Source of the DNA: Ruminococcaceae bacterium OttesenSCG-928-O06
GTDB taxonomy: Bacteria > Bacillota > Clostridia > Oscillospirales > Ruminococcaceae
NCBI GenBank assembly: GCA_030265505.1
Contig: JAJDGD010000007.1
Span: 1-42,828 of the forward strand
Length of the DNA stretch: 42,828 nucleotides
Direction: 5' to 3'
Shown here: positions 1 through 42,828 of the stretch, piece by piece
Layout: every line of letters begins with the position of its first letter
Position numbering within the stretch: the first letter of the stretch is position 1
Program-made: the position numbers and the translations under genes
The notes under the pieces: generated by a model
Told to the model about the DNA's origin: nothing
Databases searched by the model: none
Seen by the model: the letters and a program-made list of their open reading frames with translations, nothing else

Positions 1-210
1 GTGCCGGGCAGCCCCGCGCAGCAGCCGTACCCTGCGCCCTATGCCGCGCCGCCGGCCTATCATGCCCCGGCCACACAGCCGCAAGGGGCTGCCGCGCAAC
101 CGCCAAAAAAACGCCGGATATTTGTGAATGTGGGCACGGTTTTGTACATGCTGGTGGCGGCAGCGCTTACGTTGCTCAGCCTGGCGTCTTCCATCGGGCT
201 GCTGGGCTAA
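1..210 (+). CDS. C-terminal part of a Pro/Ala-rich protein ending in one hydrophobic helix (probably truncated at the window start)
   Basis: ORF open from base 1; Pro-rich segment, KKRR, then hydrophobic IFVNVGTVLYMLVAAALTLLSLASSIGLLG and stop. Confidence 0.5.
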   Translation: MPGSPAQQPYPAPYAAPPAYHAPATQPQGAAAQPPKKRRIFVNVGTVLYMLVAAALTLLSLASSIGLLG

Positions 211-252
211 AGCCCCTGCCAGCCGTGCAAGCAAAAGAAAAGAGGTGCCCCC

Positions 253-399
253 ATGGAGAAGGCAAAGCCCTGTAGCAATAACCACCCCTGCGAATGCCCG
301 GAAGAAACCTGCCCCCGCCACGGCACCTGTTGCGACTGCGTGGCCTACCACAAAAAGCGGGGTAGCCTGCCCATGTGCCTGCGCGGCCTGGAAAAATAG
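253..399 (+). CDS. Small Cys-rich protein, 48 aa, resembling the DUF6485-type family
   Basis: ATG..TAG not in the supplied ORF track (<60 aa). Translation MEKAKPCSNNHPCECPEETCPRHGTCCDCVAYHKKRGSLPMCLRGLEK with 8 Cys; preceded by AAAGAGGTG (RBS-like). Confidence 0.7.
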   Translation: MEKAKPCSNNHPCECPEETCPRHGTCCDCVAYHKKRGSLPMCLRGLEK

Positions 400-491
400 C
401 GCCGCAGAAGTTGAGGGAAGAAAACGCTGCTGCGCCCCGGCACCCATGGGCAATGCCCCTATAGAGACGCACAAAAGCAAATCAAAAGAAA

Positions 492-523
492 ACACACCGC
501 CCGGGCCGGGCGGTGTGTTTTTT
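492..523 (+). terminator. Rho-independent terminator
   Basis: Perfect stem ACACACCGCCCG-GGC-CGGGCGGTGTGT followed by a T-run. Confidence 0.85.
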
Positions 524-693
524 GCAGATTGAGTATGGATATGTGGGGCCATGAGAGCTTGGTGTTTGCCTCAATCTTATACCATTGAGGAGACGGAAAT
601 AAAACGGTGAAACCATACAGAAAGTGGTTTTTCAAAAGCGGTATGAGGCCCGGGGAATAAAGCGGCAATAAATATGGGGAAAATACGCCGAAA

Positions 694-1161
694 TTACCGC
701 AGGGGGTAGCGCATGGGCACAAAGCGGATGCCGTTTTGTGTTTGGGCGGGGCCCATGGGGGCAAAGCCCATGCGGCGGTAGGCCTCCACCGCGTAGGGCG
801 AGGAATGCACCGTTACCTCGCCGCGAAAGCCCGCCGCGCGGAACTGCTGTACCATGTTGCCAAAAAGCGCCTTGGCCACGCCTTGCCGGTGGTGCGCCTT
901 TGCCACAAACATAAGGGACACATGGCACGGCGGGCGCACCGCCAGCACCCCCACAAGGGCAGGGGCATAGGCGCCCCACAAAAGCAGACGGCCCTCTTGC
1001 ATGGCGCCGGCGATGGAGTCCTGCTCAATAAAGCTGTCAAACTCCCACACGCCCTCGTCTGTGTAGCCGGGGGCGTTGAACTCCCAAAACACGTCCCGCA
1101 CAAGCCCCAGCGCATCCTTCAGGGGTAGCAGTTCTGTGTAGTGGATGGGGAGGATGTCCAT
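694..1161 (-). CDS. GNAT family N-acetyltransferase
   Basis: MDILPIHYTELLPL...LMFVAKAHHRQGVAKALFGNMVQQFRAAGF...VEAYRRMGFAPMG: GNAT motif A (HRQGVAKAL) and a C-terminal Y-RxGF motif. Confidence 0.85.
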   Translation of the reverse strand: MDILPIHYTELLPLKDALGLVRDVFWEFNAPGYTDEGVWEFDSFIEQDSIAGAMQEGRLLLWGAYAPALVGVLAVRPPCHVSLMFVAKAHHRQGVAKALFGNMVQQFRAAGFRGEVTVHSSPYAVEAYRRMGFAPMGPAQTQNGIRFVPMRYPLR

Positions 1162-1229
1162 GGGGTGGCACCGCCTTTGCAGAAAGTTTGGGGTTGCTAA
1201 CAGCGGCATTTGCGCGGGTTAGCAAACGC

Positions 1230-1658
1230 TCACTTACCAATCTCCTCCTGCGCCAGCAGGCGCACGCCGCTTTGGCACAGCAGTTCGGCGGCTTTGGCGG
1301 GGGCGTCTACCCGGAAGATGAGCACCGCCGCTTCGTCTATGCGCCGCACGAAAGAGTAAAGATATTCAATGGTTACGCCGCCTTTGCGCAGCAGGGTAAG
1401 CGCGTCGGCCAGGCCGCCGGGGCTGTCGGGCACGGCCACGGCCAAAACGTCGGTAAGGCTGGCGGTGTAGCCGTGGCTTTTTACCAGGGTAAGGGCCTTT
1501 TCGTTGTCGCTGGTAATGGCGCGCAAAATGCCAAAGTCGGTGGTGTCGGCAATGGAGAGGGCCAAAAGGTCTATGCCTGCGTCGGCCAAAAGGCGGGTGA
1601 ACTCCTCCAGGCTGCCCAGGCGGTTTTCTATGAAAGCGGAAATTTGCTTGATATACAT
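1230..1658 (-). CDS. ACT domain-containing protein (tandem ACT)
   Basis: MYIKQISAFIENRLGSLEEFTRLLADAGIDLLALSIADTTDFGILRAI...PGGLADALTLLRKGGVTIEYLYSF; lies directly downstream of paaK on the same strand. Confidence 0.85.
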   Translation of the reverse strand: MYIKQISAFIENRLGSLEEFTRLLADAGIDLLALSIADTTDFGILRAITSDNEKALTLVKSHGYTASLTDVLAVAVPDSPGGLADALTLLRKGGVTIEYLYSFVRRIDEAAVLIFRVDAPAKAAELLCQSGVRLLAQEEIGK

Positions 1659-1678
1659 GGTATGCCTCCTTCCGTGGC

Positions 1679-2989
1679 TTACTGGGTAAGTGCGGTGCGT
1701 TTGTCCACCACGCGTTTGCTTTTGCCTTCGCTGCGCTCTATGCTGCCGGGGCTTACCAGCCGCAGCTTCACCCCAAGGCCCAGCACCTGCTCAATGGCGC
1801 GGGACACGTCGCGGCTCAGTTGTTCCACCCGGCGCACTTCGTCGCTCAGCAGCTCGGGCGCAAGTTCTACCTGCACCTCCAGCACGTCCAGGTTGTTAAT
1901 GCGCTCCACCACCAGCAGGTAGCGCGGGGCAATGCCGGGAATACCCATGATGGCGGCCTCTACCTGGGAGGGGAACACGTTTACCCCGCGGATGATGAGC
2001 ATGTCGTCTGTGCGCCCGTGCAGCCGCATGATGCGTTTGTGGGTGCGTCCGCAGGGGCACGGCTCTGGGATGATGCGGGTGAGGTCGTGCGTGCGGTAGC
2101 GCAAAGTGGGCATGCCCTCTTTGGTAATGGTGGTGATGCAAAGCTCGCCCATTTCACCGTCGGGCAGGGCTTCGCCGGTGTCAGGGTCCAAAATCTCGGG
2201 GATGAAATGGTCCTCCCACATGTGCAGGCCGTTGTGGCCCTCCAAACACTCCATGGCAACGCCGGGGCCAATGGTCTCGGTAAGGCCGTAGATGTCCAGC
2301 GCGCGGATGCCCAAAAGCTTTTCAATTTCGTCCCGCATGCCCTCGGTCCAGGGCTCTGCCCCGAAAATGCCGGTGGTAAGCTTTATGCGGCTCATGTCAA
2401 AGCCTTCGTCCCGCAGCGCTTCGCCAATCATCAGCGCGTAGCTGGGGGTGCAGGCAATGGCCGTGGTACCAAGGTCTTCCATCAGCATCAGTTGGCGGTG
2501 GGTGTTGCCGGCGCTGGTGGGCACCGCCTTGGCGCCCACTTTCTCCACGCCGTAGTGCAGCCCCAGCCCCCCGGTGAACAGCCCGTAGCCGTAGCTTACC
2601 TGTACGGTGTCTTTTTTGCCCACATGCGCGCAGCCCAGGCACCGGGCCACCACTTCGCTCCACACCTGCAAATCGTGCGCGGTGTAGCCGGCCACAATGG
2701 GCTTGCCGGTGGTGCCGGACGACGCATGCACCCGCACAATCTCGCTTTGCGGGGCGGCAAACAGGCCGTAGGGGTAGTTGTCGCGCAGGTCTGTCTTTTG
2801 GGTGAAGGGAAGCAGCCGCAGGTCTTTCAGGGTCTTGATATCCTCGGGCGAGACGCCTTTTTCCTGCATGCGCTGGCGGTATACGGGCACATTTTTATAT
2901 ACGCGGCGCACGGTCTCTTGCAGGCGCTCCAGCTGCAGCTGTTCCAGCATGCCGCGTTCCATGGTTTCAACAGGTTTGTTCCAATACAT
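1679..2989 (-). CDS. paaK: Phenylacetate-CoA ligase / aryl-acid CoA ligase
   Basis: MYWNKPVETMERGMLEQLQLERLQETVRRVYKNVPVYRQRM...VRVHASSGTTGKPIVAGYT...DIYGLTETIGPGVAMEC; adenylate-forming motifs. Start chosen at MYW after AAAGGAAGG. Confidence 0.9.
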   Translation of the reverse strand: MYWNKPVETMERGMLEQLQLERLQETVRRVYKNVPVYRQRMQEKGVSPEDIKTLKDLRLLPFTQKTDLRDNYPYGLFAAPQSEIVRVHASSGTTGKPIVAGYTAHDLQVWSEVVARCLGCAHVGKKDTVQVSYGYGLFTGGLGLHYGVEKVGAKAVPTSAGNTHRQLMLMEDLGTTAIACTPSYALMIGEALRDEGFDMSRIKLTTGIFGAEPWTEGMRDEIEKLLGIRALDIYGLTETIGPGVAMECLEGHNGLHMWEDHFIPEILDPDTGEALPDGEMGELCITTITKEGMPTLRYRTHDLTRIIPEPCPCGRTHKRIMRLHGRTDDMLIIRGVNVFPSQVEAAIMGIPGIAPRYLLVVERINNLDVLEVQVELAPELLSDEVRRVEQLSRDVSRAIEQVLGLGVKLRLVSPGSIERSEGKSKRVVDKRTALTQ

Positions 2990-3216
2990 AGTGAACCTTC
3001 CTTTTTCAGTGTTTTGGGGTGCTTCGTGCGGGGCGGGGTGGCGGCCCCGGGAAATGATACGGGCCCGCAGCAGAGATGCTCGGCCTTCCCCGGGCAAAAA
3101 CCATCGTATATTCGCCCAAACAAATGGAGGAATAATGCGCTGGAAAATGCGGCTAAAATGTGGGGGCGGCAGTTGCAAATGTGCTGGCAGGCCCATTTGG
3201 CGCAACAGCGGCACGG

Positions 3217-3247
3217 GAAAAAAGACTAGCCGTTGTTGCGCCGGCTA
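3217..3247 (-). terminator. Rho-independent terminator downstream of iorB
   Basis: Minus strand TAGCCG-GCGCAACAA-CGGCTA followed by GTCTTTTTTCCC. Confidence 0.6.
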
Positions 3248-3378
3248 AATCGAAACACCACGCCCAAAAAAGGCCGGGGCTGGCAAAATGTTTGGTTGTT
3301 TTGCGGGGGGGTACAGGGTTTCATGAAGCGTCCATCCTTAAAGGGGCAAGGGCTGCCCGGGGCGTAAAACGGCGGGGG

Positions 3379-3960
3379 TTACAGGGCGTAGCCGGCCTCG
3401 AACGCGGCCTGGTTGGCCTGCAAAAAGCGGGCGGGCACGTTGGCCTGCAGGGCGGTTTGCCACACGGCTTTGTCAAAGGGAAGGCGCGCGGCCAGCACCC
3501 CCAGCAGCAGGGTGTTCAGCGCGCGCTCGTTGCCGGCGGCGCGGGCCAAAGGCAGGCCGTCTATGGCCACCACCTCGCCGGCGGCCTCTTTCAGCTTGGC
3601 CACAATGCCCTCGGGGTATTTGGCCGTGCCTATGATGACCGGCAGGGGCAAAATCTCCTGGGTGTTCACAATGATAGTGCCGCCCTTTTTCAGGTAAGGC
3701 ACGGCGCGCAGGGCCTCCAGCTCCTCAAAGGCCACCACATAGTCGGCGCCGGCTTGCTCCACCAAGGGGGCGCGCACAACGTCGGCCATGCGCACATAGG
3801 TGATAACGGCGCCGCCGCGCTGGCTCATGCCGTGCACCTCGCTTACTTTTACGTCGTACCCAAGGCCCTGGGCAATGTGGCCCAAAATGCGGCTGGCCAA
3901 AAGCGTACCCTGGCCGCCCACGCCTACGATGACGATATCCAGCTTTTCCGGTTTGTTCAT
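3379..3960 (-). CDS. iorB: Indolepyruvate oxidoreductase subunit beta
   Basis: MNKPEKLDIVIVGVGGQGTLLASRILGHIAQGLGYDVKVSEVHGMSQRGGAVITYVR: gamma-type 2-oxoacid oxidoreductase motif; ATGA overlap with iorA. Confidence 0.92.
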   Translation of the reverse strand: MNKPEKLDIVIVGVGGQGTLLASRILGHIAQGLGYDVKVSEVHGMSQRGGAVITYVRMADVVRAPLVEQAGADYVVAFEELEALRAVPYLKKGGTIIVNTQEILPLPVIIGTAKYPEGIVAKLKEAAGEVVAIDGLPLARAAGNERALNTLLLGVLAARLPFDKAVWQTALQANVPARFLQANQAAFEAGYAL

Positions 3961-5693
3961 TGTGCATCCCCTCCCTTTATGGCGCTTTTGGGGCAGATGT
4001 CTGCGCACAAATCGCACCCTTTGCACTGGGTGTCGTCTATCTGCACGCCGCCTTCGGCCTTCACAATGGCCGGGCAGCCAATGCGCGAGCATGTGCCGCA
4101 CTCTACGCAGGCTTCTTTGTCTATCACGCGCGGGGCGCCCAGCGGCTGCTTGGAAAGCAAAATGCAGGGCCGCCGCGCAATGATGACCGAGGGGGCGTCG
4201 CGCTCAATCTCCTCTTTCACCATGGCTTCCAGCTCTTTTTGGTTGTAGGGGTCTACCACGCGCACATGCTGTATGCCAATGGCCTCGCACAGTTTTTCCA
4301 GGCTAAGCTGGGGGGCGGGCATGCCCTTGATGTTGAAGCCGGTGGTGGGGTTGGGCTGGTGGCCCGTCATGCCGGTGGTGCTGTTGTCGGCAATGATGAC
4401 GGTGGCATAGCTTTGGTTGTACACCACGTTCACAAGGCCGGTGATGCCCGAGTGCACGAAGGTGGAATCGCCGATGACGGCGACGGTTTTTTTGCCAAAC
4501 TCGCGCCCGCGGGCCTTTTCCAGGCCCATGGCCATGCCGATGGAGGCGCCCATGCACACGGTGCTGTCCACTGCGCTAAGCGGGGGCAAGGCGCCCAGGG
4601 TGTAGCAGCCAATGTCGGCCGTGACGGCAAGTTTCAGCTTGCCCAGCACGTTGAACAGCCCGCGGTGGGGGCAGCCGGGGCACAGTACCGGGGGCCGGCC
4701 GGGAATGTCCGGTGTCTCCATGGGGCCGGGGGCATCTTCACCCGCGAACAGGTGCCCCACCTTGCGGGCGAACAGTTCGCCCTGCAGGCCGGTGCGGTCC
4801 TTGCCGGCGTCCACCTTGATGCCCAGGGCCTTTATGGCGTCCTCGAAGTAGGGCTCCAGCTCCTCCACCACATACAGGGTGTCCACCCCGGCGGCAAACT
4901 CGCGAATGATGCCCGCATCCAGCGGGTACACCATGCCCAGCTTCAAAACGCTGGCGTTCGGCATGGCCTCTTTTACATAGTTGTAGGCAGAGCCGGAGCA
5001 AACCACGCCCACGGTTTTGTCCGCCCACTCGATGGTGTTTACGCCCAGGGAGGGAAGGTCTGCCAACAGGCGGTTTTCACGCGCCTCCACCACCAGGTGG
5101 CGGCCACGGGCAAAGCCGGGCATCATCACATACTTCGAGGGGTCCTTCTCATAGGGCTTTAAGGGCACTTCTTCGCGGCTGCCCGGGCCCACCAGGCTGC
5201 GGGAGTGCGCCACCCGGGTAACCAGGCGCACAAACACCGGGGTGTCGTATTCCTCGCTCAGTGCAAACGCGCGCTTGGTATAGGCCAGGCACTCGGCGCT
5301 GGTGGCGGGCTCCAGCATGGGGATGTGGGCGCTGCGGGCATAGTAGCGGCTGTCTTGCTCGTTTTGGCTGGAGTGCATGCCGGGGTCGTCTGCCACCACG
5401 ATGACAAGCCCGCCGCGCACGCCCGTGTAGGCGGCGGTAAAAATGGGGTCTGCCGCAACGTTTACGCCCACATGCTTCATGCAGCACAGGGCGCGCGCGC
5501 CCCCCATGGACGCACCGATGGCCACTTCCATGGCCACTTTTTCGTTGGGGCTCCACTCGCAGTACACATCGTCGTACGATGAGATCACCTCGGTGATCTC
5601 GGTAGACGGGGTACCCGGGTAGGCCGTGGCTACGTTCACGCCGGCCTCCCAGGCGCCGCGCGCCACCGCTTCGTTGCCTAGCATCAGTTCCAT
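3957..5693 (-). CDS. iorA: Indolepyruvate ferredoxin oxidoreductase subunit alpha
   Basis: MELMLGNEAVARGAWEAGVNVATAYPGTPSTEI...GDSTFVHSGITGLVNVVYNQS (TPP site)...C-terminal CVECGTCSRIGCPAI and CKGCDLCADICP ferredoxin motifs. Confidence 0.93.
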   Translation of the reverse strand: MELMLGNEAVARGAWEAGVNVATAYPGTPSTEITEVISSYDDVYCEWSPNEKVAMEVAIGASMGGARALCCMKHVGVNVAADPIFTAAYTGVRGGLVIVVADDPGMHSSQNEQDSRYYARSAHIPMLEPATSAECLAYTKRAFALSEEYDTPVFVRLVTRVAHSRSLVGPGSREEVPLKPYEKDPSKYVMMPGFARGRHLVVEARENRLLADLPSLGVNTIEWADKTVGVVCSGSAYNYVKEAMPNASVLKLGMVYPLDAGIIREFAAGVDTLYVVEELEPYFEDAIKALGIKVDAGKDRTGLQGELFARKVGHLFAGEDAPGPMETPDIPGRPPVLCPGCPHRGLFNVLGKLKLAVTADIGCYTLGALPPLSAVDSTVCMGASIGMAMGLEKARGREFGKKTVAVIGDSTFVHSGITGLVNVVYNQSYATVIIADNSTTGMTGHQPNPTTGFNIKGMPAPQLSLEKLCEAIGIQHVRVVDPYNQKELEAMVKEEIERDAPSVIIARRPCILLSKQPLGAPRVIDKEACVECGTCSRIGCPAIVKAEGGVQIDDTQCKGCDLCADICPKSAIKGGDAQ

Positions 5694-5776
5694 GGGTTGG
5701 TTCCTTTCCTCTTTGCCTGTTTGTGGTTGTGGTGCCACAAGCGCCCCCGGCGGGGGCAGGGTGGGTAGTTCCAATT

Positions 5777-5805
5777 ATTATACTGAAAAAACGCGCAAAA
5801 GAAAA
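5777..5805 (-). promoter_or_regulatory. Putative iorAB promoter
   Basis: Perfect TATAAT on the minus strand (5782..5777) upstream of iorA; the -35 is weak. Confidence 0.4.
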
Positions 5806-5912
5806 GGCCCCGCCGGGAAAGATAAAACCCCCATGCCGCGCACATTTTGTATGGAATGCACAAAACCGGCCCGCAGCACGGGGCAATGGGGGGCAAAATA
5901 GGCGCCGAACGA

Positions 5913-5941
5913 TAGACTTTTTCCCAGTGGGGTAGTATAAT
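5913..5941 (+). promoter_or_regulatory. Putative sigma-A promoter of the hybrid histidine kinase gene
   Basis: TAGACT-N17-TATAAT. Confidence 0.55.
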
Positions 5942-6007
5942 TACAAGATGTGTGAAAGGGTGGCGCGCCGCACAGAAAAGCGCCCCCAAACCGGAAGGAG
6001 CAGGCAT

Positions 6008-8773
6008 ATGAGCGAAAGGGAAGGCGGGGTGCCCCAAAGCCTGCCCGAGGCCCAGCAGGAGATTTTGCGGCTGGAGCGTGCGGTAAAACGCTGCGAGCAG
6101 GATATCCGCATGCTGCGCGTGATGAACGAAAACGCCGAGCGGCTGCGCCGCTACAACGAGGCGGAGAAAAAGCTGCAGTACCTGTATAACGACCTGCTCT
6201 TGGAAAACTGCCCCAACATGCTGTTTTTGTTTGGGGAGGATTTGCGGCTGGTGATATGCAGCGAGGCCTGCCTGCCCCTTTTGGCAAAGCAGCAGCGCGA
6301 GGACGTGAAAAACAAGCCTTTTGACGAGGTGTTTTGCGACGAGATGGACCCCGCGTTTGTGGAAAAGCTGCGGCGCCAAAGCGAAGAGACCCTGCAAACC
6401 CTTGCCTGCTTTACCTACGACGACACCATCACCTTCCAGGACAAAACCTGGATGCATGTGCAGGTGGCCATCTCGCCCATTGTGGGGGACGACGGCGCCT
6501 GCAAAGGCACCATTTTGTCCCTGCACGACGTGACGGAGCTGATTGAGACGAAGCGCCGGGCAGAGGACGCCGCCCGCAGCAAAAGCAGCTTTTTGGCCAA
6601 CATGAGCCACGAGATACGCACGCCGATGAACGCCATCAAGGGCCTTTCCGAGCTGTTGGCCCTTACCCAGCTGGACAGCTTGCAGCGCAACTATGTGAAC
6701 AACATCGTCTCCTCGGCCAATTCCCTGGTCAGCATCATCAACGACGTGCTGGATTTTTCCCGCATAGACGCCAACAGGGTGGAGCTGATGGAGGGCGCCT
6801 ATAACACCGCGGGCCTGCTGGCCGACGTGGGCAACGTGGGCGGCGCGCGCAGCGAAAATAAGAACCTGGCCCTTACCATAGAGGCCGACCCCGCCATGCC
6901 CGCCGAGCTGTGGGGCGACGACGTGCGCATACGCCAGGTGATGGCGAACTTGCTGGACAACGCCCTGAAATACACCAAAGAGGGCTTTGTGCGCATGCAG
7001 GTAAGCACCCGCCCGGCCGAGGAGGGCGTGCTGCTGTGCTGCAGCGTGGAGGACAGCGGCACCGGCATACGCGAGGAGGACATGCCCACCTTGTTTGAGG
7101 CGTTTACCCGGGAAGATTTGCACACCAGCCAAAGCATGGCGGGCACGGGGCTGGGGCTTGCCATTGCCCGGCAGCTGGTGTTGGCCATGGGGGGCGAAAT
7201 GCAGGTGGAGAGCACCTGGGGCAAGGGCAGCAGGTTTTCCTTTTGGGTGCCGCAGCGCGTGGTGAACACTGCGCCCATTGCCAAGGTGGAGCGCGCGGAC
7301 GAACTGCGCGTGTTGCTTTTGGGCGCGCCCACCGTTACCGAGAGCATTGCCCGCAACCTGGCGGCGCTGGGGGTGCAAAGCCTTGTGCCCGCGGTGGGGG
7401 AAAGGCTTTCTGCGGCACAGTGCGCGGGGGTTACCCACTGCATCTACGACGAGACCATTCCCCAAAAAACCGTGCGCAGGCAGCGTGGGGTGGCCCCCGG
7501 CTGTGTGTTTGCCCAGCTGCGGCCCATGCAGGCCGCCATGGATGTGGGCGATTTGCAGGACGCCGTGCTGTTTACCCCGCTGCTGGTAACAGACCTTGCC
7601 CGGTTTTTGAACCGGGACGCAGCCGAAACCGCCGCCGCGCCGCCTATGCAGGCAGAGGCCCCAAAGCAGCCGGGAGAAAACGCCCCGGGTGCCTTTGCCG
7701 TGCAGGATACCCTGCTTTTGGTGGTGGACGACAACGAGATAAACCTGATGGTGAGCAGCGAGATGCTGCGGGCCCTTGGCGCCGAGGTGGAGTGTGCCGA
7801 CGGCGGGGCCGCCGCGCTGGAGATGTGCGCCGCCAAGCAGTACGACATTATTTTCCTGGACCATATGATGCCCGGTATGGACGGCATAGAGGTAGGCGCG
7901 CGCCTGCGCAGCCAGCCCGGGCCAAACCGCCAAACGCCCATTATAGCGCTTACGGCCAACGTGGTAAGCGACATGCAAAGCTACTATGTGCGCCACGGCA
8001 TGGACGATTACATTGGCAAGCCCGTGGAATTTGCCGACATGGAGCGCGTGCTGGCCCGCTGGCTGCCCCCGGGCAAGGTGCAAAAAGGCGGGGCCGCCGC
8101 CCCTGCGGCCCCCGCGCCGGCGCCTGCGGCCGCCCCCACCCTGCAAGACCCGGCCACCCTTATGCGCACGCTGGATTCCCTTGGCCTGCAGGCGTCTGAC
8201 GTGGTGCAGCAGATAGACGGCGACGTGGAAGGGTATTTGAAGCGGCTGGAGCTGGCCGGCAAAGAGGTGGAAGACTGGATGCAGCGCCTGGCCGCCCTGG
8301 AAAAAGCCGAGGACTGGGAGACGCTGGGCGAAGAGCTGCAGGGTTTGCACCATTTGTTGCAGGGGGTGGGTGCCCCGGCAAGCGCTGCCCGTGCCCAAAA
8401 CCTGGCCCAGGCGGCCGCGGTGGGCAACACAAGCTATGTGCAGGCAGATTTGCCCGCCCTGGCAGACGGGCTGTACCTGCTGGGGGAAAAACTGCAGGCG
8501 ATAACGCCGTTGATACAGGGCGGCACGCTGGACGGCGCCTTCAACAACCGCAGCTGGCTGCAGGCGCGCTTAGAGGAAATGGGCCCCGCGCTGAACGCCC
8601 GTAGAAGCGAAGACGCCCTGCGGCTTTTGGGCGAGGTGGTGGGCCACACGCTGGACAAGCGCCTGGAGGCGGAGCTGATGGCTGTGCGCGCGGCCCTGCT
8701 GCAAGAGGACTATGAGCGGGCCATTGCCCACTACCAAACCGCCTTTGCCGATTTTAACGAGCGCGGCATGTAA
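6008..8773 (+). CDS. Cytosolic hybrid sensor histidine kinase (PAS - HisKA - HATPase_c - pseudo-receiver - REC - Hpt-like)
   Basis: H-box [20 protein letters not shown]-box [31 protein letters not shown]...[21 protein letters not shown]...DDYIGKPV; C-terminal Hpt-like [33 protein letters not shown]. Confidence 0.93.
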
Positions 8774-8795
8774 GGTTTGCCCGAAGGGAGCAAAA

Positions 8796-9116
8796 ATGGG
8801 AGAGCTTGTAAAATTGCCGAATATTGCCGAAAAAATGGAGCAACAATTGGCCGGGGTGGGCATTACCACCACAGCGCAGCTGCGGGATGTGGGCAGCCGC
8901 GAAGCGTGGTTGCGCATACAGGCGCAAGACGCCAGCGCCTGCTACAACCGCCTGTGCGGCCTGGAGGGTGCCATACAGGGGGTGCGCTGGCACCACTTGC
9001 CAGAGGAAACCAAGGCCGAGCTGAAGGTGTTTTACCAGGCGCACAAGCTGCCACGCCCGGCAGGAAAACCCGGGAAAAACGCGCCTACGGAAAAAGAGGA
9101 AACCGGCGCGGGGTAA
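8796..9116 (+). CDS. TfoX C-terminal domain-like (helix-hairpin-helix) protein
   Basis: MGELVKLPNIAEKMEQQLAGVGITTTAQLRDVGSREAWLRIQ...NRLCGLEGAIQGVRWHHLPEETKAELKVFY. Confidence 0.85.
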   Translation: MGELVKLPNIAEKMEQQLAGVGITTTAQLRDVGSREAWLRIQAQDASACYNRLCGLEGAIQGVRWHHLPEETKAELKVFYQAHKLPRPAGKPGKNAPTEKEETGAG

Positions 9117-9164
9117 AATGCGGATAAAACCCACAAAAAAAGAAATAATGGCGATAGAACAACA

Positions 9165-9197
9165 AAAACCGGCGGCAATTTGCCGCCGGTTTTGTTT
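9165..9197. terminator. Bidirectional rho-independent terminator between convergent genes
   Basis: AAAACCGGCGGCAA-T-TTGCCGCCGGTTTT, A-rich on the left and T-rich on the right. Confidence 0.85.
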
Positions 9198-9281
9198 GGG
9201 AGAAGCATGGAAAAAGCGGAAACAGCTGAATGATGCGCCGCCGAAAACATGTGGAAAACGCGGAACATGCTGTGGCGGCGG

Positions 9282-10013
9282 TCAGCGGCGCTGCGCGGCC
9301 ACCAACAGCATCATGGGGCGGCGCAGTTCCTGCGCCATGGTGGCATCCTCTGCCAGCAGCCGGGTGGGCGGGGTGGGCTCTACCACATCGGTGATGGCAA
9401 AGCCGGCCTGCACAAGCCCGCTTAAATAAGTGGTAAGCGTGCGGTGGTATTTTTGCACCGTCTCGCCCAGGAAAACGGCGGTGCGCGCACCCTCGTGAAA
9501 ATAGTTGTCCACCGGCCAGCAAACGGCGTTGCCGGCGTCGTCATACAGCCAGTCTTGCGGGCCGCTGGCGGTGAAGATGGGGTGCTCTACCGAAAAAATG
9601 AACGCCCCGCCCGGCGCAAGGCAGGCGTGCACCTTTTGGCAAACGGCGGCAAAATCGGCCACATAGTGCAGGGCAAGGCTGCTTAATACCACATCAAAGC
9701 TGGCGGGGGCAAAGGCGATGTCCTCAATGGGCAAAAGCAGGTACTCCACGTTGGGAAAAAGGGTTTTCTCCCGCGCCACCTGCAGCATTTTTTCGCTTAC
9801 ATCCACCCCGGTAACGGCCGCGGCGCCCTGCTGGGCCGCATAGATGCAGTGCCAGCCGTAGCCGCAGCCAAGGTCTAAAACGCGCTTGCCGGCAAGGGGC
9901 GGCAACAGGGCCTGCAGGGCGGGCCATTCGCCGGCGCCCGCCAGCCCTTTTTGCGAGCGTGCCATTTTCCCATATTTTTCAAAAAACATCGGGTCATCAT
10001 ACTTGTTTTGCAT
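9282..10013 (-). CDS. Class I SAM-dependent methyltransferase
   Basis: MQNKYDDPMFFEKYGKM...KRVLDLGCGYGWHCIYAAQQGAAAVTGVDVSEKML: SAM motif I. Confidence 0.9.
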   Translation of the reverse strand: MQNKYDDPMFFEKYGKMARSQKGLAGAGEWPALQALLPPLAGKRVLDLGCGYGWHCIYAAQQGAAAVTGVDVSEKMLQVAREKTLFPNVEYLLLPIEDIAFAPASFDVVLSSLALHYVADFAAVCQKVHACLAPGGAFIFSVEHPIFTASGPQDWLYDDAGNAVCWPVDNYFHEGARTAVFLGETVQKYHRTLTTYLSGLVQAGFAITDVVEPTPPTRLLAEDATMAQELRRPMMLLVAAQRR

Positions 10014-10114
10014 GCAGGGCCCTTTCGTTGGGCTGCCAAGGGGAAAGGCGAGCAAGAGGGAAAGCGATTTTTGTCTCATTTAATGATCATTTAATCGGGA
10101 TTTTGTGGGGATTT

Positions 10115-11416
10115 TCAGGCGGCAGCTTCGCCCTCCAGCAGGGCGCTGTACAGCCCGGCCTCGGGGTAAAACAGCATGGAAGGGCTGATGGGCGCGCTGC
10201 CGATGCGCATCTCGTAATGCAGGTGGGCCCCGGTGGAATAGCCAGTGCTGCCCACAAGGCCGATGAGCTGCCCGGTGGTGACCATATCGTCCGGTTCCAC
10301 ATAAATTTCAGACATATGGAAATAGTAGCTTTTCAGCCCGCCGCCGTGCTCTATCACAATGGTCCAGCCGGTGTTCAAAAGATACTCTGCCAGCACCACC
10401 CGGCCGTTGTTGGGGGCAATCACGTCGCTGCCTTCTTCGGCGGCAATGTCCATGCCGTTGTGGCTGCGGGGGTTGTCCCAGTCGCCATTGGTGTAGCGGA
10501 TGGAGCCAAACTGCGTGGAGACCCACCCCTGGGCCGGGGCAATGAACACACCCTCCCAATAGCGCTCTTCGTCAAAGGTGTTGAACAGGGGAGGGATTTT
10601 TTCGCGGTACTGCTGGTAGGCGGCGTCGCTGTTGGCCTCGGTGATGACGGGGTCGGAAGTGTCGATCTCGAGGTTTTGGGTGTCGAAGCTGAAGGGTACC
10701 ACGCTCACCTCGGTTTCCCAGGTGTATTCGCCGGCGGCCACCTTCACCTGGTAGGTGCCGGGGCTGGCGTTGTTGCCAACGGGCACGGCGGCAAACCAGC
10801 CGTCTTGCCAGGGGGTGAACACCACGGCGCCCAAATCGGTCTCGGCGGTGGGGGCGGGGCCGCCTTGCAGGGGCCCCACATACAGCGAGAAAATGTCCCC
10901 CTGGGCAAGTTCTGTGCGGCCGGCGGCAAGGCTGGGCGGCGGGGCCGGGGGTGGCACCACGGTAAACCAGGCAATGTAACGGAAAATACCGTAGCCGGTG
11001 TTGCCCCCCGCGGGCAGCGTGCACTGTATCTGCACCTGGTAGTCGCCGGCATCGGCGGCCAGGGCGGCGTCCCATCCTTCGCAGCTGCCGTGGTACAAAA
11101 CCGCGTCCTCGCGGGAGACAGTGAGCATGCTTTCGTAGCCGTCCGGCAGGGCAAAGGTCAACTCGGCGGTCTCCGTCTCGCCCAAAAGGGTGGGCACAGC
11201 GTCTATCACATAGGCAAGGTCCTTATAGGCAAGGCCGCCCAGCACGGGCTGGCTCCACTCGGCATACACGGGGGTAAGCGGCACGCCCAGCACCTCCACC
11301 ACAGGGCTGGGGATGCTGTCCTCGCCGGTGTTTTGGTAGGTGTACCAGGCGTAGCCACCGCCCGCCAGCACCAGCACCAGCACCACGCACAATATCACCA
11401 GCAGTACTTTTTTCAT
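10115..11416 (-). CDS. Membrane-anchored M23 family metallopeptidase
   Basis: N-terminal TM helix MKKVLLVILCVVLVLVLAGGG; LytM motifs HNGMD and HLHYEMR. Confidence 0.92.
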   Translation of the reverse strand: MKKVLLVILCVVLVLVLAGGGYAWYTYQNTGEDSIPSPVVEVLGVPLTPVYAEWSQPVLGGLAYKDLAYVIDAVPTLLGETETAELTFALPDGYESMLTVSREDAVLYHGSCEGWDAALAADAGDYQVQIQCTLPAGGNTGYGIFRYIAWFTVVPPPAPPPSLAAGRTELAQGDIFSLYVGPLQGGPAPTAETDLGAVVFTPWQDGWFAAVPVGNNASPGTYQVKVAAGEYTWETEVSVVPFSFDTQNLEIDTSDPVITEANSDAAYQQYREKIPPLFNTFDEERYWEGVFIAPAQGWVSTQFGSIRYTNGDWDNPRSHNGMDIAAEEGSDVIAPNNGRVVLAEYLLNTGWTIVIEHGGGLKSYYFHMSEIYVEPDDMVTTGQLIGLVGSTGYSTGAHLHYEMRIGSAPISPSMLFYPEAGLYSALLEGEAAA

Positions 11417-11453
11417 AAATGCGCCTCCTCCCCATAACAGGCCCAACATAAGG

Positions 11454-11491
11454 CCCGGGAAAACCCAAAATAAGGTTTTCCCGGGTTTTTT
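11454..11491 (+). terminator. Strong hairpin with plus-strand T-run between two minus-strand genes
   Basis: CCCGGGAAAACC-CAAAATAA-GGTTTTCCCGGG-TTTTTT. Confidence 0.6.
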
Positions 11492-11551
11492 GGCATTTTA
11501 TTTCTATTTTAATCCAAGCGATATATCGTAAATATTCACAAACAGTGCGCA

Positions 11552-13666
11552 TCAATCGTCAGAGAGGTCGTTGTACCATTTCACTGCGGCAATATAGGCG
11601 TCGTTCACGGCCTTGTCCGTCAGGCGGTTTTCTTCCACATAGCGGCTCACTTCGTCCCAGTTGGCATACTCGTAGTTGCTGTAAAAGGCCACAAGGCTGG
11701 AGTACGGCCCGCTGGAGGTAAGAAGGGAGTCGCGAATGTCCGCCGCCACGGGAATCTCCTCGAACAATTCCTCCTTGGTTTTCTCCAGCGCGATGTGCAA
11801 CAGCGAGAACATGCCCACCATAAACACATGCTCGGCGTTTTTGGGCGGCTGGAAGTGGGGGGCCAGCAGCTCCCCAAAGCGGGCGCGTATCAGGGACATG
11901 CGCACAAGCTCCAGCGGTTTGTCCGACGCGATGCCCCGGATGGCGAGCAGCGCCACCCATTTTTTCAGGGCGTCTTCGCCAAGGTACGCCACGGCCATGT
12001 CGATGCTGGACACCGGGTTGCGCAGGCCCACCGCGGCGGAGTTTAACAGCCGCAGCAGCTTGTAAGACAGCGCAACGTCGGAGGAGATGACGGTGGAGAT
12101 CTCCTGGAAATTCACATAGCCGTCGGTGCTGGTAAGCTTTAACAGGCGCAGGTAGTTCACCTTCAAGGGGTCGATGTCCTTGGTTTTTTGCACCACGGTG
12201 GGCTGGTTGAAGAAAAAGCCCTGGAACAGCAGAAAGCCTATGCTTTTCGCATGCTCGAACTGCTGTACGGTGTCCACCCCGGTGGCGATGAAGCGCTTTG
12301 TTTTGTTGCCCTCAATAATTTTCTTCTGGAAATAATCACTGGTGGCCCCCGGCTCGAACTTGCAATAATCGGCCAGGGCCAAAAGGGCCGGGATGGTGTT
12401 TTGCTGGTTCAGGCCGGTGAAGGCGATGGCATAGCCGTGGCTGCGCAGGGCCTTGCATTTTTGCACCTCGGCGGCGGTAAGGCCCTCGCCCACTTTCATC
12501 TCTATAATGAATTTGTCCTTGGGCAGGTTTTGCATCACGCCGCGGTTCAACAGCTGGTTGGAGTAAGCGATGAAATACCGGGCGTCGCCGTCCATCTCGC
12601 CCGGGCCCAGGGCGTCCAGGGCGCGGTCCGCGCCGTCCAGGTTCAAGTCCTCGTCCTGCACACCCTCGTTGCCGCGGTCTATCAGCTCGTACCCGAAGGT
12701 GCGCCCGTGGGCCGTTAAAATGGGCTGGATGTTGATGTAAAGGTCTTTGAACTTTTTGGCGTTGTCGTAGCGGTCCTCGAAGAACACCAGGTTGTTGCGG
12801 CCGGCATCCTTGGCTTTGTACAGGGCAATGTCGGCCTTGCGCAGCAGCTCGGAAAAATTGGTGCCGTGCTGCGGGAAAAAGGCCGCCCCCATGCTGATGG
12901 TACAGGAAAGCTCAATATTGGGCATGGTGTAGTTTAAAAAGGCCCCCTGGAACAGCGTTTGGAAGTGGTCCATCATGTCGCCCGGGGTGGGCCAGCGGGC
13001 GGGGATGTCGTGATAGAGGAAGACGAATTCGTCCCCACCCAGGCGGTAGAGGTTTTTTTGGTACTGCGGGTTTGAGAGAAGATGCTCGGTAAGGCGGCGC
13101 AGCATAATGTCGCCGGTATTGTGGCCGTAGGTGTCGTTGATGGCTTTGAAATTGTCGAGGTCAAAAATGGCAAGCACGCCGCTGGCCTGGCCGTTCTCTA
13201 TTTTGGTGTGCAGGCCTTCAAAGCTCTCGCGCAGCTTTTGGCGGTTGGGCGCGCCGGTAAGCTGGTCAATATAGGCAAGGTTATACAGCTTTTTTTCTAC
13301 TCCGCGCTCTTCGCTCACGTCGCGCAGATACAAAGCGGTGGCGGGTTTTTCGTCCAACCAGGGGATGGAGGTGGTGTGTACCGCAAAGGTTTTGCCGTCT
13401 TTGTCCGTCACGTCGAAATGGGCGGGCAAATCGTCCGGGGCACCCTCGTAGTTGGGGCAGCCGTCGCACAAAAGGGGAAACACGTCGCGGTAGGCGTCGC
13501 GGCAGGTTTGGCGGCCGCCGGCGGGCACGCGGGCGCGGGCGCTGGGGCTCATGTATAAAATCTCGCAGTTTTTCCCACGCACCACCAGGGTATCGGTATC
13601 AAGGGAGTCCAATACTCCCTCTACCAGTTCCTCCACTTGTTCCGGTTTGAACTTTTTTCCCAGCAT
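11552..13666 (-). CDS. PAS-like - GGDEF diguanylate cyclase - degenerate EAL - HDOD protein
   Basis: AYIDQLTGAPNRQKLRESF...YRLGGDEFVFLYHD; EAL-like IQPILTAHGRTFGYELIDRG without catalytic residues; HDOD segment TDGYVNFQEISTVISSDVALSYKLLRLLNSAAVGLRNPVSSIDMAVAYLG. Confidence 0.88.
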   Translation of the reverse strand: MLGKKFKPEQVEELVEGVLDSLDTDTLVVRGKNCEILYMSPSARARVPAGGRQTCRDAYRDVFPLLCDGCPNYEGAPDDLPAHFDVTDKDGKTFAVHTTSIPWLDEKPATALYLRDVSEERGVEKKLYNLAYIDQLTGAPNRQKLRESFEGLHTKIENGQASGVLAIFDLDNFKAINDTYGHNTGDIMLRRLTEHLLSNPQYQKNLYRLGGDEFVFLYHDIPARWPTPGDMMDHFQTLFQGAFLNYTMPNIELSCTISMGAAFFPQHGTNFSELLRKADIALYKAKDAGRNNLVFFEDRYDNAKKFKDLYINIQPILTAHGRTFGYELIDRGNEGVQDEDLNLDGADRALDALGPGEMDGDARYFIAYSNQLLNRGVMQNLPKDKFIIEMKVGEGLTAAEVQKCKALRSHGYAIAFTGLNQQNTIPALLALADYCKFEPGATSDYFQKKIIEGNKTKRFIATGVDTVQQFEHAKSIGFLLFQGFFFNQPTVVQKTKDIDPLKVNYLRLLKLTSTDGYVNFQEISTVISSDVALSYKLLRLLNSAAVGLRNPVSSIDMAVAYLGEDALKKWVALLAIRGIASDKPLELVRMSLIRARFGELLAPHFQPPKNAEHVFMVGMFSLLHIALEKTKEELFEEIPVAADIRDSLLTSSGPYSSLVAFYSNYEYANWDEVSRYVEENRLTDKAVNDAYIAAVKWYNDLSDD

Positions 13667-13936
13667 GCGGTTTCTCCCGTTCCTGTAGTGCCGCCACAAA
13701 TGGACGGTGTGCGCCGTGCACGGCAAAAAAAGCCTTACAAGAAAGCTACCTTACATTATAGCGCCAACTTCCCTAAAAGGGAAGAGTTTGATGCGCTACG
13801 ACAGAACAATCCAGCCCCCCGCAACAAAGGCAAAACGCAAGGCCCGAAACTACGGGGATAAAAATTGCCCCCCAAAGCCCAGCCTCTGTGATGGCAGGGC
13901 GCAAGAACATCTGGGCGGCAGGTGCATGGGGAACAT

Positions 13937-13966
13937 AAAAAAGTTCCCGCCTGGGGGACAGACGGG
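13937..13966 (-). terminator. Rho-independent terminator for the activase/HgdB-like pair
   Basis: Minus strand CCCGTCTG-TCCCC-CAGGCGGG followed by AACTTTTTT. Confidence 0.6.
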
Positions 13967-14014
13967 AGGCACTTTGCGTTATTTTCAGGCATTTTTTATC
14001 CATTTAATTTTGTG

Positions 14015-15397
14015 CTACATCGCAACTTTTTGCGCCACAGCCGCAGGGGCTTTTTCCTCGGCCTTTTTGACGGGCAGGGGGGCCGCTTCGCCCTCCAGGC
14101 GCTCTTTCGCCACAGCAATCATCAGCTTGATGCGGTTTTCCTGGTTCACGCGTGTGGCAGAGGGGTCATAGTCTATAGGTGTAATATTTGCCTCGGGATA
14201 TACGGCGCGTATTTTTGCGATCATACCCTTGCCCACCACATGGTTTGGCAGGCAGCCAAAGGGCTGGGCGCACACAATGTTGGGAAAGCCACTTTGCACA
14301 AGCTCCACCATCTCGCTGGTAAGCAGCCAGCCCTCGCCCATTTTTGCCCCCAGGCCCACAAAGCCCTCGTGCAAGTGCACGGTGTGCTCAAACAGGCCGG
14401 GCGCGCGCAGGTTTTCGTGGCGTTCAATGGCCTCTATCATCATTTTCTCAATGCCGGTGGTGTAGTCCATCACGGCCCGGTACACCCGGCCCACCACGCG
14501 GCTGCCGCCGTACAGCTGGCGGTCTACCGTGCCGTTCACGATGCAGTACTGCACAAAGCCCGCAAGCCCGGGCATGTTTACCTCGCACCCTTCGGCGGCC
14601 AAAAATTCCTCTAGCCCGCTGTTGCCCAGGGGGGAATATTTTACATAAATTTCCCCCACGATGCCCACCTTTACCCGGGGCACCATGGTTTTGGGCACGG
14701 CGGCGTAGTCGGCTGCAATGGCGGCAAAGTTGCGGCGCATGTTCCCGCGGGAAACGCCCTTGCCCGCGGCAAACTGGCGGCCAATCTCCGCCTGCCACTT
14801 CTGAATTAAAGCGTCGGCGCTGCCGGTTTCATCCTCGTACGGGCGCACCTGGTTGGCAAGGCACATTAACTCATCGCCGTAGAACACCGCCGCCACCGCC
14901 TTGCGGATGAGCGGGATGGTGAACTTGAGGCTGGAGTCCTTTTCCAGGCCCGAGAAGTTGAGGGACAGCACCGGCACCTGGGGGAAGCCCGCCTTGCGCA
15001 GGGCCTTGCGCAGCAGGTGGATATAGTTGGACGCCCGGCAGCCGCCCCCGGTTTGGGTGATGAGCAGGGCGGTATGGTCCAAGTCATACTTGCCGCTTTT
15101 CAGCGCGTCGATAAACTGGCCTATCACCAACAGGGCGGGGTAGCAAGTGTCGTTGTGCACATACTTCAGCCCCTCCTGGGCCACCTCGGGGCCGCCGTTC
15201 TCCAATATCTGGGTTTGGTAACCCTCTTGCCGCATGGCGGCAGAGATCATATCGAAGTGGATGGGGGCCATTTGAGGAAACAGGATGGTGTGGGTTTTCT
15301 TCATCTCTGGGGTGAAGCGGGGATACGGCGGTGGCGCGCCATGGGCATGGCCCTGTGCTTCGGCGCCTTGGGCGAAGGCTTTGTAAGCGTCACTCAT
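14015..15397 (-). CDS. 2-hydroxyacyl-CoA dehydratase (HgdB)-like protein
   Basis: EMKKTHTILFPQMAPIHFDMISAAMRQEGYQTQIL...YVHNDTCYPALLVIGQFIDAL...LITQTGGGCRASNYIHLLRKAL. Confidence 0.85.
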   Translation of the reverse strand: MSDAYKAFAQGAEAQGHAHGAPPPYPRFTPEMKKTHTILFPQMAPIHFDMISAAMRQEGYQTQILENGGPEVAQEGLKYVHNDTCYPALLVIGQFIDALKSGKYDLDHTALLITQTGGGCRASNYIHLLRKALRKAGFPQVPVLSLNFSGLEKDSSLKFTIPLIRKAVAAVFYGDELMCLANQVRPYEDETGSADALIQKWQAEIGRQFAAGKGVSRGNMRRNFAAIAADYAAVPKTMVPRVKVGIVGEIYVKYSPLGNSGLEEFLAAEGCEVNMPGLAGFVQYCIVNGTVDRQLYGGSRVVGRVYRAVMDYTTGIEKMMIEAIERHENLRAPGLFEHTVHLHEGFVGLGAKMGEGWLLTSEMVELVQSGFPNIVCAQPFGCLPNHVVGKGMIAKIRAVYPEANITPIDYDPSATRVNQENRIKLMIAVAKERLEGEAAPLPVKKAEEKAPAAVAQKVAM

Positions 15398-18300
15398 ACG
15401 GCGCGCACCTCCTCTTCGTTTTGTGCGGGAGCGGGTGTGGCGGCGGGGCTTTCGGCGGCGTCGCCCAGGGCCGCAAACAGGCTGCGCAGGCGGATGTTCA
15501 CCGCGCCCAAGTTGGCAATCTCGTCAATTTTGATTTGCGTGTACAGCTTGCCGCCCCGGTGCAAAATCTCTTTCACCTCGTCGGTGGTAACGGCGTCCAG
15601 CCCACAGCCAAAGCTTACCAACTGCACCAGGTTCATGTCCGGCTGGGTGTTGATGTAGTGGGCCGCGGCGTATAGCCGGGCGTGGTAGGTCCACTGGTTC
15701 AAAACCCCGGCGGGGGGCTTTTCGCCCAAGTGGCTCACGCAGTCCTCGCTTATCACGGCGGCGCCCTGGGTCAAAATCAGGCGGTCTATGCCGTGGTTCA
15801 CCTCACTGTCTACATGGTAGGGCCGGCCGGCCAGCACAATAATGGGCCGCCCCTCGGCGCGCGCAGTGGCAATAATCTCTGCGCCGCGCTGCCGCACCCG
15901 GGCAAGATAGGCCGCATACTCGGCATAGGCGGCGGTGGCCGCGGCCTTCACCTCGGCCGCGGTGATATTTTCGAAGTATTTTTGCAGGATTTTATGGAAT
16001 ATTTTCACGAAGTCTTTTTCGCGGTGGATACCCACATAGTCGTAGATGAAGGTTTTTCCGCCGAGCTCGCTGCAGCTGGCTTTTATCACCTCGGGGTAAT
16101 AGGCCACCACCGGGCAGTTGTAGCAGTTGTCGCTCATGCCTTCGTCTATATTATAGCTCATGCAGGGGTAGAAGATGGTGTCCACATCGGGCATGGCGGC
16201 CAGGGCGTTGATGTGCCCGTGGGCCAGCTTTGCGGGGTAGCACACGGTGTCGCTGGGGATGGTGGCCTGCCCCGCAAAATACAGCTGCCGGGTAGAGGGC
16301 GGGCTTGTCACCACCTCGAAGCCCAGGTGGGTGAACATTGTGTGCCAGAACGGCAAAGTCTCGAAGAAGTTCAGCGCCATGGGAAAGCCGATTTTACCAC
16401 GGGGGGCCTTGGGTGCCGCGGCGGGAGGGGCATTTGTGCCCGCGCCGGGCTCTTCAGTGGGCGCGACAGCGGTGTAGCCGTTCAGAAGTTCCAGCTTGTA
16501 GTCGTAGATGTCGAGAGGGTTTTCGGCGCTGCGCTGGGTGATGGGCCTGTCGCACCGGTTGCCGCTGATATAGCGGCGCGGCTTTTCTTCGGGGGCATCT
16601 CCCGGGGCGGAAAAGGTGTTGATGGTGAGCGAGCAGTGGTTGGTGCACAGCCCGCAGTTGGTGGTTTGCACGGTGTGGACAAGGCCTTCCAGCGCCGCGC
16701 GGGACAAGGCGGAGGAAGCTGTTTGGGAAGCGCTTCGCGCCCTTCCCGCCGCGTCGCTATGCTCCGGGCCTCGGGCGCCTTGGGGCCCCTCGGCCCGCGT
16801 CGGGTTCGCGGTGTTTGGCTGCGCCAAGCCACCGCTCGCGCTTCGCGCCCTGCCAAACAGTGCTGCGCCAAAGGCGCCCATCAGCCCGGCAATGGACGGC
16901 CGGATGACCTGCATGCCCATCTCGGTCTCGAAGGCGCGCAGCACGGCGTCGTTGTAAAAGGTGCCGCCCTGCACCACCACGTTTTTGCCCAGCTCCTCCG
17001 GGCTGGACACCCGGATGACCTTGTACAGCGCGTTTTTCACCACGCTGATGGCGAGGCCCGCGGAGATGTTTTCAATAGACGCGCCGTCCTTTTGGGCCTG
17101 CTTTACGCTGGAGTTCATGAATACGGTGCAGCGGCTGCCCAGTTCCACCGGGGCGTCGCCAAAAAGGCCCAGCTTGGCAAAGTCGCGCACGTCCTGGCCC
17201 AGGGCCTCGGCAAAAGTTTGCAAAAAGCTGCCGCAGCCACTGCTGCACGCCTCGTTGAGGAAGATGTCCGAGATGGCACCGTCCTCTATTTTGAAGCACT
17301 TCATGTCCTGGCCGCCAATGTCGATGATGAAGTCCACATCGGGGGCAAAGTGCCGCGCTGCGCGAAAATGCGCCATGGTCTCCACTAAGCTGTAGTCGGC
17401 ATTGAAGGCCTCTTTGCACAGCGCCTCGCCATAGCCGGTGGTGGTAACGCTGGCCAGGGTCATATCCGGGCAGGCGGCGTACATTTCCAGCATGGCGGCG
17501 CGCACCAAGGGCACGGGGTTGCCGCTGTTGGGCTGGTAGGTGGTGTTCAGCAGTTCGCCATCCTCGCTAAGCAGCACGGTTTTCACCGTGGTGCTGCCGG
17601 CGTCTATGCCCAGGTGCGCCCGGCCGCGGTAGCCCTGCATGCGGCCTACGGGCACGCTGGCCTTCTCGTGCCGGTGCAAAAATTCGGCATACTCCGCTTC
17701 GTTGCGGAACAAGGGCTCCGTATGCTCGAAGTGGGCACCCTCGGCCCCGGCGGCGGCCAGGCGGTCCCGCAGCTCGGGCAGGGTGAAGGCTTCGTCTGCA
17801 TACAGCGCCGCGCCGATGGACACGAAGTACAGGCTGTTTTCGGGCAAAATGCCCTGCACTTTCAGCACGCGGTCAAAGGCGGCGCGCAGCTCGCTCATAA
17901 AGGTAAGGGGGCCGCCCAGGTACAACACATTGCCGGCAATGCGCCGGCCCTGGGCCAGGCCCGCAATGGTTTGGTTCACCACGCTGTACAAGATGGAGGC
18001 GGACACATCCTCTACCCGGGCCCCCTGGTTTAACAGCGGTTGTACGTCTGTTTTGGCAAAAACACCGCAGCGGGAGGCGATGGTGTATATCTTCTCCTGC
18101 CCTTTGGCCTTTTCGTTCAGTTCCTCGGGGGAGATTTTGAGCAGGGTGGCCATTTGGTCGATGAAGGCGCCGGTGCCGCCGGCGCAGCTGCCGTTCATGC
18201 GTACCTCCACGCCGTTCGTCAAAAACAAAATCTTCGCGTCTTCGCCCCCCAGCTCGATGATGACATCGGCGTTTGGGGCAAGGCTGCGCGAAGCGATGCG

Positions 18301-18546
18301 GGTGGCAAAAACCTCCTGCACAAAGGGCACGGCACATGCGGTGGCAAAGCCCATGCCGGCAGAGCCGGAAATGGCGCATTGCAGGGGCGTGTGGCCATAT
18401 TTTGCTTCCAGTTCGGCCAGCAGTTCGGCCGCTTTTTCTATAATGTGGGAATAGTGCCGCTGGTAGCTGTGGTGCAAAATGGCACCGTCGTCGTCCAGCA
18501 CCACGCACTTGATGGTGGTGGAACCGATGTCGAGCCCTAGCTTCAT
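15394..18546 (-). CDS. Acyl-CoA dehydratase activase with two ASKHA (BcrAD/BadFG) domains and a DUF2229-like domain
   Basis: MKLGLDIGSTTIKCVVLDDDG...LGGEDAKILFL...NGSCAGGTGAFIDQMA; second ASKHA GIDAGSTTVKTVLLSEDG...IDIGGQDMKCFK...ACSSGCGSFLQTFAEALG; then TTNCGLCTNHCSLTINTF...YISGNRCDRPI. Confidence 0.92.
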   Translation of the reverse strand: MKLGLDIGSTTIKCVVLDDDGAILHHSYQRHYSHIIEKAAELLAELEAKYGHTPLQCAISGSAGMGFATACAVPFVQEVFATRIASRSLAPNADVIIELGGEDAKILFLTNGVEVRMNGSCAGGTGAFIDQMATLLKISPEELNEKAKGQEKIYTIASRCGVFAKTDVQPLLNQGARVEDVSASILYSVVNQTIAGLAQGRRIAGNVLYLGGPLTFMSELRAAFDRVLKVQGILPENSLYFVSIGAALYADEAFTLPELRDRLAAAGAEGAHFEHTEPLFRNEAEYAEFLHRHEKASVPVGRMQGYRGRAHLGIDAGSTTVKTVLLSEDGELLNTTYQPNSGNPVPLVRAAMLEMYAACPDMTLASVTTTGYGEALCKEAFNADYSLVETMAHFRAARHFAPDVDFIIDIGGQDMKCFKIEDGAISDIFLNEACSSGCGSFLQTFAEALGQDVRDFAKLGLFGDAPVELGSRCTVFMNSSVKQAQKDGASIENISAGLAISVVKNALYKVIRVSSPEELGKNVVVQGGTFYNDAVLRAFETEMGMQVIRPSIAGLMGAFGAALFGRARSASGGLAQPNTANPTRAEGPQGARGPEHSDAAGRARSASQTASSALSRAALEGLVHTVQTTNCGLCTNHCSLTINTFSAPGDAPEEKPRRYISGNRCDRPITQRSAENPLDIYDYKLELLNGYTAVAPTEEPGAGTNAPPAAAPKAPRGKIGFPMALNFFETLPFWHTMFTHLGFEVVTSPPSTRQLYFAGQATIPSDTVCYPAKLAHGHINALAAMPDVDTIFYPCMSYNIDEGMSDNCYNCPVVAYYPEVIKASCSELGGKTFIYDYVGIHREKDFVKIFHKILQKYFENITAAEVKAAATAAYAEYAAYLARVRQRGAEIIATARAEGRPIIVLAGRPYHVDSEVNHGIDRLILTQGAAVISEDCVSHLGEKPPAGVLNQWTYHARLYAAAHYINTQPDMNLVQLVSFGCGLDAVTTDEVKEILHRGGKLYTQIKIDEIANLGAVNIRLRSLFAALGDAAESPAATPAPAQNEEEVRAV
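16719..16860. repeat. Palindromic element inside the activase coding sequence (in-frame, ~47 codons)
   Basis: Terminal CTGTTTGG (16719-16726) / CCAAACAG (16853-16860); two copies of GCGCTTCGCGCCC; internal TGTTTGGCTGCGCCAAGCCA resembles the intergenic element at 18724-18882. Confidence 0.6.
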
Positions 18547-18723
18547 GGGAACTGTGTCTCCTTTTATAAAACAGCCCGGCCAAAAGGCCGGCCGGCAAAA
18601 CAGGCGGGTGCCATGTTGGTGGTGTGCCGCGTTTGGGGCGCACGGTTTTGGCGCCGCGGTTACATTAAAGCATGATACCATATTTAAATGAACTTGTATA
18701 GTTGAAGGGCGTGAAAGATTTGT

Positions 18724-18882
18724 GGGGCCCGAAGTGCAAAATCTGTTTGGCCTAATCCACCCACCGCAATCCACTCCCGCTTCGCCTGCGCCTCGCGCTC
18801 GTGGGCGTTGGGAAAATTTGTTTGGCTGGCGCCAAGCCAAATTTTGTGCTTCGCACCCCCAGATTTTGCACTTCGTGCCCCC
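18724..18882. repeat. MITE/REP-like palindromic intergenic element, ~159 bp
   Basis: 16-bp perfect terminal inverted repeat CGAAGTGCAAAATCTG (18730-18745) / CAGATTTTGCACTTCG (18860-18875), nested AAAATTTGTTTGGCTGGCGCCAAGCCAAATTTT palindrome. Confidence 0.75.
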
Positions 18883-18894
18883 TTTTGTTATACT
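18866..18894 (+). promoter_or_regulatory. Putative sigma-A promoter of the family-10 glycosidase-like gene
   Basis: TTGCAC-N17-TATACT; the -35 lies inside the right terminal repeat of the palindromic element. Confidence 0.65.
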
Positions 18895-18978
18895 GGGTAC
18901 CGTGCAAGCAAGCGTTTGGCCGCCCCAAAACCCGTGGGTGCCGTGCCGCCGCACCTTTATAAAGAAAGGGACAACACG

Positions 18979-20313
18979 ATGCAAAAGAATAAAAAGCCCG
19001 GCAGGGGAGTATTGGCGCTGGTGCTGGCAGCGGTGGTGCTGCTGGGGGCTGTGGCCGGGGTGGTGGTGGCCCTGCGCATGATGGACACGCCGGAAAGCAC
19101 CGTGCCGCCGTCCTCTGCCGTGCAAGGCGGGACGTCTTCCTCTGCGCCCACAGGGGATGACAGCAGCACGCCCACCGGCCAAGACGCGCGTGCCTACGAG
19201 GCCTTGCCTTTGCCCAGCGAGATGCGGGCGATGTGGATCTCCTTTTTGGAGTGGCAGCAGGTGGACTTCACCACCGAGGAAAGCGCCCGCGCCGCGGTTG
19301 CCACAATGTTTGAAAACTGTGCGCACCTTGGCCTCAATACCGTCATCGTGGCGGTGCGCCCTTTTGGCGATGCCCTGTATGAAAGCGACATTTTTCCCTA
19401 TAGCCACCTACTGCATGCCGACGGCGCCCAAGGGGTGAGGCCCGGCTACGACCCGCTGGCTGTGATGGTGGAAGAGGCGCATGCGCTGGGCCTTCGGATA
19501 GAGGCGTGGATAAACCCCTACCGCGTGCAGGACACCCGCAATGGCCCGGCTACCCTTAGCGAGGACAACCCCGCCGCGTTGCAGCCGGCCCTGGTGCGCA
19601 ACGTGGGGGGCAACTTGTGGTACGACCCCGGCCTGCCCGCCGTGCAGCAACTGGTGACGGACGGCGCGGCGGAGATTGTGCGGAACTACGACGTGGACGG
19701 CATCCATTTTGACGACTACTTTTACCCCGAGGGTGCCGACGATGCCTTTGACGCCGACAGCTACGCCCAATACAGCGACGGCCAAACCCTGGCCGACTGG
19801 CGCCGCGAGAACACAAACAGCATGGTATGGCATGTATATGAGGCGGTGAAAAGCGCCAACCCCACCGCCAGCTTTGGCATTAGCTGCCAGGGCAACAATG
19901 AGAACAACTACGGCCAAATGTACGCCGACGTGCGGCACTGGATGGCAAACGAAGGCTATGTGGACTATGTGATGCCGCAGCTATATTGGGGCTTTGCCTA
20001 CCGCACCGCCGGCGGCCGCGAGGACTACGCCTTTGAGAATATCAGCGCCACATGGGCGTTTTACCCGCGGCAGCCCGGCGTGCGGCTGTACGCGGGCCTG
20101 GGGGCCTACCGCATTGGCGCCGGGGACGGTGGCAGCAACGACCAAAGCGAGTGGCAAAGCGGCCACAACCTGGCAGACATGGTGGAAAACCTGCGCACCC
20201 AAGCCGACTATGGTGGCTTTGCCTTATTCCGCTATGCGTTTTTGTTTGAAAACCCCGACGCGCTGGGCGCCCAGGAAACCGAGGCCCTGTGGCAGGTTTT
20301 ACAGGCGGGGTAG
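18979..20313 (+). CDS. Family 10 glycosylhydrolase-like (GHL10/DUF187) lipid- or membrane-anchored protein
   Basis: N-terminal TM; PSEMRAMWISFLEWQQVDF...LGLNTVIVAVRPFGDALYESDIFPYSHLL...GLRIEAWINPYRVQ...YDVDGIHFDDYFYP; RBS AAAGAAAGG. Confidence 0.88.
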   Translation: MQKNKKPGRGVLALVLAAVVLLGAVAGVVVALRMMDTPESTVPPSSAVQGGTSSSAPTGDDSSTPTGQDARAYEALPLPSEMRAMWISFLEWQQVDFTTEESARAAVATMFENCAHLGLNTVIVAVRPFGDALYESDIFPYSHLLHADGAQGVRPGYDPLAVMVEEAHALGLRIEAWINPYRVQDTRNGPATLSEDNPAALQPALVRNVGGNLWYDPGLPAVQQLVTDGAAEIVRNYDVDGIHFDDYFYPEGADDAFDADSYAQYSDGQTLADWRRENTNSMVWHVYEAVKSANPTASFGISCQGNNENNYGQMYADVRHWMANEGYVDYVMPQLYWGFAYRTAGGREDYAFENISATWAFYPRQPGVRLYAGLGAYRIGAGDGGSNDQSEWQSGHNLADMVENLRTQADYGGFALFRYAFLFENPDALGAQETEALWQVLQAG

Positions 20314-20556
20314 CCTTAGAGGGCGAACCAAAATAGGTTTTTAGCGTAGACAAGCAAATTTGAATACAAAAGCCCCCGGCCTCCAAAGCGGGCCGGGGAA
20401 GCAAGCGTCCGGTAACAGGGCCCCGTGGCAACAAAAAGCCGCGGGGCCCGTTTGCGTTGTTACCAATCTGTTACTGGGGCGTGCTACACTTAGGGCATAT
20501 TGGTACAATATGGGGAAAATCTATTTTACAGCAGCAAAAGAAAGGGGGTGTGCACG

Positions 20557-22842
20557 GTGGAGCAAAGCGCAAGTGTGGCCCAAATTGCCATGGAGATTGT
20601 GGAGCACAGCCCCTCGGTGGCGGTGCGGCTTTGCAACCGGGGCGGCCGCTGGCACACCCTGTTTATTACAGAAAATATCAGCGGCTACGGCTATGCCCGC
20701 GAGGATTTTTTGGCCGGGCGCATGGGCTGGGGCGATATGATACACCCGGACGACATACCGGCCGTGCGCGCCCGCATGGAGGAGCTGGCGGCGCGCGGAC
20801 GGGACAAATATGTGCTGCATTACCGTGTGCGGCACCGGCAGGGCCGCGCCATTTGGGTGGCAGACAGCCGCACCGTTACCCGCGATGAGGCCGGCGAGAT
20901 ATTGTATATAGACTGCATTGTGGCCGACACCAGCAGCACGGTGGAGGACCGCCGCAAAATAAACGACGGGCTGTTGCAGCAGCAGGTGCTGAACGAGATT
21001 TTGCAGGCGCTGCAAACCGCCGGGCCAAGCGAAGCGTTCCGCATCATATTGGGGCGCACCGCCGCCTACCTGGGCGTGGGCCGCGCGCTGTTGTTTGAAC
21101 AGGAGGGCACCGCCGCCCGCGCCGTGTACGAGTGGACGGGCAAAGGCGCCGCGGCCCTGATGGAGGCCGACGCCCCAGAGCACGAGCGCGAGATGCCCGA
21201 AGTGGCCGCGGCCCTGCGCGAACAGGGCCTTGCGGTGGTGCAAAGCGGGGCCGTGCCGCCCGGGTGCGAAGCGGCGTTCCGGCGTGCGGGCATTTTGGCC
21301 ACCGCCGCCTTTGCCGTGCACCGGGGCGAGGAGAGCTTTGGCTTTGTGCGCTTCGACGAATGCGAGCACGAGCGCGCCTGGCCGCCCGAGACTGTCGCTT
21401 TTTTGCAGAACATCGCAAAACTCGTTTCCACTGCGGTGTTGCGCAAAAGCAACGAGGACGCCATACGCGCGCTGGCCGTGCGCGACCAGTTGACCGGCCT
21501 TGCCAACCGCTACAGCCTTGACGCAAAGCTGGAAAAGGCTATAACGCAGGCACGGGCCGCGGGCAAGTTTGGCTTTGTGCTGTTTATTGATATGGACGAT
21601 TTCAAGGTGGTGAACGACGGCTACGGCCACGACCATGGCGACGCGTTGCTGCTTTCCGTGGCGGAGTATTTGCAGGCGCAGTTTGGCAAAAAGGCACAGC
21701 TGTTCCGCTTTGGCGGGGACGAGTTTACCATTTTGATAGACCACAAAAACGCCGCCGAGACCCAGGCGGTGATAGACGAGCTGTTGTACCGCGCGCGCCA
21801 CCCCTGGCAGGTGATGGACCGGGAGTTTTACTGCACGTTGTCCATTGGGGTGATGCGCTTTCCCGATGGCGCCGCCGGCGCCACCGAGGTGGTGCGCAAC
21901 GCCGAGGTAGCCATGTACCAGGCCAAGGACAGAGGCAAAAACAGCTATGTGTTCTACAACAAAAAGCTGGCGGGCGCCAGCCAGCAGCGGGCCGAGACCG
22001 AGCACCGCATGCGCGAGGCCATTGAAAACCGCTTTGCGGGCTTTGCCATACACTACCAGCCGATGGTGGACGTGTTTGGCAACATTATGGGGGCCGAGGC
22101 CCTGGTGCGGTGGAGCGACGCCGACGGCAACCTGATGCCCCCGGCCCAGTTTATCCCCTTGGCGGAATATCTGGGGCTGATTATCCCGCTGGGCGAGTTT
22201 GTGCTGCGGGACGCCGCCGAGCAGTGCCGGCGCATCAACCGGCAGCACCCGCGCTTTTCCATGAGCGTGAACGTCTCGATGCGGCAGTTCCAGCAGCCGG
22301 ACTTTTTGGGCCGGGTGGAGGCCATTTTGAACGAGACCGGCGTGGAAAAAAGCAATATGGTGCTGGAGGTTACCGAGGGCATGGTGGTGCAGGATTTGGA
22401 CCGCATGCAGATGATGCTGGAACAGCTGCGCGGCATGGGGCTGAAAATTGCCATGGACGATTTTGGCACGGGATATTCCTCGCTGGGCAACATGCGCCGC
22501 CTGCCGCTGGATATTATCAAGATAGACCGCAGTTTTATACGCGACGTGGGCAGCGACGCCTACGCAAAAAGCTTTGTGCGCATGATTGCGGATTTGGGGC
22601 ACTCCATTGGCTGCGATGTGTGCGTGGAAGGCGTGGAGACGGCCGCCCAGCACAGCTATTGTGTGCAGTGCCAGGTAGACAGCATCCAGGGCTTTTACTT
22701 TTACCGGCCTGCACCCGCCACCGCGCTGGAACAGGCCCTGGCGGCGCAGGCCGCCCCCGCAGCCCCTGCCCGCCCGCCGCAGCGCGGCGCACAGCCCGGG
22801 AAGGGCATGCCCCGGCTGCAGGAAGGCGCCGCCGCACCCTGA
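20557..22842 (+). CDS. PAS - GAF - GGDEF - EAL cyclic di-GMP signalling protein
   Basis: GTG start after AAAGGGGG; RDQLTGLANRYSLDAKL...FRFGGDEFTILI; NIMGAEALVRW...MAMDDFGTGYSSLGNMRRLPLDIIKIDRSFI-type EAL motifs intact. Confidence 0.93.
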   Translation: MEQSASVAQIAMEIVEHSPSVAVRLCNRGGRWHTLFITENISGYGYAREDFLAGRMGWGDMIHPDDIPAVRARMEELAARGRDKYVLHYRVRHRQGRAIWVADSRTVTRDEAGEILYIDCIVADTSSTVEDRRKINDGLLQQQVLNEILQALQTAGPSEAFRIILGRTAAYLGVGRALLFEQEGTAARAVYEWTGKGAAALMEADAPEHEREMPEVAAALREQGLAVVQSGAVPPGCEAAFRRAGILATAAFAVHRGEESFGFVRFDECEHERAWPPETVAFLQNIAKLVSTAVLRKSNEDAIRALAVRDQLTGLANRYSLDAKLEKAITQARAAGKFGFVLFIDMDDFKVVNDGYGHDHGDALLLSVAEYLQAQFGKKAQLFRFGGDEFTILIDHKNAAETQAVIDELLYRARHPWQVMDREFYCTLSIGVMRFPDGAAGATEVVRNAEVAMYQAKDRGKNSYVFYNKKLAGASQQRAETEHRMREAIENRFAGFAIHYQPMVDVFGNIMGAEALVRWSDADGNLMPPAQFIPLAEYLGLIIPLGEFVLRDAAEQCRRINRQHPRFSMSVNVSMRQFQQPDFLGRVEAILNETGVEKSNMVLEVTEGMVVQDLDRMQMMLEQLRGMGLKIAMDDFGTGYSSLGNMRRLPLDIIKIDRSFIRDVGSDAYAKSFVRMIADLGHSIGCDVCVEGVETAAQHSYCVQCQVDSIQGFYFYRPAPATALEQALAAQAAPAAPARPPQRGAQPGKGMPRLQEGAAAP

Positions 22843-22853
22843 GAGAAAACAAG

Positions 22854-22884
22854 AAGAAGCGCCGGGATGCCCCGGCGCTTCTTT
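22854..22884. terminator. Bidirectional terminator between convergent genes
   Basis: 13-bp perfect stem AAGAAGCGCCGGG / CCCGGCGCTTCTT, then TTGAATTTTT. Confidence 0.8.
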
Positions 22885-22918
22885 GAATTTTTGTGTACAG
22901 GGAAGAGGGGGAGGGCGC

Positions 22919-24310
22919 TTATTCCCGCCCTTGCAGCGGCACATATTCGCGCCGGGGCAGCACACTTTTGTAGGCCGGGCGGATGATGCGGCTGCTTTGA
23001 GAGAGCTCCTCGATGCGGTGGGCGCTCCACCCGGAGATGCGGGAGATGGCGAAGATGGGGGTGTACAGCTCCATCGGCAAATCAAGCAAATCGTACACAA
23101 AGCCGCTGTAAAAGTCTATGTTGGCCGAAACGCCCTTGTACATGGTGCGCTCGGAGGCAATCAGCTGAGGGGCTAAGCGTGCCACGGCGGCATACAGGTT
23201 GTACTCCTCCTCGCGGCCTTTGGCGGCGCTTAGGCGCTGCACAAAGTTTTCAAACACCACGGCGCGAGGGTCTGACAAAGAGTACACCGCGTGGCCAATG
23301 CCGTAGATGAGGCCCGCTTTGTCGAAAGCCTGTTTGTCCAGCAGTTTTTGCAGGTAATCGGCCACGGCGTCCTCGTGGATATTGCCGCCGGCGTTCCAGT
23401 TTGGCACGTTTTCCTTCAAATCTTCCATCATGCGGCTTACGCGGATGTTGGCGCCGCCGTGCTTGGGACCCTTCAGGCTGCCCAGCGCTGCCGCCATGGC
23501 GCTGTAGGTGTCTGTGCCGGAGGAAGACACCACATGCACCGTGAAGGAGGAGTTGTTGCCGCCGCCATGCTCGGCATGCAGCACAAGCGAGAGGTCGAGG
23601 ATGCGTGCCTCAAGCTCGGTATACTGTTGGTCTGGCCGCAAGATGTGCAGGATATTCTCTGCCACGCTAAGGGAATGGTCCGGCTGGTGGATGACGAGAG
23701 ACTGGTCTTTTTCGTAGTGGTTGTAGGCGTGGTAGCCGTACACCGCCAACAGCGGGAAGCGGGCAATAAGCTGCAGGCACTGGCGCAGCACGTTGGGAAT
23801 GCTGATGTCGTCTGCGTTGTCGTCGTAGTAGTACAGCATCAGCGTGCTGCGGGAAAGCGCATTCATCATGTCCTTGCTGGGGGCTTTCATAATGATGTCC
23901 CGCGTGAACTTGGGAGGCAGGCTGCAATAGGTGTGCAGCAGCGCCTTAAACTCGTCCAGCTGGGGTTTGTTGGGCAGTTCCCCAAACAAAAGCAGGTAGG
24001 TGGTTTCCTCGAAGCCAAAGCGCCCCTCGGAGAGAAAGCCCCGCACAATGTCCTCCACGTCTATGCCGCGGTAGTACAGCTTGCCGTCTGCGGGCATCTC
24101 AACGCCGTCCACCACTTTTTTGGCGGTCACCTCGCTGATATTGGTAAGCCCGGTAAGCACACCGTTGCCTTTCAGGTCTCGCAGGCCGCGGTTCACCTTA
24201 TACTGGGTGTACAGCTTTTGGGGAATGGGCTGGGCCACGCTTTTTTTGGCAAGGCGCCGCACCTGGGGCGTTACTTCAGAGTAGTTGATCTCTTTGGGCT
24301 CTTTTGCCAT
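22919..24310 (-). CDS. gltA: Citrate synthase (citrate/2-methylcitrate synthase family)
   Basis: KLYYRGIDVEDIV...DLSLVLHAEHGGGNNSSFTVHVVSSSGTDTYSAMAAALGSLKGPKHGGAN...YGIGHAVYSLSDPRAV. Confidence 0.92.
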   Translation of the reverse strand: MAKEPKEINYSEVTPQVRRLAKKSVAQPIPQKLYTQYKVNRGLRDLKGNGVLTGLTNISEVTAKKVVDGVEMPADGKLYYRGIDVEDIVRGFLSEGRFGFEETTYLLLFGELPNKPQLDEFKALLHTYCSLPPKFTRDIIMKAPSKDMMNALSRSTLMLYYYDDNADDISIPNVLRQCLQLIARFPLLAVYGYHAYNHYEKDQSLVIHQPDHSLSVAENILHILRPDQQYTELEARILDLSLVLHAEHGGGNNSSFTVHVVSSSGTDTYSAMAAALGSLKGPKHGGANIRVSRMMEDLKENVPNWNAGGNIHEDAVADYLQKLLDKQAFDKAGLIYGIGHAVYSLSDPRAVVFENFVQRLSAAKGREEEYNLYAAVARLAPQLIASERTMYKGVSANIDFYSGFVYDLLDLPMELYTPIFAISRISGWSAHRIEELSQSSRIIRPAYKSVLPRREYVPLQGRE

Positions 24311-24454
24311 GGGGGGTTCCTCCTTCGCGGGACAACGTGCATCTTTCCGGCCAGCCGGAAAACGGTATGAACCATAAATGTTCTACCTACTATACGGCTT
24401 TTTTTGGCCGGCGTCAACAAAAAACCGGTGAAGGTGTTGTGAAAAACGCATAGC

Positions 24455-24481
24455 AAAACGCCGGGCCAGCAGGCCCGGCGC
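24455..24481 (-). terminator. Terminator of the AraC-family gene
   Basis: Minus strand CGCCGGGCC-TGCT-GGCCCGGCG followed by TTTTGC. Confidence 0.6.
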
Positions 24482-24496
24482 GGTGTGTTTTGCGCT

Positions 24497-25342
24497 TTAC
24501 TGGTTCTTCTTTTTGTACTGCTGGGGCGAAAGGCCAAACTCCTTCACAAAGGCGCGGTAGAAGCCGGCGTAATCTCCAAACCCACACTTCTGGTAGGCCT
24601 CTTTCACGGGCACGCCCTGCAGCATGGCCTCGCGGCCAATTTGCAGCCGGCGCAACAACACATAGTGGTACAGCGAGGTACCCATTTGTTTTTTGAAGCT
24701 GTGCGCCAGGTGCGAGGGGCTGTAGTTGAAGCGCTCAGCCAGGCCCTCTACGCTGATGGGGGCGGTGCAGTTTTGGTGGATGTGGGAAAGCACCGGGGCC
24801 AGGCGGTTGCCGTCGCCCGCGAGGAACACGTCGTCCCCCTGCCCTTGTATCAGGCGGTTCAGTTGCACGCACAGGGCAGCCAAAATGGCCTTGGTGGAAA
24901 GCTCGGCATTGAAGCGGTCATTCTGGCACTCCTCGGCCAGCGTCTCAAATGCCAGGCGGATGCCTTCAAAAACGTCCGGCGGCAACCGCAGCAGGTAGCG
25001 GTGCTCGGCCTCGGCTTTGGCAAAGCAATAGTCGGCCTCTTCGTCCTGCAGCCTTAAAAAGGTCATGTACCGGCGGCTCATCCACAGGCCGTGCCGCTCA
25101 AAGGGGCAGCCGCGCGCTTTCAGCGTGGCGCCCACCATAGCGCCCACGGGTATCAGCAACACGTCGCCCGCGGCCAGCTTATAGTGCTGGTCCTCCACCC
25201 AATATTCGGCGCTGCCCTCGGTTACGCACATCATTTCGTACACTTCCCGCGCGGCGGAGGGGATCTGCCCCGCGGCTTCGTCCCGGGTGGTGCCACCCTC
25301 GTAGTCGTCTCTTCGCAGCAGCATGGCGCCGGCCATCCACAT
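24497..25342 (-). CDS. AraC family transcriptional regulator with N-terminal cupin-like domain
   Basis: ISVEGLAERFNYSPSHLAHSFKKQMGTSLYHYVLLRRLQIGREAMLQGVPVKEAYQKCGFGDYAGFYRAFVKEFGLSPQQYKKK; RBS AAGGAGGGTG. Confidence 0.92.
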   Translation of the reverse strand: MWMAGAMLLRRDDYEGGTTRDEAAGQIPSAAREVYEMMCVTEGSAEYWVEDQHYKLAAGDVLLIPVGAMVGATLKARGCPFERHGLWMSRRYMTFLRLQDEEADYCFAKAEAEHRYLLRLPPDVFEGIRLAFETLAEECQNDRFNAELSTKAILAALCVQLNRLIQGQGDDVFLAGDGNRLAPVLSHIHQNCTAPISVEGLAERFNYSPSHLAHSFKKQMGTSLYHYVLLRRLQIGREAMLQGVPVKEAYQKCGFGDYAGFYRAFVKEFGLSPQQYKKKNQ

Positions 25343-25380
25343 CACCCTCCTTGCAACAACATTGGTGCAGCTTTCTCAAT

Positions 25381-25409
25381 ATTGTAACCCATTTTTGCCA
25401 GAATTGCAA
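25381..25409 (-). promoter_or_regulatory. Putative sigma-A promoter of the AraC-family gene
   Basis: Minus strand TTGCAA-N17-TACAAT. Confidence 0.65.
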
Positions 25410-25609
25410 TATTGCGCGAAAAAATGGGTTTTTTATTGTGTTTTGTGGAACAGCGATGCGTGGAATTGCATAGAAAGGCCGCCTGCGGCGCGATGGCTAT
25501 GTGGGGGTGGCGGCGCCGGGCCTTGCGGCCGGGCGAGAAAGAAAAAAGGAAAACAAACGCAAACAAGATGTTTTTTAAGATGTCTGCCGGAACAGGCCCC
25601 GGATGCGCC

Positions 25610-26191
25610 CTAGCCCAGCAGCTTTTTGCGGGCCTTCCAGTCGGGCATCAGGCGGGCAAGCTCTGCGTAAAAGCCGGCCTGGTGGTTGGGGTGCAAAAAA
25701 TGCACATACTCGTGCAGCACCACATATTCCTGGGCGGCGCGGGGCATCATGGCAAGGCGGGTGTTCAGCGTAATGCGCCGTTTTTTCACGTTGCAGCTGC
25801 CCCAGCGCGTCTTCATCTCGCGCACGCGCAGCGCGGGCTTTTCCCCGCCCAAAAGCGACGCAAACAGGGGGAATATTTCATCGCTAAGGCGGGTGAACAG
25901 GGCCAGGCACTGGGCGGGGGTGTAGGGGTTCTGTGCAGGGGCGGGCAGGCTTTGCGCCGCGGCCTGGTGGCGCAGTATCCACGCGGCCTTTTTCTGCAAA
26001 AAGGCGTCTATTTGCCCCTGGGGCATGCGCGGCGGCGCGCTTACGGCCACGCTGCCGTCTACCCGTACGCGCAGGTTGAAATTGCGCAACTTTTTGCGGG
26101 TAAGGGTGTATTCTACCACGCCGGCGGGCGTGGCAAGCCGCCGCAACTGAGGCGCGGGGGCATTTTTTCGCGTTTGGGTGGTGGTTGCCAT
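25610..26191 (-). CDS. YgjP-like M48-type metallopeptidase (DUF45)
   Basis: MKTRWGSCNVKKRRITLNTRLAMMPRAAQEYVVLHEYVHFLHPNHQAGFYAELARLMPDWKARKKLL: HExxH and MKTRWGSC motifs. Confidence 0.92.
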   Translation of the reverse strand: MATTTQTRKNAPAPQLRRLATPAGVVEYTLTRKKLRNFNLRVRVDGSVAVSAPPRMPQGQIDAFLQKKAAWILRHQAAAQSLPAPAQNPYTPAQCLALFTRLSDEIFPLFASLLGGEKPALRVREMKTRWGSCNVKKRRITLNTRLAMMPRAAQEYVVLHEYVHFLHPNHQAGFYAELARLMPDWKARKKLLG

Positions 26192-26192
26192 A

Positions 26193-27605
26193 CTACACCA
26201 AAAGCTGCACGGCTTTGGCAGGGGGGGCGCCCTCGGCCAAGGCGCGCAGGGCGGCCGCACCAGGGTTTTCCCCTACAAATAAAGCGCCGGTAAGGGCCCC
26301 GCCGTTAAAAAACAGCCGCTTATAGCTGCCGCGTAAAGCGTCGCGCGCAACAATCTCCTGTGCCGGCTCCTCGCTTACCACGCCGCAGCTAAACAGCGAA
26401 AACCCGGGTACTTCATAGGCGGTGGCCGGCACAAAGGGGCGGTAGGGCGCGCCGGTATCGCCCGCCATGGCGGCGCCCGCCACGGCCCCCATGCCGCTGG
26501 CCGCCCCGGCTATGGCCTGCACCCGGCCTTCAAACTCGGCGCAGTCTCCCGCGGCAAAAATATCCGCATGGCTGGTGCGCATATATTCGTCTACCACAAT
26601 GCCGCGGCCAAGGTTCAGCCCAATGGCCAGCGCCAGGGAAACCTCGCTGCGCACGCCCATGCTGGCCAAAACAAGGTCTGCCGCCATGGTGGCGCCATTG
26701 CTTAGCACAACGCCGCCCTCCGTCGCCTCGGTTACCGAAAGGCCGGTGTGCAGGGCAATGCCCAAAGCCTGCAGGCGGCCGGCCAGCATGGCGCTGGCGG
26801 CTTCATCGGTTTGCAGGGGCAAAATGCGGGGGGCAAACTCCACCACCGTTACGGTGGCGCCGCGTTCCCGCAGGGCAATGGCGGCCTCCAGCCCCAAAAT
26901 GCCGCCGCCCACCAGCAGCACGCGCCGGCCCCGGGCATAGCCCACCAGGTCCATGGCGTCCTCGAAGCTGCGCAACACCTTTACCGGCACCGAGCCATGG
27001 GTGTGGCGGATGGGGTTGAAGGGCGTTGCCCCGGTGGCAAGCAGCAGTTTTGTGTAGGGCAGTGCCTGCCCGGTGGAGAGGGCCACCGTGTGGGCCGCGG
27101 GGTTTATGGCGGTGGCAATGGTGTCCTTTGCCAGGGTGACGTTGTTTTGGGGGTAGAACTCCTCCGGCTCCAGCAGCAGGCTGGCCAGGCTGGCGCCGTC
27201 GGCCACCACGCGCGCCAGGGCGGGGCGGTTGTAGGGGCAGTGGTGCTCTGCCGTTACCATGGTAATGGCGGCGGTGCGGTTGCGCTTGCGTATGGCCTTG
27301 GCGGCCTCCAGCCCGGCCAGCCCCCCGCCGATGATGACGAACTTGTCCTTTGTATCGCGCACAAAGGCGCTTTCGGCCTCCTCCAGCAGTTCAAAGGCGG
27401 CTTGCCCGGCGCCGCACACGGGGCAGGGCACGGGCGGGGCGTCCCCGGTAAATATCTGGGCGCACACCGTGCAGCGCCAGCGGGCGGTGGCGGGCAGGCG
27501 CACTTGCTCAAAGGCGGCGGCACCCGCACCACACACCGGGCAGGGCACGGGCGGGGCATCCCCCTCAAACTCCTTGCCGCAAACGGTGCATCTCCATTTT
27601 GCCAT
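26193..27605 (-). CDS. FAD-dependent NAD(P)H oxidoreductase with two N-terminal rubredoxin-like domains
   Basis: MAKWRCTVCGKEFEGDAPPVPCPVCGAG...ARWRCTVCAQIFTGDAPPVPCPVCGAG...FVIIGGGLAGLEAAKAIRKRN...RRVLLVGGGILGLEAAIALRERGATVTVVEF...DIFAAGDCAEF. Confidence 0.92.
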   Translation of the reverse strand: MAKWRCTVCGKEFEGDAPPVPCPVCGAGAAAFEQVRLPATARWRCTVCAQIFTGDAPPVPCPVCGAGQAAFELLEEAESAFVRDTKDKFVIIGGGLAGLEAAKAIRKRNRTAAITMVTAEHHCPYNRPALARVVADGASLASLLLEPEEFYPQNNVTLAKDTIATAINPAAHTVALSTGQALPYTKLLLATGATPFNPIRHTHGSVPVKVLRSFEDAMDLVGYARGRRVLLVGGGILGLEAAIALRERGATVTVVEFAPRILPLQTDEAASAMLAGRLQALGIALHTGLSVTEATEGGVVLSNGATMAADLVLASMGVRSEVSLALAIGLNLGRGIVVDEYMRTSHADIFAAGDCAEFEGRVQAIAGAASGMGAVAGAAMAGDTGAPYRPFVPATAYEVPGFSLFSCGVVSEEPAQEIVARDALRGSYKRLFFNGGALTGALFVGENPGAAALRALAEGAPPAKAVQLLV

Positions 27606-27736
27606 GGCGCTTTCCCCTCCTTGTTTTTTCACCGGTGTTCCTTTAGTATAGTATACAATGCCCCGGGCCAAAAATCCATTGCAAGGGTGCATGCCGCCCC
27701 CGGGCGGCAAAGCCAAACGCGAAAGAGGGAAACCCC

Positions 27737-28309
27737 ATGCCAAAACTGACCATGCAGCAGGCGCGCGCCCTGCTGGAAAGTACCACCACCCAGCCCCACC
27801 TGCTGCAGCACGCCCTGGCGGTAAGCGGGGCCATGGGCGCCATGGCCCGCCATTTTGGGCAGGACGAGGCCTATTGGCAGGCGGTGGGCCTTTTGCACGA
27901 CTATGACTATGAGCAGTACCCCGAGGAACATTTGCAGCACACCGCCGCCCCCCTGGCCGCCGCCGGGGTGGACGACGAGGCCGTGCGCGCCATATTGAGC
28001 CACGGCTGGGGCCTGTGTACGGATGTGGAGCCCCAAACCGAGATGGAGAAAAGTCTGTATGCGGTGGACGAGATGACGGGACTTGTGTCCGCCACGGCCA
28101 AAATGCGCCCTTCCGGCATAGCGGACCTTGCCCCCAAAAGCGTGAATAAAAAGTTTAAGGACAAGGCCTTTGCCGCCAAAATAGACAGAGAGGTCATTCA
28201 AAAAGGGGCGGAGATGCTGGGCATGGACCTTGCCCAGCTGACGGCCCTGTGCATAGAGGGCATGCGCCCCCACGCGGCCGAACTGGGCCTTTTGGGCACC
28301 GGCGCGTAG
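27737..28309 (+). CDS. HD domain-containing hydrolase
   Basis: LLQHALAVSGAMGAMARHFGQDEAYWQAVGLLHDYDYEQYPEEHLQHT...AILSHGWGL. Confidence 0.88.
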   Translation: MPKLTMQQARALLESTTTQPHLLQHALAVSGAMGAMARHFGQDEAYWQAVGLLHDYDYEQYPEEHLQHTAAPLAAAGVDDEAVRAILSHGWGLCTDVEPQTEMEKSLYAVDEMTGLVSATAKMRPSGIADLAPKSVNKKFKDKAFAAKIDREVIQKGAEMLGMDLAQLTALCIEGMRPHAAELGLLGTGA

Positions 28310-28396
28310 GGCGGCGGTTTTGCGGCGCGGCGGGTGCAGGTACATTACGCTGCCTGCCGGCGCACAGCGCACCACCTGCAAAGCGAATCACACTTC

Positions 28397-28424
28397 AAAA
28401 CCCCCGCCACGGCGGGGGTTTTGT
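28397..28424 (+). terminator. Rho-independent terminator
   Basis: AAAACCCCCGCC-AC-GGCGGGGGTTTTGTTT. Confidence 0.85.
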
Positions 28425-28449
28425 TTACGGCTTGTCTTCGGTGTCTGAA

Positions 28450-28607
28450 GGCTACTGCAAATTCCCAAAGCGCCCCCAATCCGGCATCTGCATCGCTGTT
28501 TCTGCGTTGCCTGCCCTTGTAAACCACCAAGGCTTGCCGAGGAAAAGCGCCTTGAATCAAGGGAAAATTTGTTTGGTTTTGCGCATTTCTGTAATTTGCA
28601 GGCAGCC
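28450..28607. repeat. Second MITE/REP-like intergenic palindromic element
   Basis: Imperfect long inverted repeats GGCTACTGCAAATTCCCAAAGCGC / GCGCATTTCTGTAATTTGCAGGCAGCC; contains GGGAAAATTTGTTTGG, identical to a 16-mer in the 18724-18882 element. Confidence 0.55.
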
Positions 28608-28608
28608 T

Positions 28609-29613
28609 CTAGGCCAAAAAGGCCTCCAGGTGGGTGGTGGCGCCGCTTTGCCGCGCTTTTGCAAAGCGGGCAGGGCTAAGGTAATACCGCCAAAGCCGCA
28701 GGCGCCCCGCGGGGGAGACGCCACTGCCACTGCCCAGCTGCCATAGCTGGGCGGCGGCGCGTTTTTTCAGCTGTTTGTGCAGGGCGCGCTCCTCGGCGGT
28801 GGGGCCCAGCGCCTGCAATATCTCATATAAAATCAACTGGCGGCTTACCCTTGCGCGGGCGGCCACGCGGGCAAAGCCGTGGCTTTCCAGGTATGCCAGC
28901 CGCTCGTCCAGGTAGGGCAGCCCCTCGGCGCGGCGCATGGCCGCCCCGCCCCCCCGCATGATGCTCTCGTTTGAAATGGTGTAGTAATATAAAGGCTTGG
29001 TGCTTACCGCAATGCCGCGCGCTTTCAGCACCAGCCGCCAGGTCATGTACTCGTCCTCCAGGTGCGCGCCCGGGGGGAACTGCTCGCCCGCATACAGCCG
29101 CTTTTCATACAGCTTGGTGCACAGCATCGTCATCTCCATGCCACGCACCGGGCTATAGATGTTCTCGCAAAAGGTCTCAAAGTCCATCAGGCAGTCGGGC
29201 TCTACGCCATCTTTCGGGGTGGTGGGCAGGCTGCCGTTGTGGGTATAGTCCAGCCGGCACATGGCAATGGCGGCGTCAAAGCGGGTGCACAGGCCCAAAA
29301 GGGTCTCTAAAAAGGTGGGCAAAATAGAGTCGTCGGCGTCCACCCAGGAGATATAGCGCCCCCGGGCGTTTTGTACTCCCGTGTTGCGGGCGGCCGCAAC
29401 CCCCCGGTTTTGGGCATGGGCCACCACGCGGATGCGCGCATCCTGCCCGGCCAGCGCCTGGCACAGCGCGCCGCTGCCGTCGGTACTGCCGTCGTCTATC
29501 AGTACCAGTTCAAAATCTGCAAAAGTTTGCGCCAGCACGCTGTGCACGCTGCGCGCAAGGCTTTCCTCGGCGTTGTACACCGGCATCAGCACCGAGACGA
29601 GAGGCTGGTTCAT
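28609..29613 (-). CDS. Glycosyltransferase family 2
   Basis: MNQPLVSVLMPVYNAEESLARSVHSVLAQTFADFELVLIDDGSTDGSGAL...NRGVAAARNTGVQNARGRYISWVDADDSI. Confidence 0.94.
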   Translation of the reverse strand: MNQPLVSVLMPVYNAEESLARSVHSVLAQTFADFELVLIDDGSTDGSGALCQALAGQDARIRVVAHAQNRGVAAARNTGVQNARGRYISWVDADDSILPTFLETLLGLCTRFDAAIAMCRLDYTHNGSLPTTPKDGVEPDCLMDFETFCENIYSPVRGMEMTMLCTKLYEKRLYAGEQFPPGAHLEDEYMTWRLVLKARGIAVSTKPLYYYTISNESIMRGGGAAMRRAEGLPYLDERLAYLESHGFARVAARARVSRQLILYEILQALGPTAEERALHKQLKKRAAAQLWQLGSGSGVSPAGRLRLWRYYLSPARFAKARQSGATTHLEAFLA

Positions 29614-29763
29614 CTGCGTCACCCTTTCCCGCGCGGGCCGTATGTGCCCGCCGTACACCGCCCATTATACCACGCGCCGGCTGCCCCGCAAGGACCCGCG
29701 CACCCGCGTGCCGCGCCAAAAAAAGAAGAATTGGTGAAAACTGAAAAAACTTCCCCAAGGGCC

Positions 29764-29791
29764 TTGACAATCGGGCAAAGTGCGGTAAAAT
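29764..29791 (+). promoter_or_regulatory. Sigma-A promoter of the hrcA operon
   Basis: TTGACA-N16-TAAAAT immediately upstream of CIRCE. Confidence 0.8.
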
Positions 29792-29795
29792 AGTA

Positions 29796-29822
29796 TTAGC
29801 ACTCGGGATGAATGAGTGCTAA
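29796..29822 (+). promoter_or_regulatory. CIRCE operator (HrcA binding site)
   Basis: Perfect consensus TTAGCACTC-N9-GAGTGCTAA. Confidence 0.97.
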
Positions 29823-29846
29823 TTTATCGGCAAAGGGAGGGCGCCT

Positions 29847-30875
29847 ATGGCTATGGATGACCGCAAGCAGCGCATCATGATGGCGATTGTCTCCCTGTAT
29901 TCTGCCGAGGGCGAGCCGGTTGGCTCCAACCTGCTTTGCCAGCATTTTGATATGGCAGTGTCCAGCGCCACATTGCGAAACGAAATGGCGGCGCTTACCC
30001 GCCTGGGCCTGCTGGAGCAACCGCACACCAGCGCCGGGCGCGTGCCCACGGCCAAAGGCTACCGCTATTATGTGGATACCCTTTTGCAAAACCCGTTCAC
30101 CCTGCCCCAAAGGGACAAGGACGCACTGGACGCCACCTTCCGCACGCTGGACTATGACCCCGAGAAGATGGCCCAGGGCGCGGCGAAGGCGCTTTCGGAT
30201 TTATTGGGATACGCCGTGATTGCCACCACCCCCCAGGCCGACGACATGAGCATTGCCCACTTTGAAGTATTGCAGGTGGGCCGCTATACGGCGGCCGTAT
30301 TGGCCGTTACGGCGGCAGGCGGCGTGCGCACACGCGTGGCCAAGGTGGATTTTGAGCTGGCCGAGGGCGATGCCGGCGCCATAGCCCGCGTGCTGAACGG
30401 CCATTTGCGCTTTGTGGCCGAGGCGGACGTGGATTCCGCCCTGATACGCCGCATGGTGGACAGCCTGGGCGCAAACGGCCCGCGCAGTTGGCCGCTGCTT
30501 TCGGCAGCGCTTACGCTTTTGGGCGAGGTGGGCCGCCCCAACATCTATTTTGAGGGGCAAAAACACCTGCTGCAATGGCCGGAGCTGGAAAACAGCCTGC
30601 GCCCGTTGATAGAGACCCTGGACGACACGGCCCGCATGGAAAAACTGCTGCGCCCACGCAGTGGCCACACCACGGTGCTGTTTGGGGATGAATTTCCCGA
30701 GGCGCCGGCACCCGGCATGTGCCTTGTGTCCCGCCAATATTTGGCGGGGGGCGGGCTGTCCGGCGTGATTGCAGTGGCGGGGCCCGCGCGCATGCCCTAT
30801 AGGGAGGTTATCCCGCGCCTTGAGTATTTCAGCGAGCTGCTGGGCCAGGGCATGAGCGGTATGGCCGCCCACTGA
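29847..30875 (+). CDS. hrcA: Heat-inducible transcription repressor HrcA
   Basis: MDDRKQRIMMAIVSLYSAEGEPVGSNLL...SSATLRNEMAALTRLGLLEQPHTSAGRVPTAKGYRYYVDTLL; follows CIRCE. Confidence 0.95.
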   Translation: MAMDDRKQRIMMAIVSLYSAEGEPVGSNLLCQHFDMAVSSATLRNEMAALTRLGLLEQPHTSAGRVPTAKGYRYYVDTLLQNPFTLPQRDKDALDATFRTLDYDPEKMAQGAAKALSDLLGYAVIATTPQADDMSIAHFEVLQVGRYTAAVLAVTAAGGVRTRVAKVDFELAEGDAGAIARVLNGHLRFVAEADVDSALIRRMVDSLGANGPRSWPLLSAALTLLGEVGRPNIYFEGQKHLLQWPELENSLRPLIETLDDTARMEKLLRPRSGHTTVLFGDEFPEAPAPGMCLVSRQYLAGGGLSGVIAVAGPARMPYREVIPRLEYFSELLGQGMSGMAAH

Positions 30876-30949
30876 GCGCCTCTGAAAACGTATCGATTAC
30901 CGGGCCGAACGGCAAAAGCGCCCCGCCCGAGAGACAAAGGAGACCCACC

Positions 30950-31516
30950 ATGGCAGAAAACGAGACCAAACTGGGCGACGCGCCCCTGAACGGCGGCACC
31001 CTTGCCGAAGAAAAGCCCCAAAAGGGCAAGAAGGCCAAGGCCCCCAAGGCCGACAACGCCGCTGCGGCGGCGCTGGAGCAACAGCTGGCCGACGCCCAGG
31101 CCGCCGCGGCCGAGGCAAAAGACAGCCTGCTGCGCACCGCCGCCGAGTATGACAACTACCGTAGGCGCAGCCAAAAAGAGCAAGAAGCGGCCTTTGGCCA
31201 CGGCGTAAGCCATGCGGTGGAGCAGCTGTTGCCGGTGCTGGACGTGCTGGAAGCCGCTGCCCACGCCGAGAGCACCGACGCCGAGTACAAAAAAGGTGTG
31301 ACGCTTACCCTCAGCAAGTTGGAGGATATCTTCACAAAGCTGGGCGTTACCGAGATAGACACCCTGGGCAAACCGTTTGACCCCGAGCTGCACAACTGCC
31401 TGATGCAGGACGCCGACTCGGGCGCCGAAAGCGGCACCGTTACCAAGGTGCTGCAAAAGGGCTACACCCTGGGCGACAAGGTCATCCGCCACTCTCAGGT
31501 GGCGGTGGCACCGTAA
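30950..31516 (+). CDS. grpE: Nucleotide exchange factor GrpE
   Basis: RTAAEYDNYRRRSQKEQEAAFGHGVSHAVEQLLPVLDVLE...LGKPFDPELHNCLMQ...VLQKGYTLGDKVIRHSQVAVAP; RBS AAAGGAG. Confidence 0.95.
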   Translation: MAENETKLGDAPLNGGTLAEEKPQKGKKAKAPKADNAAAAALEQQLADAQAAAAEAKDSLLRTAAEYDNYRRRSQKEQEAAFGHGVSHAVEQLLPVLDVLEAAAHAESTDAEYKKGVTLTLSKLEDIFTKLGVTEIDTLGKPFDPELHNCLMQDADSGAESGTVTKVLQKGYTLGDKVIRHSQVAVAP

Positions 31517-31678
31517 GGGCGCTGTGCGCCGACGCTTGGCTTTGGCGCTGTGCGCCAAGTGGCACTGAGTGTTGGCCTCGCACCCCTGTTTCGACAATAT
31601 ATTCCCAAAAGCAAACCCCATGGTATGTTAAACCATAAATATAACCCGATGTATTCGCAATAAAAGGAGACTTTGTAT

Positions 31679-33505
31679 ATGAGCAAAATAGTAGGCATCG
31701 ACCTTGGTACCACCAACAGCTGCATCGCCGTGATGGAAGGCGGCGACGCGGTGGTTATTCCCAACGCCGAAGGCGCCCGCACCACCCCCAGTGTGGTGGG
31801 CTTCACCAAAGGCGGCGAGCGCCTGGTGGGCCAGGTGGCCAAACGCCAGGCCATCACCAACCCCGACCGTACCATTTCCTCCATCAAGCGCGAGATGGGC
31901 ACCAACTTCAAGGTGGACATCGACGGCAAAAAGTATACCCCGCAGGAAATTTCGGCCATGATACTGCAAAAGCTGAAGGCCGACGCCGAGAGCTATCTGG
32001 GCGAAAAAGTGACAGACGCCGTTATCACCGTGCCGGCCTATTTCAGCGACAGCCAGCGCCAGGCCACCAAGGACGCCGGCGCCATTGCGGGCTTGAATGT
32101 GAAGCGCATTATCAACGAGCCCACCGCCGCGGCCCTGGCCTATGGCATGGACAAAGAGGCCGACCAGAAGATCATGGTGTATGACCTGGGCGGCGGCACC
32201 TTCGATGTGTCTGTCATCGAGATGGGCGACGGCGTTACCGAGGTGCTTAGCACCGCGGGCAACACCCAGCTGGGTGGCGACGACTTTGACCAGCGCGTGA
32301 TCGACTGGCTGGCGGAGGAGTTTAAAAAAGAGAACGGCATTGACCTGCGCAGCGACAAAATGGCCGCCCAGCGCCTGAAAGAGGCCGCCGAGAAGGCCAA
32401 GATAGAGTTGAGCGGTGTGACCAGCACCCAGATTAACCTGCCCTTCATCACGGCCGACGCCGAGGGCCCCAAACACCTGGATACCACGTTGTCCCGCGCG
32501 AAATTCAACGACTTGACGGCGGATTTGGTAGACAAGACCATGGAGCCTGTGAAGCGCGCCATAAAGGATGCCGGCCTGCAGCCCAGCGACTTGCACAAGG
32601 TGCTTTTGGTGGGTGGGTCCACCCGCATTCCCGCCGTGCAGGACGCCGTGAAGGATTTTATGAAGACAGACCCCAGCAAGGACATCAACCCCGACGAGTG
32701 TGTGGCCTTAGGGGCCGCCATCCAGGGCGGTGTGCTTAGCGGCGACGTGAAGGACCTGCTGCTGCTGGACGTGACGCCCCTGTCCCTCGGCATTGAGACC
32801 ATGGGCGGCGTGTGCACCAAGATTATTGAGCGCAACACAACCATTCCCACAAAGAAAAGCCAGATATTCAGCACCGCGGCCGACAGCCAGCCCAGCGTGG
32901 AAGTAAACGTGCTGCAGGGCGAGCGCGAGATGGCCCGCGACAACAAGAAGCTGGGCACCTTCCACCTGGACGGTATTCCCGCTGCGCCGCGCGGCGTGCC
33001 CCAAATTGAGGTGACCTTCGACATCGACGCCAACGGCATTGTGGCCGTTAGCGCCAAGGACCTGGGCACCGGCAAGGAGCAGAGCATCACCATCACGGCC
33101 TCTACCAACATGAGCAAGGACGACGTGGAGAAGGCCGTGAAGGAGGCCGAGCAGTTTGCCGAGGAAGACCGCAAAATGCGCGAGCGTGTGGACGCCCGCA
33201 ATGCCGCCGACAGCATGGTGTTCCAAACCGAGAAGACGCTGGCGGATTTGGCCGACAAGCTGAGCGACGAGGACCGCGGCACGCTGACCGAGAAAAAGGA
33301 CGCGCTGAAGCGCGCGCTGGACGGCGACAACCTGGATGAGATAAAGGAAAAGCAGGAGGAGCTGCAAAAGGCCCTGTACGAGGTGAGCAGCAAGGTGTAC
33401 GCCGAGACCGGCGCTCCCGAAGCCGCCGAGGATATGGCGGGTGCGCAGCCGCCTGAGGAAGACGTGATTGACGCAGACTTTACCGAGATTGACGGTGAAG
33501 GCTGA
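31679..33505 (+). CDS. dnaK: Molecular chaperone DnaK (Hsp70)
   Basis: [42 protein letters not shown]...[36 protein letters not shown]. Confidence 0.98.
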
Positions 33506-33518
33506 TACAGGCTATAAT
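33489..33518 (+). promoter_or_regulatory. Possible internal promoter for dnaJ, overlapping the dnaK 3' end
   Basis: TTGACG-N18-TATAAT. Confidence 0.55.
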
Positions 33519-33528
33519 AACGCCCGGT

Positions 33529-33566
33529 GCATGCCGCGCCGCGCCTTGCGCGGCGCGCAGGCATGC
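33529..33566 (+). promoter_or_regulatory. Strong dnaK-dnaJ intergenic hairpin
   Basis: GCATGCCGCGCCGCGC-CTT-GCGCGGCGC(GCA)GGCATGC, one 3-nt bulge. Confidence 0.7.
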
Positions 33567-33657
33567 CCGGCCATAACAAACGGGCGGCGCGGCACGGCCG
33601 CCGTAAAACACAGGGCGCGGGCACACGGCCCCACCGCCCCGGGAAGAGGTGAGGCGA

Positions 33658-34848
33658 TTGGCGGATAAACGGGACTATTACGAGGTCCTGGGCGTTGCCA
33701 AAGACGCCAGCGAAAGCGATATCAAAAAGGCATACCATAAGAATGCCAAAAAATATCACCCGGATATGAACCCCGGGGACAAAGAGGCCGAGGCCAAGTT
33801 CAAAGAGGTGAACGAGGCCTACGAAGTGCTGAGCGATAAAGAAAAGAAGGCCCGGTATGACCAGTTTGGCCATGCCGGGGTAGACCCCAGCTATGGTGCG
33901 GGCGCCGGGGCCGGTGGCTACGGCGGCTTTGGTGGCTTTGGCGGCAACGGCGGCAGCTATGGCGGGGTGGATTTTGGCGATATCTTTGAGACCTTTTTTG
34001 GCAGTGGCTTTGGCGGGGCCGGTTTTGGCAGCCGCCAAACCAACCCCAATGCCCCCCGCCGCGGGGCCGACATCCGCGTGTCCATGGTGCTCACCTTCAT
34101 GGAGGCCGTGCACGGCACAACCAAGACCATCAACGTGACCCAGCAAGAGACCTGTGGCGAGTGCCACGGCACCGGCGCCGAGAAAGGCACCACACCCGAG
34201 ACCTGCCCCGAATGTAACGGCAGCGGTTTTGTGGTGGCGCAAAAGCGCACCGCCTTTGGCATGATGCAGGAAAGCCGCCCGTGCACCCGCTGCGGCGGCA
34301 AGGGTAAAATCATCAAAGACCCGTGTAAAAAGTGCCACGGCAGCGGCCGTGTGGGCGCAAGCAAAAAGCTGGAAGTGAAAATACCCGCCGGGGTGGACGA
34401 CGACAAGAACATTGTGCTGCGCGGCAAGGGCGACGCCGGCCTGAACGGCGGGCCCGCGGGAGACCTCATCGTCATTATCACCGTACGGCCCGACCCCATG
34501 TTTGAACGCGAAAACTACGACGTGTATGTGCAGGTGCCCATCAGCTTTGCCCAGGCCACCCTGGGCGCCAAGGTAACCGTGCCCACCATAGACGGCAAGG
34601 TGGAGTACACCGTGCCCGAAGGTACCCAAAGCGGCAAGACCTTCCGCCTGAAGGGCAAGGGCATCCCCTATGTGAACGGCCGCGGCCGGGGCGACCAATA
34701 TGTGGTGGTGAGCGTAGAGGTGCCGAAAAAGCTGTCGCGTGCGCAGCGCGACGCGCTGAATAAGTTTGACAACGGCCTGAAGGATGACAACTACGACCAG
34801 CGCAAAAGCTTCAACAAACGCATGAAGGACATGTTCCCCGGCAATTGA
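33658..34848 (+). CDS. dnaJ: Molecular chaperone DnaJ
   Basis: (M)[40 protein letters not shown]; four CxxCxGxG zinc repeats. TTG start preferred (GTG at 33649 is the alternative). Confidence 0.96.
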
Positions 34849-34881
34849 CGTGCGCCGGGCAGATGCGGAAATAGCAAAGAC

Positions 34882-34910
34882 AAAGGGGCACCCGCAGGGT
34901 GCCCCTTTAT
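34882..34910 (+). terminator. Terminator at the end of the dnaK operon
   Basis: AAAGGGGCACCC-GCA-GGGTGCCCCTTTAT. Confidence 0.75.
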
Positions 34911-34945
34911 GTAGGATGTTTTGATGCGCTGTGTGGCAGGCGCCA

Positions 34946-36145
34946 TCAGGGTGCGCCGCGTGCGGGAACATCCCCAGAATAACAGTACTGCAGTATCCGG
35001 TCTGCATCTTCTTTATACAAGGTGTCGGTATACAGGCCGTACACCCCCCGGCGCATACACTCGGCGGCTTCCGCCAAATCGTTCACCGTGTGTACATACA
35101 CGCGGCGGCCTAAAGCGTCCAGTGCGGCCACAAACTCTTCAGTGGCCATATTGGGCCACATGGCAACGGCCGTCACGCCTTCTTCCTGCCGAATAAAACC
35201 CAGCACGTCCTCGGGAGTGTCATCGGTGGCATACAGGGTGTAGACAATCTCTGGAAAGTCGTATATCTCCCGCACCCAGTGCTGCATACCTCGGAAGTAG
35301 ATCTGTGGGATGATTCGGTCCATGATGGCAATGTCGTACTTTTCGGCGGCTTGGCGCAAAAGGGTAAGTTGGGTGATATTCTGGTCATAGTCTTTGGTTT
35401 TGGTGTCGGTTATGATGAACATATCCTTGTGGATGTACATAAAATACATCAGGTCGTCCACAGGAAGGGCTTTCTCTGCAAAACCGGGGTGCTCCGCCAG
35501 CCACTGGCTGTAGGGTGGATTGTCCGCTTCCTCCCCTCGGCCTACCAGCAGGTGGCCATCCGCTGTGGCCAAAAAATCCACTTCAAAAACGCGCTGGCCC
35601 ATCTCATAGTTTTGCACCAACGCGTCGTGGCTGTTGGGGTAGTTTTGTATGCCCGCCTCGCTATATTCAGCACCGGTGGCGTGGGCCACTGTACGGTAGT
35701 CTCCCCAGTGGTATTCCAGCGGCACAGCGCCGCCTTGGGCGTCCACCTGATAATGCAGCATGGCCGCCAGCGTCTCGGCGCGTATCAGGGTTTGGCCGTC
35801 CCACACCTGGGTGTTGCCCGCAAGGGAATACCGGAAGCGGTCCTTATAGGCTACCTGGTCTTCCGTCTGGAACACCACACGGTATATGGCATTGGTGTAT
35901 CCGCCATTTTCCTCCCAAAAGCCCAGGGCCTCCATGGCCGGTGCCAACGGCACCCAGCCCGCGGCATATTGCTGCCGCAGGGCGGCCTTTTTTGCGCCGT
36001 GGTAGCTTAATACGCCTGCCAAAGCGCCCACCACCACTGCCACTATGCATACAAGCGCCACAATTTGCCGCAATTGGCGCCTGCCGGCCGGCTTTTGGGG
36101 CGCTTTGTCATGCTGGGGCCCGGCTGCATTTTTGTCCTGCTCCAT
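34946..36145 (-). CDS. Membrane-anchored glycerophosphodiester phosphodiesterase-like protein with N-terminal stalk-like domain
   Basis: N-terminal [30 protein letters not shown]...; [51 protein letters not shown]...[28 protein letters not shown]. Confidence 0.8.
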
Positions 36146-36187
36146 GGTTTCCTCCCAGGAGGCAAGCCTGTGCCATGCCGCCTCAAG

Positions 36188-37345
36188 CTAGTCTTCCTCG
36201 GTCTCGGCCGTTTTGCCCGGCACCAGCTGGCGCTCTTCGTTAAAGTGCATGGGCTGCACGGTGTTGCGGGTAAGGCGCACCAGCTCCCGCAGGCGCTTTT
36301 CTTCGTCGGGCATGTACAAAATGTACGCAACACCCTCTTTTTTGGCGCGGCCGGTGCGGCCTATGCGGTGGGTGTAATATTCGTTGCTGGGCGGCACGTC
36401 ATAGTTTACCACGGCGTCCACATCGTCCACGTCTATGCCGCGGGCGGCAACGTCTGTGCTTACCAGCACGGGCAACTGGCCCTCTTTAAAGCGCCCCATA
36501 ATCTTGTTGCGCTCCGCCTGGGAGAGGTCTCCATGCAGGCAGTCCACGTCAAAGTTCAGCCGGGCCAGCTGGTTGGAAAGCATGCCCGTGGTGTATTTGG
36601 TGTTGCAGAACACCATCACCCGCTCGTACCCGCCGTTCACAATGATGGCGGCGAGGTCTGCCAGTTTGTTGCGCCCGGTGGTGAGGATGGAATACTGGGT
36701 GATGCGGGGCTGGCTGTCTTCCACCGGCTGCACGGTAATTTCCACGGCGTCGCGCTGGTACAGCCAGCCAATGTCCATCACCTCGCGGCTGATGGTGGCG
36801 GAAAACATGCCCAGCTGCTTTTTGTTTTTCAGGCTGTCCAGTATTTTGCGCACATCCTTGTAAAAGCCCATGTCCAGCATCTCGTCCGCTTCGTCCAGCA
36901 CCACGCGCACAACGCCGCCCAGCTGCACGGTGCGCCGCTGCATGTGGTCCAAAAGGCGGCCGGGGGTGGCTACAATAATCTGCGGGCCTTTTTTCAGCTG
37001 GTCGAACTGCTTTTTAATGTCCTGCCCGCCGTACACGCAGGCAATGCGCACGTTTGGCAGAAAATGTGCAAGCTCGCGTAAATCGCCGGTAATCTGCTGG
37101 GCCAGCTCACGCGTGGGGGCCAGCACTAGGGCCTGGGTGGTGTCGCTTTCGGCGTTCAGCCCCACCAAAAGCGGGATGCCGAAAGCACAGGTTTTGCCCG
37201 TGCCCGTGGGCGCCTTGGCAATCACGTCCTTGCCCTCCATCATGGGGGGCAGGGCTTTCTCCTGCACCTCGGTCATCTCGGTAAAGCCCATGCGCTGCAC
37301 GGCGTCTTGTATCTCTTTGGGTAAATCAATGTCTTGAAACAGCAT
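36188..37345 (-). CDS. DEAD/DEAH box ATP-dependent RNA helicase
   Basis: MLFQDIDLPKEIQDAVQRMGFTEMTEVQEKALPPMMEGKDVIAKAPTGTGKTCAF...VLDEADEML...SATI...[13 protein letters not shown]. Confidence 0.95.
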   Translation of the reverse strand: MLFQDIDLPKEIQDAVQRMGFTEMTEVQEKALPPMMEGKDVIAKAPTGTGKTCAFGIPLLVGLNAESDTTQALVLAPTRELAQQITGDLRELAHFLPNVRIACVYGGQDIKKQFDQLKKGPQIIVATPGRLLDHMQRRTVQLGGVVRVVLDEADEMLDMGFYKDVRKILDSLKNKKQLGMFSATISREVMDIGWLYQRDAVEITVQPVEDSQPRITQYSILTTGRNKLADLAAIIVNGGYERVMVFCNTKYTTGMLSNQLARLNFDVDCLHGDLSQAERNKIMGRFKEGQLPVLVSTDVAARGIDVDDVDAVVNYDVPPSNEYYTHRIGRTGRAKKEGVAYILYMPDEEKRLRELVRLTRNTVQPMHFNEERQLVPGKTAETEED

Positions 37346-37565
37346 GCTTGTGTGTGTCTCCTTTGTTGGTGGCAACAATATATAAAAATTTGTATAGACG
37401 TACTTTTTCGGTGTGCGCAGTCTGGCCCGCCGCAGGCGGTTGGCGTACGGCGCGGCCCTTGGCGTTGGCTGCCTTGTGGCGGTGCGCAAGGCGCCTGGCG
37501 GCATAAACGCCCCTATATTTTAGCACACACCCCGCCGCCACACAAGGGCGGTGCCACGGCGCTGC

Positions 37566-37594
37566 TTTACTAACCCTTCCCGATGCTTTATAAT
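37566..37594 (+). promoter_or_regulatory. Putative promoter of the DRTGG/HATPase/[FeFe]-hydrogenase cluster
   Basis: TTTACT-N17-TATAAT. Confidence 0.55.
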
Positions 37595-37641
37595 GTACAT
37601 ATAGCAGGGTATACCGGGCCGTGCAAGGACGGAGGAAATGT

Positions 37642-37998
37642 ATGAGGATAAGCGAGATCATCACAACGCTGGGGGCCGAGGTGCTTACCGAGGGGGCGGA
37701 TACTTCCCGCGAGGTGCACGCGGCTTGCGGCAGCGACATGATGAGCGATGTGCTGGCCTATGTGAAGGACCAGGGCGTGCTAATCACCGGGCTTACCAAC
37801 CCCCAGGTGGTGCGCACCGCCAGCATGATGGACATGGTGTGCATCGTGTTTGTGCGCGGCAAGCGGCCGGACAATACCGTGCTGCAACTGGCCGAGGAGT
37901 TTGGCATCATTGTGCTTGCCACCCAGCACACCATGTATAATACCTGCGGCATGCTGTATGAAAAGGGCCTGCACGGCGGCAACAACACCGCGCAATAG
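37642..37998 (+). CDS. DRTGG domain-containing protein
   Basis: MRISEIITTLGAEVLTEGADTSREVHAACGSDMMSDVLAYVKDQGVLITGLTNPQVVRTASMMDMVCIVFVRGKRPDNTVLQLAEEFGIIVLATQHTMYNTCGMLYEKGL; RBS GGAGG. Confidence 0.85.
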   Translation: MRISEIITTLGAEVLTEGADTSREVHAACGSDMMSDVLAYVKDQGVLITGLTNPQVVRTASMMDMVCIVFVRGKRPDNTVLQLAEEFGIIVLATQHTMYNTCGMLYEKGLHGGNNTAQ

Positions 37999-38034
37999 CC
38001 TGCTTTCATCTGCATTTTCTGCGAAGGAGCGCAT

Positions 38035-38457
38035 ATGCCCAACATCCATATGCATTACGTCGTCCCCGGGGACGACTTTACCCGTGCGGGCGAGGCCAGC
38101 GCGGATTTGAAGGCCCGGCTGAAAAAGCTGGGCATGCCCAGCGACGCCGTGCGCAAGGTGGCCATTGCCCTGTACGAGGGGGAGATCAACCTGGCCATCC
38201 ATGCGGGCGGGGGCGAAATTGAGGTGCAGGTATTTCCCGACAAGGTGGAGATGACCCTGACCGATACCGGCCCCGGCATCCCCGACATAGACCTTGCCAT
38301 GCGTGCGGGGTGGTCCACCGCGCCGGACGAAGTGCGCAGCCTGGGCTTTGGCGCCGGCATGGGCCTGCCCAACATGAAGAACTACGCCGATGATTTCGAG
38401 ATAGAATCTGAAGTAGGGGTGGGCACCCGTGTGTTTATGCGGGTGAACGTGGCGTAA
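38035..38457 (+). CDS. HATPase_c (anti-sigma/serine kinase-like) ATP-binding protein
   Basis: VRKVAIALYEGEINLAIHAGGGEIEVQVFPDKVEMTLTDTGPGIPDIDLAMRAGW...LGFGAGMGLPNMKNYADDFEIESEVGVGTRVFMRV: N and G boxes, no H-box. Confidence 0.9.
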   Translation: MPNIHMHYVVPGDDFTRAGEASADLKARLKKLGMPSDAVRKVAIALYEGEINLAIHAGGGEIEVQVFPDKVEMTLTDTGPGIPDIDLAMRAGWSTAPDEVRSLGFGAGMGLPNMKNYADDFEIESEVGVGTRVFMRVNVA

Positions 38458-38591
38458 AACGCCCGCCCGCGCCGGCCGCAGCGCCTTGCGCGTAGCGGCC
38501 ATAGCCCATACAAAATACTGCACAAGGCCTTTTTTGCGGCGCGCGGGTGTTTGCGGCACACGCCGGCGCCGCCCAAAGAAAGCGAGAAGCC

Positions 38592-39866
38592 ATGTCCGAT
38601 TATTTCCATTCCGTTACCCTTGACAAGGACGAATGCAAGGGTTGCATCAACTGCATAAAGCGCTGCCCCACCCAGGCCATTCGGGTGCGGGACGGCAAGG
38701 CCCACATCATCACAGAGCTTTGTATAGACTGTGGGGAGTGTATTCGCGTGTGCCCGCACCACGCCAAAAAGGCCATTACAGACCCCTTGTCCATCATGGA
38801 CAACTACCGCTACAAGGTGGCGCTTACCCCGCCCAGCCTGTACGGGCAGTTCAACAACATAGAGGACCCGGACCTGGTGTTTGCCGCGCTGAAGGACATC
38901 GGGTTCGACGAAGTATTTGACGTGGCGCGCGCGGCCGAGCTGGCCAGCGACGCCACCCGCCGCATGCTGGCCACCGGTGCCATGCCAAGCCCGGTCATCT
39001 CCTCGGCGTGCCCGGCGGTGCTGCGGCTGATACGCGTGCGCTTCCCCAGCCTGATAAACCGGGTGCAGCCGCTGGTGGCCCCGGTGGAGATTGCCGCGCG
39101 CATGGCCAAGGACGAGGCCGAAAAACGCGGGCTGAAGCGCGAAGAGGTGGGGTGCATCTTCCTTACGCCCTGCCCGGCCAAGGTGACGGCCATCCGCATG
39201 CCCATAGGCACCGCCACCAGCGACATTGACGCCGCCGTGGCCGTGAAGGATGTGTACCCGCTGCTGGTGGGCGCCATGAAGCACGCCAAAGACGAAGCCG
39301 AACGCCCCCAAAGCGGGCGCATTGGCATTGGCTGGGCCGAAAGCGGGGGCGAGGCCGCGGGCCTGCTTACCACCGACGCCTACCTTGCCGCCGACGGTAT
39401 CGAGAACGTCATCCGCGTGCTGGAGGACTTGGAGGACAACAAGTACGCCAACATCGAGTTTGTGGAGCTGGACGCCTGCAGCGGCGGTTGCGTGGGGGGC
39501 GTTTTGCAGGTGGAGAACCCCTATATCGCCAAGTCCAAAATCAAAAAACTGCGGCGGTATATGCCCGTAAGCATGAACCATCTGGAGGAGGATATCCCCG
39601 CCCACATGCTGTGGGATACCGACCTGGAGTATTCCCCGGTGATGGAGCTGGGGAAAACAAAGCAGGAAAGTTTTGAAAAATACGCCGAATTTGAAGATAT
39701 CATGGAAAAACTGCCAGATTTAGACTGCGGTAGCTGCGGCGCGCCCACCTGTGAGTCCTTCGCGGAGGACGTGGTGCGGGGCAACGCCGTGTTGGGAGAT
39801 TGCGTGGTGCTGATGCGTAAAAAGATGGAGGCCATATTGAAGGCGGCCGGCCTGGATGGAACGTAA
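38592..39866 (+). CDS. Sensory-type [FeFe] hydrogenase large-subunit-like protein with 2x[4Fe-4S] N-terminus and C-terminal Fe-S domain
   Basis: CKGCINCIKRCP and CIDCGECIRVCP; H-cluster motifs SSACPAVLRLI, TPCPAKV, DACSGGCVGG; C-terminal DCGSCGAPTCESFAEDVVRG. Confidence 0.92.
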   Translation: MSDYFHSVTLDKDECKGCINCIKRCPTQAIRVRDGKAHIITELCIDCGECIRVCPHHAKKAITDPLSIMDNYRYKVALTPPSLYGQFNNIEDPDLVFAALKDIGFDEVFDVARAAELASDATRRMLATGAMPSPVISSACPAVLRLIRVRFPSLINRVQPLVAPVEIAARMAKDEAEKRGLKREEVGCIFLTPCPAKVTAIRMPIGTATSDIDAAVAVKDVYPLLVGAMKHAKDEAERPQSGRIGIGWAESGGEAAGLLTTDAYLAADGIENVIRVLEDLEDNKYANIEFVELDACSGGCVGGVLQVENPYIAKSKIKKLRRYMPVSMNHLEEDIPAHMLWDTDLEYSPVMELGKTKQESFEKYAEFEDIMEKLPDLDCGSCGAPTCESFAEDVVRGNAVLGDCVVLMRKKMEAILKAAGLDGT

Positions 39867-40081
39867 AAACGAAAAATTTTGCACCGTGCAGGCATAGCTG
39901 CAGCCGCGCCCGCGGCCGAACGGCCCCGCCCCGGCGGGCGGCACCATTATTCCTGCAATAATCTCGCAAAAATCCCCGTAAAATCAAGAAGAACAGAGTG
40001 TGCGGGAAAAGCATGGATTTCTAACAGATACGGTTAAAATAGTGCTTGATTTGTAGAAATAACGAACTTTTAGGAGGCCCT

Positions 40082-40414
40082 ATGACCACCGATGATTTTG
40101 CCCAAATGCCCGATTTTACGGTGGCGGTGCCCGGCGAGAGCCGGCCGGTTGCCTCGGTGTACTGCGCCGATTTGCTGAGCTGGGCCATGGGCCGCGCGCC
40201 GGCAGACGCCGCCTGGTGCACTGTGATGGGCAACGTGAACGCCGTGGCCGTGGCCCACCTGGCCGATGTTGCCGCCATTGTGCTGTGCGAGGACGCCGTT
40301 TTGGACGAGGACGCCCGCGAAAAAGCGGCCCAACAAGGGGTAATCATTGTGCGCACGGGCTTGCCGGCCTTTGCCGCGGGGGTGGCCATTGCGCAGCATG
40401 CCGGGCTGCTGTAG
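40082..40414 (+). CDS. Second DRTGG-like domain protein
   Basis: PGESRPVASVYCADLLSWAMGRAPADAAWCTVMGNVNAVAVAHLADVAAIVLCEDAVLDEDAREKAAQQGVIIVRTGLPAFAAGVAIA; RBS TAGGAGG. Confidence 0.8.
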   Translation: MTTDDFAQMPDFTVAVPGESRPVASVYCADLLSWAMGRAPADAAWCTVMGNVNAVAVAHLADVAAIVLCEDAVLDEDAREKAAQQGVIIVRTGLPAFAAGVAIAQHAGLL

Positions 40415-40498
40415 CGCCGCGGTGTGCAGAACGTGCGCGGGCATATTCCAAAATAACAAACGATTCTGCATAGGAAAAGGCGGGAAGAAGGTGAGACG

Positions 40499-41188
40499 GT
40501 GACATACGACCTCCACATCCATTCCTGCCTTTCCCCCTGTGCGAACGACGACATGACCCCCACCAACATTGCGGGCTTTGCCAAACTAAACGGCATTGAT
40601 TTGATTGCCGTGGCCGACCACAACAGCGCCCTAAACCTGCCGGCCACGGCCCAGGCCTGCGAGGCCTACGGGGTGCGGCTGCTGCCCGCCATAGAGATGA
40701 ACACGGCGGAGGAGATTCATCTTCTGTGTTATTTTGCCCGGGTGGAGGATGCCTTGGCCATGGGGGAAGCCATTTACGAAAACCTGCCCCGCTACCCCTA
40801 CGACCATGAAATTTGGGGCCGCCAGCTGGTGATGGACGCTGAGGAGAATACCATTGGCGAGGTGGACAAGCTGCTTACCGCCGCCTGCACACTGGATTTA
40901 TACGCCGCCAAAGCCCTGTGCGAAAAGCTGGGCGGCATTGCGGTGCCCGCCCATGTGGACAAAGAGAGCACCTCGCTGCTGTCTGTTTTGGGCTTTGCGC
41001 CCGAGGACCTGCCCTTTGCCGCCTATGAGGTGAAGCGGCCGGAGCATACCCTGGCCGCCCTGTGGGAGAGTGGCCGCCTGCCCGCCGGGGTGGAGATTTT
41101 GACCAGCAGCGACGCCCACAGCCTGGGCGAGATACCTGAGCACCCGCGCACGCTTTCCCCCCAAAGCTGCCTGTGGCGGCTGCTGTAG
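40499..41188 (+). CDS. PHP domain-containing phosphoesterase
   Basis: (GTG) TYDLHIHSCLSPCANDDMTPTNIAGFAKLNGIDLIAVADHNSALN...LLPAIEMNTAEEIHLLCYF...AVPAHVDKES...SSDAHSLGE. Confidence 0.93.
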   Translation: MTYDLHIHSCLSPCANDDMTPTNIAGFAKLNGIDLIAVADHNSALNLPATAQACEAYGVRLLPAIEMNTAEEIHLLCYFARVEDALAMGEAIYENLPRYPYDHEIWGRQLVMDAEENTIGEVDKLLTAACTLDLYAAKALCEKLGGIAVPAHVDKESTSLLSVLGFAPEDLPFAAYEVKRPEHTLAALWESGRLPAGVEILTSSDAHSLGEIPEHPRTLSPQSCLWRLL

Positions 41189-41342
41189 CCGGGGCCGCAG
41201 GGTATACGAAGCGGGCGGATACCAAACAAATTTCCCCGCCGCCACCGGGTGCCCATCACAAGAGGAAAAAAGACGCACACAGCGGGCGGTGCTGCATGCC
41301 GGGAAACAACGTCCAACCGCCCCGCTTTTTTGGCCCCGGCTT

Positions 41343-41371
41343 TTGTGCTTTGCAGGTGGATGTGCTATACT
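41343..41371 (+). promoter_or_regulatory. Putative promoter of the downstream DEAD-box gene
   Basis: TTGTGC-N17-TATACT. Confidence 0.5.
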
Positions 41372-41548
41372 TTGGGCAGCCGCACCACGCCGGCGCCGGG
41401 CTCCCTTTCAAGAGAGAATTTCTTGCTCGAAGCCTAAAAAATGGCGAAGACAAACAGAAAGTTTGAACATATAGAAACAGACGACGAAACGGAACAACAA
41501 TTCTCCCGGCTGCGGCGCGGGACGCATAGAATGGACGGAAGCAAATAC

Positions 41549-42828
41549 ATGACCTTTCAGGATTTACAGCTTGACGCGCCCCTGTTGCGGGCAGTAAAAG
41601 AGGCGGGCTATGCACGGCCCACCCCCATACAGCAAAAAGCCATTCCCCCGGTGCTGGCCGGGCGGGACCTTTTGGGCTGCGCCCAAACCGGCACCGGCAA
41701 AACCGCCGCCTTTGCGTTGCCCATATTGCAGCGCCTGGCGGCAGCGCCTATTCCCCAGGGGAAGGGGCGCTTGCCGCGCGCGCTGGTGCTTACCCCCACG
41801 CGCGAGCTTGCCCTGCAGATAGAGGAGAGCTTTGTATTGTATGCAAAGCACCTGAAACTGCGCAGCGCCGTAATTTATGGCGGGGTGGGGCAGGCGCCCC
41901 AGGTGCAGCAGCTAAAGGCGGGCGTGGATATTTTGACGGCCACCCCCGGCCGCCTGAACGACTTGATTGGCCAGGGGTATATCAAACTTTCGGCCATTGA
42001 GGTGTTTGTGCTGGACGAAGCCGACCGCATGCTGGACATGGGCTTTGTGAACGACGTGAAAAAGGTGATAGCCCACCTGCCCGCGCAGCGGCAAACGCTG
42101 CTTTTTTCCGCCACCATGCCCGGGGAAATTGTGCAGCTGGCAAACAGCCTGCTAAAAGACCCGGTGAAGGTGTTTGTTACCCCGCCTGCCACCACGGTGC
42201 AGGCCATTGCCCAGCAGCTGTACGGGGTGGAAAAGGCCGACAAACGCAAGCTGCTGGCCCAGCTGCTGCAAGCAGGCGACGTGCAAAGCGCCCTGGTGTT
42301 TACCCGCACAAAGCACGGAGCCGACCGCGTGGTGCGCGATTTGAAGCGCGACGGCGTGGCGGCGGCGGCCATCCACGGCAACAAAAGCCAAACTGCCCGG
42401 CAAACGGCCCTGGCCCGCCTGAAAAAAGGCGAGATACAGGCCCTTGTGGCCACAGACATCGCCGCGCGGGGCCTGGATATCAACGAGCTGTCCCATGTGT
42501 TCAACTACGACTTGCCCAATATCCCCGAGACCTATGTGCACCGCATTGGCCGCACCGGGCGGGCGGGCCACGGGGGCATTGCCGTAAGTTTTTGCACGCT
42601 GGACGAATACCCCTACCTGTTGGACATTGAAAAGCTGATAGGTTTTGCCTTGCCCCGCGCAGAGGGGCACCCCTGGCACCTGCCGCTGCCCACCGGCGCC
42701 GCGCCGCAAAAGGCCCCGGCCCCCAAAACCGCCGGCAGCGCCGCCCGCACCAAGCAAAAAACTACTGCGCCCGCCGCGAAAAACCAGCAGAAACCCGCGG
42801 CCAAGGCGCAGGAAAAGCCTGCCGCAAA
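41549..42828 (+). CDS. DEAD/DEAH box helicase (RhlE-like), truncated by the window end
   Basis: Not in the ORF track because no stop is reached. [55 protein letters not shown]...[13 protein letters not shown]...SATMPG...[13 protein letters not shown], then Lys/Ala/Pro tail. In-frame ATGs at 41441 and 41531 are alternative starts. Confidence 0.95.

Follow-up and report, generated by a model that had tools for sequence, protein, structure and literature searches.

The five genes DRTGG1, HATPase, HydS, DRTGG2 and PHP, which lie in this order at positions 37642-41188 (+ strand) of the window, the whole 42,828-nucleotide stretch of DNA analysed, form a predicted operon that is a fixed syntenic unit widespread in bacteria. 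HydS is a putative sensory [FeFe]-hydrogenase of group D (M2e), and we judge it moderately likely, with a wiring that we infer, that the operon encodes a sensing module for H2 or ferredoxin redox state whose dedicated partner is HydABC, the electron-bifurcating [FeFe]-hydrogenase. This dedication is suggested by the genomes of relatives: in most of them the unit is found next to or within the operon for HydABC, and nothing else recurs beside it.

A conserved five-gene operon

ORF calls and Pfam searches confirmed the sequence-only reading of the locus, which had described five same-strand genes with these domains (Table 1). The putative promoter that it had listed is also present, and the same TTTACT and TATAAT pair with the same 17-nt spacing is found at the equivalent site in a sister genome, G147; in a second sister, G041, the -10 element TATAAT is kept. 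Promoter-like sites number 4 in the sequence versus 1.5 ± 1.2 in shuffles, a difference that is weak by itself. A scan of the window revealed no + strand terminator-like site between the five genes. One such site falls within the PHP gene, and the contig ends 1.6 kb past this gene. A defense role for the module was rejected, as PADLOC gave no match.

Table 1. Positions of the promoter, genes and HydS motifs in the window
Feature	Coordinates	Strand	Evidence
Putative sigma-70-type promoter, TTTACT-N17-TATAAT	37566..37594	+	-35/-10 pair in window
DRTGG1, DRTGG-domain protein, 118 aa	37642..37998	+	PF07085 45 bits (cut-off 25.2)
HATPase (GHKL), SpoIIAB-like, 140 aa	38035..38457	+	HATPase_c 41 bits, HATPase_c_2 40 bits (Pfam)
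HydS, group D (M2e) putative sensory [FeFe]-hydrogenase, 424 aa	38592..39866	+	Fe_hyd_lg_C 100 bits (Pfam)
HydS, two N-terminal [4Fe-4S] motifs (C15 C18 C21 C25; C44 C47 C50 C54)	38634..38753	+	Pfam and alignment
HydS, H-cluster motif L1 SSACP: A139 for the proton-transfer Cys (C299 of CpI), ligand C140 retained	39000..39014	+	
HydS, H-cluster motif L2 TPCPAK: T192 for Met353, ligand C194, K197	39165..39182	+	
HydS, H-cluster motif L3, ligands C296-x3-C300	39477..39491	+	
HydS, C-terminal CX2CX4CX16C [4Fe-4S] (C379 C382 C387 C404), with D378 and D403	39726..39803	+	
DRTGG2, diverged DRTGG1 paralogue, 110 aa	40082..40414	+	DRTGG 14 bits in window
PHP-family metallo-phosphoesterase, 229 aa, GTG start	40499..41188	+	PHP 26.4 bits, exactly the cut-off (Pfam)

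A gene-neighborhood survey, which had been named beforehand as a way to refute the grouping, upheld it: all five genes occur in the same order at 107 of 120 loci of relatives in the class and at 21 of 25 loci from other classes, the latter examined as 4-kb stretches. Stop and start codons of module genes often overlap in these relatives, and the median gaps of -4 bp (DRTGG1-HATPase), 8 bp (HydS-DRTGG2) and -1 bp (DRTGG2-PHP) point to translational coupling.

The encoded proteins

HydS displays every sequence feature by which we assigned it to the putative sensory hydrogenases of the TamHydS type. Its N-terminal cysteine motifs are kept across 109 aligned sequences but for one substitution, and among relatives position 139 is mostly Ala and position 192 mostly Ser or Thr. 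The C-terminal Fe-S domain matches PF04060 (47 bits), and its motif, with an Asp before the first and the last Cys, matches in numbering that reported for TamHydS (PMC13104023). Residues S251, E254, D268 and E292 correspond to the group D proton-path set, with a spacing near-identical to that of S249, E252, D265 and E289 in TamHydS, a mapping made from residue spacing; E254 is found in 105 and E292 in 108 of the 109 sequences. Pfam detected no PAS domain in HydS. The group D residues, the C-terminal motif and the absence of PAS bear out the earlier assignment to the sensory-type hydrogenases. The AlphaFold models of HydS and PHP (pLDDT 52 and 59), each from a three-row alignment, are too poor for a structural argument, and the Foldseek searches made with them, in which [FeFe]-hydrogenases and PHP enzymes, respectively, still ranked first, add little.

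The HATPase has the anti-sigma/serine-kinase fold that had been proposed for it. Its closest PDB match is the anti-sigma F factor SpoIIAB (1.1e-8), and it matches TIGR01925 at 4.6e-15 with 55.7 bits, under the curated cut-off of 135 bits. The catalytic Glu and the Mg-binding Asn of SpoIIAB fall on E48 and N52 in the alignment, the lid motifs of the GHKL fold are retained, and no histidine phospho-acceptor domain was found in the protein, in line with its earlier description as lacking an H-box.

The two small flanking proteins had been read from the sequence as DRTGG-type. This holds for DRTGG1 and probably for DRTGG2, whose orthologues, at 29-33.5 bits, pass the Pfam cut-off under which the window copy falls. 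D32, S35 and T49 are near-invariant in the alignment of both paralogues. The conservation of R58, R72 and K74 in DRTGG1 suggests a candidate anion or nucleotide site, and DRTGG2 lacks these Arg and Lys residues. In PHP, the metal-site residues H6, H8, D40, H41, E66, H74, H152, D205 and H207 are invariant in the alignment; the gene product has the PHP fold with its metal-binding His/Asp/Glu set and is predicted to be a phosphoesterase.

The bifurcating hydrogenase operon and the maturases

At 83 of the 120 class loci, the bifurcating operon hydC-HATPase-hydD-hydB-hydA (hydCDEBA) is in view of the module, in one of four placements: divergent, downstream, upstream or wrapped around it, the module sitting between hydC and the remaining hyd genes at 8 loci. 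In other classes, hydC directly follows PHP at 19 of 25 loci. The other 37 class loci have no hyd genes in view, some being cut by contig ends. Apart from the hyd genes, no neighbor recurs beside the module among 100 loci, and neither a sigma factor, a STAS protein (including a STAS antagonist for the HATPase), a phosphatase nor a response regulator does so.

The window itself contains no hydCDEBA, as the sequence-only reading had observed of NADH-dependent hydrogenase subunits, and HydA was not found in this genome, a MAG that is 64% complete. We attribute the gap in the window to a local relocation, which sister G041 shares, together with the contig end: hydCDEBA is divergent from the module in sister G147 and lies ~26 kb downstream of it in sister G041. 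A chimeric contig was rejected as the cause, the helicase-DRTGG1 junction being the same in G041. The earlier proposal of an H2/redox signaling module is supported; its description as stand-alone is not, given the coupling to hydCDEBA in relatives. We also considered whether the linked HydA had lost its function, since its L1 motif TSCSPGW has Ser for one [4Fe-4S]H ligand, and rejected this: the closest PDB match of one such HydA (locus L004) is Acetobacterium woodii HydA1, an active enzyme with the same motif.

The distribution of the maturases poses a puzzle. HydF is absent from 44 of 184 module-bearing genomes of the class sample (43 without the window's own incomplete assembly), and HydG is also absent from 35 of the 38 HydF-less genomes tested. 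Within the window's family, a search for HydE, HydF and HydG gave nothing above the cut-off in 21 well-assembled genomes that carry the module; none of the three was found in the 64%-complete assembly of the window either. Many of the maturase-less relatives are near-complete, some in one or two contigs, and their HydS and HydA retain intact H-cluster residues. On the HydS tree, the HydF state must have changed at least 17 times, and C140, C194, C296, C300, K197, E254 and E292 of HydS are equally conserved in HydF-less and HydF-bearing genomes. Since so many relatives lack HydF and HydG (and HydE where tested), H2 sensing through a HydEFG-made H-cluster cannot be universal. It is conceivable, though less likely than not, that in these genomes either another route makes the [2Fe] subsite (or a different cofactor) or group D hydrogenases and their partner HydABC work without it, the module then serving as a ferredoxin-redox switch and not as an H2 sensor. 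A literature search on maturase-less [FeFe]-hydrogenases of gut bacteria returned nothing relevant. If upheld, the retention of intact H-cluster sites without known maturases would raise doubts, for abundant anaerobic bacteria, about either the synthesis of the H-cluster or the function of these proteins.

Proposed function and known systems

In the scheme that we favor, HydS would use its H-cluster and the chain of N-terminal [4Fe-4S] clusters to sense H2, the redox state of ferredoxin or both, and would change conformation in response. Through direct contact, this change would be relayed to the SpoIIAB-like ATPase, acting as a serine/threonine kinase or an ATP-dependent switch. The client of the ATPase may be the DRTGG1/DRTGG2 pair, either as a substrate for phosphorylation, for which S35 and T49 are the conserved candidate sites, or as the binder of a nucleotide or phosphate ligand, and the PHP enzyme would hydrolyze the phospho-signal and reset the system. 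Given that the module has no DNA-binding protein, sigma factor or STAS protein linked to it, the output would most likely be post-translational rather than transcriptional. It could bear on HydABC activity or assembly, in concert with the HATPase that the hyd operon itself encodes. Counting against this scheme are the lack of HydA in the incomplete genome and of hydCDEBA in the window, the maturase-less relatives, and the 37 class loci without hyd genes in view.

The absence of maturases also invites a narrower, rather doubtful reading, in which the module senses ferredoxin redox state and not H2, HydS using its [4Fe-4S] clusters alone or a non-HydEFG cofactor, and tunes HydABC as an NADH/ferredoxin enzyme. 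The HydF and HydG counts, the maturase-less family genomes and the repeated changes on the HydS tree all favor it; however, the equal conservation of the H-cluster pocket would be odd if the [2Fe] subsite were dispensable, and TamHydS binds the H-cluster and turns over H2 (PMC8163306).

Chaperones occur among GHKL folds, and HydS with the ATPase might instead serve as a scaffold or chaperone while HydABC is loaded with its Fe-S clusters or H-cluster, the DRTGG and PHP proteins being accessories. Such an assembly or quality-control role would suit the tight linkage to hydCDEBA, which extends to insertion between hydC and hydB, and the HATPase of the A. woodii operon has been suggested to act in assembly or signaling (PMC3315566). 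We consider it unlikely, given that the HATPase is nearest to SpoIIAB-type kinases, that TamHydS has properties like those of regulatory hydrogenases (PMC8163306), and that 37 of the 120 modules have no hyd genes in view. Those same loci, and the lack of hydABC in the window, speak for the earlier idea of a stand-alone sensor, here taken as an orphan whose output is not linked to it, but the 83 linked loci and the hydCDEBA operons of both sisters make this highly improbable.

The proposed sensing module for HydABC has parts in common with several known systems. Its HATPase resembles the anti-sigma serine kinases SpoIIAB and RsbW in being a small GHKL ATPase that stands alone and has the DxGxG and GMG motifs as well as the catalytic Glu and Asn; it differs in scoring under the anti-sigma F cut-off and in having no linked STAS antagonist or sigma factor. 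The hydC-hydE(HATPase)-hydD-hydB-hydA1 operon of A. woodii has the same content as the hydCDEBA operon flanking the module in relatives, although the account of it in PMC3315566 does not include the five-gene module. Group C (M2f) sensory hydrogenases, such as TmHydS and R. albus HydS, share with HydS the N-terminal [4Fe-4S] clusters, an H-domain without Cys299, a C-terminal [4Fe-4S] cluster and nearby hydrogenase genes. HydS has, however, neither the C-terminal PAS domain of this group nor the Ser/Thr phosphatase part of the R. albus protein.

The closest likeness is to TamHydS of Thermoanaerobacter mathranii, the only characterized group D hydrogenase, which shares with HydS the domain order, the C-terminal CX2CX4CX16C motif, Ala for Cys299, Ser/Thr for Met353 and the group D proton-path residues, and which is reported to have a HATPase as neighbor and a bifurcating group A hydrogenase downstream (PMC8163306, PMC10407848, PMC13104023). 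A shared operon or neighborhood with a group A hydrogenase has been described as frequent for group D. The group is further marked by an H-cluster that turns over H2 slowly in both directions and by a conformational change that H2 induces. The named neighbors of TamHydS are, however, a HATPase and an AraC regulator, whereas the module described here is DRTGG1-HATPase-HydS-DRTGG2-PHP with no recurring AraC. The sensor class is thus already known; of the five-gene wiring we found no description in the literature searched, and a search for DRTGG with hydrogenase returned nothing relevant. According to a 2026 paper, understanding signaling by TamHydS requires that its interaction partners be identified (PMC13104023). 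Judged from the conserved operon, HATPase, DRTGG1, DRTGG2 and PHP are the best candidates for these long-sought partners of the group D sensor and HydABC is the candidate target, which makes the partner question directly testable.

The five genes and their hydrogenase-like member

Prediction of open reading frames, Pfam searches and the promoter site confirmed the five-gene cluster proposed in the sequence-only reading, and the TTTACT/TATAAT pair recurs with identical spacing 5' of DRTGG1 in the sister genome G147. DRTGG1 and DRTGG2 are diverged paralogues in which D32, S35 and T49 are essentially invariant; R58, R72 and K74 are retained in DRTGG1 only. The SpoIIAB-like HATPase retains its catalytic Glu and Asn. 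A DEAD-box RNA helicase gene borders the module at each end; the helicase–DRTGG1 junction upstream is shared with the second sister genome, G041, and the downstream junction is common to both sisters.

Module genes and flanking features in the window
Feature	Position	Strand	Length (aa)	Pfam match or remark
DEAD-box RNA helicase	36188-37504	-
Putative promoter TTTACT-N17-TATAAT	37566-37594			5' of DRTGG1
Five-gene module	37642-41188	+
DRTGG1	first of five	+	118	clear
HATPase	second of five	+	140	clear
HydS (hydrogenase-like Fe-S protein)	third of five	+	424	Fe_hyd_lg_C and C-terminal FeS domain, clear
DRTGG2	fourth of five	+	110	under cut-off in the window; orthologues above it
PHP	fifth of five	+	229	score exactly at cut-off
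DEAD-box RNA helicase	41441-42826	+

Sequence features place HydS, as a new member, among the group D (M2e) [FeFe]-hydrogenases. Two N-terminal [4Fe-4S] motifs are followed by the H-domain and a C-terminal CX2CX4CX16C motif (C379, C382, C387 and C404, with D378 and D403 present). Ala139 replaces the proton-transfer Cys299 and T192 is a Ser/Thr-type substitution of Met353, both group D hallmarks (PMC10407848); E254 and E292 correspond, as mapped by spacing, to the group D proton-path glutamates. A Pfam search found no PAS domain in HydS, in agreement with group D.

The same genome encodes, on contig C58 (L001:481-2451 and 2667-3680), a second hydrogenase-like protein beside a GGDEF diguanylate cyclase. 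Its 656 residues comprise Fe_hyd_lg_C, FeS and MCP signalling domains, and it is a putative sensory hydrogenase of another type. Many genomes of the family (e.g., G120:C48 and G067:C64) also carry a second HydS-like family, probably of group C type, with about 565-600 residues, some 150 of them extra, and 27-30% identity over residues 8-414; in some, a further hydrogenase gene lies nearby.

Conservation and linkage to the bifurcating hydrogenase

Within the window's family, 71 of 149 genomes have a HydS orthologue; the figures are 184/391 for the class sample and 157/399 for the phylum sample. The condition named for rejecting the cluster, a lack of synteny elsewhere, did not hold: all five genes keep the same order on one strand at 107 of 120 class loci, a non-random set with 60 loci from the window's family and 20 picked for lacking HydF, and the order is kept at 21 of 25 loci from other classes. 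Stop and start codons often overlap, as the median gaps along the module are -4, 31.5, 8 and -1 bp. The module is a single conserved unit.

This unit probably belongs to the electron-bifurcating hydrogenase HydABC. The hyd operon, composed of NuoE-like hydC, a second HATPase gene, hydD, hydB and hydA, can be seen at 83 of the 120 class loci, where it lies divergent (49), downstream (22) or upstream (4), or is split by the module between hydC and the remaining genes (8). At 19 of 25 loci from other classes, hydC directly follows PHP. Clustering of all neighbouring ORFs at 100 loci revealed no other gene that recurs beside the module, whether for a sigma factor, a STAS protein, a response regulator or a phosphatase. 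The HydA L1 motif is the canonical TSCCPGW in the window's genus (L080 in G147, L206 in G041) and TSCSPGW in module-linked HydA of other genomes.

The sequence-only reading is supported in part: the cluster stands, and its description as a stand-alone sensor is not supported. In G147, hydA-B-D-HATPase-C is divergent from the module and followed by the same helicase as in the window; in G041, the operon lies ~26 kb downstream on the HydS-bearing contig. HydA and the maturases HydE, HydF and HydG were not found in the window's assembly, which says little because the window ends 1.6 kb beyond PHP and the assembly is ~64% complete.

H-cluster maturases

HydF is present in 140 and absent in 44 of the 184 module-bearing genomes of the class sample, the latter including the window's own incomplete assembly. 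HydG is likewise missing from 35 of the 38 HydF-less genomes tested, and group A HydA is present in most of the 38. In the window's family, 21 well-assembled module-bearing genomes have no HydE, HydF or HydG above cut-off; the maturase-less G211, G464, G020 and G051 are assemblies of one or two contigs. Counted over supported branches of the HydS tree, HydF switches between presence and absence a minimum of 17 times. In HydS, the [4Fe-4S]H ligands do not vary in either the HydF-bearing or the HydF-less group, a single gapped row aside; conservation of HydA motifs L1-L3 is likewise equal in the two. Either these genomes use an unrecognised maturation route, or HydS and HydA work without a [2Fe] subsite made by HydEFG; a limited literature search found no discussion of this puzzle.

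Near-complete genomes including G008, G020, G051, G211 and G464 encode group A HydA and group D HydS with all H-cluster residues intact, without HydF or HydG and, where tested, without HydE. G030, G142, G040 and G094 have HydE and HydF and no HydG over cut-off, possibly an intermediate of maturase loss.

Proposed signalling and known systems

HydS would signal by direct contact to the SpoIIAB-like ATPase, with the DRTGG pair as its client or as a ligand-binding adaptor; PHP may provide a reset step, acting on a phosphorylated species, and the output would be control of HydABC. Post-translational control is more likely, since no transcription factor is linked to the module. We found no description of such DRTGG-HATPase-PHP wiring around a group D sensor in the open-access papers searched.

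HydS shares its C-terminal motif and residue numbering with TamHydS, the group D (M2e) enzyme of Thermoanaerobacter mathranii, for which CX2CX4CX16C has been reported at identical positions. TamHydS is an H-cluster-binding protein with slow H2 turnover and regulatory-hydrogenase-like properties; H2 does not reduce its C-terminal cluster, and its signalling partners are reported as still to be found (PMC8163306, PMC13104023). The operon linked with the module is identical in gene content and order to the hyd operon of Acetobacterium woodii, whose HATPase has a proposed role in assembly or signalling (PMC3315566).

Follow-up and report, generated by a model that had tools for sequence, protein, structure and literature searches.

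The open reading frame at positions 38592 to 39866 (+ strand) of the window, by which we mean the whole analyzed stretch of 42,828 nucleotides, encodes a protein of 424 amino acids whose domain order, ligands, relay residues, and clade, all read from sequence, show it to be a group D (M2e) [FeFe] hydrogenase-like protein, HydS. This protein type is already characterized, and the motif pattern is the published group D signature rather than a new one. With a probability of about 0.72, we read the protein as a cytoplasmic HydS of the TamHydS type (Thermoanaerobacter mathranii) that would carry an H-cluster, turn over H2 slowly, act as an H2 or redox sensor, and signal via an adjacent ATPase. The part with some novelty is a five-gene cassette around HydS, which the earlier note on this DNA did not mention: complete in 41 of 45 loci, it offers concrete candidate partners for signaling by a putatively sensory [FeFe] hydrogenase.

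The N-terminus of HydS holds Fer4 domains for two ferredoxin-type clusters, with eight cysteines spanning C15 to C54. It is followed by the H-domain (Fe_hyd_lg_C, residues 76–303, positions 38817 to 39500; 100 bits against a Pfam cut-off of 22) and a C-terminal FeS domain (PF04060, residues 374–405); the Pfam scan of HydS gave no PAS domain. All motifs listed in the earlier note are present in the open frame: L1 as SSACPAVLRLI from residue 137 (SSACP, 39000 to 39014, containing A139 at the relay position and the ligand C140), L2 as TPCPAK from residue 192 (39165 to 39182; T192, ligand C194, K197), L3 as ELDACSGGCVGG from residue 292 (39465 to 39500; E292, ligands C296 and C300), and CGSCGAPTC from residue 379, which is a portion of a complete Cx2Cx4Cx16C [4Fe-4S] motif formed by C379, C382, C387, and C404 (39726 to 39803). 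The ligands C140, C194, C296, and C300 match C300, C355, C499, and C503 of CpI, which we take to be the equivalent ligands there, and the proton-relay C299 of CpI corresponds to A139. The nearest solved structures by sequence are the group A enzymes of D. desulfuricans, HDCR HydA2, and CpI, all of them distant, and AlphaFold2, run on the window HydS together with three related proteins, returned a poor model (mean pLDDT 56), which was set aside.

Conservation was assessed in an alignment of 127 strong group D-like proteins, one per genome and including the window HydS. The four ligand cysteines are each kept in 127 of 127, so the earlier claim that the H-cluster ligands remain is borne out, as is the replacement of the relay cysteine by alanine: position 139 is Ala in 115 proteins, Ser in seven, another residue in five, and Cys in none. 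Because the ordered motif set appeared in none of 200000 residue shuffles and the four cysteines are invariant, it cannot be put down to chance. Six of the N-terminal cluster cysteines are likewise invariant, and the other two are each kept in 126 proteins, a gap replacing C15 and a Ser replacing C18 in one protein each; at the C-terminal cluster C379, C382, and C387 are Cys throughout and C404 is Ser in a single protein. Position 192, corresponding to M353 of CpI, is Ser or Thr in 126 of the 127. The altered motif pattern is not unusual: of 391 genomes from the class of the host, 237 gave a relative at E ≤ 1e-20 in a protein search, a number that includes weaker, non-group-D matches. A scan of the genome contigs gave four loci, two of which are true HydS. 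One relative has an in-frame TGA, which we rejected as a selenocysteine candidate because it lies near the end of the frame (position 414 of the window protein).

The relay position is not simply vacant. For TamHydS, a group D-specific proton path E252-E289-S249-D265 has been proposed and is backed by mutants of E252 and E289 (PMC10407848). It is matched in the window HydS by E254-E292-S251-D268 (S251, E254, and D268 at 39342 to 39395), an equivalence derived from published numbering, primer-derived peptides, motif, and spacing rather than from the full TamHydS sequence. E292 is kept in 127 of the aligned proteins, E254 in 118, and D268 in 106, while the S251 position is Ser or Thr in 102; one or other of the TamHydS peptides SGGE252AFGTF and DFFE289GLAC occurs exactly in ten of the 127. 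Charged residues described as conserved across a set of 70 group D proteins (R30, R32, K35, K58, D378, E392, D393, and D403 in TamHydS; PMC13104023) have equivalents in R31, R33, K36, K59, D378, E392, D393, and D403 of the window HydS, each kept in 104 to 127 of the 127 rows. A divergent active-site variant combining E254Q and K197R, with Asp or Ser at position 139, occurs at five loci (L164, L166, L084, L086, and L162).

HydS is the central gene of the cassette, which lies on the + strand in the order DRTGG, SpoIIAB-like ATPase, HydS, second DRTGG-like gene, PHP. The first gene (37642 to 37998) encodes a DRTGG-domain protein of 118 aa (PF07085, E 1.2e-11) and has a GGAGG-type ribosome binding site ahead of its ATG at 37642. 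The second (38035 to 38457) encodes a HATPase_c protein of 140 aa (PF02518/PF13581) resembling anti-sigma F/SpoIIAB, for which the best model is TIGR01925 (E 4.6e-15, under its cut-off); its motif residues E48, N52, D77xGxG81, and G104-x-G106-x-G108-x-G110 reach a conservation of 97% or more across 41 rows. Downstream of HydS, a protein of 110 aa (40082 to 40414, preceded by AGGAGG) has no Pfam hit alone and matches the first DRTGG family in a profile comparison (probability 99.3, E 4.8e-20). The last gene (40499 to 41188) encodes a PHP-domain phosphoesterase-like protein of 229 aa (PF02811, at its cut-off) in which H6, H8, D40, H41, E66, H74, and H152 show conservation of 97% or more across 39 rows.

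Across the 45 HydS loci, the upstream pair of DRTGG and ATPase genes is present in 43, the second DRTGG gene in 42, and the PHP gene in 41. The corresponding counts are 31, 30, and 29 in the first 31 stretches, which include the window and one stretch that stops at a contig edge, and 12 each in the further 14, where two stretches of 4.2 kb contain none of the four partner genes; loci L003 and L004 may share a species with some of the other genomes counted. Of the first 31 stretches 22, and of the further 14 two, also contain hydA, taken as a sign of hydABC. A group A hydrogenase operon beside HydS, a tendency of group D and not part of its definition, is absent from the window, where no hydABC lies downstream of the cassette and a DEAD-box helicase gene follows its end at 41188. 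DEAD-box helicase genes flank the cassette on both sides (36188 to 37504, − strand; 41441 to 42826, + strand), the second running off the contig end. Our literature searches, in the portions of the sources they covered, returned no description of DRTGG or PHP partners and, as neighbors, an ATPase and group A genes only: near the TamHydS gene an ATPase and an AraC gene are mentioned (PMC8163306), and in Thermoanaerobacter a histidine kinase gene and a group D-like gene lie upstream of bifurcating hydrogenases (PMC3608648).

These observations fit a sensory function in which HydS would carry an H-cluster built by HydEFG, turn over H2 slowly via the E254/E292 route, and work as an H2 or redox sensor. 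With less certainty, the SpoIIAB-like ATPase might read a conformational change of HydS and act on one or both DRTGG proteins, and the PHP protein might be the enzyme that gives the output or resets the system. What is regulated would probably be hydrogenase expression or activity, because roughly half of the stretches examined have hydABC next to the cassette. A change in secondary structure upon exposure to H2 is described in the TamHydS literature; in vivo H2 sensing by a group D protein was not found in those parts of the literature that were searched. The earlier view of a low-turnover sensor rather than a catalyst agrees with the published view of group D in its functional part, but its premise of a lost relay has to give way to a relay replaced by glutamates. 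The further suggestion that the C-terminal cluster carries the redox signal is not upheld: the account available for TamHydS describes this cluster as not reduced by H2 and the activity of the C379A variant as wild-type-like, which makes the cluster an unlikely redox carrier (PMC13104023). A more specific scheme would be a partner switch with HydS as its input: the ATPase (38035 to 38457), as a Ser/Thr kinase governed by HydS and its H2 or redox state, would phosphorylate a serine of the two paralogous DRTGG proteins, the PHP protein would make the output, and in some lineages the switch may work without HydEFG; we consider this scheme doubtful. The sole, weak pointer to the putative DRTGG phosphorylation is an invariant serine that the two families share at equivalent alignment positions, S35 in the first and S45 in the second (counted in the reading frame from 40046, that is, S33 from the ATG at 40082).

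HydS might instead be a genuine if slow metabolic hydrogenase, giving electrons to the other products of its operon or taking electrons from them. The ferredoxin-type clusters and the conserved proton path are in line with such a role, and so is the report that TamHydS works in either direction and has a low Km for H2. However, the specific activity published for TamHydS is very low (PMC10407848), and the cassette partners are of signaling type (ATPase, DRTGG, and PHP), with no gene for an electron-transfer subunit among them. We therefore regard a metabolic role as unlikely and retain the sensor as the preferred reading.

Whether HydS carries a diiron subsite at all is touched by the distribution of the maturases. 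The host genome, 63.8% complete, yielded no HydE, HydF, or HydG over cut-off and no group A HydA; at this completeness, their absence says little. A broader picture came from 131 genomes that are near-complete and contain a HydS-type match (first set, 75; second set, 56, with stricter listing thresholds): HydG and HydF are both present in 102, one only in seven, and neither in 22 (G015, G063, G101, G252, G319, G339, G374, G375, G383, and 13 others). This repeated absence is noteworthy, and hydrogenase-like genes without maturases are reportedly also described in a paper on the formate dehydrogenase of C. acidurici. The absence of HydF and HydG would suit a HydS that has only ordinary [4Fe-4S] clusters, including the cubane, and would sense redox poise, for example of the ferredoxin pool, rather than H2. 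Nine of the 22 genomes were tested for HydE and have none over cut-off, all 22 keep the four HydS cysteines, and they include two of the 16 genomes in the first set that consist of a single contig, so that fragmentation does not fully account for the absence. Against this stand the 102 genomes with both maturases and the group A hydA genes with intact motifs, found wherever hyd loci of maturase-less genomes were read, whose products should need the same maturases. Moreover, the diiron-facing residues are not relaxed: E254 is altered in 3 of the 22 genomes compared with 4 of 93 (p 0.13), and among 14 independent pairs the trait is the same in 13.7 on average; S251 or D268 is altered in 14 of 22 versus 29 of 93 (p 0.007), a difference that the tree-aware pair test does not bear out (median p 0.45). 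Relaxed constraint in maturase-less genomes, which we had considered, was thus dropped. Since group A HydA is retained and the HydS tree requires 17 changes of the absence label, the absence may reflect incomplete assembly or recent loss. Missing assembly, recent loss, and a role without the diiron site are all possible causes of the HydF/HydG absence; a HydS that works without the diiron subsite strikes us as improbable, and the H-cluster-bearing sensor is kept.

Among the loci with the E254Q/K197R variant, L164, L166, and L084 lie in maturase-less genomes, and L162 lies in one with both maturases. Four genomes (G142, G370, G228, and G069) have HydE and HydF but no HydG over cut-off, and the HydS of G069 also has altered sites (STLCP, TECPAK, and NGQ); for several Clostridium acetogens with HydE and HydF, HydG is likewise reported as not found (PMC9431212). 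Another contig of the host genome (C58) encodes at L001:484-2451 (− strand) a protein of 656 aa that has a methyl-accepting chemotaxis domain in addition to two Fer4 domains, Fe_hyd_lg_C, and FeS, which corresponds to the putative HydDB type C2, "chemotactic", and reads QPCP in L1.

Group D (M2e) proteins are described as lacking the relay cysteine and a PAS domain while having intact ligands and a C-terminal Cx2Cx4Cx16C (PMC8163306), and the window HydS combines these features with Thr at the M353 position and the group D proton path. The group A model TIGR02512 scores 83.7 bits against a cut-off of 405.95, with A139 at the relay position, and the PAS domain that follows the C-terminal cluster in group C (M2f) is lacking. 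A quick tree of 55 rows, in which the A, B, and C labels were assigned from motifs and domains and the group C branches are very long, places the window HydS within the group D clade (SH-aLRT 100), apart from the rows of the other groups. That HydS is a group C (PAS-type) or a group A or B hydrogenase after residue loss is thus most improbable: its top NCBIfam hit by E-value is indeed the group B1 model TIGR04105, but at 127.2 bits against a cut-off of 450, no PAS domain is found, the tree sets the rows apart, and decay is disfavored because conservation is uniform across the 127 proteins.

Among known systems, TamHydS, an enzyme of low activity named putatively sensory (PMC10407848, PMC8163306), is the closest counterpart: both proteins share the domain order, the C-terminal Cx2Cx4Cx16C, the lack of PAS and relay cysteine, Ser or Thr at the M353 position, the path residues, and an adjoining gene for a histidine kinase-like ATPase. 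They differ at the position of CpI M497, which is Asp in the window HydS and Leu in TamHydS, and in one inserted residue, T260, which is absent from 42 of 43 rows; the spacing from E254 to E292 is 38 residues compared with 37 in TamHydS. Moreover, the window has DRTGG and PHP genes as neighbors, whereas an AraC-type regulator is named for TamHydS. TmHydS from Thermotoga maritima (group C/M2f) likewise has N- and C-terminal Fe-S clusters, has lost the relay cysteine, and is putatively sensory, but it contains a PAS domain and other residues at both Met positions; the window HydS is free of PAS and follows group D. The bifurcating HydA (group A3; A. woodii HydA1, 7q4v) shares the H-domain family, and its operon often adjoins HydS; it is nevertheless only a distant match that keeps the relay cysteine (TSC) and the Met residues of L2 and L3 and has a longer H-domain. 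Its L1 reads TSCSPGW in related neighborhoods (e.g., L070:12239-13975) as in A. woodii HydA1, so the motif TSCCPxW, given earlier as canonical, is not universal in group A; in TSCSPGW a Ser stands where CpI has a ligand Cys. Finally, the cassette differs from the SpoIIAB/RsbW partner switch in having DRTGG instead of STAS proteins, no sigma factor, and a phosphorylation that is putative here, and resembles it in the ATPase, which fits the SpoIIAB model best, and in the gene order of a small protein followed by the kinase.
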